From an uncultured Lysobacteraceae bacterium (GTDB lineage Bacteria; Pseudomonadota; Gammaproteobacteria; Xanthomonadales; Xanthomonadaceae), in NCBI GenBank assembly GCA_946480825.1, contig CAMLLG010000017.1:1-62335 (forward strand): a stretch of DNA of 62,335 nucleotides. The letters are read 5' to 3'. Both the position numbers and the translations under genes were made by a program. Within the stretch, counting starts at the first letter, position 1. Every line of letters begins with the position of its first letter. Positions 1-62,335 of this stretch are shown one piece after another. Below the pieces are notes generated by a model. It worked only from the letters and a program-made list of their open reading frames with translations, was not told the origin of the DNA and did not search any database.

Positions 1-18
1 GTTACAGTGCCCCGGACT

Positions 19-213
19 CTAGATCGTCCCGCTACTGAAAGCGGGGGGACGTCGCCCCGTCTCGAAGAGCAGGCCGACATTGCTCGTACCGAATACCTCG
101 CGCCCGTATTCCCGGTATGCCGACCATGCCGCCATCGGAGAAGGCGCCTCCCATGTCGCGCCATGCTGCGCCAACAACGACCGGAGCCTTGCCTCTTGCC
201 TGTTCATACGCAT
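19..213 (-). CDS. small hypothetical protein, possibly truncated
   Basis: A 64-residue frame starting at ATG 213. Its first ~50 residues look like a real protein: charged N-terminus, then an aromatic YREYGREVFG stretch and GLLFETG. From memory this resembles the N-terminus of longer hypothetical proteins found next to RHS loci, which continue well beyond this point. Here the frame runs into unrelated residues and a TAG just after a run of six G (positions 44-49), so the gene may be frameshifted or cut by recombination. It is the most distal gene of the immunity-type cluster that follows the RHS gene. The possibility that it is only a chance frame remains. Confidence 0.33.
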   Translation of the reverse strand: MRMNRQEARLRSLLAQHGATWEAPSPMAAWSAYREYGREVFGTSNVGLLFETGRRPPAFSSGTI

Positions 214-316
214 TGAATTGAAACCCTTGATCTTTGTTTGTGATGACGCATGCCAAAGCGCAGGGACACACCGTTTCGAGCCGAATCATCGGCTTGCATC
301 GCCTGTGGCAGCCTTC

Positions 317-712
317 CTACCTCGCTGCACTCACGAAGGAGATTCCAGACGTTTCACAGATCCTTCTCAGCTCCGAAACCGCGCGGGCAAGTACCGGGTG
401 GTGCAGATCAACCAGAATCTCAATATCCCCATCGATCTTCAAGGCTGCTTTCGCCGTCTCATCGAGAAGAATCGTCAGCCTGTCATGGTCCGCGCTGACC
501 TCAACGATGCCGCCATATCCGGATCGCGATTGATCCTCGATCTGGATGTGAATTTTTTCGAATCCCATGGCTCGATCACGCGCATCGACCTTCAGCGATT
601 TCTGGATGAGCACGCACATCGATGGCGCGAACTCATCATCGGCGAAGCCGATCACAACGATACGACCGTCGTCTTCGACACTGATATGACGCGCGATGAA
701 TCGATAAGTCAT
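317..712 (-). CDS. Imm10-like immunity protein
   Basis: 131 residues, ATG at 712. The pattern of a short N-terminal strand, a central FEKIHIQIEDQ segment, SGYGGI and a hydrophobic strand before a C-terminal helix fits what I remember of immunity protein family Imm10, which protects against polymorphic toxin tips in the cytoplasm. The specific toxin neutralised is unknown. It has no signal peptide or membrane segment. It is co-directional with all the small genes between here and the RHS gene, 42 bases downstream of the preceding one, and so probably belongs to one long immunity transcript. Family assignment is from residue pattern only. Confidence 0.6.
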   Translation of the reverse strand: MTYRFIARHISVEDDGRIVVIGFADDEFAPSMCVLIQKSLKVDARDRAMGFEKIHIQIEDQSRSGYGGIVEVSADHDRLTILLDETAKAALKIDGDIEILVDLHHPVLARAVSELRRICETSGISFVSAAR

Positions 713-754
713 GGCCTGGCACTTCCGGGTTTGGACAAACGTCGTCGAGGCGAA

Positions 755-997
755 TCAGGCATCGAGCGCCTTATCGATTGCCGAGACGATGCTTTTCGCC
801 AATTCCTCGGCTTCCGCATCGAGCGGCAAACGCCGGACCATGTCGGCGACATGGAAACGAATTCCCATCGGGATCTCCGTGCTGGTCGAACCTGCTTCGA
901 TCGCAGATTCCAATGCATGCGCATCATCGGCGAATCCCGCAGAGACGACTATTGAGGCCAGTTCGCGAGTCGCCACATAGCAATCGAAGTCATTCAT
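755..997 (-). CDS. small hypothetical protein (immunity cluster)
   Basis: 80 residues if started at ATG 997, which has AGGGA about nine bases upstream; an upstream ATG at 1018 adds seven residues and lacks a good site. The protein is acidic and mostly helical, ending in an amphipathic helix (DAEAEELAKSIVSAIDKAL). No family recognised. Its size, strand and tight packing with proven-type immunity genes suggest an immunity or orphan accessory protein of the RHS locus, which is inference from context alone. Confidence 0.5.
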   Translation of the reverse strand: MNDFDCYVATRELASIVVSAGFADDAHALESAIEAGSTSTEIPMGIRFHVADMVRRLPLDAEAEELAKSIVSAIDKALDA

Positions 998-1097
998 GGC
1001 TGCAGTTCCCTGGAGCATGAAGACCGAATTCTCAAGCGCATCGCATCCATCATCGCCGCCGCTTTTCCTCTGAAAATGAAATTCGAATCAAACGAAT

Positions 1098-1466
1098 CTA
1101 CGGGCTCAACCAAGCATTCGCATGACTCAGCGATTTCGGGCCCAAGTGTGGAGTGATTCTTGCCCACAGGCCATCGACCTGTGCCGCGCGTGTCGCCATG
1201 CCTTCGATCAAACCTGTCGCAACGGCCACGCCCAGCAGGGGGTCTGCGCTGTCCATGCCCTGCTCGATCAAGGAGAACACTGATCGATTGACTGCTTCAT
1301 CGTTCGAATCGAATGATTCCGCGACTTCACACCCCACCGCCGCGAAAAGGATCGTGACAGGCGGTTCATCGGGAGCCCAATCGCTCGTCATGTCACGCTC
1401 GATCTTGCTCGCTGCCGGCGTAAACGTACCGAGGGATCGCATGAAACGTCGGCATGCGCTGTTCAT
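1098..1466 (-). CDS. hypothetical protein (immunity cluster)
   Basis: 122 residues from ATG 1466. A longer reading to 1658 would overlap the upstream gene by 145 bases and encodes an implausible basic extension, so the short form is preferred. The visible features are an acidic middle and a helical C-terminal half with LLGVAVATGLIEGMATRA. This pattern recurs in small proteins that count or protect against toxins, but I cannot name a family with confidence. No signal peptide. It lies 47 bases downstream of the next gene in the series. Confidence 0.5.
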   Translation of the reverse strand: MNSACRRFMRSLGTFTPAASKIERDMTSDWAPDEPPVTILFAAVGCEVAESFDSNDEAVNRSVFSLIEQGMDSADPLLGVAVATGLIEGMATRAAQVDGLWARITPHLGPKSLSHANAWLSP

Positions 1467-1513
1467 TTTTGGAAGCTCGATCACATGAAAAATGCCGGAC
1501 AATCCGAAGAGAA

Positions 1514-1933
1514 TCACGAGAAGGGTGGATCGAAACTCTTGTACAAGACACGATCTCTCACCTGGCCCACCACCTCGCGTAATTGTTGCTTCAAAAAGCA
1601 CACCCACGCGTCTGCCGAGCTTTGCAGCAACAGCCCATCGATGTCGCGAGAATTGCATACGACTCGCGCCGCACCGATCAATGGCATCCCTGCGAATCGA
1701 GGTCCAAGCCTCGCATCATCCTCCGATGTATAGAACAGCCCCATTCTTGATCTCCCGAAATTTGCCGTCTGCAGCCGCATCTGATTTCCAGATGGAAGAA
1801 TGACGGCCTCTCTCCTCGTCATCTCAAGATCTTCTCCCATCGCAAAGTAAACCTCAACATCATTAAATCGGCGCACAAGATCGATATCGATTTTGCGGTC
1901 AGTATTGGCAATGATGTAAGCGTCAATACTCAT
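1514..1933 (-). CDS. hypothetical protein (immunity cluster)
   Basis: 139 residues starting at ATG 1933. It begins with a beta-alpha pattern (MSIDAYIIANTDRKIDIDLV) and ends with an amphipathic segment rich in charged residues. No known family recognised, no export signal and no membrane segment. Position in the same-strand run of small genes after the RHS gene suggests an immunity protein for an absent toxin variant; this is inference. Base composition is lower in GC than the housekeeping genes further right, as for the rest of the cluster. Confidence 0.5.
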   Translation of the reverse strand: MSIDAYIIANTDRKIDIDLVRRFNDVEVYFAMGEDLEMTRREAVILPSGNQMRLQTANFGRSRMGLFYTSEDDARLGPRFAGMPLIGAARVVCNSRDIDGLLLQSSADAWVCFLKQQLREVVGQVRDRVLYKSFDPPFS

Positions 1934-2017
1934 TCATGCGAACTCTTTCAAAGCCTCACTCCATTGCTTGCCTGCTTTCTTTCACTCGCATCCACACAAA
2001 TCTCCGTTCGATCGGGC

Positions 2018-2455
2018 TCAGACCGCAACCGAACTGATGGTGACAAGCCTGATCGATTGATTGTCTCCCGCGTACTCAAGATGCAGCCTCTGCCCATCAA
2101 CGATAAAGGCATCCCATGCTGGACGGGGACCAAGCAGAAGAACTCGGCCGCCATCCCCGCACTGCGCGGGATTGCCAAGGCGATCTCTTGCCTCCTCGCG
2201 AGACATCGCAAAGACGATGCCTGCAGGCAGATCACCCTGAAATTCGGAATAGCCTTCATGTCCCGAAGCGTGCAAATGGACCACAGAGATCGTCTCGCCA
2301 TCAGGCAGAACCATCGAAACTCCGATCGATGGAAGTTCCAGATAGCTCTCATCTCCGATCTTCTCAACGGCCGGCATCACGACATTTCGAAAGATATCCA
2401 TACCGCGGACATCATGCGGGCTTTTCCCGAGAAGCGACTGGACCGGCTTGTTCAT
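2018..2455 (-). CDS. putative immunity protein, DUF6392-like
   Basis: 145 residues, ATG 2455. The order of motifs, a short N-terminal helix ending LLGKS, a strand segment around SMVLPDGETI, the phrase GDLPAGIVFAMSREEARDRLGNP, then a C-terminal strand pair with LHLEY, resembles the small DUF6392-type proteins that accompany pyocin and RHS toxins. I give this as resemblance, not proof. The gene has a close relative in the same cluster (5162-5467): the first ~58 residues of the two proteins are nearly the same, and the underlying DNA is visibly alike (2280-2455 against 5290-5467). The copy here is the full-length one. Confidence 0.55.
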   Translation of the reverse strand: MNKPVQSLLGKSPHDVRGMDIFRNVVMPAVEKIGDESYLELPSIGVSMVLPDGETISVVHLHASGHEGYSEFQGDLPAGIVFAMSREEARDRLGNPAQCGDGGRVLLLGPRPAWDAFIVDGQRLHLEYAGDNQSIRLVTISSVAV

Positions 2456-2498
2456 TCCTTGAGCCTCATGACTTGCATCAGCCCGTGCTGAACCAGAC

Positions 2499-2888
2499 TC
2501 ATTGGCGTTCCCACTGCTGCGATGGGTCCAACTGCCTGGATTCGAGAAAGACCAAGCCAGCCGACAATGCTTTATCCAGATCGACTATTTGTCTTTTCGG
2601 GAAATCGCCTTCTTGTCCGCCGGCATTCAACATAACCGTTTCAGTGGACGAGTCGGGCCCAAGAAGATTCCAGAATTCCTCGTTGTCGAAAGTGGCATAC
2701 ATCACATACCTGCCATTGCCGCCTGCAACCGTCATGTGCGCCTCATCATCGATCTGAATCGTCAGCATCGTATGCCGCGACTCGTCAAGGCTTTCGAGTG
2801 CGCGCACGAAATCCTCGATGGATATTCGATCGCGTTCCCATTGACGGTTATCGACGCCATGCCATCGGTCGCCTGACAGTTTAATCAT
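2499..2888 (-). CDS. Imm1-family immunity protein
   Basis: 129 residues. It carries the features I associate with Imm1: an N-terminal strand-helix with a segment on deviation from a mean (FVRALESLDESRHTMLTIQID), a central GGNGRYVMYATFDNEE strand, then GGQEGDFPKRQIVDLDKAL and a terminal aromatic W. Imm1 proteins bind and block deaminase-, nuclease- or similar toxin tips. No matching toxin lies beside it, so it probably guards against toxins of other cells or a tip formerly carried by the RHS gene. The next 140 bases (2889-3028) hold no gene. Confidence 0.68.
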   Translation of the reverse strand: MIKLSGDRWHGVDNRQWERDRISIEDFVRALESLDESRHTMLTIQIDDEAHMTVAGGNGRYVMYATFDNEEFWNLLGPDSSTETVMLNAGGQEGDFPKRQIVDLDKALSAGLVFLESRQLDPSQQWERQ

Positions 2889-3028
2889 ATGCCCAAATAC
2901 CCAATGGCCGATCTTTAGTTGAGCACGCCAGTGACGTCACCTGATCTCAATCCCCATTGAAAGAAACGAAAAATCCGCGTCGAACGCTGCACTTTCTTTC
3001 ATGGTGATGTGAATCTACATGAACCCAA

Positions 3029-3529
3029 TTAGGCGCTATCGATAGCATCTCGAATCATTTCCGCGACGGGCTCCGCCCGTTCATTTTCCAGCAGGACGGC
3101 CAGCTGCCCGATCGCCTCTTTCGTACCGATACATTCAATCGCAGTGACCACCGCAATCCTGGTGTCGACATCCCCGCGCCCATAGGCAGCAACCAGTTCT
3201 TCGAGAAGCCCTCCATTCGGATAGTTCGCCGAAAACTGTGCGCTCCAATAGCGTACAGATGCATGATCGCTATTGAGTCCATCCCTGAGCGCCTTGATCA
3301 CTACGTCGCCGGGATAAGCCAAAAGCGTTGTCTCTACCATGGAATAGATACCATGCCCATCTCCATTGCCCAGCGCACCGATCAACAAGGGAACAGCCTG
3401 CTCATCCAGCTCTTCCGCAAAGAATTTTCGCGCAGCCTCAAACCTATGGAAGAGGGCATCGTTGGCATCCCGATCATCCGGTAGCGGCTGATGGGCTTTC
3501 AAAAAATCAAGGTGCTTCACGATTCTCAT
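3029..3529 (-). CDS. HEAT-repeat protein, probable immunity protein
   Basis: 166 residues from ATG 3529, preceded by AAGAGA/GGA. The frame is open to a TTG at 3577, but that start would overlap the upstream stop and adds nothing recognisable. Three to four helical pairs are visible: AVPLLIGALGN, VVIKALRDGLN with HASVRYWSAQF, LLEELVAAYGRGD and RIAVVTAIECIGTKEAIGQLAVLLE. These are HEAT-like repeats, a solenoid that mediates protein binding. Short HEAT proteins are common in immunity gene arrays of polymorphic toxins, so an immunity role is likely but unproven. Confidence 0.6.
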   Translation of the reverse strand: MRIVKHLDFLKAHQPLPDDRDANDALFHRFEAARKFFAEELDEQAVPLLIGALGNGDGHGIYSMVETTLLAYPGDVVIKALRDGLNSDHASVRYWSAQFSANYPNGGLLEELVAAYGRGDVDTRIAVVTAIECIGTKEAIGQLAVLLENERAEPVAEMIRDAIDSA

Positions 3530-3573
3530 TCCATATCTCTTGATTTCGAAACGCCTCCATCTGTCGCACAGTC

Positions 3574-4221
3574 TCAATCGACAACATCGAACTCAATGCT
3601 CTCTCCATCCGGCAGACCCTTGATCCGACATGCGATCTCGCCGCGAAACCTCATTCCGGCAACAGAGTCGACCGCATGCAGATTTTCAATGGAATAGCTT
3701 CCACCGGCCACGAAGGGAATCTTCGGAAGCAACCTTTTGCCGACGGGAATGGGACCATGCGCGAGCTGCCACGCGTGGCCCAAGGGATACCCCGTCAGGA
3801 GTTCATGGTCGGACAGGATGAGTCCGGCCCATTCGTCCATGCTGTCGGCCAGATGATTCATCTCCCCCGTTTCAGGATCGAAGGAATGAATCGAGCCATC
3901 GAAAATGCAGAACTGCCCACCGAACACATCTTCGGCGAAGAACAGGCGATCGTCCGCCAGCCCTTCATAAGCATCAACCCATAGCTCGCGGGCATTCCAT
4001 TCATCGATGGAAATTTCCGGAGCGATCGCACTCGCAGGGAAAAAGTGCAGGGCGGACTCAAGCGCATGGAATCCGTTTCTCCATTCAAGAATGGCCTGCA
4101 AATCTCCCGCATGCGGATCAGCCATGAGCCGAATCTGTTCGCTCAAGCAAGCGGGCCCAGCTCCGATCGAGTCCGTGGAAATCGAGAGAATTCGATGGAT
4201 ATTCTTCGGAACGGCGCGCAT
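3574..4221 (-). CDS. SMI1/KNR4 (SUKH)-like immunity protein
   Basis: 215 residues, ATG 4221, one base after the stop of the ComJ-like gene, so the two are translated from one message. The middle shows the SUKH-type signature: a strand with LFFAEDVFGGQFCIF, then FDPETGE, a helix DSMDEWAGLILSD, TGYPLGHAWQLAHG and a final LPKIPFVAGGSYSIENLHAVD. SUKH proteins are the largest group of immunity proteins against nuclease-type polymorphic toxins. Length (~215) is as expected for this subgroup. The cognate toxin cannot be told from sequence. Confidence 0.65.
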   Translation of the reverse strand: MRAVPKNIHRILSISTDSIGAGPACLSEQIRLMADPHAGDLQAILEWRNGFHALESALHFFPASAIAPEISIDEWNARELWVDAYEGLADDRLFFAEDVFGGQFCIFDGSIHSFDPETGEMNHLADSMDEWAGLILSDHELLTGYPLGHAWQLAHGPIPVGKRLLPKIPFVAGGSYSIENLHAVDSVAGMRFRGEIACRIKGLPDGESIEFDVVD

Positions 4222-4222
4222 G

Positions 4223-4705
4223 TCAGATCAGCGCCGCTTCCGCCGATTTCAACAAGTCGCTCTCCCGAATCACTTCCCCACTCTCCAGAATCACCAGAAA
4301 ACGTTCCTTTTCCAGGCGCCCGAAAATCAGCTTGACGAATTCATGATCGAACGACCGATCCGCGAACAATTCGCAGCGCAGGCAGTATCTTCCCGCCGGC
4401 ATCGACAAAGCGGCGCCATCGGAGATGCTCGCGATCTCTATGTCGCTATCCAGCGGAACCTCGAACGGCACTTCGATCGCACGAGCGACGCCCGCCTCGA
4501 TTGCGCCGAAACTATCCACGATTTCCACCGACAAGGAGTGAACCCCCGACTCGGATAATGTGCGAAAAGAAACACTGCCTGGACGCCAGGCGAACCCTTG
4601 ATCAAGATGCCTTTGTGTCCAGTCGTTGAACGGATTCGACAGCGAGCTGCAGAACACCGCAAACTGGCCGTATGAAATATCGATTTTCAACTGAACTGCA
4701 TCCAT
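4223..4705 (-). CDS. ComJ-family nuclease inhibitor
   Basis: 160 residues. The N-terminal half reads ISYGQFAVF, then NDWTQRHLDQGFAWRPGSVSF, the signature of competence protein J (ComJ). In Bacillus ComJ inhibits the membrane nuclease NucA. In other bacteria ComJ homologues sit beside polymorphic toxins with NucA-type nuclease tips and act as immunity proteins. That context is what is seen here: immunity-type genes on both sides and no competence genes nearby. No signal peptide, so it should act in the cytoplasm. It is followed after one base by the SMI1-like gene. Confidence 0.72.
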   Translation of the reverse strand: MDAVQLKIDISYGQFAVFCSSLSNPFNDWTQRHLDQGFAWRPGSVSFRTLSESGVHSLSVEIVDSFGAIEAGVARAIEVPFEVPLDSDIEIASISDGAALSMPAGRYCLRCELFADRSFDHEFVKLIFGRLEKERFLVILESGEVIRESDLLKSAEAALI

Positions 4706-4736
4706 TGATCACCTGTGCAAATCGGATTCTTGTCCC

Positions 4737-5165
4737 TTACAAAGTTGCGACTAATACAGGCTCATGAAGTCCGACCATTAATAATACCTCCGGATCACCG
4801 TCGTACTCGGAAATCCGTATCTCCGTGAATGGTCCGAACGATTTCGAAATTTTCGCACTGAACTCGATATTGTCTCCAATTCTGCAATTTCTCCAGGCGG
4901 ATTTCTCTTTCGGATTGATAATTAGAAACAAATAATCCGATCTGAGAGTCTTGCCAACAGACAGTGGATAGTTCTCAGGCGTCATCGAAAGTGCTATTCC
5001 AGGTGCAAACTTTTCGTCAATTTTAATTTCGATCACCTTACCCTGCCATTTCACGCTGGCGCCACTGAACTTTTTTGATATCTCGATATCTCTTTCGCCT
5101 TGATCGAAGAGTTTGGCGACATCTCCAACGAATGCCTCCCAACTAGTCAGCGCCTCACAGCTCAT
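4737..5165 (-). CDS. hypothetical protein (immunity cluster)
   Basis: 142 residues, ATG 5165, its start codon overlapping the stop of the previous gene in an ATGA arrangement, so translation is probably coupled. Rich in beta strands and lysine (KWQGKVIEIKIDEKF, IEFSAKISKSFGPF) and ending in hydrophobic LLMVGLHEPVLVATL. No family recognised. Its base composition is clearly AT-richer than the surrounding chromosome, a sign of recent acquisition. An immunity function is inferred from position. Confidence 0.5.
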   Translation of the reverse strand: MSCEALTSWEAFVGDVAKLFDQGERDIEISKKFSGASVKWQGKVIEIKIDEKFAPGIALSMTPENYPLSVGKTLRSDYLFLIINPKEKSAWRNCRIGDNIEFSAKISKSFGPFTEIRISEYDGDPEVLLMVGLHEPVLVATL

Positions 5166-5467
5166 GTTTTTTTACCATGATCTCGGCCCAATTTTTCTCT
5201 GACAATAATCAGTGCAATGCGACAGCCGCATGATCGACGTCTGCCATGGCGCCCACTCTCGTACTTTTCAGATATCGTGCCGTGGTTTTGGACCGCAGAG
5301 ATCGTCTCGCCATCAGGCAGAACCATCGAAATTCCGAGCAATGGAAGTTGCAGATAGCTCTCGTCTCCGATCTTCTCAACGTCCAGCATCGCAACATTTC
5401 GAAAGATGCCCATGCCGTGGACATCATTGATATTTTGCCCAACAAGCGACTGGATCGGCGCTTTCAT
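5162..5467 (-). CDS. truncated paralogue of the 2018-2455 immunity gene
   Basis: 101 residues from ATG 5467. The first ~58 residues match the protein encoded at 2018-2455 almost position for position (shared VEKIGDESYL and GISMVLPDGETIS). After the glycine-threonine that follows, the sequence diverges: a rudimentary VREKLGRD corresponds to SREEARDRLG of the complete copy, and a stop follows at once, so the C-terminal ~45 residues are missing. Either a decaying duplicate or a shortened functional variant. The start of the next gene overlaps its stop codon. Confidence 0.5.
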   Translation of the reverse strand: MKAPIQSLVGQNINDVHGMGIFRNVAMLDVEKIGDESYLQLPLLGISMVLPDGETISAVQNHGTISEKYESGRHGRRRSCGCRIALIIVREKLGRDHGKKT

Positions 5468-5485
5468 CAATATAATTCTGTTTTT

Positions 5486-5806
5486 CTATTTGATACGAGC
5501 AGACAATACTTCAGCCCATCCCCCATTTGCCTTGCTTATGGCTTCCGACAACGGCCATCCGGGCGCTTCCTCGATGATGTGAACCAACGTCCACGCGAGG
5601 CCGTGGCAGTCATCCGGACCCAACAGTCCAACCAATGTCTGAGCTTCTTGATCAGTGACAGGCCGTTGAATCATCGACAGATACACCTGTAACATCGCTA
5701 GACAATCCGGATTGGCTTGATCGGCACTCGGAAGTCCGCCCATGTCTGCCAACTGATGTATTGGAACTTGCATTGTCTGGATGCGCCTCTCTGTAATCTC
5801 ATGCAT
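5486..5806 (-). CDS. small hypothetical protein (immunity cluster)
   Basis: 106 residues from ATG 5806, five bases after the stop of the Imm26-like gene; the frame is open further upstream but would then overlap that gene by more than 100 bases. Visible features: a helix with RRIQTMQVPIHQLADMGG, LAMLQVYLSMIQRPVTDQEAQTLVGLLGPDD, and a helical end GWPLSEAISKANGGWAEVL. All-helical, soluble, no known family recognised. Tight spacing makes it part of the same operon. Confidence 0.5.
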   Translation of the reverse strand: MHEITERRIQTMQVPIHQLADMGGLPSADQANPDCLAMLQVYLSMIQRPVTDQEAQTLVGLLGPDDCHGLAWTLVHIIEEAPGWPLSEAISKANGGWAEVLSARIK

Positions 5807-5811
5807 CTGAA

Positions 5812-6273
5812 CTATTCGCTGTCCTTTTCGGGACACCAACCCGATTGAATCCGTTCCACCAGCAGCGTGTCGTTCCAGACGCCTCGGATCGGAAGTTTGC
5901 GTTGATCGGCGGTCAAAGCACCCACCTTCCATTCATTCTCGCCGTCCCATAGCCACCAGTCCGTAACCTTGCCTGTGTTTGGATCGGCGATCCCATCTCT
6001 GAACAGAGGGAAGTTTCTGGATTCTTCCGCGACTGGGATATTTCCGACAATCTGAACGATTCCCCTATCGACTGCGGCGCTCAATGGAAAAAAGCAAACG
6101 AACGCCTCGCCTCGGTCGACAAGCGAATCGCAAGCGATCAATCGATCCTCATGCATGCCTGCGAAGACCTTGATCAAAGCGCCATACTGCTTGTGCTTCT
6201 GGATGAATTGAGCATAGGCCCATCCACTCGGTGTCGCTATTTCGATGATATCCCCGGCTTTCAACTTGGACAC
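5812..6273 (-). CDS. Imm26-like immunity protein
   Basis: 153 residues starting with GTG at 6273, chosen because GAGGG lies six bases upstream; an ATG-type start at 6330 would add 19 unconvincing residues. The N-terminus (SKLKAGDIIEIATPSGWAYAQFI, then ALIKVFAGMHED) follows the pattern of Imm26, where a KxGD...P...GxYAYGQ strand pair opens the fold. The C-terminal part contains WWLWDGENEWKVG. Imm26 members are cytoplasmic immunity proteins of polymorphic toxin loci. Family assignment from motif order only. Confidence 0.55.
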   Translation of the reverse strand: MSKLKAGDIIEIATPSGWAYAQFIQKHKQYGALIKVFAGMHEDRLIACDSLVDRGEAFVCFFPLSAAVDRGIVQIVGNIPVAEESRNFPLFRDGIADPNTGKVTDWWLWDGENEWKVGALTADQRKLPIRGVWNDTLLVERIQSGWCPEKDSE

Positions 6274-6326
6274 GGCATACCCTCGAATATCCAATGAATG
6301 CGCTGTAGTTGAACAGACCAGCGGCG

Positions 6327-6773
6327 TCAACTGATCTCAATCTCTACCACCAGCGATGAAAAATCCGCCTCGCCTGTTCCGTCGCTACACTCCATGACCA
6401 TTCTGCCCCCATTTTCAGAAATCGCCACGCCCGAATTTCCGACCCATGCTTGAACGATGCCGTCCATTTTCCAAACATTCCATAACTTCAGCTGACATCC
6501 GGGTCCGGGATAAACCATCGCCTCTACACGGTCTGGGCTAGTGTCAGCCCATAGAATTATGTCCGGATGACGTTCTCCATTGACTTCTATTTCACCCTTC
6601 GTGATTTTTATCCTCAGACCCTGAACAGGTGATTTTTTGAATGTTTTTCTTTTGATGACCAGCTTCTTTTCGTCCTCAAGCTCGACCTGAAACAATTGCC
6701 TCACCAGCCGCCCATCGAATTCGATGGGCGCACCGTTGCCTTTTTGGAAAAGCAGCGAGAGTGTTTCTTTCAT
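6327..6773 (-). CDS. probable cognate immunity protein of the RHS nuclease
   Basis: 148 residues from ATG 6773, which begins one base after the RHS stop codon; a longer start inside the RHS gene is possible but would overlap. The sequence is AT-richer than the RHS core. The C-terminal half holds LWADTSPDRVEAMV, LKLWNVWKMDGIVQAWVGNSGV and MECSDGTGEADFSSLVVEIEI, a pattern I recall in uncharacterised proteins coded beside RHS and T6SS toxins. By the general rule that the immunity gene lies immediately after the toxin tip, this is the most likely protector against the HNH nuclease end of the RHS protein. Confidence 0.6.
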   Translation of the reverse strand: MKETLSLLFQKGNGAPIEFDGRLVRQLFQVELEDEKKLVIKRKTFKKSPVQGLRIKITKGEIEVNGERHPDIILWADTSPDRVEAMVYPGPGCQLKLWNVWKMDGIVQAWVGNSGVAISENGGRMVMECSDGTGEADFSSLVVEIEIS

Positions 6774-6774
6774 A

Positions 6775-9700
6775 TCAATACCCTGGCCTTCTAAATGGAT
6801 CGACAGCAGCATGATCCTGCGGCCATCGTGGAGTGAAGTCTCTTCCACCATGACGCACTGGGATCGGTTCATGGCTCAATTCCATTGATTCTCTCCCTCC
6901 CTTGTCGGCGTTATATCTCTGCGGCGCCCTACCTCTTGCCATGCGCCCTAGGTTTTCTGAACCATATTTCTCTGCTGCCCTTGCAGAGCTGCTTTCGTTT
7001 TTCCAGAACCGGGCCCTAACCGTTGACCATGATGGAGGATTACCTTTTGCAGTGCTGCTGTATACATCGTCTCCCAGTCTCCAGCCACGCTGCGCAGTCT
7101 TGATGCAACCAGGCGGTTCCTTCATCGCTTGCTTCTTCGCCCACCTCTTCGCCTGCCGCTTCAACGCCCGATCCAACGCCGCCTGGCGCATTTCCGCCCG
7201 TACTGCCGCGTTCATGGCCGATCGCGTCAGCAATCTCGGCGCGAAAACCCGCACGCCGGCGCCGATGACATATCGTGCCACCAGCCCATCCGGATCGCTG
7301 TACACGCGCGGCGAGCCATTGGCGTAGCCGTAGGTGCTCATGCCGCCGGCCAGGCCGATCGGGTCGGACTCGACGTAGCGACCGGTGGTCGGATCGTAGT
7401 CGCGGAAGTAGTTGTAATGGAAGCCGGTGACGCTGTCGAACTGCTGGCCCGGCAGGCGCAGGCCAAGATTGAAGACGAGGCCGTCGCCGTCGGGATCTTC
7501 CTCGGGATGATCGCGGCCGAAGGCTTCGCCCAGCGGGTCCCAACGCCAGACCGCGACGTTGCGCTGCGGGTCGATCACCGCGCGCGGGCTGCCCAGCGCA
7601 TCGGCTTCGATGTAGTGCAGCGTCTGGTTCGGGTTGCTGCCGGTCAACAGGCCCACCGGCAGATCGTCCAGCCAGATCGCCAGCTGCACCGGCTGGCCGC
7701 TGCCGTTGAAGTCGCCCAGCCAGCGGCCGTCGCTGTCGTACAGCGTGTAGGTGTCGACGCCGTAGACGGTGCGACGTACGCGCTCGCCCAGGGCGTTGTA
7801 GGCATAGGTCGCCAGCACGGTATCGATCGGCGGATCAGTGCCGTTGACGATCGGCGCACCGGTCCAGACCGCACTGAGGCGATTGGCGTCGTTGTAGCCG
7901 AACCGTCGACGGGGGCCGCCGGGGGCGTCGGGGTCGCCCTGCTGCGTGAGGTTGCCGGCGTCGTCGTATGTGCGGGGCTCGCCGCCCGTGTCCAGCAGAC
8001 GATGGCTGTCCTCGGCGTAGCCGTAGTGCGCAGTCTGGAACGCATAGGTCGGCGTGCCGCCGCCGGGGCCGCCGCCGGCGTCGGTCATCACCCATTGGCC
8101 CGCGGTCAGACGGTTGCCGGTGCGGTCGTAGCCGTATCGCTCCAGCACGAGGCCATCGGCGTCCTTCGCCTCGGTGAGACGATCCCGACCGTCGTAGCGG
8201 TAGGTGTGGATCGCCGCATCGGGCGCGCGACCGCTGCGCAGTTGCGCGAGATTGCCCACCGCATCGAAGCCATAGCCCAGCGCGATGCCGGGACCCGCGC
8301 CGTTCTCCGGACCGTCCTCCACCGCCAGCGGCTGGCCGTTCGTGTCGAGCGTGCGGCGCAGTGCGAGACCGTTGCCGAACGTCCAGCCCGCGACCGGTCC
8401 GAAAGGATGGTAGGTCGCGTTCGTCAACAGCACACGGCGGCCACCGCCGGCGGTCACGCCGATCTCGGCGACGCGGCCCTGTGCGTCGTAGCGATAGTCC
8501 ACCTCGGTACTGCCGGGGTAGATCATCTTCTGCAACCGGCCATCCGCCTGATACACCCAGCGCAGGGTGAAGGTGCGGTTGCCGGTGCGCTGCACCTTGC
8601 GCACGAGATCGCCGAAGCGGTTGTAGCAGAACACCGTGCTGCCGCTGGCATCGGCGATGCGGCCCAGGCGCCCGGGGGCGTACTGTTCGCCGGCCGCGCA
8701 GTCGCCCCAGGCGATGTCGTAGGCGAAGGGCTCGTCCGGAACGGATGCCGCGTAGTCCACCAGCCTCAATCGATTCAGTGCGTCGTAGCGGAACTGCGTC
8801 GACTTGCCGTTCGCATCGACCTGACCGGTGGTGTTGCCGGCGGCATCGTGGGTGTAGCCCGTGAGGCCGGTGTCGGGGCTGTCGAGTTCGACCAGTTCGC
8901 CGAACCCGTTGTAGCGGTAGTCGGTGTGCAACCCCTTCGGATCGGTGATGCGGGTGATGTTGTCCAGCGCGTCGTAGCGGTACAGCGTCTCGGCCGATTC
9001 GGCGGTGCTGGTCGCGTTGCGCAGACTGCGGACGAGACGACCGAGCGGGTCGTAGTCGCGATCGTCGCGGCGCGTGAGCGGATCGGTGGCGGTCTTGAGC
9101 CGACCCTCCGCGTCGTAGCCGAACACGGTGCTGCGGTTGTCGGCATCGACGACCGATTGCAGGCGTCCCAGCGTGTCGAAGGTGCGCGAGACCGTCTGCA
9201 GCAGCGCACCGCCGGCATCGCGGATGTCTTCGCGCTCGCGCTCGCCGGCCGCGTTCAGCGTGTAGACCATCCGATGTCCGTCGCGATCGGTGATCGACGT
9301 GAGCCGCTGGATGTCGTCGTAACCGAAGGTGAGGAACACGCCGTCCGGCTGCACGACGCGATGCACCAGTCCGTCGGCGGTGTACTCGATCCGCTCGATG
9401 CGGTCGTCGGTCTCGGCGGCATCGTCGGTGCCGCGCATCTTCCGTGCGAGCGGCCACCCGCGCGGATCGTACTCGACATCGGTGACGACGCCGGCGACAT
9501 CGCGCATCGATCGGATCCGGCCGGCGCCATCGTAGGCCAGCAGTTCCGTGATCTGGCCCTTGGCGTCGACGATCCGCCATAGGTCGCCCTTGCGCCAGAG
9601 ACAGGTCGCGGGCGCCGTCGCGCAACCGGGTTCGTCGGCATCGCGATATTCGTAGCGGGTGACATCGGCGACATCGAGCGCGTTGTCGCGTGCGCCATCG

Positions 9701-11769
9701 ACGCTCAGCACCAGTCCCACCAGCGGGCAGACGCCTGCGGCGACATCGGCCGCTTCGCAATAGGCGATCGTGGTGGTGCGGGTCGCACCGCTCGTCGGAT
9801 CGACCTCGGTCGTCGTGAGCGGCTGACCGCGGCCGTTGTAGGTCCACTGCGTCTGCGCCCTCAGCGCACCGGCGGCATCGCGGGTCCGCTGTTCGACGAC
9901 GCGATGGGTCGCCGGATCGCGGACGGTCTCCGTGCGCCGTTGCTGCGGCGTGCCTGCCGCTTCGATCACGGCGGACAGATAGGCATCGGTGGCGTGGTAC
10001 TCGTAGTCCGTATGCTCGCCGAGCCGGTTGGTCTGGCGCTGCAGTCGACCCTGCGCATCGAAGACCTGCGCGTCGCTCACGGTCTGACCGGCGGTCTTCA
10101 CGTCGGTGATGCGCCGATACAGGCCGGGCGCGATCGTGTAGATCCGCTGCTCGCCGGTGGCGGCCGCCACCGTCGCCTGGGTCTCGCTGTCGTAACCCAC
10201 GGTGGTGACATTGTTCGGCGTGCCGAAGGCCCGACTTTCGATCACGCGGCCGCGGTCGTCGTACCGGAACGAGGCGAATCGCCGGCCGGTCTCGGACGTG
10301 ATGCCGGTCAGGTGATGGCGTTGGCTGGGATCGCCGATCAGCCCGGCCTCGGCGTAGTGATAGCGTTTGATGCGGCCGTTGCCGTAGTCGACGGAAATCA
10401 GATTGCGGTCGGCATCGTAACCATAGGCGACGGACGTGCCGTCCGGCAGCAGGACACGCGTCATCAGCTTCGCGCCGTCGTACTCGAAGCGCAGCACGCG
10501 GCCCTGGCCATCGGTCGCGGTGGCCAACAGGCCATTGCGATAGCCCAGGACCACATCGAGACGCGGATCGTCGGGATGCCGGATCGCCGTCAGCAGCCTG
10601 TTGGCGTCGAACTCCCGCGCTTCGCCGTCCGGCGAACGCAGGCGCCAGCGCACCGGTCCGGACGCGATGTATTCGAGCACATGATCGGTCGAATTCACGC
10701 CGCGCAGACGATTGGTCGCGAACGGCTCGTAGCTCTCGTACGCGCCGGTGTCGTCCACGATCGCAGCGACGTTGCTGCCGTTGATCCCGGTCAGGCGATC
10801 GCTGAAGGTATGCGTCCAGCCTTCCGCGAAGCCGACGTTGTTCCGGAACTGGCGCAGCGAATGGTAGTAGCGGGTGAAGGTGTGGCCCGCGAACTCGAAG
10901 TCCGGCTCCGTCCTGACCTTTTCGCCCGTAGCCGGAAGGACGGGATAGTCGCTGGCTTCGCAGCTCGCGCACTGCTGGATCGGACCGCTGATGCGGACGG
11001 ACCCGCGGTTGTACGCGCAGAGGACCGGCAGCGTGAGATCGCCGATGCCGTCGTTGGGCACGATATCGCTCATGCGGTCGTAGCGGGACGGACAGGTGAA
11101 GGAAGCCTCCTGCCGGATCATGAAATGGAACGCGCCCGCGCTGCCGCTTTCGCAGCTGAATTGGGTGATGTAGCGTCGATGGCCGTAATTGACGACGCCA
11201 TGCGTCGCCTGCGACAGATTCTGCTGGCCATCCACGGCCTTGTAGGGGGAGACGCGCAGATCGGTCGCCAGACTCGCACCGCCGAAGGTGCAGGTCGGAT
11301 AGAGCGCGCGGTACTTGTCGACGGCCCGGGCGACGAGATCGCCCTCGTCGGCGCACAGATTCGGGCGATTCGGATCGCTGCCGGGGGTGCAGCCATGGCC
11401 GCCGGAAATGAGGTTGCCATCGGTGCCGACCGCATCGACGGTGAATCCCCCCGTGAACAGGGTGCCCGGCTGGTCCTTCACGCGATACACGTACTCGGCG
11501 CGCTCCTGGGCCGGAATGACGTTCGTCTCCGCCTGCTCCAGCAGGGTCGCGACCGGGGCATGCGCGGCATCGGCGCGCATCGCCTGTTCGGCCTTGTCGA
11601 GCGTATTCGCGCACTGCTGCGTCGCGCCCTGATAGCAGAACGCCGGCTCGGGCCCGGTCGCGACCTGGGCCACCGCAGCCGCACCGATCAGCAAACCCAT
11701 GAACGAGAGCGCGCGCATCGACCGATTGCGCCACCCTCTCCGAAGCAGATCGATTGCCCTGCTTTTCAT
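6775..11769 (-). CDS. RHS-repeat polymorphic toxin with HNH-type nuclease tip
   Basis: 1664 residues from ATG 11769, chosen because AGGAG lies seven bases upstream; in-frame starts at 11784 (ATG) and 11814 (GTG) are also possible. The N-terminus is basic followed by a hydrophobic stretch (LSFMGLLIGAAAVAQVA), a signal or anchor. After ~300 residues of Cys-containing unknown region comes an RHS wall-like domain, then many YD repeats (for example RYDALDNITRITDPKG) and the core end ESDPIGLAGG...YSDPDG. About 169 residues follow as the variable tip, ending ELSHEPIP...PRWPQDHA...DPFRRPGY, a His-Me-finger/HNH nuclease pattern. The repeats form a cocoon round the toxin, which is delivered to competitors. 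The immunity gene follows after one base. The tip-coding DNA (about 6775-7130) is AT-richer, suggesting tip exchange. Confidence 0.9.
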   Translation of the reverse strand: MKSRAIDLLRRGWRNRSMRALSFMGLLIGAAAVAQVATGPEPAFCYQGATQQCANTLDKAEQAMRADAAHAPVATLLEQAETNVIPAQERAEYVYRVKDQPGTLFTGGFTVDAVGTDGNLISGGHGCTPGSDPNRPNLCADEGDLVARAVDKYRALYPTCTFGGASLATDLRVSPYKAVDGQQNLSQATHGVVNYGHRRYITQFSCESGSAGAFHFMIRQEASFTCPSRYDRMSDIVPNDGIGDLTLPVLCAYNRGSVRISGPIQQCASCEASDYPVLPATGEKVRTEPDFEFAGHTFTRYYHSLRQFRNNVGFAEGWTHTFSDRLTGINGSNVAAIVDDTGAYESYEPFATNRLRGVNSTDHVLEYIASGPVRWRLRSPDGEAREFDANRLLTAIRHPDDPRLDVVLGYRNGLLATATDGQGRVLRFEYDGAKLMTRVLLPDGTSVAYGYDADRNLISVDYGNGRIKRYHYAEAGLIGDPSQRHHLTGITSETGRRFASFRYDDRGRVIESRAFGTPNNVTTVGYDSETQATVAAATGEQRIYTIAPGLYRRITDVKTAGQTVSDAQVFDAQGRLQRQTNRLGEHTDYEYHATDAYLSAVIEAAGTPQQRRTETVRDPATHRVVEQRTRDAAGALRAQTQWTYNGRGQPLTTTEVDPTSGATRTTTIAYCEAADVAAGVCPLVGLVLSVDGARDNALDVADVTRYEYRDADEPGCATAPATCLWRKGDLWRIVDAKGQITELLAYDGAGRIRSMRDVAGVVTDVEYDPRGWPLARKMRGTDDAAETDDRIERIEYTADGLVHRVVQPDGVFLTFGYDDIQRLTSITDRDGHRMVYTLNAAGEREREDIRDAGGALLQTVSRTFDTLGRLQSVVDADNRSTVFGYDAEGRLKTATDPLTRRDDRDYDPLGRLVRSLRNATSTAESAETLYRYDALDNITRITDPKGLHTDYRYNGFGELVELDSPDTGLTGYTHDAAGNTTGQVDANGKSTQFRYDALNRLRLVDYAASVPDEPFAYDIAWGDCAAGEQYAPGRLGRIADASGSTVFCYNRFGDLVRKVQRTGNRTFTLRWVYQADGRLQKMIYPGSTEVDYRYDAQGRVAEIGVTAGGGRRVLLTNATYHPFGPVAGWTFGNGLALRRTLDTNGQPLAVEDGPENGAGPGIALGYGFDAVGNLAQLRSGRAPDAAIHTYRYDGRDRLTEAKDADGLVLERYGYDRTGNRLTAGQWVMTDAGGGPGGGTPTYAFQTAHYGYAEDSHRLLDTGGEPRTYDDAGNLTQQGDPDAPGGPRRRFGYNDANRLSAVWTGAPIVNGTDPPIDTVLATYAYNALGERVRRTVYGVDTYTLYDSDGRWLGDFNGSGQPVQLAIWLDDLPVGLLTGSNPNQTLHYIEADALGSPRAVIDPQRNVAVWRWDPLGEAFGRDHPEEDPDGDGLVFNLGLRLPGQQFDSVTGFHYNYFRDYDPTTGRYVESDPIGLAGGMSTYGYANGSPRVYSDPDGLVARYVIGAGVRVFAPRLLTRSAMNAAVRAEMRQAALDRALKRQAKRWAKKQAMKEPPGCIKTAQRGWRLGDDVYSSTAKGNPPSWSTVRARFWKNESSSARAAEKYGSENLGRMARGRAPQRYNADKGGRESMELSHEPIPVRHGGRDFTPRWPQDHAAVDPFRRPGY

Positions 11770-12499
11770 CGCATCGCTCCTCATGATGTCTTCACCGTGT
11801 TTTGACTCGTCCACTCAACGCTCTCCTCGACAGAGGTCGGTACATCGATCCATGTACGACCGCGCAATGATCAGCAGTACAACCACATGATCACGAACAT
11901 CCAGAACTTCGCGATATTCTCGATCCAGTCCAGCAACGACCAACGCTTTCGCCTTCGCATGCGGGATCAGGCGACCCAATGCGTATGGATGCAAGCGCGT
12001 ACGTACGGTGTGCGGATCGCTCGCGCACAGTCTGCGCCGAAATCGTCGCAGCGCCTGAGACCGGATTTATCCGACAGACGCACGTGAACCGAGTGTCTGC
12101 AGCGACTTGGCTGCATGATGGACGCGATCCGCTCTGCCGTTCGGCTCTTGCAACGGGCCCTGCGCGACAAGCGGCGAGCTTTCCTGAAAATGGAATGACA
12201 GCACATGCTCCGTTGCTTTCCCCTGCCCTTGGATCCCGAGGGCGTTACGGCCGCCCGTCCTTTCGGGTTTCATGCACGTCAACATCGCTGGACGAAGCCC
12301 GATGTCGGCAACGTACCCATCTTCTTTTCACGTTGCAAGTATTTGAAACAATATGTTGATGCGCATCGGATCGTACGCCCCGTGAGGCCAGGCCAGCGAG
12401 GGTACGCGAGGGGATGGGTCGTCTCTCGAGCGGCTGACGACTAGACTATGCAGGCCAGCGGGCGTCGCCGCATCGCGGCATTCCCACTGGAGTTTGTGC
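11770..12499. other. gene-free upstream region of the RHS gene and of the DUF3817 gene
   Basis: About 700 bases between divergent genes. I see no convincing coding frame: the frames present are short and of odd composition. A small palindrome with 6-base arms (GTACAT/ATGTAC) lies at 11840-11857. Promoters for both flanking genes should be here, but none could be placed with confidence. Confidence 0.4.
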
Positions 12500-12817
12500 A
12501 TGTCGTCTTCCCTGTCGCCCGCCGGGCGTCTGTTCGCCATCGCGGCCTTCGCCGAAGGCCTGACCTGGGCCGGTTTGCTGGTCGGGATGTTGTTGAAATA
12601 CGGCACGCAGACCACCGATGTCGGCGTCTGGCTGTTCGGCCGTCTGCACGGTGCGGCGTTCCTGTTCTACGTGATCGTGACGCTGCTGTCCGCCGTGCGT
12701 CTGCGCTGGCCCTGGTGGGCCTGGAGCCTCGCGCTGCTGGCGGCGGTGCCGCCGCTGGTGACGGTGCCGCTGGAAATGTGGTTTCGACGCATCGGTTTGC
12801 TGGGCCAACGCGGGTAG
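12500..12817 (+). CDS. DUF3817 family membrane protein
   Basis: 105 residues from ATG 12500 with TGGAG eight bases upstream. Three hydrophobic segments are visible (LFAIAAFAEGLTWAGLLVGM, LHGAAFLFYVIVTLLSAV, AWSLALLAAVPPLVTVPL). The early AEG, the K-Y after the first segment and the central G-R-x-H-G are typical of DUF3817, an integral membrane family whose members often occur at the end of transporters or alone. Function unknown. Confidence 0.75.
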   Translation: MSSSLSPAGRLFAIAAFAEGLTWAGLLVGMLLKYGTQTTDVGVWLFGRLHGAAFLFYVIVTLLSAVRLRWPWWAWSLALLAAVPPLVTVPLEMWFRRIGLLGQRG

Positions 12818-12942
12818 CGGATCGCCCGGGCACGGTCGGAGACCGCGCCGGAACGCATGCCATTGAAGATGTCGGTTTGCGGCCCGAGCGCGCATGCGCT
12901 CCAATCGACGGACAGCAATACACGCAGGCAGATCGGGAATCG

Positions 12943-13236
12943 ATGAAGACGTGGGTCTACTTTCTGCTGTGCGAGAACGACGCGCTGTACACGGGCACGG
13001 CGATCGATCCCCTGAGCAGGTTCCGGGCCCACTGCGCGGGGCGCGGCGCGCGGTTCACCAAGATGCGAAAGCCCATCCGCTTGCTCGGCGCATTCGTGTT
13101 CGAGACCCGTGGCGAGGCGCTGTCGAACGAGTATCGGTTCAAGCGTCTGCCCGTGATCGAAAAGCGCCGGCTCGCGGCGCTGGCGGCCGAGGATCCCGCC
13201 TGGCTCGCCTATCTGGCGCAACACGAAAACGGGTGA
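12943..13236 (+). CDS. GIY-YIG nuclease-domain protein (UPF0213 type)
   Basis: 97 residues from ATG 12943. The short domain begins VYFLLCENDALYTG, the GIY...YIG strand pair in its VYF...YTG form, followed by the RFRAHCAGRGARFTK loop with the conserved Arg and His, and an E-A-L-x-x-E-Y helix with the metal-binding Glu. This is the single-domain YhbQ-like family (usually 90-100 residues), predicted structure-specific endonucleases of uncertain role. A 125-base space separates it from the previous gene, so it may have its own promoter. Confidence 0.82.
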   Translation: MKTWVYFLLCENDALYTGTAIDPLSRFRAHCAGRGARFTKMRKPIRLLGAFVFETRGEALSNEYRFKRLPVIEKRRLAALAAEDPAWLAYLAQHENG

Positions 13237-13292
13237 GCACGCGCAAGGTCGAACCCGGAGGGTGGCGGTGATGGCGCCGGCAACGGGATCGA

Positions 13293-13661
13293 TCAGACGA
13301 CCCACCGCCATGCGTACCAGATCACCAGCGCGTTGAAGATGAAGCTGACCCCGATCAGGAAATTGTCGTAGGCGCCCTTGTAGGGCAGGCTGATGATGTT
13401 GAAGGGGATCACGATGCAGGCCACGACGATGTTCGTCCAGCGGGCGGCGGCGGGCGGCAGGATCAGGCTCAGCACGATCATCACGATCGGGACCAGCATG
13501 ATGGCCGCGACGATCAACCAGATTTTCTGGGTGCCCGGCGTTTTTTCGTTGAGCATGCCCGGCGTGACGTGGCCCGCCAGGATGCGCAGCACGTCGCCCC
13601 AGAGATAGGTCAGCATCGTCGCCACCCACAGCCCTGAAAGAATGATCCTCGTCTCGAACAT
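13293..13661 (-). CDS. DUF6326-like four-helix membrane protein
   Basis: 122 residues from ATG 13661 with AAGGGAC upstream. Four transmembrane segments are evident: LSGLWVATMLTYLWGDVL, IWLIVAAIMLVPIVMIVLSLIL, WTNIVVACIVIPFNIISL and FLIGVSFIFNALVIWYAW. The order SxLW...YxxxD, then AxRWxN in the loop before helix three, is what I recall for DUF6326. Function unknown. Convergent with the GIY-YIG gene. Confidence 0.65.
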   Translation of the reverse strand: MFETRIILSGLWVATMLTYLWGDVLRILAGHVTPGMLNEKTPGTQKIWLIVAAIMLVPIVMIVLSLILPPAAARWTNIVVACIVIPFNIISLPYKGAYDNFLIGVSFIFNALVIWYAWRWVV

Positions 13662-13876
13662 GATTCGTCCCTTTTCCCCGAGTTCGCGAAGCCGTCCGCG
13701 AGTCGAACGCTGTCGACTGCGGCCGGCAAGTATTGCCCGCGACGCCGCAAGTTTCAACGAAGTCCCGGAGCCGTCGGCATCCGGGTCGTCTTGAGAATGC
13801 CGGCAGGCGAAAACGATGATGATTTTCCGTCCCGCAACGGGCCTGTTCTGAGTTCGTGAACCGCCGGGAGATGCCG

Positions 13877-14026
13877 ATGAACGATGTGCAGGAAACGAAG
13901 CGGGAATTCCGCTTGAGCGATCTCGATACCCAACTGTATGCACTGCTTCCGGACACGGAAGCGTTCGCCGCGGCGTATTACTGCTGCGAATGCGTGGGCA
14001 ATCCGGATTGCCCGTCTTCTGCCTGA
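13877..14026 (+). CDS. 49-residue Cys-rich peptide (possible RiPP precursor)
   Basis: ATG at 13877 has GGGAG exactly six bases upstream; an in-frame ATG at 13871 would sit on that site. The peptide has an acidic, helical first half (EFRLSDLDTQLYALLPDTE) and a C-terminal end with four cysteines (YYCCECVGNPDC) before a short SSA tail. This leader-plus-core layout, with an LSDLD leader-like motif, is typical of ribosomally made, modified peptides, but no modification enzyme, protease or exporter is next to it. A strong hairpin begins eight bases after the stop, which supports expression as a single-gene unit. A small metal-binding or disulfide-bonded protein is the main alternative. Confidence 0.6.
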   Translation: MNDVQETKREFRLSDLDTQLYALLPDTEAFAAAYYCCECVGNPDCPSSA

Positions 14027-14034
14027 GCCGATCG

Positions 14035-14062
14035 GACGGCCCGGCCATGCGGCCGGGCCGTC
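14035..14062. terminator. perfect 12-bp hairpin after the Cys-rich peptide gene
   Basis: Arms 14035-14046 and 14051-14062 pair perfectly around an ATGC loop; the stem is almost all G and C. There is no long T run, which is common for terminators in this high-GC group. It lies between the plus-strand peptide gene and the minus-strand TPR gene and could serve both. Confidence 0.6.
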
Positions 14063-14193
14063 AGCGCATCGCGGGTCGACGCGAGAACGTAGTTGCGACA
14101 GCGTTCCGTCCACCCGTCGGAAGACTCGGCCGACATCGAGCGGTCGTCCGCACGACCCCGATCGGCAATCCATCGCCCTACCGCTCCACCGCA

Positions 14194-16254
14194 TCACCCC
14201 GATCCCGGATCGGCGATATCGAGCATGCGGTACATCTGTTCGATCTGTGGGACTTCGCGACGTCGACGTTCCATCACTTCGGGCAGTTCTCTGCCATCGC
14301 TGCACCGGCGAGACCGGTCGGCTCTGGCATCCAGCAGCGCCTTGAAGACATCCGGGCTGCCGCTGTAATAAGCGAGGCACAGCGGCGTTTCCGCGTGCGG
14401 ATAGCGCGTCGTCGCATTCACGTCGGCACCCAACGCGATCATCTCGACGACAGCTCCGGTGTTGCGGGTGACGATCGCACAACCAAGCACATAGGTCGCG
14501 GTTTGCCGAGGATCTTCGCTGTAGTTGGCGATCGAACGCAGGGTGGCGCCATCGCTTCCGCCCAGACAATGCATCCTCGCCAGATCGAGACCGCCGACCA
14601 GCGCGACCGCCTCTCGCATCTGCTGCGCAGGAAGGCCGGAGAGGCGTCCGCGCGCGTCCGCGCTCTGTCGGGCGAGTCCGGACAGCGCGAGGGCGCGCAG
14701 CTGCACCCATCCATGCCCATGGTCGTTGCCGGCAGCGTCGATGATGTTCAGCGCAGCCGCGTAGTCGCGCTGGCTGTTCATCAGATGGCTGACATACAGC
14801 TCGCCGACGCCGACATCCCTGGGGTTCTGTTGCATGTAGGGATCGCCGATGGCGCGGATGACCTCCGGATGCTTCGCATTGGTGGCGACGATGATCAGTT
14901 TCGCGAATGCGTTGCGCTGCGTGAAATCGCTGGCGGATGGATGCGCGAACGCGGCTCGATATGCGATCGCCGCGTTCTGCCAATCTTCCCTGATCGCCAT
15001 CAGATCGCCCTCGTAGAGATCAAGGCGCGGACAGGAAGCGCAGCCATGCTGACGTGCGAGCTTGAAGTTGCGATCCGCTTCGGCGTCGTCCTCCAGCAGG
15101 AATCGCGTGCGCCCGTACGCCAGGTAGGCCAAAGGCAAGGTCGGGTCGAGCGCGATCGCTTCCTTCAGATGGGTTTCGGCTTCCTCCAGGCTTTTCGGAT
15201 CCGTCGGCACCCGAATTTCGTCGACCTCCGGGTGCCGACCGCTGCGCGTCGTCATCGATACCTGACCGAGCAGCAAGCGTATCTGCGCGTCAGCGGGCTT
15301 GAGCGCCACCGCACGCAGCAACAGCAGTCTGGCCCGGGCATTGTCTTCGACATTTCCATTGCCGTAACGCTGCTTCGCTTCTGCGAACAACGCATCCGCC
15401 TGGGCGTGCGTCCCGTCGGCGGGCACGGGAATCGTCGCGCTGGCGAGGACGCTGGCGAATGCGTCGTGCCATTCGTTCGATTGAAGAAAATGCGAACCGA
15501 AGAATTTCTGATAATAGGATTGCCCAGCCTCGCTTTCGGCGAACGCGAGGAAGCGGTTCAGTTCATGGGCATCCACATCCTTCAGTACGGCCGCGAGCCA
15601 GCGTTCCGCGATCGCCTCGTCGCCGGGACCTCGCGGATACGATGCATGTCGCAGTGAAGCCATCGCCGCGGTCATGGGGTCGCGGGCATCCTTCACCGCC
15701 GCAATGAGGTATTCGCGTTCGCGCTGCTGGCTTCGCAGTTTTTCGTTCAGGGACAGCGCGCTGGATATCCTGAGCAGCAGCCGCATACGCTCCGGATCGA
15801 TGCTCGCGACAGTTCCGATCTTCGACGGCGCCGTCAGCCGCGCATGAATGCGCAGCATCGCCGGATCGGCGATCCATGCCACCCAGAGAGGCTGCAGATC
15901 GGGGCGCATACCGCCGACGAATGCGCAGCGCGCGCGATCCCGCAACATGTCGTTCGAGAAATAGCGGTCGATGATCGGCTTGAATCTGGACGCTGCGACG
16001 GCGTCGTCCACAAGCGCTTCGTCGACGGCGGCACGCTGGGCGCGCATCGCATCTGCCATGCGACCGATATCGCCGGTGGATTCGGCGAGAGCCAGCAGTT
16101 CGCGCGTTTCCCGGGGGGAATAGTCCTTCATTCCGCAACCGGGGACCACGACGGCATCCGCCGGCAGCGGCGGCAACTCCCGCGATTGCGCATGGGCTTG
16201 CGCGGCCAGCGACAACGCGACGGCAAGGCCGAAAGAGGTGACGAGTCCATGCAT
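14194..16254 (-). CDS. exported TPR/ankyrin protein, family member A
   Basis: 686 residues from ATG 16254, which begins a clear signal peptide (LVTSFGLAVALSLAAQAHAQ). Domains in order: an N-terminal helical region with FSNDMLRDRARCAF and a W-containing helix; a block with AERWLAAVLKDVDAHELNRFLAFAESEAGQSYY; TPR-like helical pairs (ARLLLLRAVALKPADAQIRLLLGQV, SLEEAETHLKEAIALDPTLPLAYLAYGRTRFL); and a C-terminal ankyrin-like unit (ETPLCLAYYSGSPDVFKALLDARAD). The same plan is seen in the lipoproteins at 23100-25289 and 25355-27421. It should act in the periplasm as a protein-binding scaffold. No enzyme motif seen. Confidence 0.75.
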   Translation of the reverse strand: MHGLVTSFGLAVALSLAAQAHAQSRELPPLPADAVVVPGCGMKDYSPRETRELLALAESTGDIGRMADAMRAQRAAVDEALVDDAVAASRFKPIIDRYFSNDMLRDRARCAFVGGMRPDLQPLWVAWIADPAMLRIHARLTAPSKIGTVASIDPERMRLLLRISSALSLNEKLRSQQREREYLIAAVKDARDPMTAAMASLRHASYPRGPGDEAIAERWLAAVLKDVDAHELNRFLAFAESEAGQSYYQKFFGSHFLQSNEWHDAFASVLASATIPVPADGTHAQADALFAEAKQRYGNGNVEDNARARLLLLRAVALKPADAQIRLLLGQVSMTTRSGRHPEVDEIRVPTDPKSLEEAETHLKEAIALDPTLPLAYLAYGRTRFLLEDDAEADRNFKLARQHGCASCPRLDLYEGDLMAIREDWQNAAIAYRAAFAHPSASDFTQRNAFAKLIIVATNAKHPEVIRAIGDPYMQQNPRDVGVGELYVSHLMNSQRDYAAALNIIDAAGNDHGHGWVQLRALALSGLARQSADARGRLSGLPAQQMREAVALVGGLDLARMHCLGGSDGATLRSIANYSEDPRQTATYVLGCAIVTRNTGAVVEMIALGADVNATTRYPHAETPLCLAYYSGSPDVFKALLDARADRSRRCSDGRELPEVMERRRREVPQIEQMYRMLDIADPGSG

Positions 16255-16393
16255 GCGGATGACTGTCCGGTTTTCGATGCGGCGAGCATAGCAATATGCG
16301 GGAGACGCGGGCAGGAAGAGCGCGGGGCCGGGCTTTCCACCCGCAGCCCGATCGAACACACTGCATCTCCGTTTCCACGACGAGCGCCACGGC

Positions 16394-17488
<1,095 letters not shown>

Positions 17489-17658
17489 ACCGGCGCGGCT
17501 GCGGCGACGCCTCCGACCGCTGGTCGGAAGAATGGCGTGTTTCGATGCCGGATCGCGACGCAGGAAGAGAGGACGGGCGCGCCGCATGCGCGCTCTCCCC
17601 GTGCTGTCGTCATCGACGACAACGCGACCCTTACCATCCGATCGAGAGGATTTACGTC

Positions 17659-18204
17659 ATGAAGACCGAACGTATCGCCGCCGCCGGCCTGTTGCTGGCG
17701 TTGGGCGCCCTGCTGTCGCCGCACGCGGCCGCCGACGATGTCGCCGTCCAGACCAACACCGGCGGTATTCCGGTGCCGGTGGGGCCGGCCGATGTCGAGT
17801 TCATCGCGAAGACCATCGCCACCACCGGACCGCGCACGCTGCTGATCCATTATTCCGCCGAGTGCCAGGTGGTGCGTGGGCATGTCGAGTACGACATCGT
17901 GGTCAGCCGCGACTTTCTCACTCTGACGGCGCGCCAGGCGCCACCGACCAACGACACGCTGAGCGCGCTGTGCTCCAACGATGGCGCATCCGCGGAAAGC
18001 AATCTGCGCGCCGCGACCGTGGGCGCCGTGGTCGCCTGCACGGTGGACGCCGCCGCGAATTACACCGTGCGCGTTCGCGGGCATGTCGAAGGCCCGGGCC
18101 TGGTCGGCGCCGGCATGGTCGACGATCAATCGCTGGTGATCGAACAGCGCGCGTTCTCCTCGGGCGTGCCGGCCTGCGTCAACGCCTTGCTCGAACCGCA
18201 GTGA
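17659..18204 (+). CDS. secreted protein of unknown function
   Basis: 181 residues from ATG 17659 with GAGAGGA eight bases upstream. The signal peptide is clear (IAAAGLLLALGALLSPHAAA). The mature part is strand-rich with four or more cysteines (SAECQVV, SALCSND, VVACTVD, VPACVN), probably forming disulfides in the periplasm or outside. No family recognised. Preceded by 170 bases without a gene, and followed by a REP-like palindrome. Confidence 0.65.
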   Translation: MKTERIAAAGLLLALGALLSPHAAADDVAVQTNTGGIPVPVGPADVEFIAKTIATTGPRTLLIHYSAECQVVRGHVEYDIVVSRDFLTLTARQAPPTNDTLSALCSNDGASAESNLRAATVGAVVACTVDAAANYTVRVRGHVEGPGLVGAGMVDDQSLVIEQRAFSSGVPACVNALLEPQ

Positions 18205-18317
18205 AGTCCCGAGTCTCTTTGGAATTTCGGCGAGGCGTATGCGGGTAGAGGCCGTCGCATTCGTTATTCGCGCAGATGCAGGCTGACGACCGTCGGCCCG
18301 CATCGAATCGGGAAACA

Positions 18318-18388
18318 CCCCTGTGGAAACGACGCAAGTCGCGATGGATTGCAGAAAGCCGTCGCGACTTGCGTCGCTCCTGCAGGGG
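18318..18388. repeat. REP-like imperfect palindrome
   Basis: A 71-base imperfect palindrome between the ends of two convergent genes. The inner arms 18330-18344 and 18362-18376 are perfect over 15 bases (core GACGCAAGTCGCGA), and the outer arms CCCCTG/CAGGGG extend the symmetry. The motif of a GGAGCGACGCAAGTCGCGA kind is recalled from intergenic REP elements of Lysobacter and relatives. It may also end transcription of both flanking genes. The rest of 18205-18423 shows nothing else. Confidence 0.65.
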
Positions 18389-18423
18389 CGCAGACGACAG
18401 ATCGGACCGCTCTGCCGATGGCA

Positions 18424-19938
18424 TCAGCGCGTCATGCCCGTCGCTTGCGCCTGGGCGGGTTGCGGAACATCCGGCCGCGGCTCGCCCGCATCGAGGCGCT
18501 GCAGGCTCTGTTCCAGCGGTTGCGCCCTGGCCTGGACCTTGTCGACGCTGACGCGGTCGCTGTCCAGCGGGTTGCCCGGGTTGGTCCAGCTCGCGATCAA
18601 TCCCTTGCCGTCGGCGCTGGCGTGCAGCGAATCGATCGACGCCAGCGGCCGCTGCTGCGCGGCATCGGCGACGGCACCGGCGATCCGCCGCATTTCCTGG
18701 GGATCGCTGTATCCGCCCCGCTCCGGGCCCATCATCTTCAGATGTTGCAGCGCCTGCGAGAACAGCGGATGTTCGCGCGCGTCCTCGATCATGCCGGTGT
18801 CGGGCAGTTTCTGTTTGCCGCCTTCCGGCGGCTTCGGTGCGTCCGTTTTCGGCGTCTCCGCTTTCGATGGCTCGGTCTTGGCCGGCGCGGTAGCGACCAG
18901 CGGTTTGTCGGTCTCGAGTTTGACCTTGGTGCCGTCGCTGTTGTCGTAGAAGGTCTTCGGCGGCGCGATGTCCTTCAGATACGGTTGGATCGCGTTGTAA
19001 TCGACGCCCATCGCCTTCAGGTTGATCGTCACTTCCTTCGCCGTGTCGACGGAAACGATCGTCTTCACCAGTTCGGCCGCGACCTGTTCCTTGTAGGTCT
19101 CGCGATTGGTCGGGCCGAACTGCGGGCGTTCGAAGAACGACTTCTCCATCGACTTGATGTTGTCGGCCGATTGCGGCAGCAGGCCGCTGCCGGGCGGATC
19201 GATCTTGAGTCCGGGCAGCAACTTGCCCTTGTCGGTGTCGAAGAAGTCCTTCTTGCGATCGTCCGGGATGGCCGCGAAGATCTTGGCGTCGGTGCGATCC
19301 TTCGCCGGCAGGGACAGGACGATGCTGTTGTAGTAATCGAGCTGCGCGCGGGATTCCGACGCGCTGCGCGCGGTGAGCTGGTCGCCGATCACCTTGGTGA
19401 AGTCGTGCTTGTCCTTGCCGTCGTTGAGGATCTTCTCCGCCTCGGTCTTGAAGGTGTTGAATTCCGCACGGCCCTTGTCGCGCTCCTGCGAGTGATCCAG
19501 TTCGTGGCCGATGATGCCGATCATCTCGCGATGCAGCGGCAGCATGGACTTGTCCTTGTCCTTCTGTCCCGCCAGCAGCGCGATCATCGGATTGATCAGC
19601 ATCGTATCGTTGCCGCCGTCGTAGGCGCCACCGGCGCCCAGCCCTCGCGGCGCGATCTCCAGCTTCCTGATCCGACCGTCGCCGATTTCCTTGATGAAGT
19701 CGGCCTTCAGTTGCGGCGAAGAACCGATCGCCTCTTCGGTCTCCTTGCGCACGGACGCGGCGTAGGCCTTGCGCGTGGTCTCGTCTGTGCCCAGCAGCTT
19801 GCGATCCTTCGCGGGCGTGCCCTTCTGATCGTATTCCGCATTGAGGTATTCGTTGATCTGGTCGACGAGCTTGCTGTCGGCGCCCATCCGGGTCTGCCAG
19901 TCGTCGAGCATCTTCTTGAGGTCTTTTTCGTCCGCCAT
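18424..19938 (-). CDS. X-T4SS effector with HExxH metallopeptidase motif and XVIPCD
   Basis: 504 residues from ATG 19938. The middle carries IIGHELDHSQ at residues 142-151, a zinc-peptidase HExxH, preceded by a YDGGNDTMLINP strand. A proline/lysine/threonine-rich linker (about 355-385) leads to a C-terminal ~115 residues beginning HPLFSQALQHL, with RRIAGAVADAAQQ...IDSLHASADGKGL and a Q-L-rich end. That is the XVIPCD pattern, the tail recognised by VirD4 of the Xanthomonas-type T4SS, which injects toxins into rival bacteria. The lipoprotein gene just upstream (10-base gap) is the expected immunity partner. No T4SS structural genes are in the window. The peptidase activity is inferred from the motif. 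Confidence 0.82.
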   Translation of the reverse strand: MADEKDLKKMLDDWQTRMGADSKLVDQINEYLNAEYDQKGTPAKDRKLLGTDETTRKAYAASVRKETEEAIGSSPQLKADFIKEIGDGRIRKLEIAPRGLGAGGAYDGGNDTMLINPMIALLAGQKDKDKSMLPLHREMIGIIGHELDHSQERDKGRAEFNTFKTEAEKILNDGKDKHDFTKVIGDQLTARSASESRAQLDYYNSIVLSLPAKDRTDAKIFAAIPDDRKKDFFDTDKGKLLPGLKIDPPGSGLLPQSADNIKSMEKSFFERPQFGPTNRETYKEQVAAELVKTIVSVDTAKEVTINLKAMGVDYNAIQPYLKDIAPPKTFYDNSDGTKVKLETDKPLVATAPAKTEPSKAETPKTDAPKPPEGGKQKLPDTGMIEDAREHPLFSQALQHLKMMGPERGGYSDPQEMRRIAGAVADAAQQRPLASIDSLHASADGKGLIASWTNPGNPLDSDRVSVDKVQARAQPLEQSLQRLDAGEPRPDVPQPAQAQATGMTR

Positions 19939-19948
19939 GGCCGTGTCC

Positions 19949-20578
19949 TCACGCGCGGATCGAAATGCTGGAGACGCACGCATGCCCGGGGCGCGCACGA
20001 CTTTCGCCGATGGTGCGGATGCGTACCGTCACGCCGTCGCGGGCGAATTCCCAGAAACGCGTGCTGCCGCGGTCGCCGGGCACGGTCCTGGCGTCGAATC
20101 CCCTGCCCTCCAGCGCGGCCCGATAGGCCTCGAAATCGGGGTCGCAGATCGCGGTCATGTCGGCGCCATCGCCGTCCGCGTGATTGAACGTGAACAGCAG
20201 ACTGTCGGCGCCGTCGTCGTCGCCGGCGGTGGCGCCGAGGCGGTAACTCCAGCCGTCGGCGAGCGCGCCGCGGGCACCGTAGAGATAGACGGTGTCCGCT
20301 TCGACGTTCAGGGTCAGGCCGGTCATGCGCTCGACGTGCGCCTGCGCGAGATCGCTGCGACCATGAATACTGTCGATCAGCGCCAACAGCCTGTCGGCGA
20401 TGTCTCGGGCAGCGTTCGCGTGGCGGGCGTTCGCGTGAACGTCGTGTGCGGCGTCTGCCGCCGGAGTGTCGTTGCGGGTATGCACGGAAGTGCCCTCGGA
20501 AAGATGCGCGCAGGACGCCGTCGGCACGCAGAGTGCCGCCAGCAGGGCGAGAGATCGGCTGTGGCGCGTGACGTCCAT
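19949..20578 (-). CDS. lipoprotein, probable X-Tfi immunity protein
   Basis: 209 residues from ATG 20578. A signal peptide with lipobox is seen (LALLAALCVPTASCAHL), predicting a lipid-anchored periplasmic protein. The mature part has an Ala/His-rich stretch followed by a domain with strands (TVYLYGARGAL, SLLFTFNHADGDGADM, STRFWEFARDGVTVRIRT). Ten bases separate it from the XVIPCD effector gene downstream, the order usual for X-T4SS immunity-effector pairs, in which periplasmic lipoproteins neutralise wall- or envelope-directed toxins. The partner effector should therefore act in the periplasm. Function is inferred from location and lipobox, not from a family match. Confidence 0.7.
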   Translation of the reverse strand: MDVTRHSRSLALLAALCVPTASCAHLSEGTSVHTRNDTPAADAAHDVHANARHANAARDIADRLLALIDSIHGRSDLAQAHVERMTGLTLNVEADTVYLYGARGALADGWSYRLGATAGDDDGADSLLFTFNHADGDGADMTAICDPDFEAYRAALEGRGFDARTVPGDRGSTRFWEFARDGVTVRIRTIGESRARPGHACVSSISIRA

Positions 20579-20921
20579 ACGGCGCGGGGATCGGTAGCGG
20601 TGTCCGGTAATGGAAACAACGTGCAAAGCGTGAAGAAACAGGACAGCGTGGAGACGGCACAGCGGTCGATGCGTAGATTCTGGTCGCTGCGCCGCCGCGC
20701 GGCAAGGCAGCATGCGCATTCAGGCTCGCAGCGAGCCGCGAGACGATGGCCTCGAACGCGAAGACGCGCATCGATGCGCGTCGCGGTCGGCTGCGCATCC
20801 TGCACGATGCGCAAGGCATCGTGCACATGATGAAAAACGACTGACCGCGGACGCGCGGTTTCACGCTTCGTTGACGCAATGGTCCAGATACTCGGCGCTC
20901 CCCACTCCAGGAGAGACGACC
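20579..20921. promoter_or_regulatory. divergent intergenic region with a perfect inverted repeat
   Basis: 343 bases between the divergent immunity lipoprotein and PepSY genes. Arms 20801-20810 and 20816-20825 (TGCACGATGC and its complement) pair perfectly around five bases. It could be an operator or a transcript hairpin upstream of the PepSY gene. No coding frame is convincing. Confidence 0.35.
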
Positions 20922-21386
20922 ATGCGTCGCACGAATCGCAGCACGACCGCTCATGCCACCCTCCGCCGCACCGTGTTGAGCGCCGCGATGTTCGCGTCGA
21001 TGGCGTTCGCGGCCACCGCCAGCGCGCAGGAAGCCCTGACCGAAGCGCAGGTGAAGGCGATGCTCGAAGCGCAGGGCTATACCCGCATCAACGACGTCGA
21101 GTTCAAGGACGGAACGTGGAAGGCCGACGCGCGCAGCGCCGACGGCAATCGCGTGGATCTGCGCGTGGATGCCGCGACCGGCAAGGTCTACCCGGACACC
21201 CAGGTCGCGAATCTCGGCAAGGCCGACGTGGAAGCCAAACTCGCCGCCGCCGGCTACCTCGACGTGCACGATCTGGAATTCCGCGACGGCATCTGGACCG
21301 CGGAAGCCGAGAACGAAAACGGCAAAGACTTCGAACTTCGCATCGATGCGGCCACCGGCCACATCATCGGCAAGCGTCGGGATTGA
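20922..21386 (+). CDS. secreted PepSY-domain protein with two repeats
   Basis: 154 residues from ATG 20922 with AGGAG eight bases upstream. A signal peptide ends around ATASAQE. The mature part holds two PepSY-like units: LTEAQVKAMLEAQGYTRINDVEF...GTWKADARSADGNRVDLRVDAATGKVY and the matching KADVEAKLAAAGYLDVHDLEF...WTAEAENENGKDFELRIDAATGHII. Such proteins are periplasmic, thought to inhibit proteases or sense signals. A weak hairpin (21444-21450 with 21463-21469) separates its 3' end from the convergent TPR gene. Confidence 0.82.
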   Translation: MRRTNRSTTAHATLRRTVLSAAMFASMAFAATASAQEALTEAQVKAMLEAQGYTRINDVEFKDGTWKADARSADGNRVDLRVDAATGKVYPDTQVANLGKADVEAKLAAAGYLDVHDLEFRDGIWTAEAENENGKDFELRIDAATGHIIGKRRD

Positions 21387-21471
21387 TGCGCGGCGGTCGC
21401 AGGATCGCAGTGGCCTGATGTCGGCGACTTGATCGCGGACGATCGGTCGCAGCGATCCGATCGCGACCGTG

Positions 21472-23103
21472 TCAGTCGAAGCTGAAGCCGTCGTGGATCC
21501 CGAAGCGCTCCACGCGGCCGACCGCGTCGATCGCCGACTGCACACCGGGGCGCGCGAACAGCGCGTCCCGGTGTCGGTCGTACGCGCGCCTGCCGGGTCG
21601 AGGCGGGCTGGCGAGGAAGGTCTGCGCGAACATCAGCGCGTCGGCGCGCAACGCGGGATCGTCGAGCATGCGCCGGTAGATGCGCTCGGCTTCCGCCAGC
21701 TGGCCGGTCCAGATCAGCGCATGCAGCAGCATCTCCGGTTGTTCGTCGCGATGGCGGCGGAAGAACGCGAGCGTGCTGGCGGCCTGCGTGCGGTCGTCGC
21801 GCTGCACCGCGGCGCAGAGCAGCACCATCGCCTGCACGAGTTCGCCGTAGGTGGACATGCCTTTCACCGCCGCGACGCCTTCCGCCGCTTCCCGCGGGCG
21901 CCCCATGTAGCACCGCAGCGTGCCGAGATTCAGCGTCTGGTCGACGTTCGGCCCCTGTCCGGGATCGAAGGCGATCGCGCGTTCGAGGTCTGCGACGGCC
22001 TCGTCGGAACGGCCGAGCCGATACAGCGCGATGGCGCGGTTGTTGAGCAGCCAGACGCGATGGTCGAGGCTTTCGTAGGCTTTCGACTTCTCTCCCGCCG
22101 AGGATGTATCGCCGCTCGCGTCGATCAGCCGGGTGGCCGTGGCGATCGCACCCGCTTCGTCGCCGGCGGTCAACATCGCGTACGTCAGGTGGACCCACAC
22201 CGCGAGATCGCGCGGACGCGCCGCGGCCTTCGTGCGCAGCGCATCGACGGCCTGCCGCGCGCGCAGCGATGCGTCGAACGTATGGGTCGTGCGATCGACG
22301 ATGGCATCGAACCGGCGGTCGATGCGCATGCGCACGATGGGGTCGGCGGCGGTGATGCGCCTGGCAGCGGCGCGCGCGCCGTCGACATCGCCGGCTTCCA
22401 GATGCAGACGCGCCAGCTGGAACCACAGTTCGCTGCTGTCGGCGGTCGGGTCGTCGAAACGGGCGTCGAACATCGCCTGCAATAATCGCCGCTGCTGTGC
22501 GGGCCGGTCGGCCAGGGCGCGATACAGGCTCCAGACGTGCGGAACATCGTTTTCGTCGGCGGCCTCGGGCCAGCGGCCGATGTAGTCGAGATAGGCGTCC
22601 AGCGCCAGCGCATGTCGCTGCTGGCGATGGGCGATGATCGACAATCGATAGACATCGTCGACCTGCGGCGCTTCGCGGATCGCGCGCTGCAGATGGGCGA
22701 TGGCCTCGGAGGCGCGATCGCAGGACGACAGCGCGCGCGCGGTCACCGAGAGCAGTCCGCGGCGTTCTTCCGTCGACAATGCCGCGAGCCTGGCGTCGTC
22801 CGCCAGCCGCGGCAGGCGGCGACAGGCCCGCGCATGCGCGCCCTGCCGGTATTCCGCTTCGGCCGCCCGGATCTCGCCACGATAGGCGGCCATGCGTTCG
22901 CCCGTCGCCGATGTCTCCCCGGCAGCGGCCGGAAGCGAGGGCGGCGTCGACTCGCCCGACGCCGACGCGATCGGCGCGATGAGCGGCGAGGCAACCACGA
23001 GCGCGGCCAGTATCGACGCACGCCGGACGTCATCGCATGTGCGCAGGATTCGCTTCATCGTCGATTCGTGGGACCGGTACGATTCGTGTTCGGTGCGATT
23101 CAT
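21472..23103 (-). CDS. exported TPR-repeat protein
   Basis: 543 residues from ATG 23103, whose codon overlaps the stop of the upstream gene (ATGA), suggesting coupled translation; an in-frame ATG at 23058 would give a more compact signal peptide (ASILAALVVASPLIAPIASA). TPR units are seen throughout, for example ASEAIAHLQRAIREAPQ, WFQLARLHLEAGDVDGARAAA and AIALYRLGRSDEAVADLERA. Last gene of the three-gene TPR operon 27421-21472. It lacks the cysteine and ankyrin features of its two upstream neighbours. Predicted periplasmic; function unknown. Confidence 0.72.
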   Translation of the reverse strand: MNRTEHESYRSHESTMKRILRTCDDVRRASILAALVVASPLIAPIASASGESTPPSLPAAAGETSATGERMAAYRGEIRAAEAEYRQGAHARACRRLPRLADDARLAALSTEERRGLLSVTARALSSCDRASEAIAHLQRAIREAPQVDDVYRLSIIAHRQQRHALALDAYLDYIGRWPEAADENDVPHVWSLYRALADRPAQQRRLLQAMFDARFDDPTADSSELWFQLARLHLEAGDVDGARAAARRITAADPIVRMRIDRRFDAIVDRTTHTFDASLRARQAVDALRTKAAARPRDLAVWVHLTYAMLTAGDEAGAIATATRLIDASGDTSSAGEKSKAYESLDHRVWLLNNRAIALYRLGRSDEAVADLERAIAFDPGQGPNVDQTLNLGTLRCYMGRPREAAEGVAAVKGMSTYGELVQAMVLLCAAVQRDDRTQAASTLAFFRRHRDEQPEMLLHALIWTGQLAEAERIYRRMLDDPALRADALMFAQTFLASPPRPGRRAYDRHRDALFARPGVQSAIDAVGRVERFGIHDGFSFD

Positions 23104-25289
23104 TTCCCCGCGTGGGCATCGAACGCCGCCAGCGCCTTGCGCGCCTCCGCATCGCCCTTCGCGGCCTGCGCCGCGAGGCGTTCGCGCGCGGTCATGGTGC
23201 CGCCGCAGCGTCGCGTGGCATCGGCTTTTTTCTGCAGCAGCAGGATCAGCGTGCGCGTGTCGTTGCGCGCGGCCGCGCCGCACAGCGCGGTCTCTCCCCA
23301 CAACGCGTTGAGCGGTTGATCGATGTCCTGCACGTAGCGCAGGGCGACGGCCACCGCATCCGCCCTGCGCTCGCTCACCGCGCAGCCGAGCAGGGGCGTG
23401 CCGATGTAGGCCTCGCCGCCGGGCATGGGATGGGGATTGGCGCGGATCACCGTGTCGATGATGGCGACGTCGCGCGCGCCGCAGAGCGCCCGACCGATCA
23501 CCTCGGTGTCGCGCGCGATCTCGTGCACGCGCTTCGCTTCCGCGGCCCGCGCCGCGGGTGCGGCTTCGATCGCACGCTGCACCTGCACGCGGGTCTCCAC
23601 GAGTTTGCGCAGCGACGGCTGCCACGTCTCCGGCACGGGCGCGATCGCCATCTGCGCATCGGCAGCGGTGCCGGCGCCATCCAGCAAGGCATCGGCGTGA
23701 TCGAAACGCAGCGGCCACAGGTCCGGAAACTTCTGCAGCGTCTGCGCCGCGATCGCGGGATATTCGCCGCCGCGGCCCTGCGCGCGCAATGCGTTGCCCA
23801 GATGCCGCGCCGCGAGATCGCGCACCGAGGGCATCGCCTCGGCCGCGGCGAGCGACTCGCGATACAAGCGCTCGGCGTTCGCGGCATCGCCGCCGACATA
23901 GGCCAGATCGCCTTCGAACAGCGCCAGCGTGGCCGGATCGGCCTTCAGGCGTCGCGCTTCGCGCAGCATGTGCGCGGCGACGGTGTCGTTGCGCTGCAGG
24001 AACTTCGAACGGCCGAGATACAGATGCGCTTCGGCGTTCGCCGGCGCGAGCGCGATCGCCTTCGCCAGATCGCGGTCGATCTGTTCGTAGCCGGTGGACA
24101 TGTTCTGGCCGCCCGGCGCGACGCGGGCGCGGATCTGTCCGGGATCGAACGGGGCGGCCATCGTCAGATGCGGGCGCAGGGCCAGCTCGACCCGCGCCTT
24201 CAGGATCTGCACATCGATGTTCTTCGGATCGAGCCGCTCGGCGTTCTGCAGCAGCGTGCGCGCATCGTAGAGCCCCTGCGGATACTCCTGCGCCGGCATC
24301 GCCTCCTGTTCGAGCAGGCGGCGCGCTTCGGCCAGTTTGTCATCGCCGGTGCCGGCGCCCAGCGAAGCGGCCTGCGGCGCGATCTGCGCGTTCGCGACCG
24401 TCTGCAGCCGCGCGTGCCAGTCGCGCATGCCGGCGCCATAGGTCGCCAGCCGCGCGCGATAGAACGCGCGCCCGGGTCCGGATTCGGCGAAGGCGATGAA
24501 GCGCTGCAGATCGGCGGCATCGACGCCGTGCAGCTGCGCCGCGAGCCACCGCTCGGCGTTGATCTGTCTCGGATCGGCCTGTCGCGGCGTCGCCTGTCCG
24601 CCCGGGCCGACTTTGGTCGGAGTGCGCTTCTGCGGCGATGCGGCGGCCGGCGACGGGGCGGGCGTGCTCGTACCGGGCGAGGTCTTCTTGCCGAGCGCGG
24701 TCTCGACGATCGCGGTGGACGTGCGGCCCGCGGCTTCGGCCGCGGCGCCGGTCTCCATGAATGCGGTCGCGCGCAGCAGTCGTCGCAACAGCGCGGCGCG
24801 AGCGGCATCGACCGGCATGTCGGCAGGGCCCTGCAGGCGCGGCGGGCCGAAGGCGCGCTGGTGGATGTCCTGCATGTCGGCGTCGGCGATCCAGGTTTCC
24901 CAGGCGTCGAGCGTCGCGCGTTCGCGCCCTTCGTACGCGAATGCGCAGCTCGAGCGCCTGCGGATTTCGGCGTCGGAGAACAGCGGATCCAGCGCCGGCT
25001 TGAACCGTGCCTGCGCCGAGACATCGAACGTGGAGAGATTGCGATCGAGCTCCAACCGCATGAACCGGAAGAATTGCCTGCCCGATTCGAGATCGCCGCT
25101 GAGCGTGAGCAGCGCCGCGATGCGCGGCGGCACCGATGCATCGTCGGCGCGCGCGTCCTCGCAGGTCGGCGGCGTCTTCGCCTCCGCCCGGAACGCCGGC
25201 TCGGATCCCGCCAGGCCATCGCCACCGCAGGCGGCGAGCGCGATCATGCACGAAAAAGCGGCGTATTTCGGGCGAACGGCAAGCTTCAT
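23100..25289 (-). CDS. TPR/ankyrin lipoprotein, family member B
   Basis: 729 residues from ATG 25289, starting a lipoprotein signal (CMIALAACGG, lipid-anchored Cys ~21). It follows the same plan as the genes at 14194 and 25355: RFKPALDPLFSDAEIRRRSSCAF, a W-helix, AERWLAAQLHGVDAADLQRFIAFAESGPG, then TPR pairs (AKAIALAPANAEAHLYLGRSKFLQRND) and an ankyrin-like C-terminus (GTPLLGCAVSERRADAV, ETALCGAAARNDTRTLILLL) with conserved Cys. A linker of Thr/Pro/Ala lies near residues 205-235. Placed between the other two operon genes; its stop overlaps the next start. Periplasmic scaffold or binding protein by inference. Confidence 0.72.
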   Translation of the reverse strand: MKLAVRPKYAAFSCMIALAACGGDGLAGSEPAFRAEAKTPPTCEDARADDASVPPRIAALLTLSGDLESGRQFFRFMRLELDRNLSTFDVSAQARFKPALDPLFSDAEIRRRSSCAFAYEGRERATLDAWETWIADADMQDIHQRAFGPPRLQGPADMPVDAARAALLRRLLRATAFMETGAAAEAAGRTSTAIVETALGKKTSPGTSTPAPSPAAASPQKRTPTKVGPGGQATPRQADPRQINAERWLAAQLHGVDAADLQRFIAFAESGPGRAFYRARLATYGAGMRDWHARLQTVANAQIAPQAASLGAGTGDDKLAEARRLLEQEAMPAQEYPQGLYDARTLLQNAERLDPKNIDVQILKARVELALRPHLTMAAPFDPGQIRARVAPGGQNMSTGYEQIDRDLAKAIALAPANAEAHLYLGRSKFLQRNDTVAAHMLREARRLKADPATLALFEGDLAYVGGDAANAERLYRESLAAAEAMPSVRDLAARHLGNALRAQGRGGEYPAIAAQTLQKFPDLWPLRFDHADALLDGAGTAADAQMAIAPVPETWQPSLRKLVETRVQVQRAIEAAPAARAAEAKRVHEIARDTEVIGRALCGARDVAIIDTVIRANPHPMPGGEAYIGTPLLGCAVSERRADAVAVALRYVQDIDQPLNALWGETALCGAAARNDTRTLILLLQKKADATRRCGGTMTARERLAAQAAKGDAEARKALAAFDAHAGK

Positions 25290-25354
25290 TCCGCGATCCT
25301 CATTTCGAGATCCTGATTTCGAGACCCTCATTCGGACCTCTCCTTCGGAGACCC

Positions 25355-27421
25355 TCACTGTTTGCGATAGAACCGGCTCATGACGCCCTGCATCTGCGGA
25401 ATGGCGCGGTCGCCGCCGTAGGCCATGCGCGAGAGGCGCTCGGCGACCGGATTGCCGTCGTTGCACTTCGCCACCGGATTCACCTGCAGCTTGGCCAGCG
25501 CGCTGAAGGCCTTCACGTCCTTCAGCGCCGCCGCGTAGCACATCGGCGTATCGCCCATCAGATCGGGCTGCGGTTGGCTCAGGACCGTGGACTGCGCGCT
25601 CGGCGTCACGACCCGGATGATGTCCGCACGCCGCCAGCGCAGCGCACAGACGACCATCGCGCTGGCCACCGCCGGTGCGTTCTTGCTGGCGTCGCGCACG
25701 AACACCGCGATCTTCGCGTCCACGCCGGAGCGGCAGACCGCTTCGGCGAGGGTGCGCGGATCGGGATTGAGCGCGATCGCGCGGCGCATCGCCGCGAGGC
25801 CGTCGGCGATCGGCTCGCCGGTCTTCTTCTCGACGCGCTCGGACGCCTTGCGCACCAGCGCGGCGGAGAGCACGGCGTACTTGCGCGCGGGCTGCCACGC
25901 GTCGGGCACCGGCTCGACCACGGCGATGATCTTGGCGGCCTTGATGTTCGTCGACATCAGATAATCGGCGTAGTCCAGGCGGATGTTCCAGGCATCGGGA
26001 TGCTTCGCGAGATAGGCGTCGGCGTGGCGCGGATAGTCCGCCATGCGGTTGCCCTTGCGCAGCGCGATCTGCAGATGCGCCATGGTGATGTAGTGCTGAT
26101 ACGGCTGGCTTTCGGGTTTGGCCAACACGGCGAGGTAGTAGCGCGCCGCCTTGCTGTAGTCCGCCGCTTCGAAGAACAGATCGCCGAGATTCAGATCGAG
26201 GCTGGGATGCATCGGATCGATCTCGCCGGCGCGCTGGTAGGCCTGCATCGCTTCGGCGTCGCGGCCCTGCAGATAGCGCAGGCGTCCCAGCCACATGTGC
26301 GCGTTCGGATCCAGCGGCGCGAGTTCCAGCGCCTTGGCGATGTGCCTGTCGGCCTGTTCGTAGTTCGGGGATTCCACCACCACCCGCAGTTGATCCGGGC
26401 CGAGCGGCATCGTCGTGCTCTTGATCGCGGCTTCGGCCATGAGCAGATGGATTTCCGGATTGCGCGGATCGATCCGCTCCACCTGCAGCAGACGGGCCAT
26501 CGCATCGGCGGCGGCGGCCGGCGTGCCGATGTTGCGCAGCAGATTGCGGGCATCGGCGATCACCGCGTCCTTGCCGGGGTTGCCGGCCGGCAGCTCGCCG
26601 GGCGCGCTGGTTTCGCGCAGCTGTTCGTAGAGCTTGGCGTACCAATCGCCGTTGCGGAAATCGTAGGCCGAGGTCAGGGCGACGTAGTAGTCGGCGCCGA
26701 ACGGGCTTTCGACGAAATTGAGGAAGTCGGCCAGATCGTCCTCGGGAATCTTGATCAGCGCGGGCGTGAGCCAGCGTTCGACCACCTCCTCGATCGACAC
26801 CACCCGTTTGGCCGCGGGCGTACCGACCTGCGACACCGGCGCATCGAGGGCAGCGACCAGATTGCCGGCTTCGCCGGCTGCGACCACATCCATGTTGGCC
26901 TGGATCTGCTGCAGCGCCATCGCGGTGGCGATATCGCGCAGCAGCGTCCTGCGCTTCGGCGTCATCTCGGCATCGTCGTCTTCGGACGGCGCCGGCTTGC
27001 GGTTCCAGATCGATTGATTGATCGCGCGCATCTCCGGCGAGCGCGACCATTCGTCCAGCGCGGCGACGCCGCCACCACTGCCGGCGAGCCGGGCGAATCC
27101 GCAGGCGGCGCGCGCGCGCAGCGCCTCGTCGGAAAAAAAGGTATCGAGTACCGGCTTCAGCTTCTTCGCGAGCGCGGGATCGCGCTTGACCAGCGCGGCT
27201 TCGAGCGCCTTGCGATGCGCGTGGAAACGCTGCACGACCACGGGAAGATCGCCGGCCCGGTCCTGGGCCGAGACGAAACGGGCGAAAGCTTTGGCGGCGT
27301 CCTCCCCGACGGCCTCGCACTTGGGGGTCGGAAACTTCGGCCGCTTGGCCTCGTAATCGTCCTTGCCGCAGCCGGCGACCAGCACGGCGGCAATCCCGAG
27401 GCACACAATCGCTGAACGCAT
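25355..27421 (-). CDS. TPR/ankyrin lipoprotein, family member C
   Basis: 688 residues from ATG 27421 with GGAG upstream. The signal peptide is a classic lipoprotein one ([15 protein letters not shown]). The shared family features are [59 protein letters not shown] units ([33 protein letters not shown]) and a C-terminal ankyrin-like segment ([20 protein letters not shown]). First gene of the operon with 23100 and 21472. Between this gene and the next, the bases 25296-25345 contain two to three copies of a 15-base GATCCTCATTTCGA-like unit. Confidence 0.74.
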
Positions 27422-27496
27422 CTCTCCACTCCGTTCCGTTCGGAAGCCATCAGGATAAGGCCAAACGCCGCAGGATTCGCCACCGCAGCCCGTGGC

Positions 27497-28053
27497 ATGG
27501 CCCTCCGTCCGTGGTTGCGGCGGCACCGCCGCGACCGGCGGCTTGCCCCAGCCCGGTACGTTCCCGACCCGGCGCGCTACCGCGCGGGCGAACGCAGCGC
27601 CAACCGGGTATCGGTGTCGTTCTTCGGCAAATCGCTGCGCGTGCGTGCCGGCATCGCCCACCTGTCGCATCTCTCCGGTGCGCCGATCATGCCGGTGGCG
27701 TGTCCGCGCGAAGCCGACGGCAGGCTGCGGCTGATCTTCCACGACGCGATCGCGCCCGCGGGCGAACGCGACGGCTACGCGCGCGATGCGACGCAATGCG
27801 TCTTCGACCATCTTGCGGCCCATCTCGACGACGATGCGAGCGGCCGGGTCATCGGCCAGTGGGAGGGCTGGCTGTACACCCATCGCTTTCTGGACGGCGT
27901 GGCGCTCGACGGCATCGATGGCGGCACGCGATTATCGGCGGAGAGTCGCGCGAACGCCTGCGACAGTCCGACCGTTACGCCCTGCTGCGCTATCCCGGCC
28001 TGCGCGTGCTGCTGGACAAGGATCGCTTCGCCCGCACGCTGGTCGAAGACTGA
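27497..28053 (+). pseudogene. decayed acyltransferase-like gene
   Basis: One frame from ~27600 reads [30 protein letters not shown]...[11 protein letters not shown] and later [19 protein letters not shown], with the look of the second half of a lysophospholipid (LpxL/HtrB-type) acyltransferase. Near 27925-27935 the sensible reading jumps to another frame, which continues [33 protein letters not shown] and stops at 28053. The N-terminal half with the catalytic HX4D is missing. A frameshift plus 5' truncation is the simplest reading; sequencing error for the frameshift cannot be excluded. It lies between the divergent TPR operon and kptA. Confidence 0.5.
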
Positions 28054-28111
28054 TCGCAGCAGCGGAAGATCGATCGAAGCGATGGCCGCCGCCGCGCTAC
28101 CATCGCCAGCC

Positions 28112-28666
28112 ATGAACGACACGACCGACGCGATCGTTTCCGCAAGCAAATTCCTCAGCCTGGTCCTGCGCCATCGGCCCGAGGCCATCGGCCTCGTCCT
28201 CGACGACGCCGGCTGGGCGGACATCGACGCGATCCTGCGCCTCGCGCCGGCGGATCTGGCGCTCACGCGCGACCGCATCGCGCGCACGGTCGCCGAGAAC
28301 GACAAACGGCGTTTCGCGATCAGTGAAGACGGCGCGCGGATCCGTGCGCGCCAGGGGCATTCGATCGACATCGATCTGCGACTGCCCGCGGTCGCGCCAC
28401 CGGCGCGGCTGTATCACGGCACCGCGACGCGCTTCGTCGCCTCGATCCGCCGCGACGGCCTCGTGAAGCGCGACCGCCGGCATGTGCATCTGTCCGCGGA
28501 TGCGCACACCGCGAAGAACGTCGGCGCGCGCCACGGCAAGCCGGTCGTGCTCGTCGTGCATGCGGGCGCGATGGCGGCCGCGGGGCACGTGTTCCACCTG
28601 TCGGAAAACGGCGTGTGGCTGACCGACGCGGTGCCGACGGACTTCATCGACTTCGGCGCGGTCTGA
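28112..28666 (+). CDS. kptA: RNA 2'-phosphotransferase KptA
   Basis: 184 residues from ATG 28112. All KptA/Tpt1 landmarks are present: [24 protein letters not shown] at the start, [27 protein letters not shown], the [13 protein letters not shown] segment and [32 protein letters not shown]. The enzyme moves an internal 2'-phosphate from RNA to NAD+, producing ADP-ribose 1'',2''-cyclic phosphate. In bacteria its substrate is unclear since tRNA splicing of the yeast type is absent. A partial copy of its 3' end is found at 31612-31688. Followed by a terminator shared with the convergent effector gene. Confidence 0.92.
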
Positions 28667-28692
28667 GCGCGTATCCGGAGGCGTGTCCGGAG

Positions 28693-28722
28693 GCATGGCC
28701 CCGACCGGCGTCGGGGCCATGC
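28693..28722. terminator. bidirectional hairpin between kptA and lipase effector
   Basis: Perfect 13-base arms 28693-28705 and 28710-28722 around a CGGC loop, in the 77-base gap between convergent genes. The stem is GC-rich without a long T run. Confidence 0.65.
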
Positions 28723-28743
28723 ATCGGGCCATCCATCACTGCG

Positions 28744-31149
28744 TCACGCCACCTTGCGCGGCGCGGCGTCCTGCTGCGGGTCGTTCTGCGTGTGCTGCTG
28801 CGGTTGCTGCGCGGCCTGCTCGGCGGCGCGTTCGTGGACACGATCGACCTGCTGGGTGCTGGCCGCGAGCGGCTGGGCCTGGCCCTGCGCCACGTCGGTG
28901 CCGGCGATGCGGTTGTGCGCGGCCGACGGATCCGGATTGTCCGACGCGAAGATCCGGCCGTTGCCGGCACCCGGATCGACGCGGGCGATGCGGGTCAAGC
29001 CCGCTTCCACGGAATCGGCGACCAGCGCGCCGGCCAACCGGTCGCGTTGCGGCTGCGACATCGCATCGAACGGCGCGCCCAGCGCGTTCACGCCACGCTG
29101 CGCATCGCGGTACATGGCGTTGTTCGGATGCGCGGCATCGTCCAGCAGCGGCGGCGCCGGGGGCGGCGTCACCGGCCTCGAAGGCGCATCCACCGAAGGC
29201 GGCACCGCGCCGTCCTGGACGCGGGAGGCCTGCAACAGCTCGCGCGCCTGGGCTTCCTGCGTGCGCACGACCGCTTCGAGGCTCGGCGTCACCGTTTCCA
29301 TGAGATGGCGTTGCAGCGCCTCGTTGCCGGACGGCATCGCGTTCTGTCCGAACGTGAAGGTCTGGCCGATGTTCGACAGGCTGTAAGGATTCTGCGGGCC
29401 ATAGGTGATGGCCGCACCCGTGACCAGCCCGACGCCCGTCCCGACCACGGCGCCCGCGGCCGGCGCCTGATCGGTCACGCCGCGGACCGTGCGGCCCGCG
29501 ACATCCGCGCCTTCCTGCAGGACAGTACCCACCTGTTGGCCGGTCTGGCGTGCGGTCGCGGCGACGGCGGCGGCGTTGCCGTCGATCGTGCCCGCCACGC
29601 TGCTGGCGCCTTCGCGGATCCGGCCGGCATCGGTATATGCGGCGTCCACCGACTGCCGTGCCGCATCGCGGTTGTGCGCCAATGCGGCGTTGCCGTAGGT
29701 CTCCAGGCCCTGCGCCTGCCGGCCGACCCAGCGTTCGGCATCCTCGGGCAGCGCGCGCGCGGCCCAACGCATGGCGCTCGCGGTCCAGGAGGTCGCGGCA
29801 TGCTGCACTTCGCCCTGCGCCAGATCGATGCCTGCGCCGACATAACCGGCCGCGACGCGCGCGCCCACGACGACCTCGCCGCCGGCCCGCACCGCGGTGC
29901 TGCCGATCGTGCCCACCGCGCCGCTCACCTGCGCGACGGTCTCGCCCTGGAAGCGCGCGGTGTAATCCAGCGCGGTGCCGCCGTAGTGCAGCACCTGCTC
30001 CACGCCCTGCCCGGTGACCTGCACGCCCTCGCCCACGACACGCCCGACGCGTCCGCCGACTGCGGCGGTATTCAGGACATCGACCACCGGGCCGGCGTAG
30101 GTCATGAGTTCGCTGACCGGCATCTCGTTGGGGCGCGGCACATGGCCATCGCCTTCCCGCGCCATCGCCGGCATCAGCGGCTGTACGTTGCCGGCCGCCG
30201 TGGGCACGTTGCGCAGCAGCTCCGCGCCGGACTGGGTGGCGAGCGCATCGATCGCCGCCATCGCCGGGCCGCGGGCGTTCTCCGGCAGCATGCCGTCGAT
30301 CTGTCCCTGCACGCGGTCGCGAATGCCCGGCGTCTGCAGCAGTTGGCCGATGTTGTTGGCGAGCGCACCGCCCTCTTCGCGGCTGGCCTCGCTCATGCGC
30401 TGGGCACCGGTCTGGCTGTCGGTCAGCACGTCGCCATTGACCTGGAACGCGGTGATGGTGGCGTGCAGGTCGTGCACGGCGCCACCGTTCTCCGCCACAT
30501 AGCGGGCCGGGGTGTTGGGATGCAGGCCGGCCGCGTTGAACGTGGTGGTCTGCACACCGGTGACCGCACCGGCGGCCGAGGCGATACCGCCGCCCAGGGA
30601 ATGACCGGTGATCTCGAAATCCAGACCCGGCTGACGCTGCAGCAGACGCGCCGCGTCCATCGCCCGGTCGTAATAGTCGGCACGCTGGCCGAGCCCCTGC
30701 GGGATGTTGTTGGCCAGATAGTCTTCGGCACCGCTCTCGCGCATGCCGCCGGGCGCGGCGGGATCGACGATCGGACCGGTGGAGCCCTTGATCGCGAAGA
30801 CCGGGCGCGCATCGGGGCCGAGGATCGCGGGATCGGGCAGATAGATCTCGGCGCGGAACCCGGAACCTTCCGGACGCAGCATGTCGTTGATCTGTTCGCG
30901 GCTCAGTCCCGGAGCGAGCGCCTGCAGCTGCTCGGGATGTTCGCTGGCCCGGGTCCAGCCCGGCGGCGGGGTACCGGTACCGGCCGCGGCCCGGTAGACA
31001 TCCTGGGCCAGACCGGCCATCTGCAGCCCGTGATAGTTGACCGACAGCTGATCGGCTTCGGTGGTCCTGCCGGCGGCACGCAGATCGGCCAGCAACTGGG
31101 CTTGCCGTTCGCGGTCTTCGCGGACGCTCTCGTTCGTGGGTTCGGTCAT
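28744..31149 (-). CDS. X-T4SS effector with lipase (GHSLGG) and XVIPCD domains
   Basis: 801 residues from ATG 31149 with AAGGAG eight to nine bases upstream. The N-terminal alpha/beta-hydrolase region holds the class-3 lipase elbow TGHSLGGG with Ser184, after VFAIKGSTGP and before a HDLHATITAFQVNGD strand. A long Ala/Gly/Val-rich helical middle (about 320-600) could span or perturb membranes. The last ~128 residues, beginning HPNNAMYRDAQRGVNALG, then QRDRLAGALVADSVEAGLTRI and a Gln-rich tail, match the XVIPCD secretion signal. Expected role: phospholipase delivered by the X-T4SS to degrade rival membranes. No obvious immunity gene is beside it; upstream lies an inverted-repeat element. Confidence 0.85.
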   Translation of the reverse strand: MTEPTNESVREDRERQAQLLADLRAAGRTTEADQLSVNYHGLQMAGLAQDVYRAAAGTGTPPPGWTRASEHPEQLQALAPGLSREQINDMLRPEGSGFRAEIYLPDPAILGPDARPVFAIKGSTGPIVDPAAPGGMRESGAEDYLANNIPQGLGQRADYYDRAMDAARLLQRQPGLDFEITGHSLGGGIASAAGAVTGVQTTTFNAAGLHPNTPARYVAENGGAVHDLHATITAFQVNGDVLTDSQTGAQRMSEASREEGGALANNIGQLLQTPGIRDRVQGQIDGMLPENARGPAMAAIDALATQSGAELLRNVPTAAGNVQPLMPAMAREGDGHVPRPNEMPVSELMTYAGPVVDVLNTAAVGGRVGRVVGEGVQVTGQGVEQVLHYGGTALDYTARFQGETVAQVSGAVGTIGSTAVRAGGEVVVGARVAAGYVGAGIDLAQGEVQHAATSWTASAMRWAARALPEDAERWVGRQAQGLETYGNAALAHNRDAARQSVDAAYTDAGRIREGASSVAGTIDGNAAAVAATARQTGQQVGTVLQEGADVAGRTVRGVTDQAPAAGAVVGTGVGLVTGAAITYGPQNPYSLSNIGQTFTFGQNAMPSGNEALQRHLMETVTPSLEAVVRTQEAQARELLQASRVQDGAVPPSVDAPSRPVTPPPAPPLLDDAAHPNNAMYRDAQRGVNALGAPFDAMSQPQRDRLAGALVADSVEAGLTRIARVDPGAGNGRIFASDNPDPSAAHNRIAGTDVAQGQAQPLAASTQQVDRVHERAAEQAAQQPQQHTQNDPQQDAAPRKVA

Positions 31150-31185
31150 GGCAGGGCTCCTTGCGCGGACGTTTGCTCCCATCGT

Positions 31186-31452
31186 AGAGCGTGTTATGCA
31201 CTTTTGATAGGTCGCGAAGGCCGTCTGCGGGCCTGAGCCAAGGCGCGCGCCGCGGCCAAGGCTGGTGGCCTTGGCAAGGTGCGCAACGCCGGATCGGGTC
31301 CGCAGACGGCCTTCCCTCCGGGTTGCGCCCCTGTGGCGCCGATCCTGCGGCCCGTGGCTTGCCTTGGCCACCAGCCAAGGCTGCGCCACGGAACCTTGTC
31401 TCGACGCCACAGGCTGCGCAACGCGACCTATCAAAAGTGCATAACACGCTCT
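31186..31452. repeat. 267-bp element with 31-bp perfect terminal inverted repeats
   Basis: The first 31 bases (31186-31216, starting AGAGCGTGTTATGCACTTTT) are repeated exactly in reverse complement at 31422-31452. Inside are nested palindromes: 31217-31231 pairs with 31301-31315 (GCCGTCTGCGG core), and a GGCCAAGG/CCTTGGCC pair occurs on each side. It codes for nothing convincing. The shape fits a non-autonomous transposon (MITE) or an IS-derived remnant, located directly upstream of the lipase effector. No clear target-site duplication was seen. Confidence 0.75.
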
Positions 31453-31611
31453 CACCCAGCCGTTCGCCGAAAAACCCACTTCATGCGCGATTTCTGCGCT
31501 GGCTCGGCGCATGGTTACGGCGAATCAACCGTTTACATGCCCTCTCTGTCGCGATGACGGCCATGCCTAGCGCGGCATGCCGGCGGTGTCGATCGCGCGC
31601 CGGCGAAATAC

Positions 31612-31688
31612 CCGCGGCCGGCCATGCGTTCCATCTGTCCGGGCCATCTGTCCGGAAACGGCGTATGGTTGACCGACACGGTGTCCGC
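31612..31688 (+). pseudogene. fragment of a second kptA 3' end
   Basis: About 77 bases closely match kptA 28573-28638: the stretch from GGCCGG through TTCCATCTGTCC, then AAACGGCGTATGGTTGACCGACACGGTG with few differences (for example [10 protein letters not shown] in kptA). A 13-base tandem duplication (CCATCTGTCCGGG, 31631 on) breaks the frame. It therefore is a relic of kptA on the far side of the effector and the inverted-repeat element. Confidence 0.62.
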
Positions 31689-31748
31689 CGCGCACATCTG
31701 ATGTCGGCGAAGCCGCCCTTTCCGTCCGACCGACACGCATCCGCCACG

Positions 31749-32000
31749 ATGATCCGAAAAACCGCCCCGGCCTGTCTCCTGATCCTCGGCACGATCGCGA
31801 TGCTGTGGGCGTTCGTCGGCGGTGCCGGCAATGCCCTGCCCTATCCGGACCCGACCCCGGCACTGCTCGCCGATCAGGCTGCGAAGACCGAACAATACCG
31901 GTTCATTTTCATCCTGGGCATGCTCACGGCCGCCGCGGGCGCGCTCTGGATTCGGGCGCGTTCACGGGCGAAGAAGCGCGATCGCGACGCCCTCCGGTAG
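31749..32000 (+). CDS. small two-helix membrane protein
   Basis: 83 residues from ATG 31749 (an in-frame ATG at 31701 would add 16). Two hydrophobic segments: ACLLILGTIAMLWAFVGGAG and FIFILGMLTAAAGALWI, with a short basic tail (RARSRAKKRDRD). No good ribosome-binding site and no family recognised. Lies between two effectors, on the opposite strand and only six bases from the end of the second, so a role as a membrane-borne immunity protein can be considered but is not shown. Confidence 0.45.
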   Translation: MIRKTAPACLLILGTIAMLWAFVGGAGNALPYPDPTPALLADQAAKTEQYRFIFILGMLTAAAGALWIRARSRAKKRDRDALR

Positions 32001-32006
32001 CGCCGC

Positions 32007-34970
32007 TCAGGCCACTCTTGCCGCGGATCGCGCGGGGTCGTCGACGCCGCGCGACTCCGTCGGCACTGTCTGCGCGGCGAGCTGCCGGGCTTCGGCCAAT
32101 CGCTGCTCGCTGGCCGCGAGGGGCTGATGTACCGCCTGCGCGATATCGACATGCGCATACGCCTGCGCTTCGGGTCGCGCCGGGTTCTTCTCGAACGCGA
32201 ACGCGCGCGTACCGGCGTCGTCGAAAGCGACCTGGATGGGCGGCGCGATGCGCTGGCGCTCGACCTCGACGGTGAGCGCGGCGGCGAGCTGCAGACTGTA
32301 CTGGTCCGGCGTGCGGCCCAGGCGCTGATCCTGCTGCTGGATGCCCGCGTAGACATCGCGGAACGCCGGGCTGTCGGCGATCGTCGGTAGCCCGTTCGCG
32401 GACCGCTCGTTCGACGACGGCGCATTCGACGACGGCTGGCTCGTCGACGGCTGGCTCGTCGACAGCACGTTCGGCGCGTTCGCCGCGACCTGATCCGTGC
32501 GCAGCGGCGGCGGCTCGGCGGCCAACGGCTGCGCAGGCGACCTGTCGCCGTTCGTGGATTGTTCCCACGGGAAACGGAAATTGTCGATCCGCTCGCGAAT
32601 GCCGTCGATGGTGCGCTGCGCATCCTCGCGCAGTTGATCGGTGCGCTCGCCGACCCCGCGACCGAAGTCGTCGAGCTGACGCTGCGCGCCCTTCAGCGCA
32701 TCGCGGAGGTTGTCGAAAATGCCCTCCTGGTTGCCGTAATCGCGGATCGCCGCGCGTTCGGCGTCGGTGAATTCGCGCAGCTGCGCCGGCTGCCCGTTCG
32801 GCGTCGGCCGCACCAGGATCATCGCGTTCTCGTAGCCCAGCGCGAGCGGGTCCGACGCCTCGCGGCCGTCGAGATACCACGCGCGCGCATAGAAATCGCC
32901 GTCGCCGTTGAGCACGTAGCGCGCGCGGTCGCCGTAGACCTCCTGCGCCACGCCGTAGGTGTCGCGGGTGGAGATCGGCGGCGTCGACAGCCGGCCGACG
33001 AAATCGCCCTGCGCGTCGAACACCAGCAGCGAGCGGGTTTCGGTGACGTTGGTGGGGTCGGAGTCGTACTGGCCGTCGGTGACGCCCTCCGGCCGCGGCG
33101 TCCAGCCCGGCTCGCCGCGATCGGCATCGTAGGGCGCGTTGCCGATCAGGTCTTCGACGCCGTCGGCGGCGCGATGCGTGAAGAGGTGAATGGCGACCAC
33201 GTTCGGATCGTCCTTCATCCGCTCCAGCGCTGTATTGACTTCGCCGGGCGTGTCGTAGCGCGGATCGGCGCGATCGAAGTTCAGCAAATGCATTTCGCCG
33301 CGCGCGTCCACCCAGTAGCCGGCGCGCAGGTTGGTGCCGTTGTTGACGTCGCGCAGCTCGGTCTCGCCCTGGTCGCTGCGCCCCTCCCGCCCTTCTTCCA
33401 GCCGGGAGAAATTGGTGTAGTGATAACCGATGACCTTGGTGCCGTTGGCGCCGGCCTCGGGCGTGATGAAACCGGTACCCAGCACCGCGACCGGTTCCAG
33501 CCCCTGCTGCGCGAGTTCGGCGAGCACCTGATGCGCGGGACGACCGCCGCTGGGCACCAGAAACGCGCCATCGACTTCGGTCGCCGCGATCTGCGCGTTG
33601 CCGCGCGTCTGCGCGTTCATGTTGGCGATGACGAACAGATCGCGCGCGGAATCGCGGTTGCCGATCAGCTCGGTACCGTCGCGCAGGGAGAACCGGCCCT
33701 CGGCGTTCCGGTGCGGCAGCACGTCGAGTTCGGTCACCACCGCGTTCTGCCCCGCGGGCACCGGAATGTCCAGGCTTTCGGCGATGTTGCGCGGCACCTC
33801 CACCCGCTCGCGCGCCCACGGCGCCTGCGCGGGATCGCTGTAACCGGCTTTCTGTTCGAGGGTTTCGCGGATCGAATACGGCGTGGCATCCCCGGGCAGC
33901 GGCACTTCGCGGGTGATCACGCCGGGCGAGGTGCGGTCGACCACCGGTGCGGTCGTATCGATGCCGGTGCCGCTGGGGATGCCCAGCGTGGCGCCGTCGA
34001 GAATCGCGGTCTGGTCGTTGCGCGGAATCACCAGCCGCCCGTCGCTGCCGAGCGTGAGCGGATAGGCATCGCCGGTCTGGCGGTTGTCGCGATCGACGCG
34101 ATACAGCGTGGCGTTGTTCTCCGGCAGATCGGTCGATACGCGCCACTCGCTCGGGCGGCCGTCGATGTAGAGATGCTCGATGCGCCGCGCTTCGCGATGG
34201 CTGCCGTCCTCGGCCTGCGTCCACAGCGTGCGCAGATCGCCGGCCGCATTGATCACGGTGGCGCCGCCCTGTTCGCGGATCAGGCGCGAACCTTCCGACA
34301 GCACGATGCTGCCGGGGCGCTGCGGCAGATCGTCGTTGCCGGGGCCGAAGGTGACGACCGATCCGAGCGACGGATCGGCCGAGTACACCTCGCGCACCGC
34401 GAGTTCGTTGTTCGACGCGAAGGTCAGCTGCACGCGCTCGTTGTCCGCGTTGAGATAACTCGCGTTCCAGCGCGGCTGCGAACCGTCCTGCGGCACGACG
34501 TAGTCGAACGAGGTCGCATTCGGACGCACCGCATCGGTGATGCGCTCGGCGGGCACCATGTTCACGACATCCGCCGGCACCTGGCGCCAGCCCTGCGCCG
34601 TGGGCACCAGAAATTCCGTGAGTTGTCCGCTGCCGGGACTGTCGTTGCCGTGCCAGCGCGCGATATAGGCGCCGGCGTGGGTTTCGTTCTGCGCGATGAT
34701 CACCGTGCGCGGTTCGAGCGTACCGATGTTGCCTTCGTATTTCAGCCACGAGGCCTGTTCGTTGATCAGGCGCTGGCCATCGGCATCCCAGCCGATCTGC
34801 GAGATCGGAGACGCGGCGCTGCTCTGGTCCTCCGACATGCGGACCGTCCAATGACGGATCTGCGACACCGATCCGCCGGGGTTCTGCACCCGCTCGGCGG
34901 CGATGCTCAGTTCGATGACGCCGTGCGGCGTCTGGAGACGGTAAGGCGCATTCTGATCGGCTTGGCTCAT
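32007..34970 (-). CDS. X-T4SS effector of unknown activity with XVIPCD
   Basis: 987 residues from ATG 34970. The N-terminal ~450 residues look like a strand-rich region with repeated W/Y-x-D motifs (ASYLNADNERVQLTFASNN, LTLGSDGRLVIPRNDQTA). The centre contains ARDLFVIANMNAQTRGNAQIAATEVDGAFLVPSGGRPAHQVLAELAQQGLEPVAVLGTGFI and KVIGYHYTNFSR, a conserved-looking block with no activity that I recognise. A Ser/Asn/Thr-rich linker (~815-860), containing an imperfect repeat of STSQPS, precedes a C-terminal ~120 residues with RLGRTPDQYSLQLAAAL and AFAFEK, matching the classical XVIPCD. Strong candidate for a novel T4SS toxin. No upstream immunity gene is visible. Confidence 0.8.
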   Translation of the reverse strand: MSQADQNAPYRLQTPHGVIELSIAAERVQNPGGSVSQIRHWTVRMSEDQSSAASPISQIGWDADGQRLINEQASWLKYEGNIGTLEPRTVIIAQNETHAGAYIARWHGNDSPGSGQLTEFLVPTAQGWRQVPADVVNMVPAERITDAVRPNATSFDYVVPQDGSQPRWNASYLNADNERVQLTFASNNELAVREVYSADPSLGSVVTFGPGNDDLPQRPGSIVLSEGSRLIREQGGATVINAAGDLRTLWTQAEDGSHREARRIEHLYIDGRPSEWRVSTDLPENNATLYRVDRDNRQTGDAYPLTLGSDGRLVIPRNDQTAILDGATLGIPSGTGIDTTAPVVDRTSPGVITREVPLPGDATPYSIRETLEQKAGYSDPAQAPWARERVEVPRNIAESLDIPVPAGQNAVVTELDVLPHRNAEGRFSLRDGTELIGNRDSARDLFVIANMNAQTRGNAQIAATEVDGAFLVPSGGRPAHQVLAELAQQGLEPVAVLGTGFITPEAGANGTKVIGYHYTNFSRLEEGREGRSDQGETELRDVNNGTNLRAGYWVDARGEMHLLNFDRADPRYDTPGEVNTALERMKDDPNVVAIHLFTHRAADGVEDLIGNAPYDADRGEPGWTPRPEGVTDGQYDSDPTNVTETRSLLVFDAQGDFVGRLSTPPISTRDTYGVAQEVYGDRARYVLNGDGDFYARAWYLDGREASDPLALGYENAMILVRPTPNGQPAQLREFTDAERAAIRDYGNQEGIFDNLRDALKGAQRQLDDFGRGVGERTDQLREDAQRTIDGIRERIDNFRFPWEQSTNGDRSPAQPLAAEPPPLRTDQVAANAPNVLSTSQPSTSQPSSNAPSSNERSANGLPTIADSPAFRDVYAGIQQQDQRLGRTPDQYSLQLAAALTVEVERQRIAPPIQVAFDDAGTRAFAFEKNPARPEAQAYAHVDIAQAVHQPLAASEQRLAEARQLAAQTVPTESRGVDDPARSAARVA

Positions 34971-35451
34971 GCGGCACCTGCGCTGGGCTGAAGACGTTCC
35001 GTTGCGTTGCGGATAGTTTCGTGGCGGATATTAAAACGCTCCGAAGCCCGCGGGATATGCCGTCGCGCGCGGCTTGCGGCGGCGCATCGTGGTTCCGTGA
35101 TGGATTCGATGACTCGTGTCCGCAACGCCATGTCGCTGCGAAAACGGTTACAGGCCACCGCGAATGCGCACCGCGGCGATGCGGGCGGCATGACCGTCTT
35201 CCGGGCAACGGACCCGACCGTGCAACGGGTTCGCCGACATCCGACCTCCATCGTCGATGAAGATTCCGGGAATACGTTTTCAGTCGCCCCGTCGCGCCTT
35301 GTGACGCACGCGCGGATGAAGGAGAGTGCAACGCCTGCCGGCATCGCGTGTTCTGTTGATCGGTCGCGATGGATTTTGTTGCGTCGCAACATCCGGCACC
35401 GCCACGAATTGTTCCCCGATGCGAAGTGTCCCTGCGGCACTGGAGGCCAGG
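34971..35451. promoter_or_regulatory. intergenic region before pulA with a 13-bp palindrome
   Basis: 481 bases between divergent genes. The palindrome GTTGCGTCGCAAC occupies 35378-35390, about 60 bases before the pulA start, and has the shape of a regulator operator. LacI-family repressors of maltodextrin genes bind similar sized palindromes, so control of pulA is possible. No coding frame is convincing. Confidence 0.4.
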
Positions 35452-38400
35452 ATGCGCATGTTGTTCAACCGGGGCGGTCGTCTGCTGCCCGCGATCTCCG
35501 TTTTCGTATTGACGCTGCTGCTCGCGGCCTGCGATCTGCCGTTGCGCGACGATGCGTCGATCGCCGCGCCCGAAGCGGCATCGGCACCGAAGCTCATGCC
35601 GACCGGCAACGGCGGCGCGACCAGCGGCATCTGCGACACGACGACGGCGAGCACCGTATTGACCCCCGTACCGGCGCCGCCGCGCGATGGCGCGCCGCGC
35701 GACGTGCGCATCCACTACAACCGCGGCGACGGCAACTACGCCGACTGGGGCCTGCATCTGTGGCAGGTGAACGAGGCCGGCCAGTACATCGCCGATTATC
35801 CCGGCGTGTCCTGGCCCGCACCGCTGGCGCGTTCCGGCATCGACGCCTACGGCGCATATTTCGACATCCGCGCCGACAGCTTCACCAATCCCGCCGCGGC
35901 CGGCTTCGGCTTCATCGTGCATCCGCCGGGCCAGGGCGGCGATCCGGGCATCGACCGCATCGTGAAATTCACCGAGGGCGGCGAGTTCTGGCTGCGCTCC
36001 GGCGACGCCACGGTGTATCGCAGCAATCCGCTCGGCGCGACGCCGGACATCGACACGGTGCGCGTGCACTACAAGCGTTTCGACGGCGCCTACGACCAAT
36101 GGGGCCTGCATCTGTGGCCGACCAGCGGCATCGATCCCGCACGCCTCGCCGGGCTGACGCTGGACCAGTGGGGCAATCCGGTGCCGCTGGCATCGATGCC
36201 GAACTACGCTGCGGGCAGCGGCGAGATCGTGTTCGATCTGCCGGTGCTCAATCCGCAGGGCGACGCCAACCGCAGCGCGGTGGAATTCATCATCCACGGC
36301 ATGCCCTCGAATCCGAACGGCGGCGTGAACAACAAGGACGGCTGGAACGACAACATCCGCGTGAGCTACGCCGCGCTGTCGATCAGCAATCGCGTCGGCC
36401 AGATCTGGCTGGTGCAGGGCACGCCGACGGTGTTCACGACGCCGCCGAACACCCGCCGCGTCTCCACCACCGATGCGCGCGCCGCGTGGCTCACGCGCAA
36501 TCTGCTGAAGTGGCCGCTGGCCGACGATTTCGGCACGTTCAAGCTCTATCACTCGGCGGGCGGGCAGATCCTCGCGCCCCGCGGACAAACGGTGAGCGGC
36601 GCCGATGGCGCGCTGACCTTGCAGATCGGCGGCAGCGTGCCCGCCGACGCGGCCGAGCGTTTCAGGTATCTCGATGCCGGCGTGGTGCTGGCGGTGAATC
36701 CCGCCGACGAAGCGCGGCTGGGAGATCTGGCGAAACATCAGCTGGTGCTGGTGCAGGAAGACGCCGACGGCAAGGTGCTGGGCGCGACCACGCCGCAGTT
36801 GGCGGGCCTGCTGGACGACCGCTACGCCGCCGCCGAGGCGGTCGACGATCTCGGCGTCTCGCTGCACCGCGGTCGCACCACCTTCAAACTGTGGGCACCG
36901 ACCGCGCGCAAGGTCACGCTCTGCACCTACGGCGCGCAGGGCGTCGCGCATACCGAAGACGCGATGCGCTTCGATGCGGCCACCGGCGTCTGGCGCTTCG
37001 ACGCGCGCGGCGAACGCCACGGCCGTTACTACAGATACGCGGTGGAAGTGTTCGTCCGCGGCGTCGGCGTGGTGCGCAATCTGGTCACCGATCCGTACGC
37101 GATCAGCCTCAACGCCGATTCGCAGCGCAGCTACATCGCCGATCTCGATTCGCCGTGGCTGATGCCGCCGGGCTGGCGCCATTACCGCGCGCCGGACAAG
37201 GTCCGCGCGCAGGAAGACATGTCGATCTACGAACTGCACGTGCGCGATTTCTCGGCTGGCGACAGCAGCGTCAGCGCGCGCAATCGCGGCAAGTACCTCG
37301 CGTTCGCGGAATGGAACTCCGACGGCATGCGCCACCTGCGCGGCCTCGCCCGCGCCGGCGTCACCGATGTGCACCTGCTGCCGGTGTTCGATTTCGCGAG
37401 CACGCCGGAGAAAGGCTGCGTCACGCCGATCATTCCGGTCGCCGCGCCCGATTCCGATGCGCAACAGGCCGCGGCCGGCGCCGCGCGCGGCACCGACTGC
37501 TTCAACTGGGGCTACGACCCCTGGCATTTCACCGCGCCCGAAGGCAGCTTCGCCAGCGATCCCGACGACGGCGCCGCGCGCATCCGCGAGTTCCGCACGA
37601 TGGTCATGGCGCTGAATCTCGCCGGCCTGCGCGTGGGCATGGACGTGGTCTACAACCACACCAGCGCCTCGGGCCAGGGCGACCGCTCGGTGCTCGACCG
37701 CGTGGTGCCGGGTTACTACCACCGCCTCAACGGCGCCGGCGACATCGAGCGCTCGACCTGCTGCGAGAACACCGCGACCGAAAACCGGATGATGGCCAAG
37801 CTCATGATCGATTCGGTCAAGACCTGGGCCACGCAGTACCGGATCGATTCGTTCCGCTTCGACCTGATGGGCCATCAGCCGCGCGCCGTGATGGAACAAC
37901 TGCGCGACGAGGTCTCGGCCGCCGCCGGCCGCCCGATCCAGCTGATCGGCGAGGGCTGGAACTTCGGCGAAGTCGCCAACGGCGCGCGCTTCGTGCAGGC
38001 CTCGCAGCTGTCGCTCAACGGCAGCGGCATCGGCACCTTCAGCGACCGCGCCCGCGATCACGTCCGCGGCGGCTCGGGCTTCGACAGCGGCAACGCGCTG
38101 CGCAGCAATCAGGGCTACATCAACGGCATGCACTACGACGACAACGGTGCCGGCGGCAACAAGAGCCGCAACGACCTGATGTGGTCGGCCGACGTGATCA
38201 AGGTCGGCCTGGCCGGCTCGATCCGCGACTACGTGCTGCAGACGCACTGGGACGCCACGCTGCGGCTGGATCAGATCGATTACAACGGCCAGCCGGCCGG
38301 CTACGTGGTCGATCCGCAGGAAGTGGTGAACTACGTCGAGAACCATGACAACTGGACGCTGTTCGACAACAACGCGTTCAAGCTGCCGAAGAACACCAGC

Positions 38401-39060
38401 CGCGAAGATCGCGCGCGGGTGCAGATCCTCGGTGCGGCGATCAACAGCTTCAGCCAGGGCGTGGCCTACTATCACGCCGGCATCGATACCCTGCGCAGCA
38501 AGTCGCTGGATCGCAACAGCTACGACAGCGGCGACTGGTTCAACCGCATCGACTGGACGTATCGCGACAACGGCTACGCCGCCGGCCTGCCGCCGCAGGG
38601 CGACAACGGCGACAACTGGAGCGTGATGGGTCCGCTGCTGGCGAACGCCGACATCAAGCCGACCGAAACCGAGATCCGCTGGACCCGCGACGCGTTCCGC
38701 GACCTGATGCAGATCCGCGCCAGTTCGCGCCTGTTCCGCCTGCGCAGCGCCGACGAGATCAGGCAGCGCCTGAGCTTCCGCAACACCGGCAGCGCGCAGG
38801 TGGCCACGGTATTGGCAGGGCACCTCGACGGCCGCGGCTATCCCGGCGCCGGCTTCAGTGAAGTGCTGTACTTCGTCAACGTCGACAAGGTCGCGCAATC
38901 GCTGACGTTGCCCGCCGAAGCGGGCAAGCAGTACCGCCTGCATCCGGTGCACACCGCACACGACGCCGCCGACCGCCGCGCCGCGCAGGCCACCTACGAA
39001 CGCGCCAGCGGCCGTTTCACCGTGCCCCCGCGCACCGCAGTGGTGTTCGTGGTGCGCTGA
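35452..39060 (+). CDS. pulA: secreted lipoprotein pullulanase (GH13)
   Basis: 1202 residues from ATG 35452, with GGAGG five bases upstream. A lipobox LLLAACD (Cys27) predicts an outer- or inner-membrane lipoprotein. Two tandem CBM41/PUD starch-binding domains are seen: [19 protein letters not shown] (~86-104) and [19 protein letters not shown] (~204-222). A CBM48 follows with [15 protein letters not shown] (~471), then the GH13 barrel with VVYNH (732-736), FRFDLMGH with nucleophile Asp804, IGEGWNF with acid Glu834, and VENHDN. It cuts alpha-1,6 bonds in pullulan, glycogen and starch so the cell can use them. Several Cys in CENTATEN and [10 protein letters not shown] are typical of PulA. Its likely operator lies upstream. 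Convergent with a lipoprotein gene across a two-way terminator. Confidence 0.93.
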
Positions 39061-39087
39061 TCGACACGAATGCATGCGGCAAAAAAG

Positions 39088-39115
39088 GAAACGGCGACCG
39101 CAGGGTCGCCGTTTC
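39088..39115. terminator. bidirectional intrinsic terminator
   Basis: Perfect 12-base arms 39088-39099 and 39104-39115 around GCAG. On the minus strand it is followed by six T (complement of 39081-39086), making a standard terminator for the gene at 39154-40050. On the plus strand TTCTTCC follows, for pulA. Confidence 0.8.
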
Positions 39116-39153
39116 TTCCTGCGGAGCTGCCGCAGAGGACGCGTGCGCGGCGA

Positions 39154-40050
39154 TCAGGGCCCCAGCGCCGTCGCCGGCGCCGCGGCGGCACCGGCGAACG
39201 CATCGCGCACGTCCTCATCGCGCCAACCACGTCTGGTGTCGACGCCGGTCGTCCACCAGGTATGCGCATCGATGCGCAGCGGTCCGCGCACGCGTTCGTG
39301 GAAGCGCACCGGCAGCAGGTAACCGTCGACCTCGCGATACGCCAGGAACGTCGTGTCGACATGCGCGCCGACCGTGGTTTCGAACCCGTTGAGGCTCATG
39401 TGGATGCGGTACAGACGCGCGTCGTCGCGGCCGATCCACAGCACCACCTCGTCTTCGGCGGCCTCGCCGAAACCGGGCCGCACGGTACCGCGCAGGCGAT
39501 GGAAACGGCGCCCGGCCTCCTCCGCATCGTCCAGCCGGACCCAGCGATCCACGCGATCCAGGAAAAAGCTCGGGCCGAAGTGGAACATCCGGAACGCGTC
39601 GTTGGTCATCGCGGTCGCGCGCAGCTTCGCCGGGTCGGTCTCGCGCACGCCGTTGTACGACACCGCCAACCCGTCGCGACTGCGCACGACGTGCTTGACC
39701 CCCTGCGGACCGCTGTGGCTGACCGCGTACAGACCATCGCGCGGACGGTAGCGCTCCTCGGAGCGGATGCGGAAACCGCTGTCGCTCACCACCGGCTGGA
39801 TACGCTGGATCAGCGCGAACCAGCGGCCGTCGGTCGACAGGTTGATGTCGCCGGGATAGGCGCGCAGATCGCCGCCGTGCGCGGCCAGCGTGCGCGCGAA
39901 GATCGCATCGCCGCCCAGGCCGTCGTCGAACGCGGCCGCGGGCGGCTCCGGCGGGAAGCGCACGCTGGCGCAGCCAACCAGCGCCAGCAGGGACAAGGCC
40001 AGAGCGAACAGCCCCGGCGTGGAGGGGGACGGCAACCGGAACGGAAGCAT
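39154..40050 (-). CDS. lipoprotein of unknown function
   Basis: 298 residues from ATG 40050. Lipobox is clear (LSLLALVGCASV). The mature part begins with an acidic segment, then RTLAAHGGDLRAYPGDINLSTDGRW, and a beta-rich body (ERYRPRDGLYAVSHSG, LFHRLRGTVRPGFGE, DDARLYRIHMSLNGFE) resembling beta-sheet lipoproteins that carry hydrophobic ligands (LolA/LppX-like). I do not recognise a specific family. An acidic aromatic FFLDRVDRWVRL lies in the middle. It has its own intrinsic terminator downstream. A short relic of a related sequence is found at 41555-41590. Confidence 0.65.
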   Translation of the reverse strand: MLPFRLPSPSTPGLFALALSLLALVGCASVRFPPEPPAAAFDDGLGGDAIFARTLAAHGGDLRAYPGDINLSTDGRWFALIQRIQPVVSDSGFRIRSEERYRPRDGLYAVSHSGPQGVKHVVRSRDGLAVSYNGVRETDPAKLRATAMTNDAFRMFHFGPSFFLDRVDRWVRLDDAEEAGRRFHRLRGTVRPGFGEAAEDEVVLWIGRDDARLYRIHMSLNGFETTVGAHVDTTFLAYREVDGYLLPVRFHERVRGPLRIDAHTWWTTGVDTRRGWRDEDVRDAFAGAAAAPATALGP

Positions 40051-40166
40051 GGGAAGGTCCTGGAGCGGAGCGGAATTCCCTGCATACGCGCGCGCGGCGG
40101 CAAAGGATGCGTACCGGACGAGAGCCGGAAGCGGAGCGATGCCGGGGAAGCGGTACGGGAACGCAT

Positions 40167-40192
40167 CGATGGCGGCCCGGAGGCCGCCATCG
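40167..40192. terminator. hairpin after the EF-hand-like secreted protein gene
   Basis: Perfect 11-base arms 40167-40177 and 40182-40192 around CGGA, downstream of the gene ending at 40307 and just upstream of the start at 40050. Just before it, 40276-40309 repeats a 14-base CATGCAGATCAGTT unit two to three times. Confidence 0.55.
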
Positions 40193-40306
40193 ACGTTTCA
40201 GCGCTGACGCATCGAAAGGCGGGCTTCGTGCTTGCCCGCCGCCGAGGTCGATCGATGCGTGCCGATCGTGCCTGCAGATCAATTCATGCAGATCAGTTCA
40301 TGCAGA

Positions 40307-41317
40307 TCAGTTGCCGCAGTTCGGGAGGCACCCGCCGCCGTCCAGCAACGGGTTGGGCAGGTCGGGACGCTGCTCCGGTTGCGCTTTGTCGATCTGCGGC
40401 GCATCCGTGATCTGCGACTGCATGTCCAGATGCTCCGGATCGATCAGAACGATGGTCTCGTTCTTGTCGCGCAGCGTTGCCGGGTCCGTTTCGATGTTCG
40501 TCCAGCCCGCGACCGTGCGCACGGTCGCGTTCTGCATGCGTTCCCATGCCTCGAAATCTTCTTCGGTGGGCTCGCCCGTGCCCGCATCGGCGTCCGGATT
40601 CACGTACCAGGTATCGATGATGATGCCGTCCTTGTCCTGGCGCAGGCCATGGCCATCGTCGCCGACGTACATCGACCCGCCGTCTTCGAGAAAGTACGTG
40701 GTGCCGTAATCGTGACGTTTGCTGTCGATCACCTCAGTCTGGTTGGGCGCGTCGCCATTCGCGCTGATCAGGCTGGCATCCACGCCGCCGACGCGACGCA
40801 CCGGCGCATTCTTGTCGTCGTGGCCCAGCACCAGCGTCAATCCATCGAACTCGGCGCTGTAGCCGTGCTCCGCCAACAGTTCGGTATCCAGACCCAATCG
40901 CGTGAGCGCATCCTTGCGCTCGCCCAGCGGAAACCCGGCCGGCGGCGATTCCGAGCCTACGCCGTACGCCTCCAGTTCGGCCTGCACTTCCGCCGGATTG
41001 ATGACGATCTTGCCGACACCGAACTCGAAGGTCGGCAGCATCTGCGCGCCGATCAGATCGACGATCAACGACAGCCCGGGCGTGCTTTTCGGGTCGTACG
41101 GATCGGTGCCGGCGACGACTTCGTCGGCGTCGTTGTAACCATCGCCGTCGGAATCGACCACGTTCCATGCGTAGTAGCAGGCGGAGACATCGCAGACGCG
41201 GATATGGCGCAGTTCCGGATCCCGCGGCGGCGGGTCGGATGCGGCGTTGGCGGGAGATGCGAAAGACATCGCGGACAGCGCGGACAGCAGCGCGGAAGTG
41301 AGAAGTGTTGTTTTCAT
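40307..41317 (-). CDS. secreted protein with a calcium-binding DxDxDG loop
   Basis: 336 residues from ATG 41317. A signal peptide (LTSALLSALSAMSFASPANA) precedes a short Cys pair (RVCDVSACYY) and the loop VDSDGDGYNDADEVVAGTDPYDP, a calcium-binding motif of the thrombospondin type-3/dockerin kind. Downstream are acidic residues throughout (DDKNAPVRRVGG, YFLEDGGSMYVGDDGHGLRQDKDG) and a Cys-ending tail (GGCLPNCGN). Probably an exported or surface structural protein. No enzymatic motif. It has its own terminator. Confidence 0.65.
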   Translation of the reverse strand: MKTTLLTSALLSALSAMSFASPANAASDPPPRDPELRHIRVCDVSACYYAWNVVDSDGDGYNDADEVVAGTDPYDPKSTPGLSLIVDLIGAQMLPTFEFGVGKIVINPAEVQAELEAYGVGSESPPAGFPLGERKDALTRLGLDTELLAEHGYSAEFDGLTLVLGHDDKNAPVRRVGGVDASLISANGDAPNQTEVIDSKRHDYGTTYFLEDGGSMYVGDDGHGLRQDKDGIIIDTWYVNPDADAGTGEPTEEDFEAWERMQNATVRTVAGWTNIETDPATLRDKNETIVLIDPEHLDMQSQITDAPQIDKAQPEQRPDLPNPLLDGGGCLPNCGN

Positions 41318-41645
41318 GAGTGATCCAATGCTCGTGTTGCGTCCTCCGGCCGGGTCCCCCGACCGTGCGGGCCGCGAGATGCAGCCGGCTTGCGGAAGAA
41401 CGCCGCCGATCGCGATCACAGGACATGCCTTCGATTCGCTGCGCGACACGCGTCACAGATTTCCGGATTTTTAGGGGGCGGGGAAACAGCAGGGAAAGAG
41501 GGGCGAAGCGGCCTTTTTCGGCTGCGTCGCATGTCATCCGACTTCTTCGGCCTGCCGATGCGGTCGAGAGGTTGATGTCCCCGGGATGGGGGCGCAGACG
41601 CAGCGCCGCCATGTACAGTGCGGCATCGCCGCCCCGGGACCCGTC
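41318..41645. other. gene-free region with a relic of the neighbouring lipoprotein gene
   Basis: 328 bases between divergent genes. The segment 41555-41590 (minus strand reading RPHPGDINLST) closely matches the lipoprotein gene at 39823-39862 (RAYPGDINLST): about 35 bases alike, including GTTGATGTC and CCGGGAT. It is probably the remnant of a duplicated copy. Nothing else is evident. Confidence 0.4.
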
Positions 41646-42647
41646 ATGCGTCGCCTGTCCTGTCTGCTCTGGTTGTTCTGCGCCTTCGCCTCCCACGCCG
41701 CGAACCCCGCCGCCGCCCCGACCGCGCAGCCCGACCGCCGCATCGCGGTCACCATCGACGACCTGCCGTGGCAACGGATGGCGACGACGTCACCCGCCGA
41801 TCTGCGCACCCGCCATGCGGCGCTGATGGCCCAACTGCGGCAGGCCGGCGTGCCGGTGGTCGGTTTCGTCAACGAGGACAAGCTCGAGATCGACGGCGTC
41901 GTGCAACCGGAACGGGTCGCGATGCTCGAGGACTGGCTCGACGCCGGCCACGCGCTGGGCAACCACACTTACGGGCACGTCGATGCGCATGCCGTCGGCA
42001 TGCCGGCATTCCGGGACGCGATCCTGCGCGGCGAGCGCGTGCTGCGGCCGATGCTCGCGAAGCGCGGGCAGACGCCGCAGTGGTTCCGCCATCCCTATCT
42101 GCGCGCGGGCCGCACCGGCGAAGACAAGGCCGCGATCCGCGACTTCCTCGCGACCCACGGCTACCGCGTCGCACCGGTGACCGTCGACAACGGCGAATGG
42201 GTCTGGGCCTTCGCCTACGCGCGCGTGCTCGATGGACATGCTCCAGAGGGACAGGCCGACACCCCGGAACGCGCGGCGACGCTCGAACGCCTGCGCCTGG
42301 GCTACGTGCCGTACATGCTGAACAAGATCGATTACTACGAACGGCAATCGCAGGCGCTGCTGGGCTATGCGCTGCCGCAGATCCTGCTGTTGCACGCCAA
42401 CGAACTCAACGCCGTCGCCTACGCCGAACTGATCGCCGGCATCCGGCGCCGCGGTTATCGCTTCGTCACCCTCGACGAGGCGATGCGCGATCCCGCCTAC
42501 GCGCGCGAGGACGGCTATCTCGGCCGCTACGGCCCGAGCTGGCTGCATCGCTGGGCGATGGCGGAGCGCAGGCCGAAGGATTTCTACGTCGGCGAACCGG
42601 TGGTGCCGCCGTGGGTATTGGATCTGGCGGGCGTGGAGAGCGAGTGA
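41646..42647 (+). CDS. polysaccharide deacetylase (NodB domain), exported
   Basis: 333 residues from ATG 41646, signal peptide LLWLFCAFASHAA. NodB motifs in order: IAVTIDDLPW (metal-binding Asp and the TxDD motif), GNHTYGHVDAHA (HxxxH), WFRHPYLRAG (the R-x-P-Y motif) and LLLHANELNA near the end. It removes acetyl groups from sugars such as peptidoglycan or chitin-type polymers in the periplasm or outside. Substrate unknown. In the C-terminal half, FVTLDEAMRDPAYAREDGYLGRYGPSWLHRW is a conserved tail of this subfamily. Confidence 0.85.
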   Translation: MRRLSCLLWLFCAFASHAANPAAAPTAQPDRRIAVTIDDLPWQRMATTSPADLRTRHAALMAQLRQAGVPVVGFVNEDKLEIDGVVQPERVAMLEDWLDAGHALGNHTYGHVDAHAVGMPAFRDAILRGERVLRPMLAKRGQTPQWFRHPYLRAGRTGEDKAAIRDFLATHGYRVAPVTVDNGEWVWAFAYARVLDGHAPEGQADTPERAATLERLRLGYVPYMLNKIDYYERQSQALLGYALPQILLLHANELNAVAYAELIAGIRRRGYRFVTLDEAMRDPAYAREDGYLGRYGPSWLHRWAMAERRPKDFYVGEPVVPPWVLDLAGVESE

Positions 42648-42801
42648 GCGCTGGCGGCGCCGGCGGCCGCACATCGATCGATCAGACGCGGTCGTTGCGC
42701 CCAAAACCACCGGTATCGCGGCGCGCTACCCCGGCGACCGCGCTTGCGGGTCCGCTGCGGCGCGGCTTTGCTGGAGGCCCGCAGACAGGCATGGCATTCC
42801 G

Positions 42802-44232
42802 ATGGACGGCGCCCCGCGACACGATCGCATTCCGCACGAGAACGATGTCCACAGCCGGCTGAATCCGACACGTCATGCGTGCATCTTCGCGCCGCGCGAT
42901 GCGGACGATGTCTCCGAACTCCTCCAGGCCGCAAGGCGACAGCATCGACGCGTCGCCATCGCCGGCGCGCGACATGCGATGGGCGGGCAGCAGTTCGCCG
43001 ACGGCGGTTGGTTGATCGATACCCGCGCGCTCGACGGCATCCTCGATTTCGACGCGACCGCCGGGCACGTGCGGGTCGCCGCCGGCACGCGCTGGCCGAC
43101 ACTGCAGGCCTTCCTCGCCGCGCAGCGCGGCCACGACGGTCGCGGTTGGGCCATCCGTCAGAAACAGACCGGCGCCGACGACTTCAGTCTCGGCGGTGCG
43201 CTGGCCGCGAACATCCACGGTCGCGGCCTGGACATGGCGCCGTTCGTGGACGACATCGAAGCGTTCACGCTCGTCAAACCCGATGGCGCAGTCGTTGTCG
43301 TCGACCGGATGCGCAAGCCCGAACTGTTCGCGCTCGCGGTCGGCGGCTACGGTCTGTTCGGCGTAGTCGTCGATCTGACGCTGCGGCTCGCACCGCGGCG
43401 CATGCTGCAGCGCCGGGTCGATCTGCTGCGCCGCCGCGAACTCGCCGCCGCCTTCGCGCAGGCGCGCGACGATGGCGCGCAGTACGGCGACTTCCAGTTC
43501 GCGATCGATTCCGCGGACGACGACTTCCTCGATCTCGGCGTATTCGCGCGCTACGAAACGCTGCCCGAGCGCGCGCTTTCCGAAGGCGGCCCGCCGGAAA
43601 CGCCATCGCACCATCTCTCGGCCGAGGATTGGCGCACGCTGCTGTCGCTGGCGCACACCGACAAGCGTGAAGCCTTCCGCCGCTACAGCGCGTTTTATCT
43701 GGCGACCGATGGCCAGCGCTACGGCAGCGACGATCATCAGTTCGGCGTCTATCTCGACGGCTACCACGATGCGATCGACACGACGCTGGGACACGCCGGC
43801 TCGGAGATGATCACCGAGCTGTACGTGCCGCTCGCCGATCTCGACGCGTTTCTCGGTCGGGTCGCGGACGATTGCCGCAGCCACCGCACCGACCTCGTTT
43901 ACGGCACCGTGCGCCTGATCCGTCGCGACCGCGAGACCGTGCTGGCCTGGGCGCGCGAGGACTGGGCCTGCGTCGTGCTGAACCTGCACGTACATCACGA
44001 CGCCGAAGGCCGCGCGCGGATGCGCGCGGACCTGCAGCGGCTGATCGATCGCGCACTCGGCTTCGGCGGCAGTTTCTACCTGACCTATCACCGCGAAGCG
44101 CGTGCCGATCAATTGCGCGCGGCGTATCCGCGGATCGATGCCTTCCTCGCGGCCAAGGACCGGCACGATCCCGACCGCGTGCTCGACAGCGACTGGTATC
44201 GCGCGCTGCGCGGGACCTTGTCGGCGTCATGA
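42802..44232 (+). CDS. FAD-binding oxidase (PCMH/BBE-type)
   Basis: 476 residues from ATG 42802; other starts within the first 30 codons are possible since the first residues are unconserved. The FAD domain is seen in ACIFAPRDADDVSELLQAAR, VAIAGARHAMGGQQFADGGWLIDTRAL, then the substrate-domain-like WAIRQKQTGADDFSLGGALAANIHGRG, typical of the PCMH FAD fold (VAO family). C-terminal parts (LVYGTVRLIRRD, VVLNLHVHHDAEG, GFGGSFYLTYHR) fit the D-lactonohydrolase-type/alditol-like oxidases. No signal peptide. Its stop overlaps the start of the methyltransferase gene in an ATGA, so the two are translated together. The substrate is unknown. Confidence 0.78.
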   Translation: MDGAPRHDRIPHENDVHSRLNPTRHACIFAPRDADDVSELLQAARRQHRRVAIAGARHAMGGQQFADGGWLIDTRALDGILDFDATAGHVRVAAGTRWPTLQAFLAAQRGHDGRGWAIRQKQTGADDFSLGGALAANIHGRGLDMAPFVDDIEAFTLVKPDGAVVVVDRMRKPELFALAVGGYGLFGVVVDLTLRLAPRRMLQRRVDLLRRRELAAAFAQARDDGAQYGDFQFAIDSADDDFLDLGVFARYETLPERALSEGGPPETPSHHLSAEDWRTLLSLAHTDKREAFRRYSAFYLATDGQRYGSDDHQFGVYLDGYHDAIDTTLGHAGSEMITELYVPLADLDAFLGRVADDCRSHRTDLVYGTVRLIRRDRETVLAWAREDWACVVLNLHVHHDAEGRARMRADLQRLIDRALGFGGSFYLTYHREARADQLRAAYPRIDAFLAAKDRHDPDRVLDSDWYRALRGTLSAS

Positions 44233-45068
44233 TCGAGGGACGCCCCAGCGCGACCGCATTGATGGTCGCACTGTCGGTCCTGCGTCGGGGCGGTGCGTTC
44301 GGATTGCCCGACGCGTCGCGGCGGATCGCGGGGCGGGCGCTGGATGCCGGCGGCCGCGGGTGGCGATTGCTCGCGGCGCTGGCGCGCAACCGCGCAGGCG
44401 CGACGCTGCTGGATGCGATCGAAGCGTTCGCGCTGCCCGGCCTCGCAGCGCATCACTGCCGGCGCAAACAGTGGCTGCTGCGGCGTCTGCGCGCACTGGC
44501 ACCGGGCACGCGACTGCTGTGGCCTGCGGTCGGCTTCGACGGCACCGGTCTCGCGTTGCGGGCGACGATCCGCGATCTCCATCTGCACGAACTCGATCAT
44601 CCCGATACGCTGCGCCTGCGCGAACGCATCGTCGGCGATGTCCCCGGCGTCTCGCGCTCGACGTTGTCGCTGCCCGACGATGGCGGCGTCCTGCTCGATC
44701 TGTGCGCCGCATCGACCGCGCCCTGCGTCGTCATCGTCGAGGGTCTGACGATGTACCTGCCCGCGCGCGCGCTGCTGCGACTGTTGCGCGCCATGGCCGC
44801 ACTGCCCGCACCGCCGCGGCTGCTGTTCACCGCGCTGGCGCCGACGCACCCGGCAGGCACGGGCTTCGCTTCGGAAAACGGCATGACTCGCCGGTGGCTG
44901 TCGCGGCAGCGCGAGCCGTTCCTCTGGCGCTGTCCGCAGGCGCGTCTGCAGAACGTGCTGCGACGGCTCGGTTATCGCATCGATGCGAGCTGGGACGGCG
45001 ACGGCTACGGCGAATACGCGATCGACGCGACGCCGCGAACGTCGCGCGGGCTCAGTCCAACAGCATGA
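44229..45068 (+). CDS. SAM-dependent methyltransferase, leucine carboxyl methyltransferase-like
   Basis: 279 residues from ATG 44229, coupled by overlap to the oxidase gene. The first half is basic with Ala-rich helices, then LRRLRALAPGTRLLWPAVGFDGTG, and a loop VVIVEGLTMYLPARALLRLLRAMAAL, which is the signature of the LCMT/PPM2-type methyltransferase family (VxEGLxxYL). The characteristic GxGxD SAM motif is rather degenerate here (WPAVGFDGTG). Function is probably methylation of a small product made by the upstream oxidase. The 3' end overlaps the convergent MOSC gene by 17 bases. Confidence 0.68.
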   Translation: MIEGRPSATALMVALSVLRRGGAFGLPDASRRIAGRALDAGGRGWRLLAALARNRAGATLLDAIEAFALPGLAAHHCRRKQWLLRRLRALAPGTRLLWPAVGFDGTGLALRATIRDLHLHELDHPDTLRLRERIVGDVPGVSRSTLSLPDDGGVLLDLCAASTAPCVVIVEGLTMYLPARALLRLLRAMAALPAPPRLLFTALAPTHPAGTGFASENGMTRRWLSRQREPFLWRCPQARLQNVLRRLGYRIDASWDGDGYGEYAIDATPRTSRGLSPTA

Positions 45069-45873
45069 CCGCATCGCCCACGCGCAGCGTGGCCACTCCG
45101 CGCGCGCCCAGCCGCGGGATCAGGTTCATGCCGAAGGTGATGCCGGCCGGCGTGCGTCGATAGTCCTTGAGAATATTCAACGGCTGGCCATCGTCGCGAC
45201 GGCGAGCCGATGCCGGATCGACCGTGGTGAACACGCAGCGCGTGCACGGTTTCACCGCATCGAACTCGACATCGCCGATGCGCACGCGGCGCCAACCGTC
45301 TTCCGCATGCGCGGCAATGCCGTCGACGACGAGATTCGGACGGAAATGCGCCATCGTCACCGGCGCGGCGCCCGTCGCCGCCAACCGCGCGTTGAGGTCA
45401 TCGAGCGCGGCCTGCGAAATCGCCAGCAGCGGATAACCGTCGGCGAAGCTCACCTCGTCACCGGGCTGCGCGTATGCCGGATCGACCGCACGCCGCGCGT
45501 CCTCGTCCATGTACGCCAATCGCACCGGCCGCTGCAGGAACGCGCTCACCCAGGCATCGGCCTCCGGCGTCGCCGACAGCGCGTCCACCGTGTCCTTCCA
45601 GACGGTGAACCGCAATCGCGGCGCGTCGCCCGTCGGTGCCTGAACGTCGATGGCGGACCGGCCCGGCGCCGAAAGCCGCAGGCTCTCGCCGATCGCTTCG
45701 GCACGGATCAACACCATCTCCGCGGTCTGCCGCGCGGTGACGAACCGGCCTTCGGCATCGACCACGATCCAGCGCCGGTCGTGACGCGGGCCGCGCGGTT
45801 CGATCTCGAGCGCATCGACCGCCAGCACGGCGGCCGATTTCAGCGGATGGCGGTACAGGGCGGAGACGCGCAT
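45052..45873 (-). CDS. MOSC-domain protein (YcbX-like)
   Basis: 273 residues from ATG 45873. The N-terminal MOSC_N region (VSALYRHPLKSAAVLAVDALEIEPRGPRHDRRWIVVD) leads to the MOSC beta barrel with PYAQPGDEVSFADGYPLLAISQAALDDLN, FRPNLVVDGIAAHAEDGW and the conserved KPCTRCVFTTVDPA Cys loop. Members use molybdenum cofactor-sulfide chemistry to detoxify N-hydroxylated compounds, usually with a [2Fe-2S] ferredoxin domain, which is absent here. It lies convergent with the methyltransferase gene. Confidence 0.85.
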   Translation of the reverse strand: MRVSALYRHPLKSAAVLAVDALEIEPRGPRHDRRWIVVDAEGRFVTARQTAEMVLIRAEAIGESLRLSAPGRSAIDVQAPTGDAPRLRFTVWKDTVDALSATPEADAWVSAFLQRPVRLAYMDEDARRAVDPAYAQPGDEVSFADGYPLLAISQAALDDLNARLAATGAAPVTMAHFRPNLVVDGIAAHAEDGWRRVRIGDVEFDAVKPCTRCVFTTVDPASARRRDDGQPLNILKDYRRTPAGITFGMNLIPRLGARGVATLRVGDAVMLLD

Positions 45874-45978
45874 GGGCAGATCGCACCGGGAAACAGCGGA
45901 CATTGTGCCGCATCCGGGCGCCCGGGCGCCGCGTATTCGTCTCATCGCATGAGACGCACGCAGTGAGACAATGCCGCC

Positions 45979-47238
45979 ATGGAGCTGATCCGCAAACTCT
46001 CGATCCTGGCCGATGCGGCCAAGTACGACGCCTCCTGCGCCTCCAGCGGCGCCGGCGGCCGCAACTCGCTAAAGTCCGGCGGCATCGGCAGCACCGAAGG
46101 CATGGGCATCTGCCATTCCTACACGCCCGATGGCCGCTGCGTGTCGCTGCTGAAGATCCTGCTCACCAACTTCTGCATCTACGACTGCGCCTACTGCGTG
46201 AACCGCATCAGCAGCAACGTGCCGCGCGCGCGCTTCGCCACCGACGAAGTGGTGCGCCTGACCTTGGATTTCTACAAGCGCAACTACATCGAAGGCCTGT
46301 TCCTCTCCAGCGGCATCATCCGCAGCGGCGACTACACGATGGAGCAGATGGTGGAAGTCGCGCGCAGCCTGCGCGAGGATCATCGCTTCGCCGGCTACAT
46401 CCACCTCAAGACCATTCCCGAAGCGTCGCCGGAACTGCTCGCGCTGGCCGGCCGTTACGCCGACCGCCTCAGCATCAACGTCGAATTGCCGACCGAAGCC
46501 GGGCTGAAGAAACTGGCGCCGGAGAAGACTCTGCCCGGCATCCGCGCCGCGATGGGCGAAGTGCGCTGGCGCATCGACGAGAATCTCGAAGCCCGCAAAC
46601 CGAAGACCGCGCCGAAACGCAGCAAGCCGCCGCGCTTCGCGCCCGCCGGACAGAGCACGCAGATGATCGTCGGCGCCGACGATGCCGACGACCGCAGCAT
46701 CCTGCGCACGTCGCACGGGCTGTACAACGATTTCCGCATGCGCCGCGTGTACTACTCCGGCTTCAGCCCGATCCAGGACGCCTCGTCGATCCTGCCGGTG
46801 AAGGCGCCGCCGCTGCTGCGCGAGCACCGCCTGTATCAGGCCGACTGGCTGCTGCGCTTCTACGAATTCGGCGTCGACGAAATCGCGCCGGATGCGGCGC
46901 ACGGCGGCAGCGGCATGCTCGATCTCGACATCGATCCGAAACTCGCCTGGGCATTGCGCCATCCCGAACTGTTTCCGGTGAATCTCAACCGCGCCCCGCG
47001 CGAACGTCTGCTGCGCGTGCCGGGGCTGGGCACGCGCAACGTCGATCGCATCCTGATCGCGCGCCGCCACGGCGTACTGCGGATCGCCGATCTCGCACGT
47101 TTGCGCGCACCGATGCAGAAAGTGCTGCCGTTCGTGCAGCTCGCGGATCACCACCCGCGCAAACGCCTCGACGACCCCGCCACGCTGCGCGCGCAGCTGG
47201 CGCCGAAACCGCGGCAGCAGGATCTGTTCGCCGCATGA
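45979..47238 (+). CDS. radical SAM DNA-modification/repair protein (TIGR03916 type)
   Basis: 419 residues from ATG 45979. The radical SAM cluster motif is CIYDCAYC (CX3CX2C) in the N-terminal third, preceded by ICHSYTPDGRCVSLLKILLTN. Then come FLSSGIIRSGDYTMEQMVEVAR, LKTIPEASPEL and a C-terminal helix-hairpin-helix (NRAPRERLLRVPGLGTRNVDRIL) that probably binds DNA. This family is always paired with a DUF4130 protein, here directly downstream with an ATGA overlap. Predicted to modify or repair DNA; the reaction is unknown. Confidence 0.85.
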   Translation: MELIRKLSILADAAKYDASCASSGAGGRNSLKSGGIGSTEGMGICHSYTPDGRCVSLLKILLTNFCIYDCAYCVNRISSNVPRARFATDEVVRLTLDFYKRNYIEGLFLSSGIIRSGDYTMEQMVEVARSLREDHRFAGYIHLKTIPEASPELLALAGRYADRLSINVELPTEAGLKKLAPEKTLPGIRAAMGEVRWRIDENLEARKPKTAPKRSKPPRFAPAGQSTQMIVGADDADDRSILRTSHGLYNDFRMRRVYYSGFSPIQDASSILPVKAPPLLREHRLYQADWLLRFYEFGVDEIAPDAAHGGSGMLDLDIDPKLAWALRHPELFPVNLNRAPRERLLRVPGLGTRNVDRILIARRHGVLRIADLARLRAPMQKVLPFVQLADHHPRKRLDDPATLRAQLAPKPRQQDLFAA

Positions 47239-48074
47239 GCCGATATCGCGCCCGCATCGATCCTCCGTGGGATCTCGCCGCCTGGCGTGCGGCGGCGCGC
47301 GCCGCGCTGCGCGCGGACCTGCGGCCCGAAGACATCGACTGGGACGGCGACAGCGGAGCAGGCTACACCCAGGCCAGCCTGCTCGCCGCGCCCGACCTCG
47401 CCACCGTCGAACCGCTGCGCGCCGCGCCGCAGGTGCCGGCCGCGCTGTTCGAACTCGCCGACAGCGTGCTCTGCCATCGCGACCCGCAGCGCCACGCCCT
47501 GCTGTACCGCATCGCCTGGCGGATCGCGCAGGGCGAAAAACATCTGCTCGGCCGCGTCACCGATGCCGACGTGCGCCGCGCGTCCGAACTGGCCAAGGCC
47601 GTCGGCCGCGACAGCCACAAGATGAAAGCCTTCGTCCGGTTCCGCGAAATCCCGGGCGAAACCGATGCTTTCATCGCCTGGTTCGAACCAGAGCATCACA
47701 TCGTCGATCGCGTCGCCCCGTTCTTCGCCCGCCGCTTCGCCGGCATGCGCTGGGCGATCCTCACCCCGTATCGCAGCGTCGCCTGGGACGGCGCCGCGCT
47801 CGGCTTCGGACCCGGCGCACAGCGCAGCGACGCCCCCGACGACGACACCCGCGAAGACCTGTGGCGCACCTACTACGCCCACATCTTCAACCCCGCGCGC
47901 CTCAACCCGCGGATGATGCGCCAGGAAATGCCGCAGAAATACTGGAAGCATCTGCCCGAAGCGCATCTCCTTCCCGACCTCATCCGCACCGCAGGCGAAC
48001 GCGTCCGCGACATGCAGGAACGCGAAGCGCAGGCGCCGAGGCGGAAGATCCGGCCAAGGGCAGAGCGCCCGTGA
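47235..48074 (+). CDS. DUF4130 / TIGR03915 DNA-metabolism protein
   Basis: 279 residues from ATG 47235, overlapping the preceding stop. The DUF4130 pattern is clear: VRRASELAKAVGRDSHKMKAFVRFREIPGETDAFIAWFEPEHHIVDRVAPFFARRFAGMRWAILTPYRSVAWDG, followed by a P-D-D-D-T-R-E-DLWRTYYAHIFNPARLNPRMMRQEMPQKYWKHLPEA end. In many bacteria this domain is fused to a UdgX-type uracil-DNA glycosylase; here it stands alone. A basic C-terminal tail (RRKIRPRAERP) suggests nucleic acid binding. Confidence 0.82.
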   Translation: MSRYRARIDPPWDLAAWRAAARAALRADLRPEDIDWDGDSGAGYTQASLLAAPDLATVEPLRAAPQVPAALFELADSVLCHRDPQRHALLYRIAWRIAQGEKHLLGRVTDADVRRASELAKAVGRDSHKMKAFVRFREIPGETDAFIAWFEPEHHIVDRVAPFFARRFAGMRWAILTPYRSVAWDGAALGFGPGAQRSDAPDDDTREDLWRTYYAHIFNPARLNPRMMRQEMPQKYWKHLPEAHLLPDLIRTAGERVRDMQEREAQAPRRKIRPRAERP

Positions 48075-48112
48075 AGCCTGCTGGGAATCTCCGCGACCCT
48101 GCACGCTCACCG

Positions 48113-48204
48113 GTAGAGCGGCCTTCAGGCCGCTGGGTCGACCATCCCGTGACGATTCGGGGGCCTGCTTTTCAACAGTTGAATGACGGGGCAGCCCGCT
48201 CTAC
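48113..48204. repeat. SMAG-like REP pair (GTAG-headed palindromes)
   Basis: GTAGAGCGGCCTTCAGGCCGCT at 48113-48134 is a hairpin headed by GTAG. A second hairpin in the opposite direction ends in CTAC at 48201-48204 (CCCGCTCTAC). This matches the SMAG family of Stenotrophomonas maltophilia as remembered. Such pairs lie after genes and may affect mRNA stability. Confidence 0.6.
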
Positions 48205-48643
48205 GGGTGCATGCGTCGGAATTGTTGAACAGACGCTTGGAGACGCCGTAGATCGCGATTTACATCACCCCATGAAACCCGTGTCGATCGCATCGCTTCC
48301 CGTAGCGATATGACGGCGAACCCCGGGCTATTCCAATTCCGGCCTCGACATGACATGCGTATCCCCCACGAATCACGGCCAACGACGACCACTATCGCGA
48401 CACGCGAGCCTCCGGCGCAAAAAGGGTCAGGTTGACCTCTTTAGCGAACAGAACGCATTTTTTACCCAAGTTCTGACCCTGATGAATGCCGCCAAGAGCG
48501 CTACCGGCAGCCACAGCGGACCCATACCCGCAGGCGGGCAGCGCGCCATTGCCGACTCCCTTGCGCGGATGGCGCGAATTTTGGACGATGGGTCGGTTTT
48601 TTTGTACACCATCGTTATCCGCACATTGCCCACATAACCTCCA
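48205..48643. other. gene-free stretch before AbiH with imperfect inverted repeat
   Basis: From 48205 to 48643 I see no gene. Around 48419-48480 the ends AAAAAGGGTCAG and CTGACCCT form an imperfect inverted repeat with a 50-base loop, a pattern recalled from the borders of RAYT/REP-associated or MITE-like elements. GC falls from here into AbiH, marking the left edge of an accessory segment. Confidence 0.35.
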
Positions 48644-49501
48644 ATGAACACGCTGTACATCATCGGAAACGGATTTGATCTCTGGCACGGCCTACCAACG
48701 GACTATGGAAGTTTCTATGCGTATGCAAAGGACATGCTTGATGAAATGGAGGCGTACTACATAAGTGGAAGCCACCTGGATAGGCCATGGCACAACTTTG
48801 AAATCTGTTTAGGCACCTATGATTGGCAGCTCTTCTATGACGCATACAACAACATTGATGTCATGTCTGAAGATTTCAGGCCAAGTCAAGCATATGGTCT
48901 AGAGGATGAGCTAACTGCGGAGTCAGAAAGTCACGTCGAATCGGTTAGAAGCCTCTTCTTTGAGTGGATTTCCGAAATAGATGTTTCTGTCGCTAGCGCA
49001 AAATTTCAGTTCAATCAGGGCGCAAGCTTCCTGACCTTCAACTATACGGATACACTCCAGTCTGTATATGGGATTCCGAAAAGCCAAGTTCTTCACATTC
49101 ACGGCAGCGCAACGGCATACGATGATCTCGTATTCGGTCATGGCGAGACCATGGCGGAAGAGCCAGAAATAGACGAGAAAGGGAATAGCAATAGAACAAT
49201 TTTCACGGATGCTCAAGGTGCTGCAAAGTATCCGTTCTACGCATTCCAGAAACCGGTGCACGAGATACTTAAGAAGCATCAGGTCTTTTTTTCGTCCCTT
49301 ACGAGAGTCTCTGAGATTGTAGTAATTGGGCACTCTCTCAGCGATGTAGATCTGGTTTATTTTATTGAGATATCTCAGCACGCCAAAGGAAGTCGCTGGG
49401 TTTTCTATTGCTATAAGGAATCGGACGCTGAACACTATGTGCGCCAATTGGGCAGGTGTGGTGTACCGTCAAATTTAATTGAGATTCGCGCGTACCCATA
49501 A
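48644..49501 (+). CDS. AbiH-family abortive phage infection protein
   Basis: 285 residues from ATG 48644. It starts MNTLYIIGNGFDLWHGLPTDYGSF, the AbiH opening (IxGNGFDLxHGLxTxYxxF), and later contains FLTFNYTDTLQSVYG, VLHIHGS and a VVIGHSLSDVDLVYF segment, all typical of AbiH, a protein that aborts phage growth in lactococci and is widespread. Its base composition is far AT-richer than the flanks, indicating horizontal origin. The mechanism is unknown. It is flanked by REP-type palindromes. Confidence 0.88.
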   Translation: MNTLYIIGNGFDLWHGLPTDYGSFYAYAKDMLDEMEAYYISGSHLDRPWHNFEICLGTYDWQLFYDAYNNIDVMSEDFRPSQAYGLEDELTAESESHVESVRSLFFEWISEIDVSVASAKFQFNQGASFLTFNYTDTLQSVYGIPKSQVLHIHGSATAYDDLVFGHGETMAEEPEIDEKGNSNRTIFTDAQGAAKYPFYAFQKPVHEILKKHQVFFSSLTRVSEIVVIGHSLSDVDLVYFIEISQHAKGSRWVFYCYKESDAEHYVRQLGRCGVPSNLIEIRAYP

Positions 49502-49505
49502 GCAA

Positions 49506-49597
49506 GTAGCCCGGGTAAGGCCGAAGGCCGCACCCGGGAATACTGAGAGTACGGCGATCGTTATCCCGGGTGCGCGCCTTGCGCGTACCCGGGCTAC
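49506..49597. repeat. REP pair after AbiH
   Basis: GTAGCCCGGGTAAGGCCGAAGG (49506 on) and its opposite ending TACCCGGGCTAC at 49597 form a divergent pair of palindromes with inner CCCGGG repeats. This is a typical REP/BIME dimer, separating AbiH from the cassette cluster. Confidence 0.6.
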
Positions 49598-49624
49598 GAG
49601 ACCATGGTAGTGAGGCGTCGCAAC

Positions 49625-50053
49625 ATGCAACTTTGGCAACGCGCACTCCTTTCGCTGCTGGTGGTGTTCGCCAGCATCCTCTCTGTGCTAGGCATTATTT
49701 ACGTTGTTGGCTTGGCCAGAGTTCATGGCAGGCCTGTCCCAGCAGACCCATCCCAATACAGTTCTGAGGCTATTTCTGCAGCCTGGATGCGTTGCCGCGA
49801 GCAAATCCCGATCGCTGTCCATGCCAGCAATCCTTGGAGTTTCGCCTACAAGCTCATGTTTGCAGATCCGCTTGAGGCAACTCCAGGTGAGCGTGCCTCA
49901 TGGCGTATCGCCAGCACTCACAACTCAAGGCACCGTAGTGGCGATATGTTGTGGTGGCATACATCCGGTGCGGCGCTCAGCATTTGGATCACTCGGCATT
50001 GGTCTGCCGAGCAGATCGGCGCCACTTTAGTGCGAGACAACCTGTGCAAGTGA
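49625..50053 (+). CDS. membrane-anchored hypothetical protein
   Basis: 142 residues from ATG 49625 with GAGG upstream (an ATG at 49604 would add seven). A single N-terminal hydrophobic segment (ALLSLLVVFASILSVLGIIYVVGLA) anchors a periplasmic domain with AWMRCREQIP, WSFAYKL, WRIASTHNSRHRSGDMLWWHTSG and LSIWITRHWSAEQIGATLVRDNLCK. This end resembles proteins of conserved unknown function. Its stop codon TGA at 50051 is followed one base later by attC1, the position of a gene in an integron cassette. Confidence 0.6.
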   Translation: MQLWQRALLSLLVVFASILSVLGIIYVVGLARVHGRPVPADPSQYSSEAISAAWMRCREQIPIAVHASNPWSFAYKLMFADPLEATPGERASWRIASTHNSRHRSGDMLWWHTSGAALSIWITRHWSAEQIGATLVRDNLCK

Positions 50054-50054
50054 C

Positions 50055-50163
50055 GCCTAACAATTCGCTCAAGCCGACCCCGCATCGTGGCGTCGATCGC
50101 GTGCCTGCGCTACGCTGGCACGCGACTGCTGCGCTGCGGGGCGGTTCAACTCAGGCGTTGGAG
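50055..50163 (+). other. integron attC site 1
   Basis: R'' box GCCTAAC at 50055-50061, followed by AATTCGCTCAAGCCGACC, a long palindromic spacer and near the end GGCGGTTCAACTCAGGCGTTGGAG with the R' core GTTGGAG at 50157-50163. The order and sequence match the attC of the aadA family remembered as AACAATTCGTTCAAGCCGACG...CGGCTTAACTCAAGCGTTAG. R' deviates in its last base only. Confidence 0.75.
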
Positions 50164-50169
50164 CACGAC

Positions 50170-50460
50170 ATGCAGATGAGTCGCTCATTCCAGATCCTTG
50201 CCCGCTGGTTCGTGGTTGGCGTGATTTTCATCGGTCTCACTTTTGGGCTGAATCCTATGCCCGGCCTCGCCCTTCTCATGCTGCTGGTGGGCGCCTGCAT
50301 GATCGTTGTCGCCCCAGCCATCCACATACTGCTGGCCAAACGACAGCAGCGGTCAGGGTCCGAGCCCGCCAGTGCGGGAACCGTCTTTCTTGTCTCCGCC
50401 GGGGCAATCCTGGCGCTGATCATTCTTCTGGGCGCCACCGGCTTTTTCCATTTTACCTAG
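50170..50460 (+). CDS. small two-helix membrane protein (cassette)
   Basis: 96 residues from ATG 50170, with TTGGAG six bases upstream that lies inside the R' box of attC1, so integration provided the ribosome site. Two to three hydrophobic segments (ILARWFVVGVIFIGLTFGL, GLALLMLLVGACMIVVAPAIHILLA, GTVFLVSAGAILALIILLGATGFFHF) and a basic loop. No family recognised. First gene of the cassette ended by attC2. Confidence 0.6.
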   Translation: MQMSRSFQILARWFVVGVIFIGLTFGLNPMPGLALLMLLVGACMIVVAPAIHILLAKRQQRSGSEPASAGTVFLVSAGAILALIILLGATGFFHFT

Positions 50461-50545
50461 CCATGTCCGGGTCGCACTCCAAGAGCCTGTCCCAAGAGCA
50501 GCGTCGCCGCACGCCGCTACCGTTGAACATCGGCACGAGGTATCA

Positions 50546-50971
50546 ATGACAGCGATGCTGTTGCTTGAAGATGGGCGAGTGCTCCATCGATCCAATCTTG
50601 GCTATTGCGGCATGCTGCAATTGATTGCTGATGAGATTTCCGACTCTCATGTCAGGCTTCGCATATGGCTGGCAGATATGGCAGACAGAACGCCGCCTTT
50701 CTGTGAGTTCGACCTCCGAGGATTGACCGACGACCATCGACAAGAATTCTGGGCGGCCGGTGATCGTGCACTCTCGAAACTGGTGGCTCGATACGGCTCC
50801 AAATCGGCTTGGCCCGACAAGATGTACGCCGGGGAGAGCCTTTCTCACCTGATGAAAATGCATAGAAGCATTCTGGCTGGCGATCCGCCATCGATGCTCA
50901 ACGATCTTGAGGAGCCCGTGGATTTCAGAGGCATCGTTGAAGATATCGACGAATTGTGGCTCGTGGATTGA
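50546..50971 (+). CDS. hypothetical protein (cassette)
   Basis: 141 residues from ATG 50546 with GAGG six bases upstream. Soluble, with a strand-rich N-terminal MTAMLLLEDGRVLHRSNLGYCGML, ADRTPPFCEFDLRGLTDDHRQEFW and helical C-terminus with many acidic residues (EPVDFRGIVEDIDELWLVD), reminiscent of small immunity proteins. Unknown family. Its stop TGA directly precedes attC2 at 50973. Confidence 0.55.
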   Translation: MTAMLLLEDGRVLHRSNLGYCGMLQLIADEISDSHVRLRIWLADMADRTPPFCEFDLRGLTDDHRQEFWAAGDRALSKLVARYGSKSAWPDKMYAGESLSHLMKMHRSILAGDPPSMLNDLEEPVDFRGIVEDIDELWLVD

Positions 50972-50972
50972 C

Positions 50973-51086
50973 GCCCAACAATATCGTTCAATCCGACCAC
51001 GCATGATTGCGTTGGCGACATTTCCGCTGCTACGCTCGCACGTGTCCGCCACTCCGCCATGGGACGGCATAATTCAGGCGCCAGAC
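50973..51086 (+). other. integron attC site 2
   Basis: R'' GCCCAAC at 50973-50979, then AATATCGTTCAATCCGACC, a palindromic middle and GGCATAATTCAGGCGCCAGAC at the end. The R' core reads GCCAGAC at 51080-51086, its GTT altered to GCC, so it may no longer recombine. Confidence 0.65.
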
Positions 51087-51092
51087 GACCAT

Positions 51093-51611
51093 ATGACCAC
51101 CAAGCCCCTCGACAGATTGATGTTTGCCCAAGGGGGCGTTTGCTTCTTTTGCGACATGCCGCTTCCAAAAGCGGACGCCAGTGTCGAGCATCTCGTGCCT
51201 TCCTCACGAGCCGGCAGCAACAATGACGACAATTGCGTTGCCTGCTGCAAGGCAGTCAACGCACTCTTTGGCAGCATGTCTCTCAAAGAGAAAATTCGCG
51301 TCGTACTGAATCAGAAAGGAAAGTTCCTTTGCCCGAATGGCAACGGCTCCATGAAGACGGCCTCGGTCGCTCCAGTCGAAACTGCTCCCGCTCCGCAAAA
51401 GATGGACAACTACGCAGTCGTTCTTGCAGATCTCAAGAAACGAGGCGCATCACGTCCGAGGAAAATCGAGACGCTGAAAAGCACTATTCGCGCAACCGTC
51501 AAGAACGCAAAGAGCTCCATCACGGAAGCGCAACTGGAGACGCTGATCAAGCACTTGCAGGCAAACGGCAAGATTGTCATTTCCGAAAAAAAGGTTGCGT
51601 ACTCGCTATGA
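51093..51611 (+). CDS. HNH endonuclease-domain protein (cassette)
   Basis: 172 residues from ATG 51093. An HNH zinc-finger is seen at the N-terminus: CFFCDMPLPKADASVEHLVPSSRAGSNNDDNCVACC, with CxxC pairs and the conserved EHLVP and NxxxVACC. The C-terminal half is a lysine-rich helical region (RRPRKIETLKSTIRATVKNAKSSITEAQLETLIKHLQ), perhaps a DNA-binding module. Possible role in phage defence or genome mobility, typical of integron cassettes. No good ribosome site was found. AT-richer than the flanks. Confidence 0.72.
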   Translation: MTTKPLDRLMFAQGGVCFFCDMPLPKADASVEHLVPSSRAGSNNDDNCVACCKAVNALFGSMSLKEKIRVVLNQKGKFLCPNGNGSMKTASVAPVETAPAPQKMDNYAVVLADLKKRGASRPRKIETLKSTIRATVKNAKSSITEAQLETLIKHLQANGKIVISEKKVAYSL

Positions 51612-51612
51612 T

Positions 51613-51676
51613 TGTCCAGCGATTGATTGAAGCCGAATCGGCTTCTCGGCGCGACGCGACTCAAACGCGAGGTCCG
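51613..51676 (+). other. degenerate attC site 3
   Basis: Begins directly after the HNH stop: TTGTCCAGCGATTGATTGAAGCCGA, a short palindrome around CGGCTTCTCGGC and GACTCAAACGCGAGG at the end. It lines up with the aadA-type attC along its length but both core boxes are altered. Confidence 0.45.
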
Positions 51677-51678
51677 CA

Positions 51679-52002
51679 ATGAATCACGATGCCTGGCTGG
51701 AACTCATGCGGTTTCCACCGGAATGGGTGGCTTGGCACATGATTCCTGAAGCATTGGCCGCCATCCAGCTTGCCGGCTACGAACCGGGACATGAGGATGC
51801 GTCGGAGCATGACCGGCATGGCGCGTTCCAGTGGTGGCTCAAACAACAACCGGCCCCGGAGATACTGGTGCAGTTGGCACGGCTGTCCTGGCTCGATCCG
51901 GATCCGTTGATCGCTCGCCACGTGAGAGACTGCATCGCCCGGCAGTCCGGCGACAACGCGGAAGTGCGGGATGCCCTTGCCACTCCGTACCAGCGGGCCT
52001 GA
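51679..52002 (+). CDS. hypothetical protein (cassette)
   Basis: 107 residues from ATG 51679. A helical protein with many His and Asp (GYEPGHEDASEHDRHGAFQWW) and WLDPDPLIARHVRDCIARQSGD near the C-terminus. No family recognised, no membrane segment. Between attC-like sites 3 and 4, so it fits a one-gene cassette. Confidence 0.5.
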   Translation: MNHDAWLELMRFPPEWVAWHMIPEALAAIQLAGYEPGHEDASEHDRHGAFQWWLKQQPAPEILVQLARLSWLDPDPLIARHVRDCIARQSGDNAEVRDALATPYQRA

Positions 52003-52060
52003 TCACTCATCCGGGCCGACGCCGCTCCGCATCGCGCATCGGCTCATGCCTCAACATCCA
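52000..52060 (+). other. degenerate attC site 4
   Basis: Starts at the stop of the previous gene and continues CATCCGGGCCGACGCCGCTCCGC...GCGCATCGGCTCATGCCTCAAC, which follows the aadA attC (TTCAAGCCGACGCCGCTTCGC...CGGCTTAACTCAAG) closely in the middle and less at the core boxes. Confidence 0.5.
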
Positions 52061-52079
52061 TTGGCAGGAGTGTCGCATC

Positions 52080-52691
52080 GTGAGAATTCCGATCTTTCCG
52101 ATCGCCATCGCCGCTTCATTGATCGCCGGTTGCTCCGACGGCGGCTCCGGTCAATCGCAGGGCAGCACCGTTGCCGCGGAAGCCGCGGCGGCGGCGGATG
52201 CGGCGGAAACCGCCGCTGCGCCAGCGCAGCAACACGGCGGCGCCGGAGTCGGTTGGCCTGCGGGTGAAGCCTGCGCCTTCCTGGAGCCGACGCTGGCGAC
52301 GCGCGGATACAAGCATGATTTCGACGATGAGTATCATTGCTCCTCGCCCTACATGGACATCGGGCCATCGACGCCCCAACTGGCCAACAACCTCGCGTAT
52401 TACGTCACCGGGGGTGCGGAGACGGCGGACACGTTGAAGCTCGTGTTGAACTACAACCAGCCTGCCAACGCCGCTTCTGCGACCGAACAACTGGTTGCGG
52501 CATCGCAACATCTCTCGCTTGAGGCGACCGGCAACGACCTTCCGCCGGCCATCCTTTCGGGGCTCTCGGCGGGGCGACCGATTGTCGAAGTCTCGGAAGG
52601 TTTTCGGCACGAGGTCAAACGAGACGACTGGCCCACCGGACGCGGTTACGAGACCCACTACATCGTTACCCGCTCCGCGGATCGCCGATAA
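52080..52691 (+). CDS. lipoprotein (cassette)
   Basis: 203 residues with a GTG start at 52080, chosen because AGGAG lies nine bases upstream. Lipobox IAASLIAGCSD. An Ala/Gln-rich spacer leads to a domain with Cys-Gly-type segments (GWPAGEACAFLEPTLATRGYKHDFDDEYHCSSPYMDIG), two cysteines that may bond, and a C-terminal WPTGRGYETHYIVTRS. No family recognised. Its stop TAA starts the next attC-like site. Confidence 0.6.
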   Translation: MRIPIFPIAIAASLIAGCSDGGSGQSQGSTVAAEAAAAADAAETAAAPAQQHGGAGVGWPAGEACAFLEPTLATRGYKHDFDDEYHCSSPYMDIGPSTPQLANNLAYYVTGGAETADTLKLVLNYNQPANAASATEQLVAASQHLSLEATGNDLPPAILSGLSAGRPIVEVSEGFRHEVKRDDWPTGRGYETHYIVTRSADRR

Positions 52692-52750
52692 TTCATTCAC
52701 GCCAAGGCCAAAGCCAGATCACTTTCGTGGCGCGGTTCAACGCAATGTGG
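52688..52750 (+). other. degenerate attC site 5
   Basis: GATAATTCATTCACGCCAAGGCC, a short loop and CTTTCGTGGCGCGGTTCAACGCAATG fit the aadA-type attC (AACAATTCGTTCAAGCCGACGCC...TTCGCGGCGCGGCTTAACTCAAGCG). The second half is the better match. The last bases of the lipoprotein gene lie inside it. Confidence 0.5.
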
Positions 52751-52817
52751 CGAATGCACTGCAACTCGTTTTCGTGCCCTCGCGATCGGCTCGTCGCATC
52801 TCTCGAACGGAGACCGC

Positions 52818-53375
52818 ATGGGAATTTTGACCTTCTGTATCAACAGCACCCTAGACGGCTGCATCGACCATGAGGAAGGCATCGCCGACGACGAGACGCA
52901 CGCCTTCTTCACACGGCTCATGGACGAACACGGGGCGATGCTGTGGGGCCGCGTCACCTACGAGATGATGGAAAGCCATTGGCCGCGTGTCGCCCGCGGC
53001 GATGCGGAGGCACCACCGGCGGTGCGCGAGTGGGCGACCACGCTGGAAACGAAGCCGAAATATGTGGTGTCCTCGACACGAAGCGATTTCCCGTGGGCCA
53101 ACAGCCACCGCATCGCCGGCGACCTGCGCGCCGGTGTGCAGAAGCTCAAGGACACCACCCCGGACGGCGTACTCCTCGGCAGCGGCAAGCTGGCGACCGC
53201 GCTGGACCGTTTGGATCTCATCGACGAATACAGATTGCTCGTCCACCCCAGGATCGCCGGACACGGCCCGACGCTGTTCGAACGCGGGCTGCCCGGCACA
53301 CGACGGCTCGCATTGATCTCGGCGCATCCGCTGGAGAACGGCGCGGTCGCCATGCACTACCGGCGCGCACCTTGA
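52818..53375 (+). CDS. dihydrofolate reductase/RibD-C family protein
   Basis: 185 residues from ATG 52818. Pattern of the RibD C-terminal/DHFR-like family: ILTFCINSTLDGCID, MLWGRVTYEMMESHWP, EWATTLETKPKYVVSSTRSDF, GVLLGSGKLATALDRLDLIDEYRLLVHPRIAGHGPTLFE. These NAD(P)H-binding proteins reduce unknown small molecules; they often sit in accessory regions. Here it is followed by an attC-like sequence, and so may be a cassette gene. Confidence 0.8.
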   Translation: MGILTFCINSTLDGCIDHEEGIADDETHAFFTRLMDEHGAMLWGRVTYEMMESHWPRVARGDAEAPPAVREWATTLETKPKYVVSSTRSDFPWANSHRIAGDLRAGVQKLKDTTPDGVLLGSGKLATALDRLDLIDEYRLLVHPRIAGHGPTLFERGLPGTRRLALISAHPLENGAVAMHYRRAP

Positions 53376-53794
53376 TCTGGGGAAAGGTCATGTCGCATCA
53401 CGACGCGCTCCGTGCGACGCCGCTTCGCGACGCGACTTGATCCGGAACTCGGGCGACCGTCGATGGGGATATCGATGCACGAATTCCGGTAGACACCGGC
53501 CGAGAGCAGGCGAGTCCTCGAAAGCCTCTGTTCGGGTGACCCGGCGGCGATGCGTTCCGTTCTGCGCTGTCTCCCGGCGCTCCGCGGGTGGCGACCTTCG
53601 CCGCATCCAACCACTTCGAGGCAATAACGATTTACCATCGCAGGCATGGCCGCAAGCCATTCGTGACGACGGATGCCCGGGACTGGATGTTTGCCTTGAA
53701 ACCTGGACTGCGCCTCGGCTCGATTCGGCCCGCCGCCGCGCGCGGCGCAACCCGGACATCAACCAATGCACGCGACTTCGGATCACGGGGAAAC
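53376..53794. other. gene-free stretch with degenerate attC site 6
   Basis: 419 bases without a convincing gene. Around 53411-53450 the sequence GCGACGCCGCTTCGCGACGCG, then ACTTGATCC, resembles the middle and left side of an aadA-type attC. The rest, up to the next gene, appears to be decayed cassette material. Confidence 0.35.
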
Positions 53795-54013
53795 ATGATG
53801 GTCGTCAGCATCGTACTGCTCGTCGCTTACTCCGTGTTCTGTTGCTGGGCGCTCTTCATGCATGGGGCCGAGGTACTTGACAAATTCATCGTTTCCGGTC
53901 GAACCGGCAAGCCCTTCACCCCTCGCAAGCTCAAGCTGTACATCGGAATCGTCTGGCTTCTGGGTCTCGGACTGACGCTGCTGCAGGTATTCTTCGGCCC
54001 ATGGAGGTCGTAA
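53795..54013 (+). CDS. small two-helix membrane protein
   Basis: 72 residues from ATG 53795 with GGGGAA upstream. Two hydrophobic segments (VVSIVLLVAYSVFCCWALFMHG and LYIGIVWLLGLGLTLLQVFF) around a basic loop SGRTGKPFTPRKLK. No family recognised. Short spacing (~40 bases) suggests cotranscription with the next gene. Confidence 0.5.
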   Translation: MMVVSIVLLVAYSVFCCWALFMHGAEVLDKFIVSGRTGKPFTPRKLKLYIGIVWLLGLGLTLLQVFFGPWRS

Positions 54014-54051
54014 GTCATGGACGGCGCCAACCTACGAACACGGGAACATCG

Positions 54052-54312
54052 ATGCTGAAGATAGCGGCGGGCTCTTTCATCGCGGCCTGGGCGCTGTTCG
54101 CGCTCATTTGGCTGACCGGCAACATCGCGTGGGACAATCGGATGCTGTGGGGGCCGGCGGCGCTGCTCGGGCTGTCCTGCTGTCTCGGGTTTGGGGGTTG
54201 GGATCACGAGGAGCACCGGGTACCGTTGCTGCTGCTCGGCGCGGCTTCGTTCTGCTTTCTGTTGCTGTATTTCATGTTCTACCTGTTCGTGTTCGCGTAT
54301 TCCGGCTATTGA
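54052..54312 (+). CDS. small membrane protein
   Basis: 86 residues from ATG 54052. Three hydrophobic segments (SFIAAWALFALIWLTGNIAW, LWGPAALLGLSCCLGFGG, VPLLLLGAASFCFLLLYFMFYLFVFA). No family recognised. Its upstream neighbour is a similar small membrane protein; the two may work together. Confidence 0.5.
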   Translation: MLKIAAGSFIAAWALFALIWLTGNIAWDNRMLWGPAALLGLSCCLGFGGWDHEEHRVPLLLLGAASFCFLLLYFMFYLFVFAYSGY

Positions 54313-54402
54313 ACCGTCGCCTCGATCGCATCCGCTCCGCGGATGATTGCGATCGACGCGATGCGTGCGGCATCCCGAGGGCGACATCATGAGAGCACCC
54401 GC

Positions 54403-54774
54403 ATGACGATGAAGCGTCTGATCCCGATGCTGCCGGTGGCCAGCATGCCCGCGAGCGTCGAGTTCTACCGCAAGCTCGGCTTCGCGGTCGAGAAACGCAA
54501 CGACGGCTGGCGTTGGGCGATGCTGGTCTGCGGCGATTGCCGGCTGATGGTGGACGAATCGATCCATCTGCACCCCGGCATTCCGCGCACATCGGTGCTG
54601 TACCTGTATCCCGAGGACATCGTGCGGTTCCATGCGCAGCTGCGGGCGAACGGCATCGACGTTCCCGAACTGGAAACATCCTTCTACGGCATGCGCGAGT
54701 TCCGGATGGAAGATCCGGACGGCAATCGGCTGTGGATCGGGCAGGACACGGGCACGGAAGCATCCGCGGATTGA
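54403..54774 (+). CDS. VOC (glyoxalase/bleomycin resistance) family protein
   Basis: 123 residues from ATG 54403 (54409 also possible). Starts with LIPMLPVASMPASVEFYRKLGFAVE, the VOC opening, with RNDGWRWAMLVCGDCRLMVDE and ends MREFRMEDPDGNRLWIGQD, the metal-binding Glu motif. Single VOC domain; usually binds or neutralises a small toxic molecule. Substrate unknown. Confidence 0.82.
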   Translation: MTMKRLIPMLPVASMPASVEFYRKLGFAVEKRNDGWRWAMLVCGDCRLMVDESIHLHPGIPRTSVLYLYPEDIVRFHAQLRANGIDVPELETSFYGMREFRMEDPDGNRLWIGQDTGTEASAD

Positions 54775-54803
54775 ACCCGGCGATGAAACCCGCCGGCCGC
54801 GAA

Positions 54804-54833
54804 GACGGCGGATCGTCGCGATGCGCCGCCGTC
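54804..54833. terminator. hairpin between VOC and SDR genes
   Basis: Arms 54804-54811 (GACGGCGG) and 54826-54833 (CCGCCGTC) between convergent genes. GC-rich and without a clear T run. Confidence 0.5.
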
Positions 54834-54840
54834 GTTTCGC

Positions 54841-55611
54841 TCAGGCCAGATAACCGCCGTCCACCGTCAGGCAGGTGCCGGTGACGTAGCCGGATGCGGG
54901 CGATGCGAGGAAGAGCACCGCGGGCGCGATTTCGTCGGGCTGCGCGCTGCGGCCCATCGGAATCAGCTGCGTCATCATCGCCATCAGCTTCGGGTTGCCG
55001 GTGATGGCGGATGCGAACTTGGTATCGGTGAGGCCCGGCAGCACGGCATTGACGCGCACGCCGTGGGCCGCGAGTTCCTTGGCGAAGCCTTCGGTCATGT
55101 TGACGATGCCGGCCTTGGTCATCGAGTACACGCCCTGACCCCAGGCGGGTCGGCGCGCATTGACCGAGGCGATGTTGACGATGCTGCCGCCGCCGTTGTC
55201 CTTCATGCGGCGTGCGGCCTGCGCGGTGGCCCAGAAATAACCGCGCAGATTGACTTCGACGGTCTTCTCGTAGCTGGCGAGATCCATGTCGATCATCGGG
55301 CCGTAGTACGGATTCGCGGCGGCGTTGTTGACCAGGATCGCGGGGGCGCGGCCATCGGCATCGAGGCCGGCGAACAGCGCTTCGATCGCCGCGGGATCGC
55401 CGACGTGCAGCGCGCGGGCCTCGGCGGAGCCGCCGGCCTCGCGGATGGCCGAGGCGACCGCTTCGCAGGCGTCGACCTTGCGCGAGGTACAGACGACATG
55501 GGCGCCGTGGGCCGCGAGCAGATGGGCGATGGCTTCACCGATGCCGCGCGAGGCGCCGCTGACGAGGGCGGTCTTGCCGGTGAGGTCGAATAGCGGGTCC
55601 GGGGTCGGCAT
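54841..55611 (-). CDS. SDR-family oxidoreductase
   Basis: 256 residues from ATG 55611. Rossmann motif TALVSGASRGIGEAIAHLLAAHGA, NNAAANP, the catalytic Ser of IVNIASVNARRPAW, then YSMTKAG (Tyr-x-x-x-Lys) and the end GYVTGTCLTVDGGYL. Classical short-chain dehydrogenase/reductase (~250 residues), likely NAD(P)-dependent alcohol/ketone or acyl-ACP-type reductase. Divergent from a second SDR gene with 80 bases between starts. Confidence 0.9.
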   Translation of the reverse strand: MPTPDPLFDLTGKTALVSGASRGIGEAIAHLLAAHGAHVVCTSRKVDACEAVASAIREAGGSAEARALHVGDPAAIEALFAGLDADGRAPAILVNNAAANPYYGPMIDMDLASYEKTVEVNLRGYFWATAQAARRMKDNGGGSIVNIASVNARRPAWGQGVYSMTKAGIVNMTEGFAKELAAHGVRVNAVLPGLTDTKFASAITGNPKLMAMMTQLIPMGRSAQPDEIAPAVLFLASPASGYVTGTCLTVDGGYLA

Positions 55612-55691
55612 GCGTCTGGATCCTGTGAGAATGCGCCCGTGCGGATGCGGGTAGGCGCGGGTATGCTGGCGAGCCTAGCACAGCCCCGGCG

Positions 55692-56498
55692 ATGCCCATG
55701 CAGACTCCACGTCGACGCGTCCTCATCACCGGTGCCGGCAGCGGCCTCGGCCTCGCGCTGGCGCTGCGTTACGCGCGCGCCGGCGCCCGCGTGGCCTGCG
55801 TCGATCTGCTGCCCGAGCGCACCGAAGCGGCGCGCGCATCGCTGGCCGGCGACGGCCATCTCGCGCTGGTGGCCGACGTCGGCGACGACGCGTCGATGCA
55901 GGCGCTCTACGACGCGGTGCAGGCCGCCTGGGGCGGCGTCGACGTACTGGTGAACAACGCCGGCATCGCATCGGTCGGCGCGATGGTCGAAACCACCATG
56001 GACGAATGGCGGAAGATCATCGAGATCGATCTGCTCGGCGTGGTGCGCGGCTGCCGGCTGTTCGTTCCGGGCATGCTCGCCGCGGGCCACGGCCAAGTGT
56101 TGAGCACCGCGAGTTTCGCGGGCCTCGCCGGTGCCCCGGGCATGATGAGCTACGGTGTGGCCAAGGCCGCGGTGGTGGCGATGTCGGAACAACTGCGTGC
56201 GGAGATGCACGGCACCGGCGTGCGCGTCGGCGTGATCTGCCCGGCGTTCTTCCGCACCAACCTGCTGGACACCGCCATCGCCAGCGACAAGATCAAGGCG
56301 AAGGTGGTGAAGCTGATGGACACCGCGCCCGATACGCTCGACAGCGTCGCCGACAAGGTCTTCGCCGCGGCGGAACGCGGCGACTTCATGATCATTCCCA
56401 CGAAGCGCGAACCGTTCCGCTGGTGGTTGAAGCGCTACCTGCCGGGCGTGTATTTCAGAATGCTGCAGAAGCTTGCGAAGAAACGACGCGAGGTTTGA
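55692..56498 (+). CDS. SDR-family oxidoreductase
   Basis: 268 residues from ATG 55692. VLITGAGSGLGLALALRYARAGARVACVDLLPER, LVNNAGIASVGAM, STASFAGLAGAPGMMSYGVAKAAVVAMSEQLRAEM (Ser, Tyr, Lys triad) and a C-terminal KREPFRWWLKRYLPGVYFRMLQKLAKKRR basic tail that may touch membranes. Members of this subfamily act on lipids or steroids. Ends 19 bases before the convergent rodA. Confidence 0.9.
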   Translation: MPMQTPRRRVLITGAGSGLGLALALRYARAGARVACVDLLPERTEAARASLAGDGHLALVADVGDDASMQALYDAVQAAWGGVDVLVNNAGIASVGAMVETTMDEWRKIIEIDLLGVVRGCRLFVPGMLAAGHGQVLSTASFAGLAGAPGMMSYGVAKAAVVAMSEQLRAEMHGTGVRVGVICPAFFRTNLLDTAIASDKIKAKVVKLMDTAPDTLDSVADKVFAAAERGDFMIIPTKREPFRWWLKRYLPGVYFRMLQKLAKKRREV

Positions 56499-56517
56499 AC
56501 CGATCGCGGCGCGGCGC

Positions 56518-57615
56518 TCAACGCCGATCCCGCATCGCCATCACCACGCCGAGGCCGGCGAGCAGCGAGACCGCGGCGGTGCCACCGTAGCTGAGCAGCG
56601 GCATCGGCACGCCGACCACGGGCAGCAGGCCGGAGATCATGCCGGCGTTGACGATGACGTAGACCGAGAACGCGAGGCCGAGCGCGCCGGCGAGCAGGCG
56701 TGCGTAGGTGTCGCGCGCTTCGCTGGCGATCCACAGGCAGCGGCCGACGACGAACAGATACAGCGCGAGCGTGATGCTGACGCCGACCCAGCCGAATTCT
56801 TCCGACAACACCGCGAAGATGAAATCGGTGGTGTGCTCGGGCAGATAATCGAGATGCGACTGCGTGCCCTGGCCCCAGCCCTGGCCGGTCCAGTTGCCGG
56901 AGCCGATCGCGATCTTCGACTGGATGATGTTCCAGCCGGTGCCGAGCGGATCGGATTCGGGATCGAGGAAGGTGCGGATGCGATCCTTCTGGTACGGGCG
57001 CAGGAACCAGAACCACGCCACAGGCGCGGCCGCGGCGGCGCTGGCGCCGGCGACCGCGAACCAGCGCCACGACAGGCCCGAGAGGAACAGCGCGAACGCG
57101 CCGCTGGCGGCGACCAGCATCGCGGTGCCGAAGTCGGGCTGCAGCAGGATCAGCAATGTCGGCACGGCGATGATGGCGCCGGCGATGAGCACGGTCGCGA
57201 ACCGCGGCGGCAGGCGCTCCTGATGCAGATACCACGCCGCCATCATCGGCAGGCTGAGCTTCAGCAGTTCGGCCGGCTGGAAATAGAACACGCCGAGATT
57301 GATCCAGTGATTGCCGTGTTTGCCGTCGCCGATGAACAGCACCGCCACCAGCGGCAGCAGCGACCCGGCGAAGATCAGCGGCGTCACGCTGCGCAGCTGC
57401 GTCGGCGACACCCGCGACAGCAGCCACAGCGCGCCGAGACCGACCATGTAGCGCGCGCCCTGCGCCATCACCAGGCGCGGGCTCTCGTTGCCGGCGCTGT
57501 ACAGCACCGCGAGACCGATGCCCATCAGCGCCAGCAGCGCCGCGAGCAGCGGCAGATCGAGCGTGCGCGTGAAGCGCAGGAACAGATCCAGCAGCCAGCG
57601 GACGAAGGACGTCAT
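56518..57615 (-). CDS. rodA: rod-shape peptidoglycan glycosyltransferase RodA
   Basis: 365 residues from ATG 57615. Ten or so transmembrane segments and the SEDS motifs: GNHWINLGVFYFQPAELLKLSLP, PDFGTAMLVAASGAF, RIRTFLDPESDPLGTGWNIIQSKIAIGSG, FIFAVLSEEFGWVGV and VGVPMPLLSYGGTAAVSLL. RodA polymerises peptidoglycan for side-wall growth together with PBP2. Last gene of the mre operon; its ATG overlaps the mrdA stop (ATGA). Confidence 0.94.
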   Translation of the reverse strand: MTSFVRWLLDLFLRFTRTLDLPLLAALLALMGIGLAVLYSAGNESPRLVMAQGARYMVGLGALWLLSRVSPTQLRSVTPLIFAGSLLPLVAVLFIGDGKHGNHWINLGVFYFQPAELLKLSLPMMAAWYLHQERLPPRFATVLIAGAIIAVPTLLILLQPDFGTAMLVAASGAFALFLSGLSWRWFAVAGASAAAAAPVAWFWFLRPYQKDRIRTFLDPESDPLGTGWNIIQSKIAIGSGNWTGQGWGQGTQSHLDYLPEHTTDFIFAVLSEEFGWVGVSITLALYLFVVGRCLWIASEARDTYARLLAGALGLAFSVYVIVNAGMISGLLPVVGVPMPLLSYGGTAAVSLLAGLGVVMAMRDRR

Positions 57616-59654
57616 CGCGCGGGCTCCCGCGGCGGCGCTGACGATGCCGGCGCCGGAGACGCGACCGGCGGTGCGACCGGTGCGGCCTGCGCGCCGGTGG
57701 TCGCGGCGGGCGGCATGCCCGGCGCCGAGTCCGTCGAGACGCTGCCGCTGACCACGTTCGCGAACGGATTGGCCGCGAGCGCGGCGGCGACGACCTTCGG
57801 ATCGGGCTCCGGCATCTTGCCCAGCAGCCAGGCGTCGAAGATCTTGCGCGCGATCGGCGCGGCGGTGCTGGCGCCGTAACCGCCGCCTTCGACCACCACC
57901 GCGAGCGCGATGGTCGGCTTGTCCGCCGGTGCGAAGCCGACGAACAGCGCGCGATGGCGCAGATGCATCGGCAGTTTTTTCGGATCGAGGCTGACGCTGC
58001 CGCGGCGGCTGATGACCTGGGCGGTACCGGTCTTGCCGGCGATGGTATACGGCAGGTTGTAGCTGATCACCCGAGCGGTACCGCCGGGACCGTGCACGGT
58101 GCGGATCATGCCTTCGCGCACCACCTGCAGATTCGCGGCGCTGCGGCTGATCAGACGCGGCGCGGGCTGGGTCAGCATCGTCCACGGCTTGTCGAAATCG
58201 TCGCGCCGCTCCTTCACCAGATGCGGCCGGCGGAGATGGCCGCCATCGGCGAGCGCGGCGGTGCTCTGCGCGAGCTGCAGCGGCGTGGCCTTCCAGAAGC
58301 CCTGGCCGATGCTGGAGATCACGGTGTCGCCCGGATACCACGGGCCCTGCTTCTTCGCGTTCTTCGCCTTCCACTCGGGCGAAGGCAGGATGCCGCCGGT
58401 TTCGCCGGTGAGGTCGATGCCGGTGGGCGCACCGAAACCGTAGAGTTCGAGGTATTCGTCGAACTTGCGGATGCCCATGTCCAGCGACAGCCGGTAGTAG
58501 TAGGTGTTCACCGAATCGCCGATCGCCTTGCGCGCATCGGTCCAGCCGTGGCCGCCGCCGTGCGAATCGCGATAGCCGCGCTTCTGCCCGCCGATGCGGA
58601 ATTCGCCGGTGGACAGCACCTTGTCGTCGGGCGTGCGCAGGCCGCTGTCGAGACCGGCCAGCGTGAGCAGCGGCTTGAGCGTGGAGCCCGGCGCGACGCC
58701 GCCGAGCACGTTGCGGTTGAACAGCGGACGCGCCGGGTCGTCCATCAGCCGCCGGTAGTCGGTGTGCGAAATACCGTTGACGAACAGGTTCGGGTCGTAG
58801 GTCGGCAGGCTCACCATCGCCAGCACTTCGCCGCTGCGCGGATCGATCGCGACCGCAGAACCGGTGAGCTCGCCGAACGCGATCGTCGCCGCGCGCTGCA
58901 GGTCGGCGTCGATGCTCAGGCGCAGATCGGCGCCGGGTTTCGCCGGAATGCGGCCGAGGCTGCCGATGATCCGGCCCTCGACGTTGGTTTCGATCTGCTC
59001 GTAGCCGATCTCGCCGCGCAGGATGCCGTCGTAGGCGCGTTCGATGCCCGACTTGCCGGTATGGGTGAACGCGGTGGTGCCTTCGCCCAGCTTTTCGAGA
59101 TCCGCCTTGTCGATGCGGCCGACATAACCGATCACGTGGCCGAACAGATCGCCGTGCGGATAGCGACGGGTGAGATACGGCACCAGCTCGACGCCGGGAT
59201 AGCGCCAGCGGTCGACGGCGAAGCGCGCGGCCTCGTCATCGGTGATCTTCAGGCGCAGCGTCACCGGCAGGAAACTGCGGGTGGCGCGACGCGTGTCGTT
59301 GAAGCGCGCGATGTCCTCGGGCGCGAGCGCGATGATCTTCGACAGCGAAGCCAACAGCGCATCGATGTCGCCGGCTTCGGCGGGCACCACGTCGAGACGA
59401 TAGGCCGGCACGTTGTCGGCCAGCACGCGGCCCTTGCGATCGTAGATCAGGCCGCGCGCCGGCACTTCCGGGCGCTGCTTGATGCGGTTGGCCTGCGACC
59501 GTTTGGCGTAGTCGGTATGGTCCAGCACCTGCAGCTTGAAATACCACGCCGCCAGCGCGCCCAGCGCGAGCACCACGCCGATGAAGCCCAGCGCGGCGCG
59601 CGCGCGGAACTGCGCGGTCTCTTCGGCCGAATTGCGGATATAGCGACGCTTCAC
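57612..59654 (-). CDS. mrdA: penicillin-binding protein 2
   Basis: 680 residues from ATG 59654. A single N-terminal anchor (RARAALGFIGVVLALGALAAWYFKLQVLDH), the dimerisation domain with RGLIYDRKGRVLADN and the transpeptidase with PGSTLKP (Ser324), SVN (381-383) and KTG (541-543). It crosslinks peptidoglycan in the side wall. The C-terminus is long and Pro/Ala-rich (about 610-680), more than in E. coli MrdA, as in relatives. Operon with rodA. Confidence 0.95.
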   Translation of the reverse strand: MKRRYIRNSAEETAQFRARAALGFIGVVLALGALAAWYFKLQVLDHTDYAKRSQANRIKQRPEVPARGLIYDRKGRVLADNVPAYRLDVVPAEAGDIDALLASLSKIIALAPEDIARFNDTRRATRSFLPVTLRLKITDDEAARFAVDRWRYPGVELVPYLTRRYPHGDLFGHVIGYVGRIDKADLEKLGEGTTAFTHTGKSGIERAYDGILRGEIGYEQIETNVEGRIIGSLGRIPAKPGADLRLSIDADLQRAATIAFGELTGSAVAIDPRSGEVLAMVSLPTYDPNLFVNGISHTDYRRLMDDPARPLFNRNVLGGVAPGSTLKPLLTLAGLDSGLRTPDDKVLSTGEFRIGGQKRGYRDSHGGGHGWTDARKAIGDSVNTYYYRLSLDMGIRKFDEYLELYGFGAPTGIDLTGETGGILPSPEWKAKNAKKQGPWYPGDTVISSIGQGFWKATPLQLAQSTAALADGGHLRRPHLVKERRDDFDKPWTMLTQPAPRLISRSAANLQVVREGMIRTVHGPGGTARVISYNLPYTIAGKTGTAQVISRRGSVSLDPKKLPMHLRHRALFVGFAPADKPTIALAVVVEGGGYGASTAAPIARKIFDAWLLGKMPEPDPKVVAAALAANPFANVVSGSVSTDSAPGMPPAATTGAQAAPVAPPVASPAPASSAPPREPAR

Positions 59655-59742
59655 GGGACCGCCGTCGTGTCGATGCGCGCCGGCGGCGAAACACCACGGC
59701 GCGGGAACGGGATCGCGGCGTTCGCCGGCACGGTCGGCCTCC

Positions 59743-60222
59743 TCAGCGCTTCCGGCCCACGCGCAGGCCGTCGAGCAACACGAACAGCGGCGGCCACAGC
59801 GCGGCGCCGATCAGCGGCGTCCACCAGTGCAGCCAACCCTCGATCTTCTGCCCGAGCACGACATGCGCGGCGCTGACGATGATCAGATCGTTGAGCAGCA
59901 GGCCGGCGATGGCCAGCGCCTGCTGCGCCATCGGGAAGAAGCGCAGCTGCGGGCGGAAGCGCTGCAGGATGAAGGTCATCACCGTCAGCCGCAGCGCCTG
60001 TTCGCCGAGCACGCTGCCGAAGGCGATGTCGGCGATCAGGCCGATGACGAAGGCCAGGCCGAGGCCGACGCGCTCGTGATCTTCGAGCAGCCAGTAGGCG
60101 AGCACCAATGCAAGCCAATACGGTCGCAGCGGCGCGATCATCGCCGGCAGCGGCATCAGTCCGAACAGCAGCGCGACGAAGATGCTCGCGGGAAACAGCC
60201 AGGGACGGCGCGGGCGGCTCAT
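59743..60222 (-). CDS. mreD: rod-shape protein MreD
   Basis: 159 residues from ATG 60222, overlapping the mreC stop (ATGA). Four to five hydrophobic segments (PWLFPASIFVALLFGLMPLPAMI, YWLALVLAYWLLEDHERVGLGLAFVIGLIADIAFGSVLGEQAL, WWTPLIGAALWPPLFVLLD). The GLIADIxxGSxLGEQAL motif is MreD hallmark. Inner-membrane part of the elongasome. 88 bases separate it from mrdA. Confidence 0.92.
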   Translation of the reverse strand: MSRPRRPWLFPASIFVALLFGLMPLPAMIAPLRPYWLALVLAYWLLEDHERVGLGLAFVIGLIADIAFGSVLGEQALRLTVMTFILQRFRPQLRFFPMAQQALAIAGLLLNDLIIVSAAHVVLGQKIEGWLHWWTPLIGAALWPPLFVLLDGLRVGRKR

Positions 60223-61184
60223 CGTGCGGGCTCCGCGGACGGATCGGCCGCATCGGCCGCGGGCGCAACGGGCGGGACGGACGCAGGCATGGAGGCTTGC
60301 GTCGTGGAGGCTTGCGTCGCGGCGGGTCGCGAGGCCGCCGGCGATGCCGGCGCGGCGCCGCGACGCAACAGCAGCACGTCGCGGCCGCGATCGAGCTGCG
60401 CCGCGGGCTTCAGATCGCCGACGAGGAATGCGCGGCTTTCGTCGCGACGCAGTTTGACGAGCGTGCCGACCGGAAAGCCCGGCGGAAAACGGCCGCCGAG
60501 GCCCGAGGTGACGATGCGGTCGCCGACCTTCACGTCGCTGGACGTCGGGATGTTCGCCACTTCGATGCGGTCGCCGCGGCCGTAGGCGACCAGACGGATG
60601 CCGTTGCGGGCCACCGCCACCGGCACCGCGTGGTCGGGATCGGTCAACAGCAGGACGGTCGCGGTGCTCGATCGCACTTCGGTGACCTGTCCGAGCAGGC
60701 CGCCCGCGTCGATCGCCGGCTGGCCGATGGTCACGCCCTGATCGGCGCCGATATCCAGCGTGAGCCGCTGACGGGTGGGATCGAGCGCGATATCCAGCAC
60801 CGGCGCCAGTTGCACGTCGAGCCCGCCCTGCTCCACCGCGCCGAGCAGCCCGCGCAGCCGCGCGTTCTCGGCCGCGGCCGCCTGCAGGCGCGCGATCCGC
60901 GCGCTGCTGATCAGCAGCGCGTTGCGCAGGGTTTCGTTCTCTTCCGCGAGCCGGGCGCGGGTGGACGCATCGTCGCGCACGGTGTCGCCGAGTTTCGCCG
61001 GCAATCCCGCCAACCGCCACAGCGGCTGCACCGCGGTTTCGATGTGGCCGCGAATCGACGTGAGCCAGCCGCCGCGGTGGTCCATCACCATCAGCGCGAT
61101 CGCCAACGCCAGCGCGACCAGCAGCCGCAGAGTCCCGGCGATATCGTCGGAACGCGATGCGGAGGGGCCGGCGTAGGGAGGCAC
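60219..61184 (-). CDS. mreC: rod-shape protein MreC
   Basis: 321 residues with a GTG start at 61184 by analogy with relatives beginning V/MPPYAGP; an open frame extends to 61298 but lacks MreC features. One membrane segment (LRLLVALALAIALMVMDHRGGWL), a coiled coil (RLAEENETLRNALLISSARIARLQAAAAENARLRGLL) and the two beta barrels with LTLDIGADQGVTIGQPAIDAGGLLGQVTEV. Tail Ala/Pro-rich. Links MreB to wall enzymes. Confidence 0.92.
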   Translation of the reverse strand: MPPYAGPSASRSDDIAGTLRLLVALALAIALMVMDHRGGWLTSIRGHIETAVQPLWRLAGLPAKLGDTVRDDASTRARLAEENETLRNALLISSARIARLQAAAAENARLRGLLGAVEQGGLDVQLAPVLDIALDPTRQRLTLDIGADQGVTIGQPAIDAGGLLGQVTEVRSSTATVLLLTDPDHAVPVAVARNGIRLVAYGRGDRIEVANIPTSSDVKVGDRIVTSGLGGRFPPGFPVGTLVKLRRDESRAFLVGDLKPAAQLDRGRDVLLLRRGAAPASPAASRPAATQASTTQASMPASVPPVAPAADAADPSAEPAR

Positions 61185-61254
61185 GTCAGAATACCGAGTC
61201 AGAGGCGCGGCGATGGGTTGGTCGAAGCAGTGGATGTGGTCCACGGAGGGACCA

Positions 61255-61345
61255 CCGCAACCGGCCACAGGTCGGTTGCGGCCTCGGGCAAGAACCACGC
61301 TTCCTGCCCGAGGCTTCGGAGCGGGCCACGGATGGCCCGTCTCCG
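61255..61345. other. three consecutive hairpins between mreB and mreC
   Basis: Arms 61255-61263 with 61273-61281 (CCGCAACCG core), 61282-61290 with 61305-61313 (CCTCGGGCA core) and 61317-61328 with 61333-61345 (one unpaired base). On the minus strand they follow the mreB stop at 61353. No U-tract: a possible attenuator, RNA-stability element or transcript boundary that lets mreB be made in excess over mreCD. Nothing else in the gap. Confidence 0.5.
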
Positions 61346-61352
61346 AATAAGG

Positions 61353-62335
<983 letters not shown>

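Follow-up and report, generated by a model that had tools for sequence, protein, structure and literature searches.

Do the small genes between two conserved genes of an uncultured Lysobacteraceae bacterium form a cassette array, and if so, can its cassettes still move? Integron integrases (IntI) move cassettes through recombination of the folded bottom strand of attC. The original prediction, made for the window (the whole stretch of 62,335 nucleotides analyzed here), was of six plus-strand attC-like sites after small genes. All six were recovered, none more than about 20 nt from its predicted location. The features are as follows.

47235–48074, plus strand: left conserved flank, putative DNA-repair protein of the TIGR03915 family (NCBIfam TIGR03915, E = 1.2e-66)
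48644–49501, plus strand: AbiH-like abortive-infection gene (Pfam AbiH, E = 2e-52; PADLOC AbiH, E = 3.1e-31)
49506–49597, plus strand: REP-like palindrome between the AbiH gene and cassette 1; an inverted repeat with no recognisable attC or attI
49625–50053, plus strand: cassette 1 gene, 142 aa, with a 60% identical homologue in genome G077
50055–50163, plus strand: nearly intact long-form attC (site 1), with GCCTAAC as R'' and GTTGGAG as R'
50170–50460, plus strand: cassette 2 ORF a, 96 aa, open frame, no Pfam match
50546–50971, plus strand: cassette 2 ORF b, 141 aa, open frame
50973–51086, plus strand: long-form attC (site 2) lacking GTT (R' GCCAGAC)
51093–51611, plus strand: cassette 3 gene, HNH endonuclease-like, 172 aa (Pfam HNH_5, E = 8e-7)
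51614–51673, plus strand: attC site 3, decayed, 60 nt (60-mer score 26.6, the window's best)
51679–52002, plus strand: cassette 4 gene, 107 aa, with a 63% identical homologue in G024
51997–52056, plus strand: attC site 4, decayed, 60 nt (60-mer score 9.8; covariance model E = 0.035)
52080–52691, plus strand: cassette 5 gene, lipoprotein-like by eye, 203 aa, no Pfam match
about 52684–52754, plus strand: attC site 5, decayed and carrying an indel; its position is its main support
52818–53375, plus strand: cassette 6 gene, RibD_C/DHFR-like, 185 aa (Pfam RibD_C, E = 2.8e-14)
53395–53454, plus strand: attC site 6, decayed, 60 nt (60-mer score 10.9; core piece, covariance model E = 0.02)
54844–55611, minus strand: right conserved flank, short-chain dehydrogenase (Pfam adh_short_C2, E = 8e-62)

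The array holds six cassettes with seven ORFs, all on the plus strand and with open reading frames. Its six attC sites or remnants share that orientation and adjoin stop codons: each lies within ~20 nt of one, and sites 4 and 5 overlap it.

Sites were scored with weight matrices and a covariance model (CM) built from attC sites of seven relatives, all in arrays adjacent to intI (58 sites; 59 before one duplicate was dropped). With the two-arm matrix, sites 1 and 2 score 55.5 and 25.9, above every one of 40 simulated first-order Markov windows (maximum 11.9, mean −1.2), and site 3 (8.7) falls inside the simulated range. With the full-length 60-mer matrix, scanned over both strands of the 62 kb, the three best matches are sites 3, 6, and 4 (26.6, 10.9, and 9.8), all above the maximum of 100 simulated windows (−0.1). 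The CM check proposed with the original prediction detected site 1 (45.4 bits, E = 3.1e-11 over the whole window) and none of sites 2–6 at E ≤ 0.001 (site 2, 13.5 bits, E = 0.36; site 3, E = 0.48). Rfam gave no match in the window at its gathering threshold. A plain motif search for attC was discarded: it was exact at site 1 only, found two other places with 2–3 mismatches, and had its count equalled by 19 of 100 shuffles. Neither the two-arm nor the 60-mer scan found attC remnants around the genes at 53798 and 54052.

Site 5 is not significant alone. Its 5' arm is identical at 18 of 22 positions with one gap and its 3' arm at 8 of 22, and the 5' arm scores 9.5 versus 14.2 for an unrelated site at 5035–5117; the leader from site 5 to the next gene is similar to that of a cassette in G084. 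Comparison with other genomes also bears on sites 3 and 6. Site 3 is identical at 40 of 60 positions to the attC at the equivalent place in G149, and in G084 a less decayed attC (60-mer score 35.3) follows the same RibD_C gene at the position equivalent to site 6.

On this sequence evidence, 49625–53454 is a CALIN-type relic. At least two attC sites are close together (sites 1 and 2, 0.9 kb apart), backed by the three decayed sites that exceed all simulations of the second matrix, and six of six sites lie in a single orientation at gene 3' ends. As predicted, the 62 kb window gave no integron integrase (tblastn with the IntI of G003 as query, best E = 2.2). The assignment was made with the matrices and CM built here and includes only one site at CM E ≤ 0.001.

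The AAC and GTT cleavage triplets are both present in site 1 only; each of the other five sites lacks at least one of the two. The bottom strands of five sites (1, 2, 3, 4, and 6) were folded, with a divided outcome for the second proposed check: site 1 (z = −3.3) folds better than 199 of 200 shuffles and site 3 better than 196 of 200, both with outer boxes not paired as in attC, and shuffles fold as well as sites 2, 4, and 6 do. The combination expected of a functional attC, both triplets and a folding bottom strand, was not found, and mobility of the predicted cassettes today is not supported. Since only site 1 has both triplets, cassettes 2–6 are most likely immobile and inherited like ordinary genes.

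Homologues in other Lysobacteraceae tie the genes to integrons. In searches of 198 genomes drawn from the family, with all array ORFs except ORF a (50170) as queries, four of the seven array genes, those of cassettes 1, 3, 4, and 6, have at least one homologue each that adjoins attC, in G077, G157/G149, G024, and G044/G084, respectively; attC was scanned at some of the fetched homologue loci. The G077 homologue of the cassette 1 gene, which has one internal stop, is flanked on both sides by intact attC in a long array (one partial site there is an artefact of the fetched region's edge), and the 19-kb regions of three other homologues (38–48%) have no attC. Copies of the HNH gene with 83–85% identity adjoin intact attC in G157 (two copies) and G149, and the cassette border ahead of the gene matches, reading GTTAGACGACCAG in G157 and GCCAGACGACCAT in the window. 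G149 is the sole homologue-bearing genome in which an intI, probably broken, was seen beside the cassette. The G024 homologue of the cassette 4 gene is within an array having a related attC form, and three others (43–59%) have no attC within about 1.5 kb. The RibD_C gene has matches in 64 of the 198 genomes, five of them at 80–84%. Among six scanned loci (these five close homologues and L158), those in G044 and G084 are flanked on both sides by attC or decayed attC, and those in G003, G151, and L158 have no adjoining attC. For ORF b and cassette 5, genome comparisons gave no link to attC: ORF b has matches in none of the 198 genomes, in a search with no positive control, and 29 proteins elsewhere besides the window's own, Methyloversatilis included; the cassette 5 gene has weak partial matches in two genomes, with no attC at either locus.

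These homologues and the site statistics uphold the predicted reading of a cassette array without an integrase that is decaying into the chromosome. For four cassette genes, dN/dS is 0.07–0.28 (0.07–0.09 for the HNH gene), an estimate that mixes several lineages. Defence or toxin-related roles, also predicted for the array genes, are not supported: the HNH protein alone has matches of this kind, weak and PtuB-like (best E = 5.8e-5). The sole clear defence gene, judged by its profile matches, is the AbiH-like gene, which adjoins the array from outside.

Conserved genes flank the array. The left flank gene comes after a radical-SAM gene (45979–47238), and the left and right flanks are collinear in the three closest relatives found (L001–L003), at 82–83% and 81–82% nucleotide identity. 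In these relatives the two flanks are separated by 0.5–1.1 kb that contains no attC. At the left border, the REP-like element has a weak Rfam match to naRNA4 (49509–49594; 28.1 bits versus a gathering threshold of 59.5), and a 3'-arm scan left of cassette 1 found no attC or attI remnant.

That the sites are unrelated hairpins, such as terminators or REP elements, resembling attC by chance is very improbable. The low CM scores of sites 2–6 and the REP-like palindromes that do adjoin the array speak for it, but the simulations were exceeded and homologous attC sites exist in other genomes; in our view this refutes chance for sites 1, 2, 3, and 6, whereas site 5 alone could be due to it. Two other alternatives concern the array's arrival only and overlap with our main explanation. 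Cassettes may have been inserted singly by an integrase acting in trans, at a non-attI (attG-like) place, and then decayed, never having belonged to a longer array. We consider this a real but lesser possibility. The lack of attC at the locus in L001–L003 and the location of intI in the L001 and L003 genomes at another locus, beside bioC, are consistent with it, and cassette insertion at attG sites is on record (Loot et al. 2024, as cited in the available portion of PMC12444791). However, the decay order would require stepwise insertion with the newest at site 1, and no attG junction was recognised because the REP-like element occupies the left border.

The array may instead be a segment moved from another genome or locus, perhaps with the AbiH gene, and partly decayed beforehand, which we regard as unlikely. 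The AbiH gene has a GC content of 0.46 and no match in the 198 family genomes (no positive control), and the distance of site 3 (0.44, one branch) compared with flank dS to L001–L003 (0.42–0.49, two branches summed) suggests, on a rough clock, that decay is at least as old as the split from these relatives. Apart from the roughness of that clock, no mobile-element border was noticed between 48074 and 54841, where the analysis covered Pfam searches with ten ORFs, a repeat search, and a single IntI query.

Very probably, then, six cassettes that each once ended in a Xanthomonadales-type attC came to lie between two conserved chromosomal genes and are now the decayed distal part of an array without a neighboring integrase. 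The attC sites have since mutated, the AAC and GTT pair surviving in site 1 only, and the cluster is best interpreted as an old distal part that lost its integrase or never had one adjoining. This reading draws on the drop in site quality along the array, in the same direction as in most other Lysobacteraceae arrays examined. The sites, the homologous cassettes, the near-empty locus in three relatives, and the distal decay elsewhere are observed; the immobility of the cassettes, the age order of the sites, and the route of arrival are inferred. Among the five detected sites, array order and score correlate at rho −1.0. Over their whole length, sites 3, 4, and 6 match the consensus about equally well (39, 37, and 39 of 60), so the gradient depends mainly on sites 1–2 versus 3–6. 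GC3 shows an overall but uneven rise along the array (0.59 to 0.81) and was rejected as a second age signal, as RibD_C homologues themselves have GC3 of 0.85–0.90; partial adjustment is apparent in the HNH gene only (0.65 versus 0.52–0.56).

Across 17 arrays in 11 genomes, attC decay is concentrated distally (mean rho −0.43; none of 2000 permutations as low). The last two sites score below the remainder in 14 of 17 arrays, in 10 of the 13 that gave no training sites (0 of 4000 permutations), and, taking one array per genome, in 9 of 11 (0 of 4000). Of the sites in the last two positions, 11 of 34 have both triplets intact, versus 168 of 195 others (Fisher p = 3e-10). The trend is opposite in three arrays (G012:C20, G012:C1, and G009:C2) and level in one (G192), and IS insertion makes up part of the distal damage. 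The arrays are a nonrandom sample, from genomes and places already matched by homologue searches. To enter the test, an array needed at least four sites and at least 3 kb past its last site, which removed G007:C16, G003:C12, G003:C20, G003:C29, G149:C23, G006:C1c twice, and a second G012:C1 array (for the same reason also removed by hand from the triplet count); clusters of one or two sites fall outside the test. In the limited literature searched, including the accessible portions of PMC5371416, PMC12444791, and PMC8352920, we found no statement of distal attC decay, which is not proof of absence.

The cluster is of a known kind, and its decay pattern is the point of interest. Like the CALINs of Xanthomonas, in a related bacterial family, as described in the sections available of PMC12444791, it has several chromosomal attC cassettes in one orientation and no proximal intI; unlike them, it has attC sites that are mostly too decayed for the CM to detect at E ≤ 0.001. 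Its locus does not figure among those named in these sections. Sedentary chromosomal integrons of Lysobacteraceae (G006, G008, G009, and G011) share the 60-nt and about 110-nt attC types and the orientation rule but carry intI, with most of their attC intact; the window's cassette homologues are located in G077, G157, G149, G024, G044, and G084, not in these four. The predicted resemblance to aadA-type attC is accounted for by the attC type of Xanthomonadales, in which the portion consulted of PMC8352920 places several aadA cassettes; the likeness here is one of taxon and of sequence.

Cassette genes are usually viewed as mobile. This cluster, whose sites have decayed to differing degrees and whose cassettes can be compared with homologous ones, shows how they may turn into ordinary genes. 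Decay may be layered along arrays, an idea we hold with even confidence for and against: distal sites, being oldest and unrenewed by recombination, would erode first and fix the far cassettes, and the window would be the end state, a tail without an integrase. If distal erosion holds broadly, cassette insertions could be ordered and roughly dated from sequence, and model-based attC searches would be suspected of undercounting fossil cassettes. If the layered reading is true, arrays would keep releasing domesticated genes, whose age could be estimated from attC divergence.

Sites were tested with models trained on attC of relatives, not on textbook attC letters. A search pattern combining site 1 with general attC features was present in 10 of 13 relatives (reversed control, 0 matches), and in eight of the 13 an integron integrase exceeds the NCBIfam cutoff, one of these with an internal stop. 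Training sites comprised 58 distinct attC sites from intI-adjacent arrays of seven of those genomes (52 at 60 nt, one at 62 nt, and five at 109–112 nt), from which we built a covariance model (R1), a two-arm weight matrix (58 sites), and a 60-mer matrix (52 sites). The two-arm maximum across 40 simulated windows averaged −1.2 and reached 11.9; 60-mer scores were ≤ −0.1 in 100 simulated windows.

attC sites of the window cluster (plus strand)
50055-50163, site 1: two-arm 55.5 (training range 52–86); covariance model E = 3.1e-11
50974-51086, site 2: two-arm 25.9; covariance model E = 0.36
51614-51673, site 3: two-arm 8.7; 60-mer 26.6; covariance model E = 0.48
51997-52056, site 4: 60-mer 9.8; covariance model E = 0.035
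~52684-52754, site 5: supported by position and 5' arm (18 of 22 letters); 3' arm 8 of 22
53395-53454, site 6: 60-mer 10.9; covariance model E = 0.02 for a core piece

Sites 3, 6, and 4 are the best three 60-mer matches on both strands of the 62 kb. Of the two well-formed and four decayed attC sites in the original prediction, the covariance search supports site 1 and, only weakly (E 0.02–0.48), sites 4, 2, and 3 and the core piece of site 6. Only site 1 keeps both AAC and GTT; site 2 has AAC with GCC in place of GTT, sites 3, 4, and 6 have lost both triplets, and site 5 is disrupted. When bottom strands of sites 1, 2, 3, 4, and 6 were folded as single-stranded DNA, sites 1 and 3 were more stable than 199 and 196 of 200 shuffles, respectively, and sites 2, 4, and 6 were ordinary. 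Neither of the two more stable sites shows attC pairing: the outer boxes of site 1 are unpaired in its best structure, and site 3 does not have an attC shape. Coding frames in the array are open, with dN/dS of 0.07–0.28 for four genes against homologues, a value that mixes several lineages.

Homologous cassettes in other Lysobacteraceae settle the nature of the window array. The HNH protein has matches in 12 of 198 genomes. Copies with 83–85% identity, two in genome G157 within a 23-site array and one in G149, all have an intact attC only a few bases downstream, and window site 3 aligns with that of G149 at 40 of 60 positions. A copy in G192 is 76% identical over its first half and precedes a divergent attC-like site; remaining matches are weak. 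In G149 (L147:9062-10803), the HNH cassette adjoins an integron integrase that matches in two overlapping pieces and is probably broken. The cassette 1 and cassette 4 genes (starting at 49625 and 51679) each have matches in four of 198 genomes. A 60% homologue of the former, with one internal stop, has intact attC on both sides in a long array of G077; those at 38–48% (G150, G109, and G186) have no attC in 19-kb regions. A 63% homologue of the latter lies within an array of a related attC form in G024, and three others (43–59%) have no attC within ∼1.5 kb. An array of G024 (L184) has a distinct, apparently intact attC form (GCCTAACTTCGCGTTTCAGCGGA...) that nevertheless scores only 15–32 with the Lysobacteraceae matrix. 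The RibD_C gene has matches in 64 of 198 genomes, five at 80–84%. It is flanked by attC sites in G044, is followed by a decayed site in G119 (60-mer 20.4), and has no adjoining attC in G003 and G151. In G084, where it ends the detected array, decayed sites flank it, and the leader before it and remnant after it resemble those in the window. The lipoprotein-like gene has weak matches in two of 198 genomes; AbiH and ORF b had none in the 198, in searches run without a positive control.

Scores of the five detected window sites drop from left to right (56, 26, 9, −10, and −18). We compared 17 arrays from 11 genomes of relatives, requiring four or more sites per array and 3 kb past the last site; the arrays are a nonrandom sample, drawn from loci matched in our searches. 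Spearman's rho between score and order averaged −0.43 (equally low in 0 of 2,000 permutations), and the last two sites averaged 27 points below the remaining sites (0 of 4,000). This drop was present in 14 of 17 arrays (in one by a mere 0.1 point), 10 of 13 arrays without training sites, and 9 of 11 when one array per genome was used (0 of 4,000 in both subsets). Independent of any matrix, 11 of 34 last-two sites keep both AAC and GTT, versus 168 of 195 others. In L206 (G006:C1:2977647-2986556), two three-site attC clusters 7 kb apart have the same rounded scores, which suggests a duplicated cassette block.

In four arrays, a sequence that begins with CAACTGTC interrupts one far site, after TCAG or TCTG.

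attC sites cut by this sequence
L146:13787-14782 (G157), followed by an IS110-family transposase
L096, near 18040
L094, near 7613
L205, near 11477

Insertion of IS elements therefore explains part of the distal decay. The sequence looks like an element of the IS1111-attC type, with a target in attC between L' and R'.

The window comes from the chromosome of a Lysobacteraceae bacterium. Among the best 80 loci by the radical-SAM gene (45979), the top three relatives (88–89% protein identity) are L001, from a Lysobacter MAG, and L002 and L003, from Lysobacteraceae. Flanks to ∼48050 and from ∼54831 are collinear in all three, with a gap of ∼0.5, ∼1.1, and ∼0.9 kb, respectively, versus 6.8 kb in the window. 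By eye, the gaps hold a VOC-like gene, plus one extra small gene in L002 and L003, and neither the covariance model nor the weight matrices found attC in these 21-kb loci. A VOC-family gene adjoins the dehydrogenase in the window too (54403-54774; Pfam Glyoxalase); its protein looks different from those beside the dehydrogenase in the relatives, so this slot may be a turnover hotspot. Two REP-like palindromic elements (48113-48213 and 49506-49597) lie on either side of the AbiH gene, the second occupying the expected left border of cassette 1.

Site 3 is at a distance of 0.44 from its counterpart, all of it on one branch if attC elsewhere was kept uniform; dS of the flanking gene to L001–L003 is 0.42–0.49, both branches summed. 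Site decay may therefore be as old as the split from these relatives, a timing that is indicative only. If so, either cassettes were lost in the relatives or the array arrived already worn.

In the genomes of L001 and L003, intI adjoins bioC, with an internal stop in the L001 genome's copy. In Xanthomonas, the integron platform is at ilvD, and about half of genomes carry CALINs elsewhere (PMC12444791). The window cluster is therefore one more case of a familiar kind. What merits further attention is that attC decay is graded and distal.
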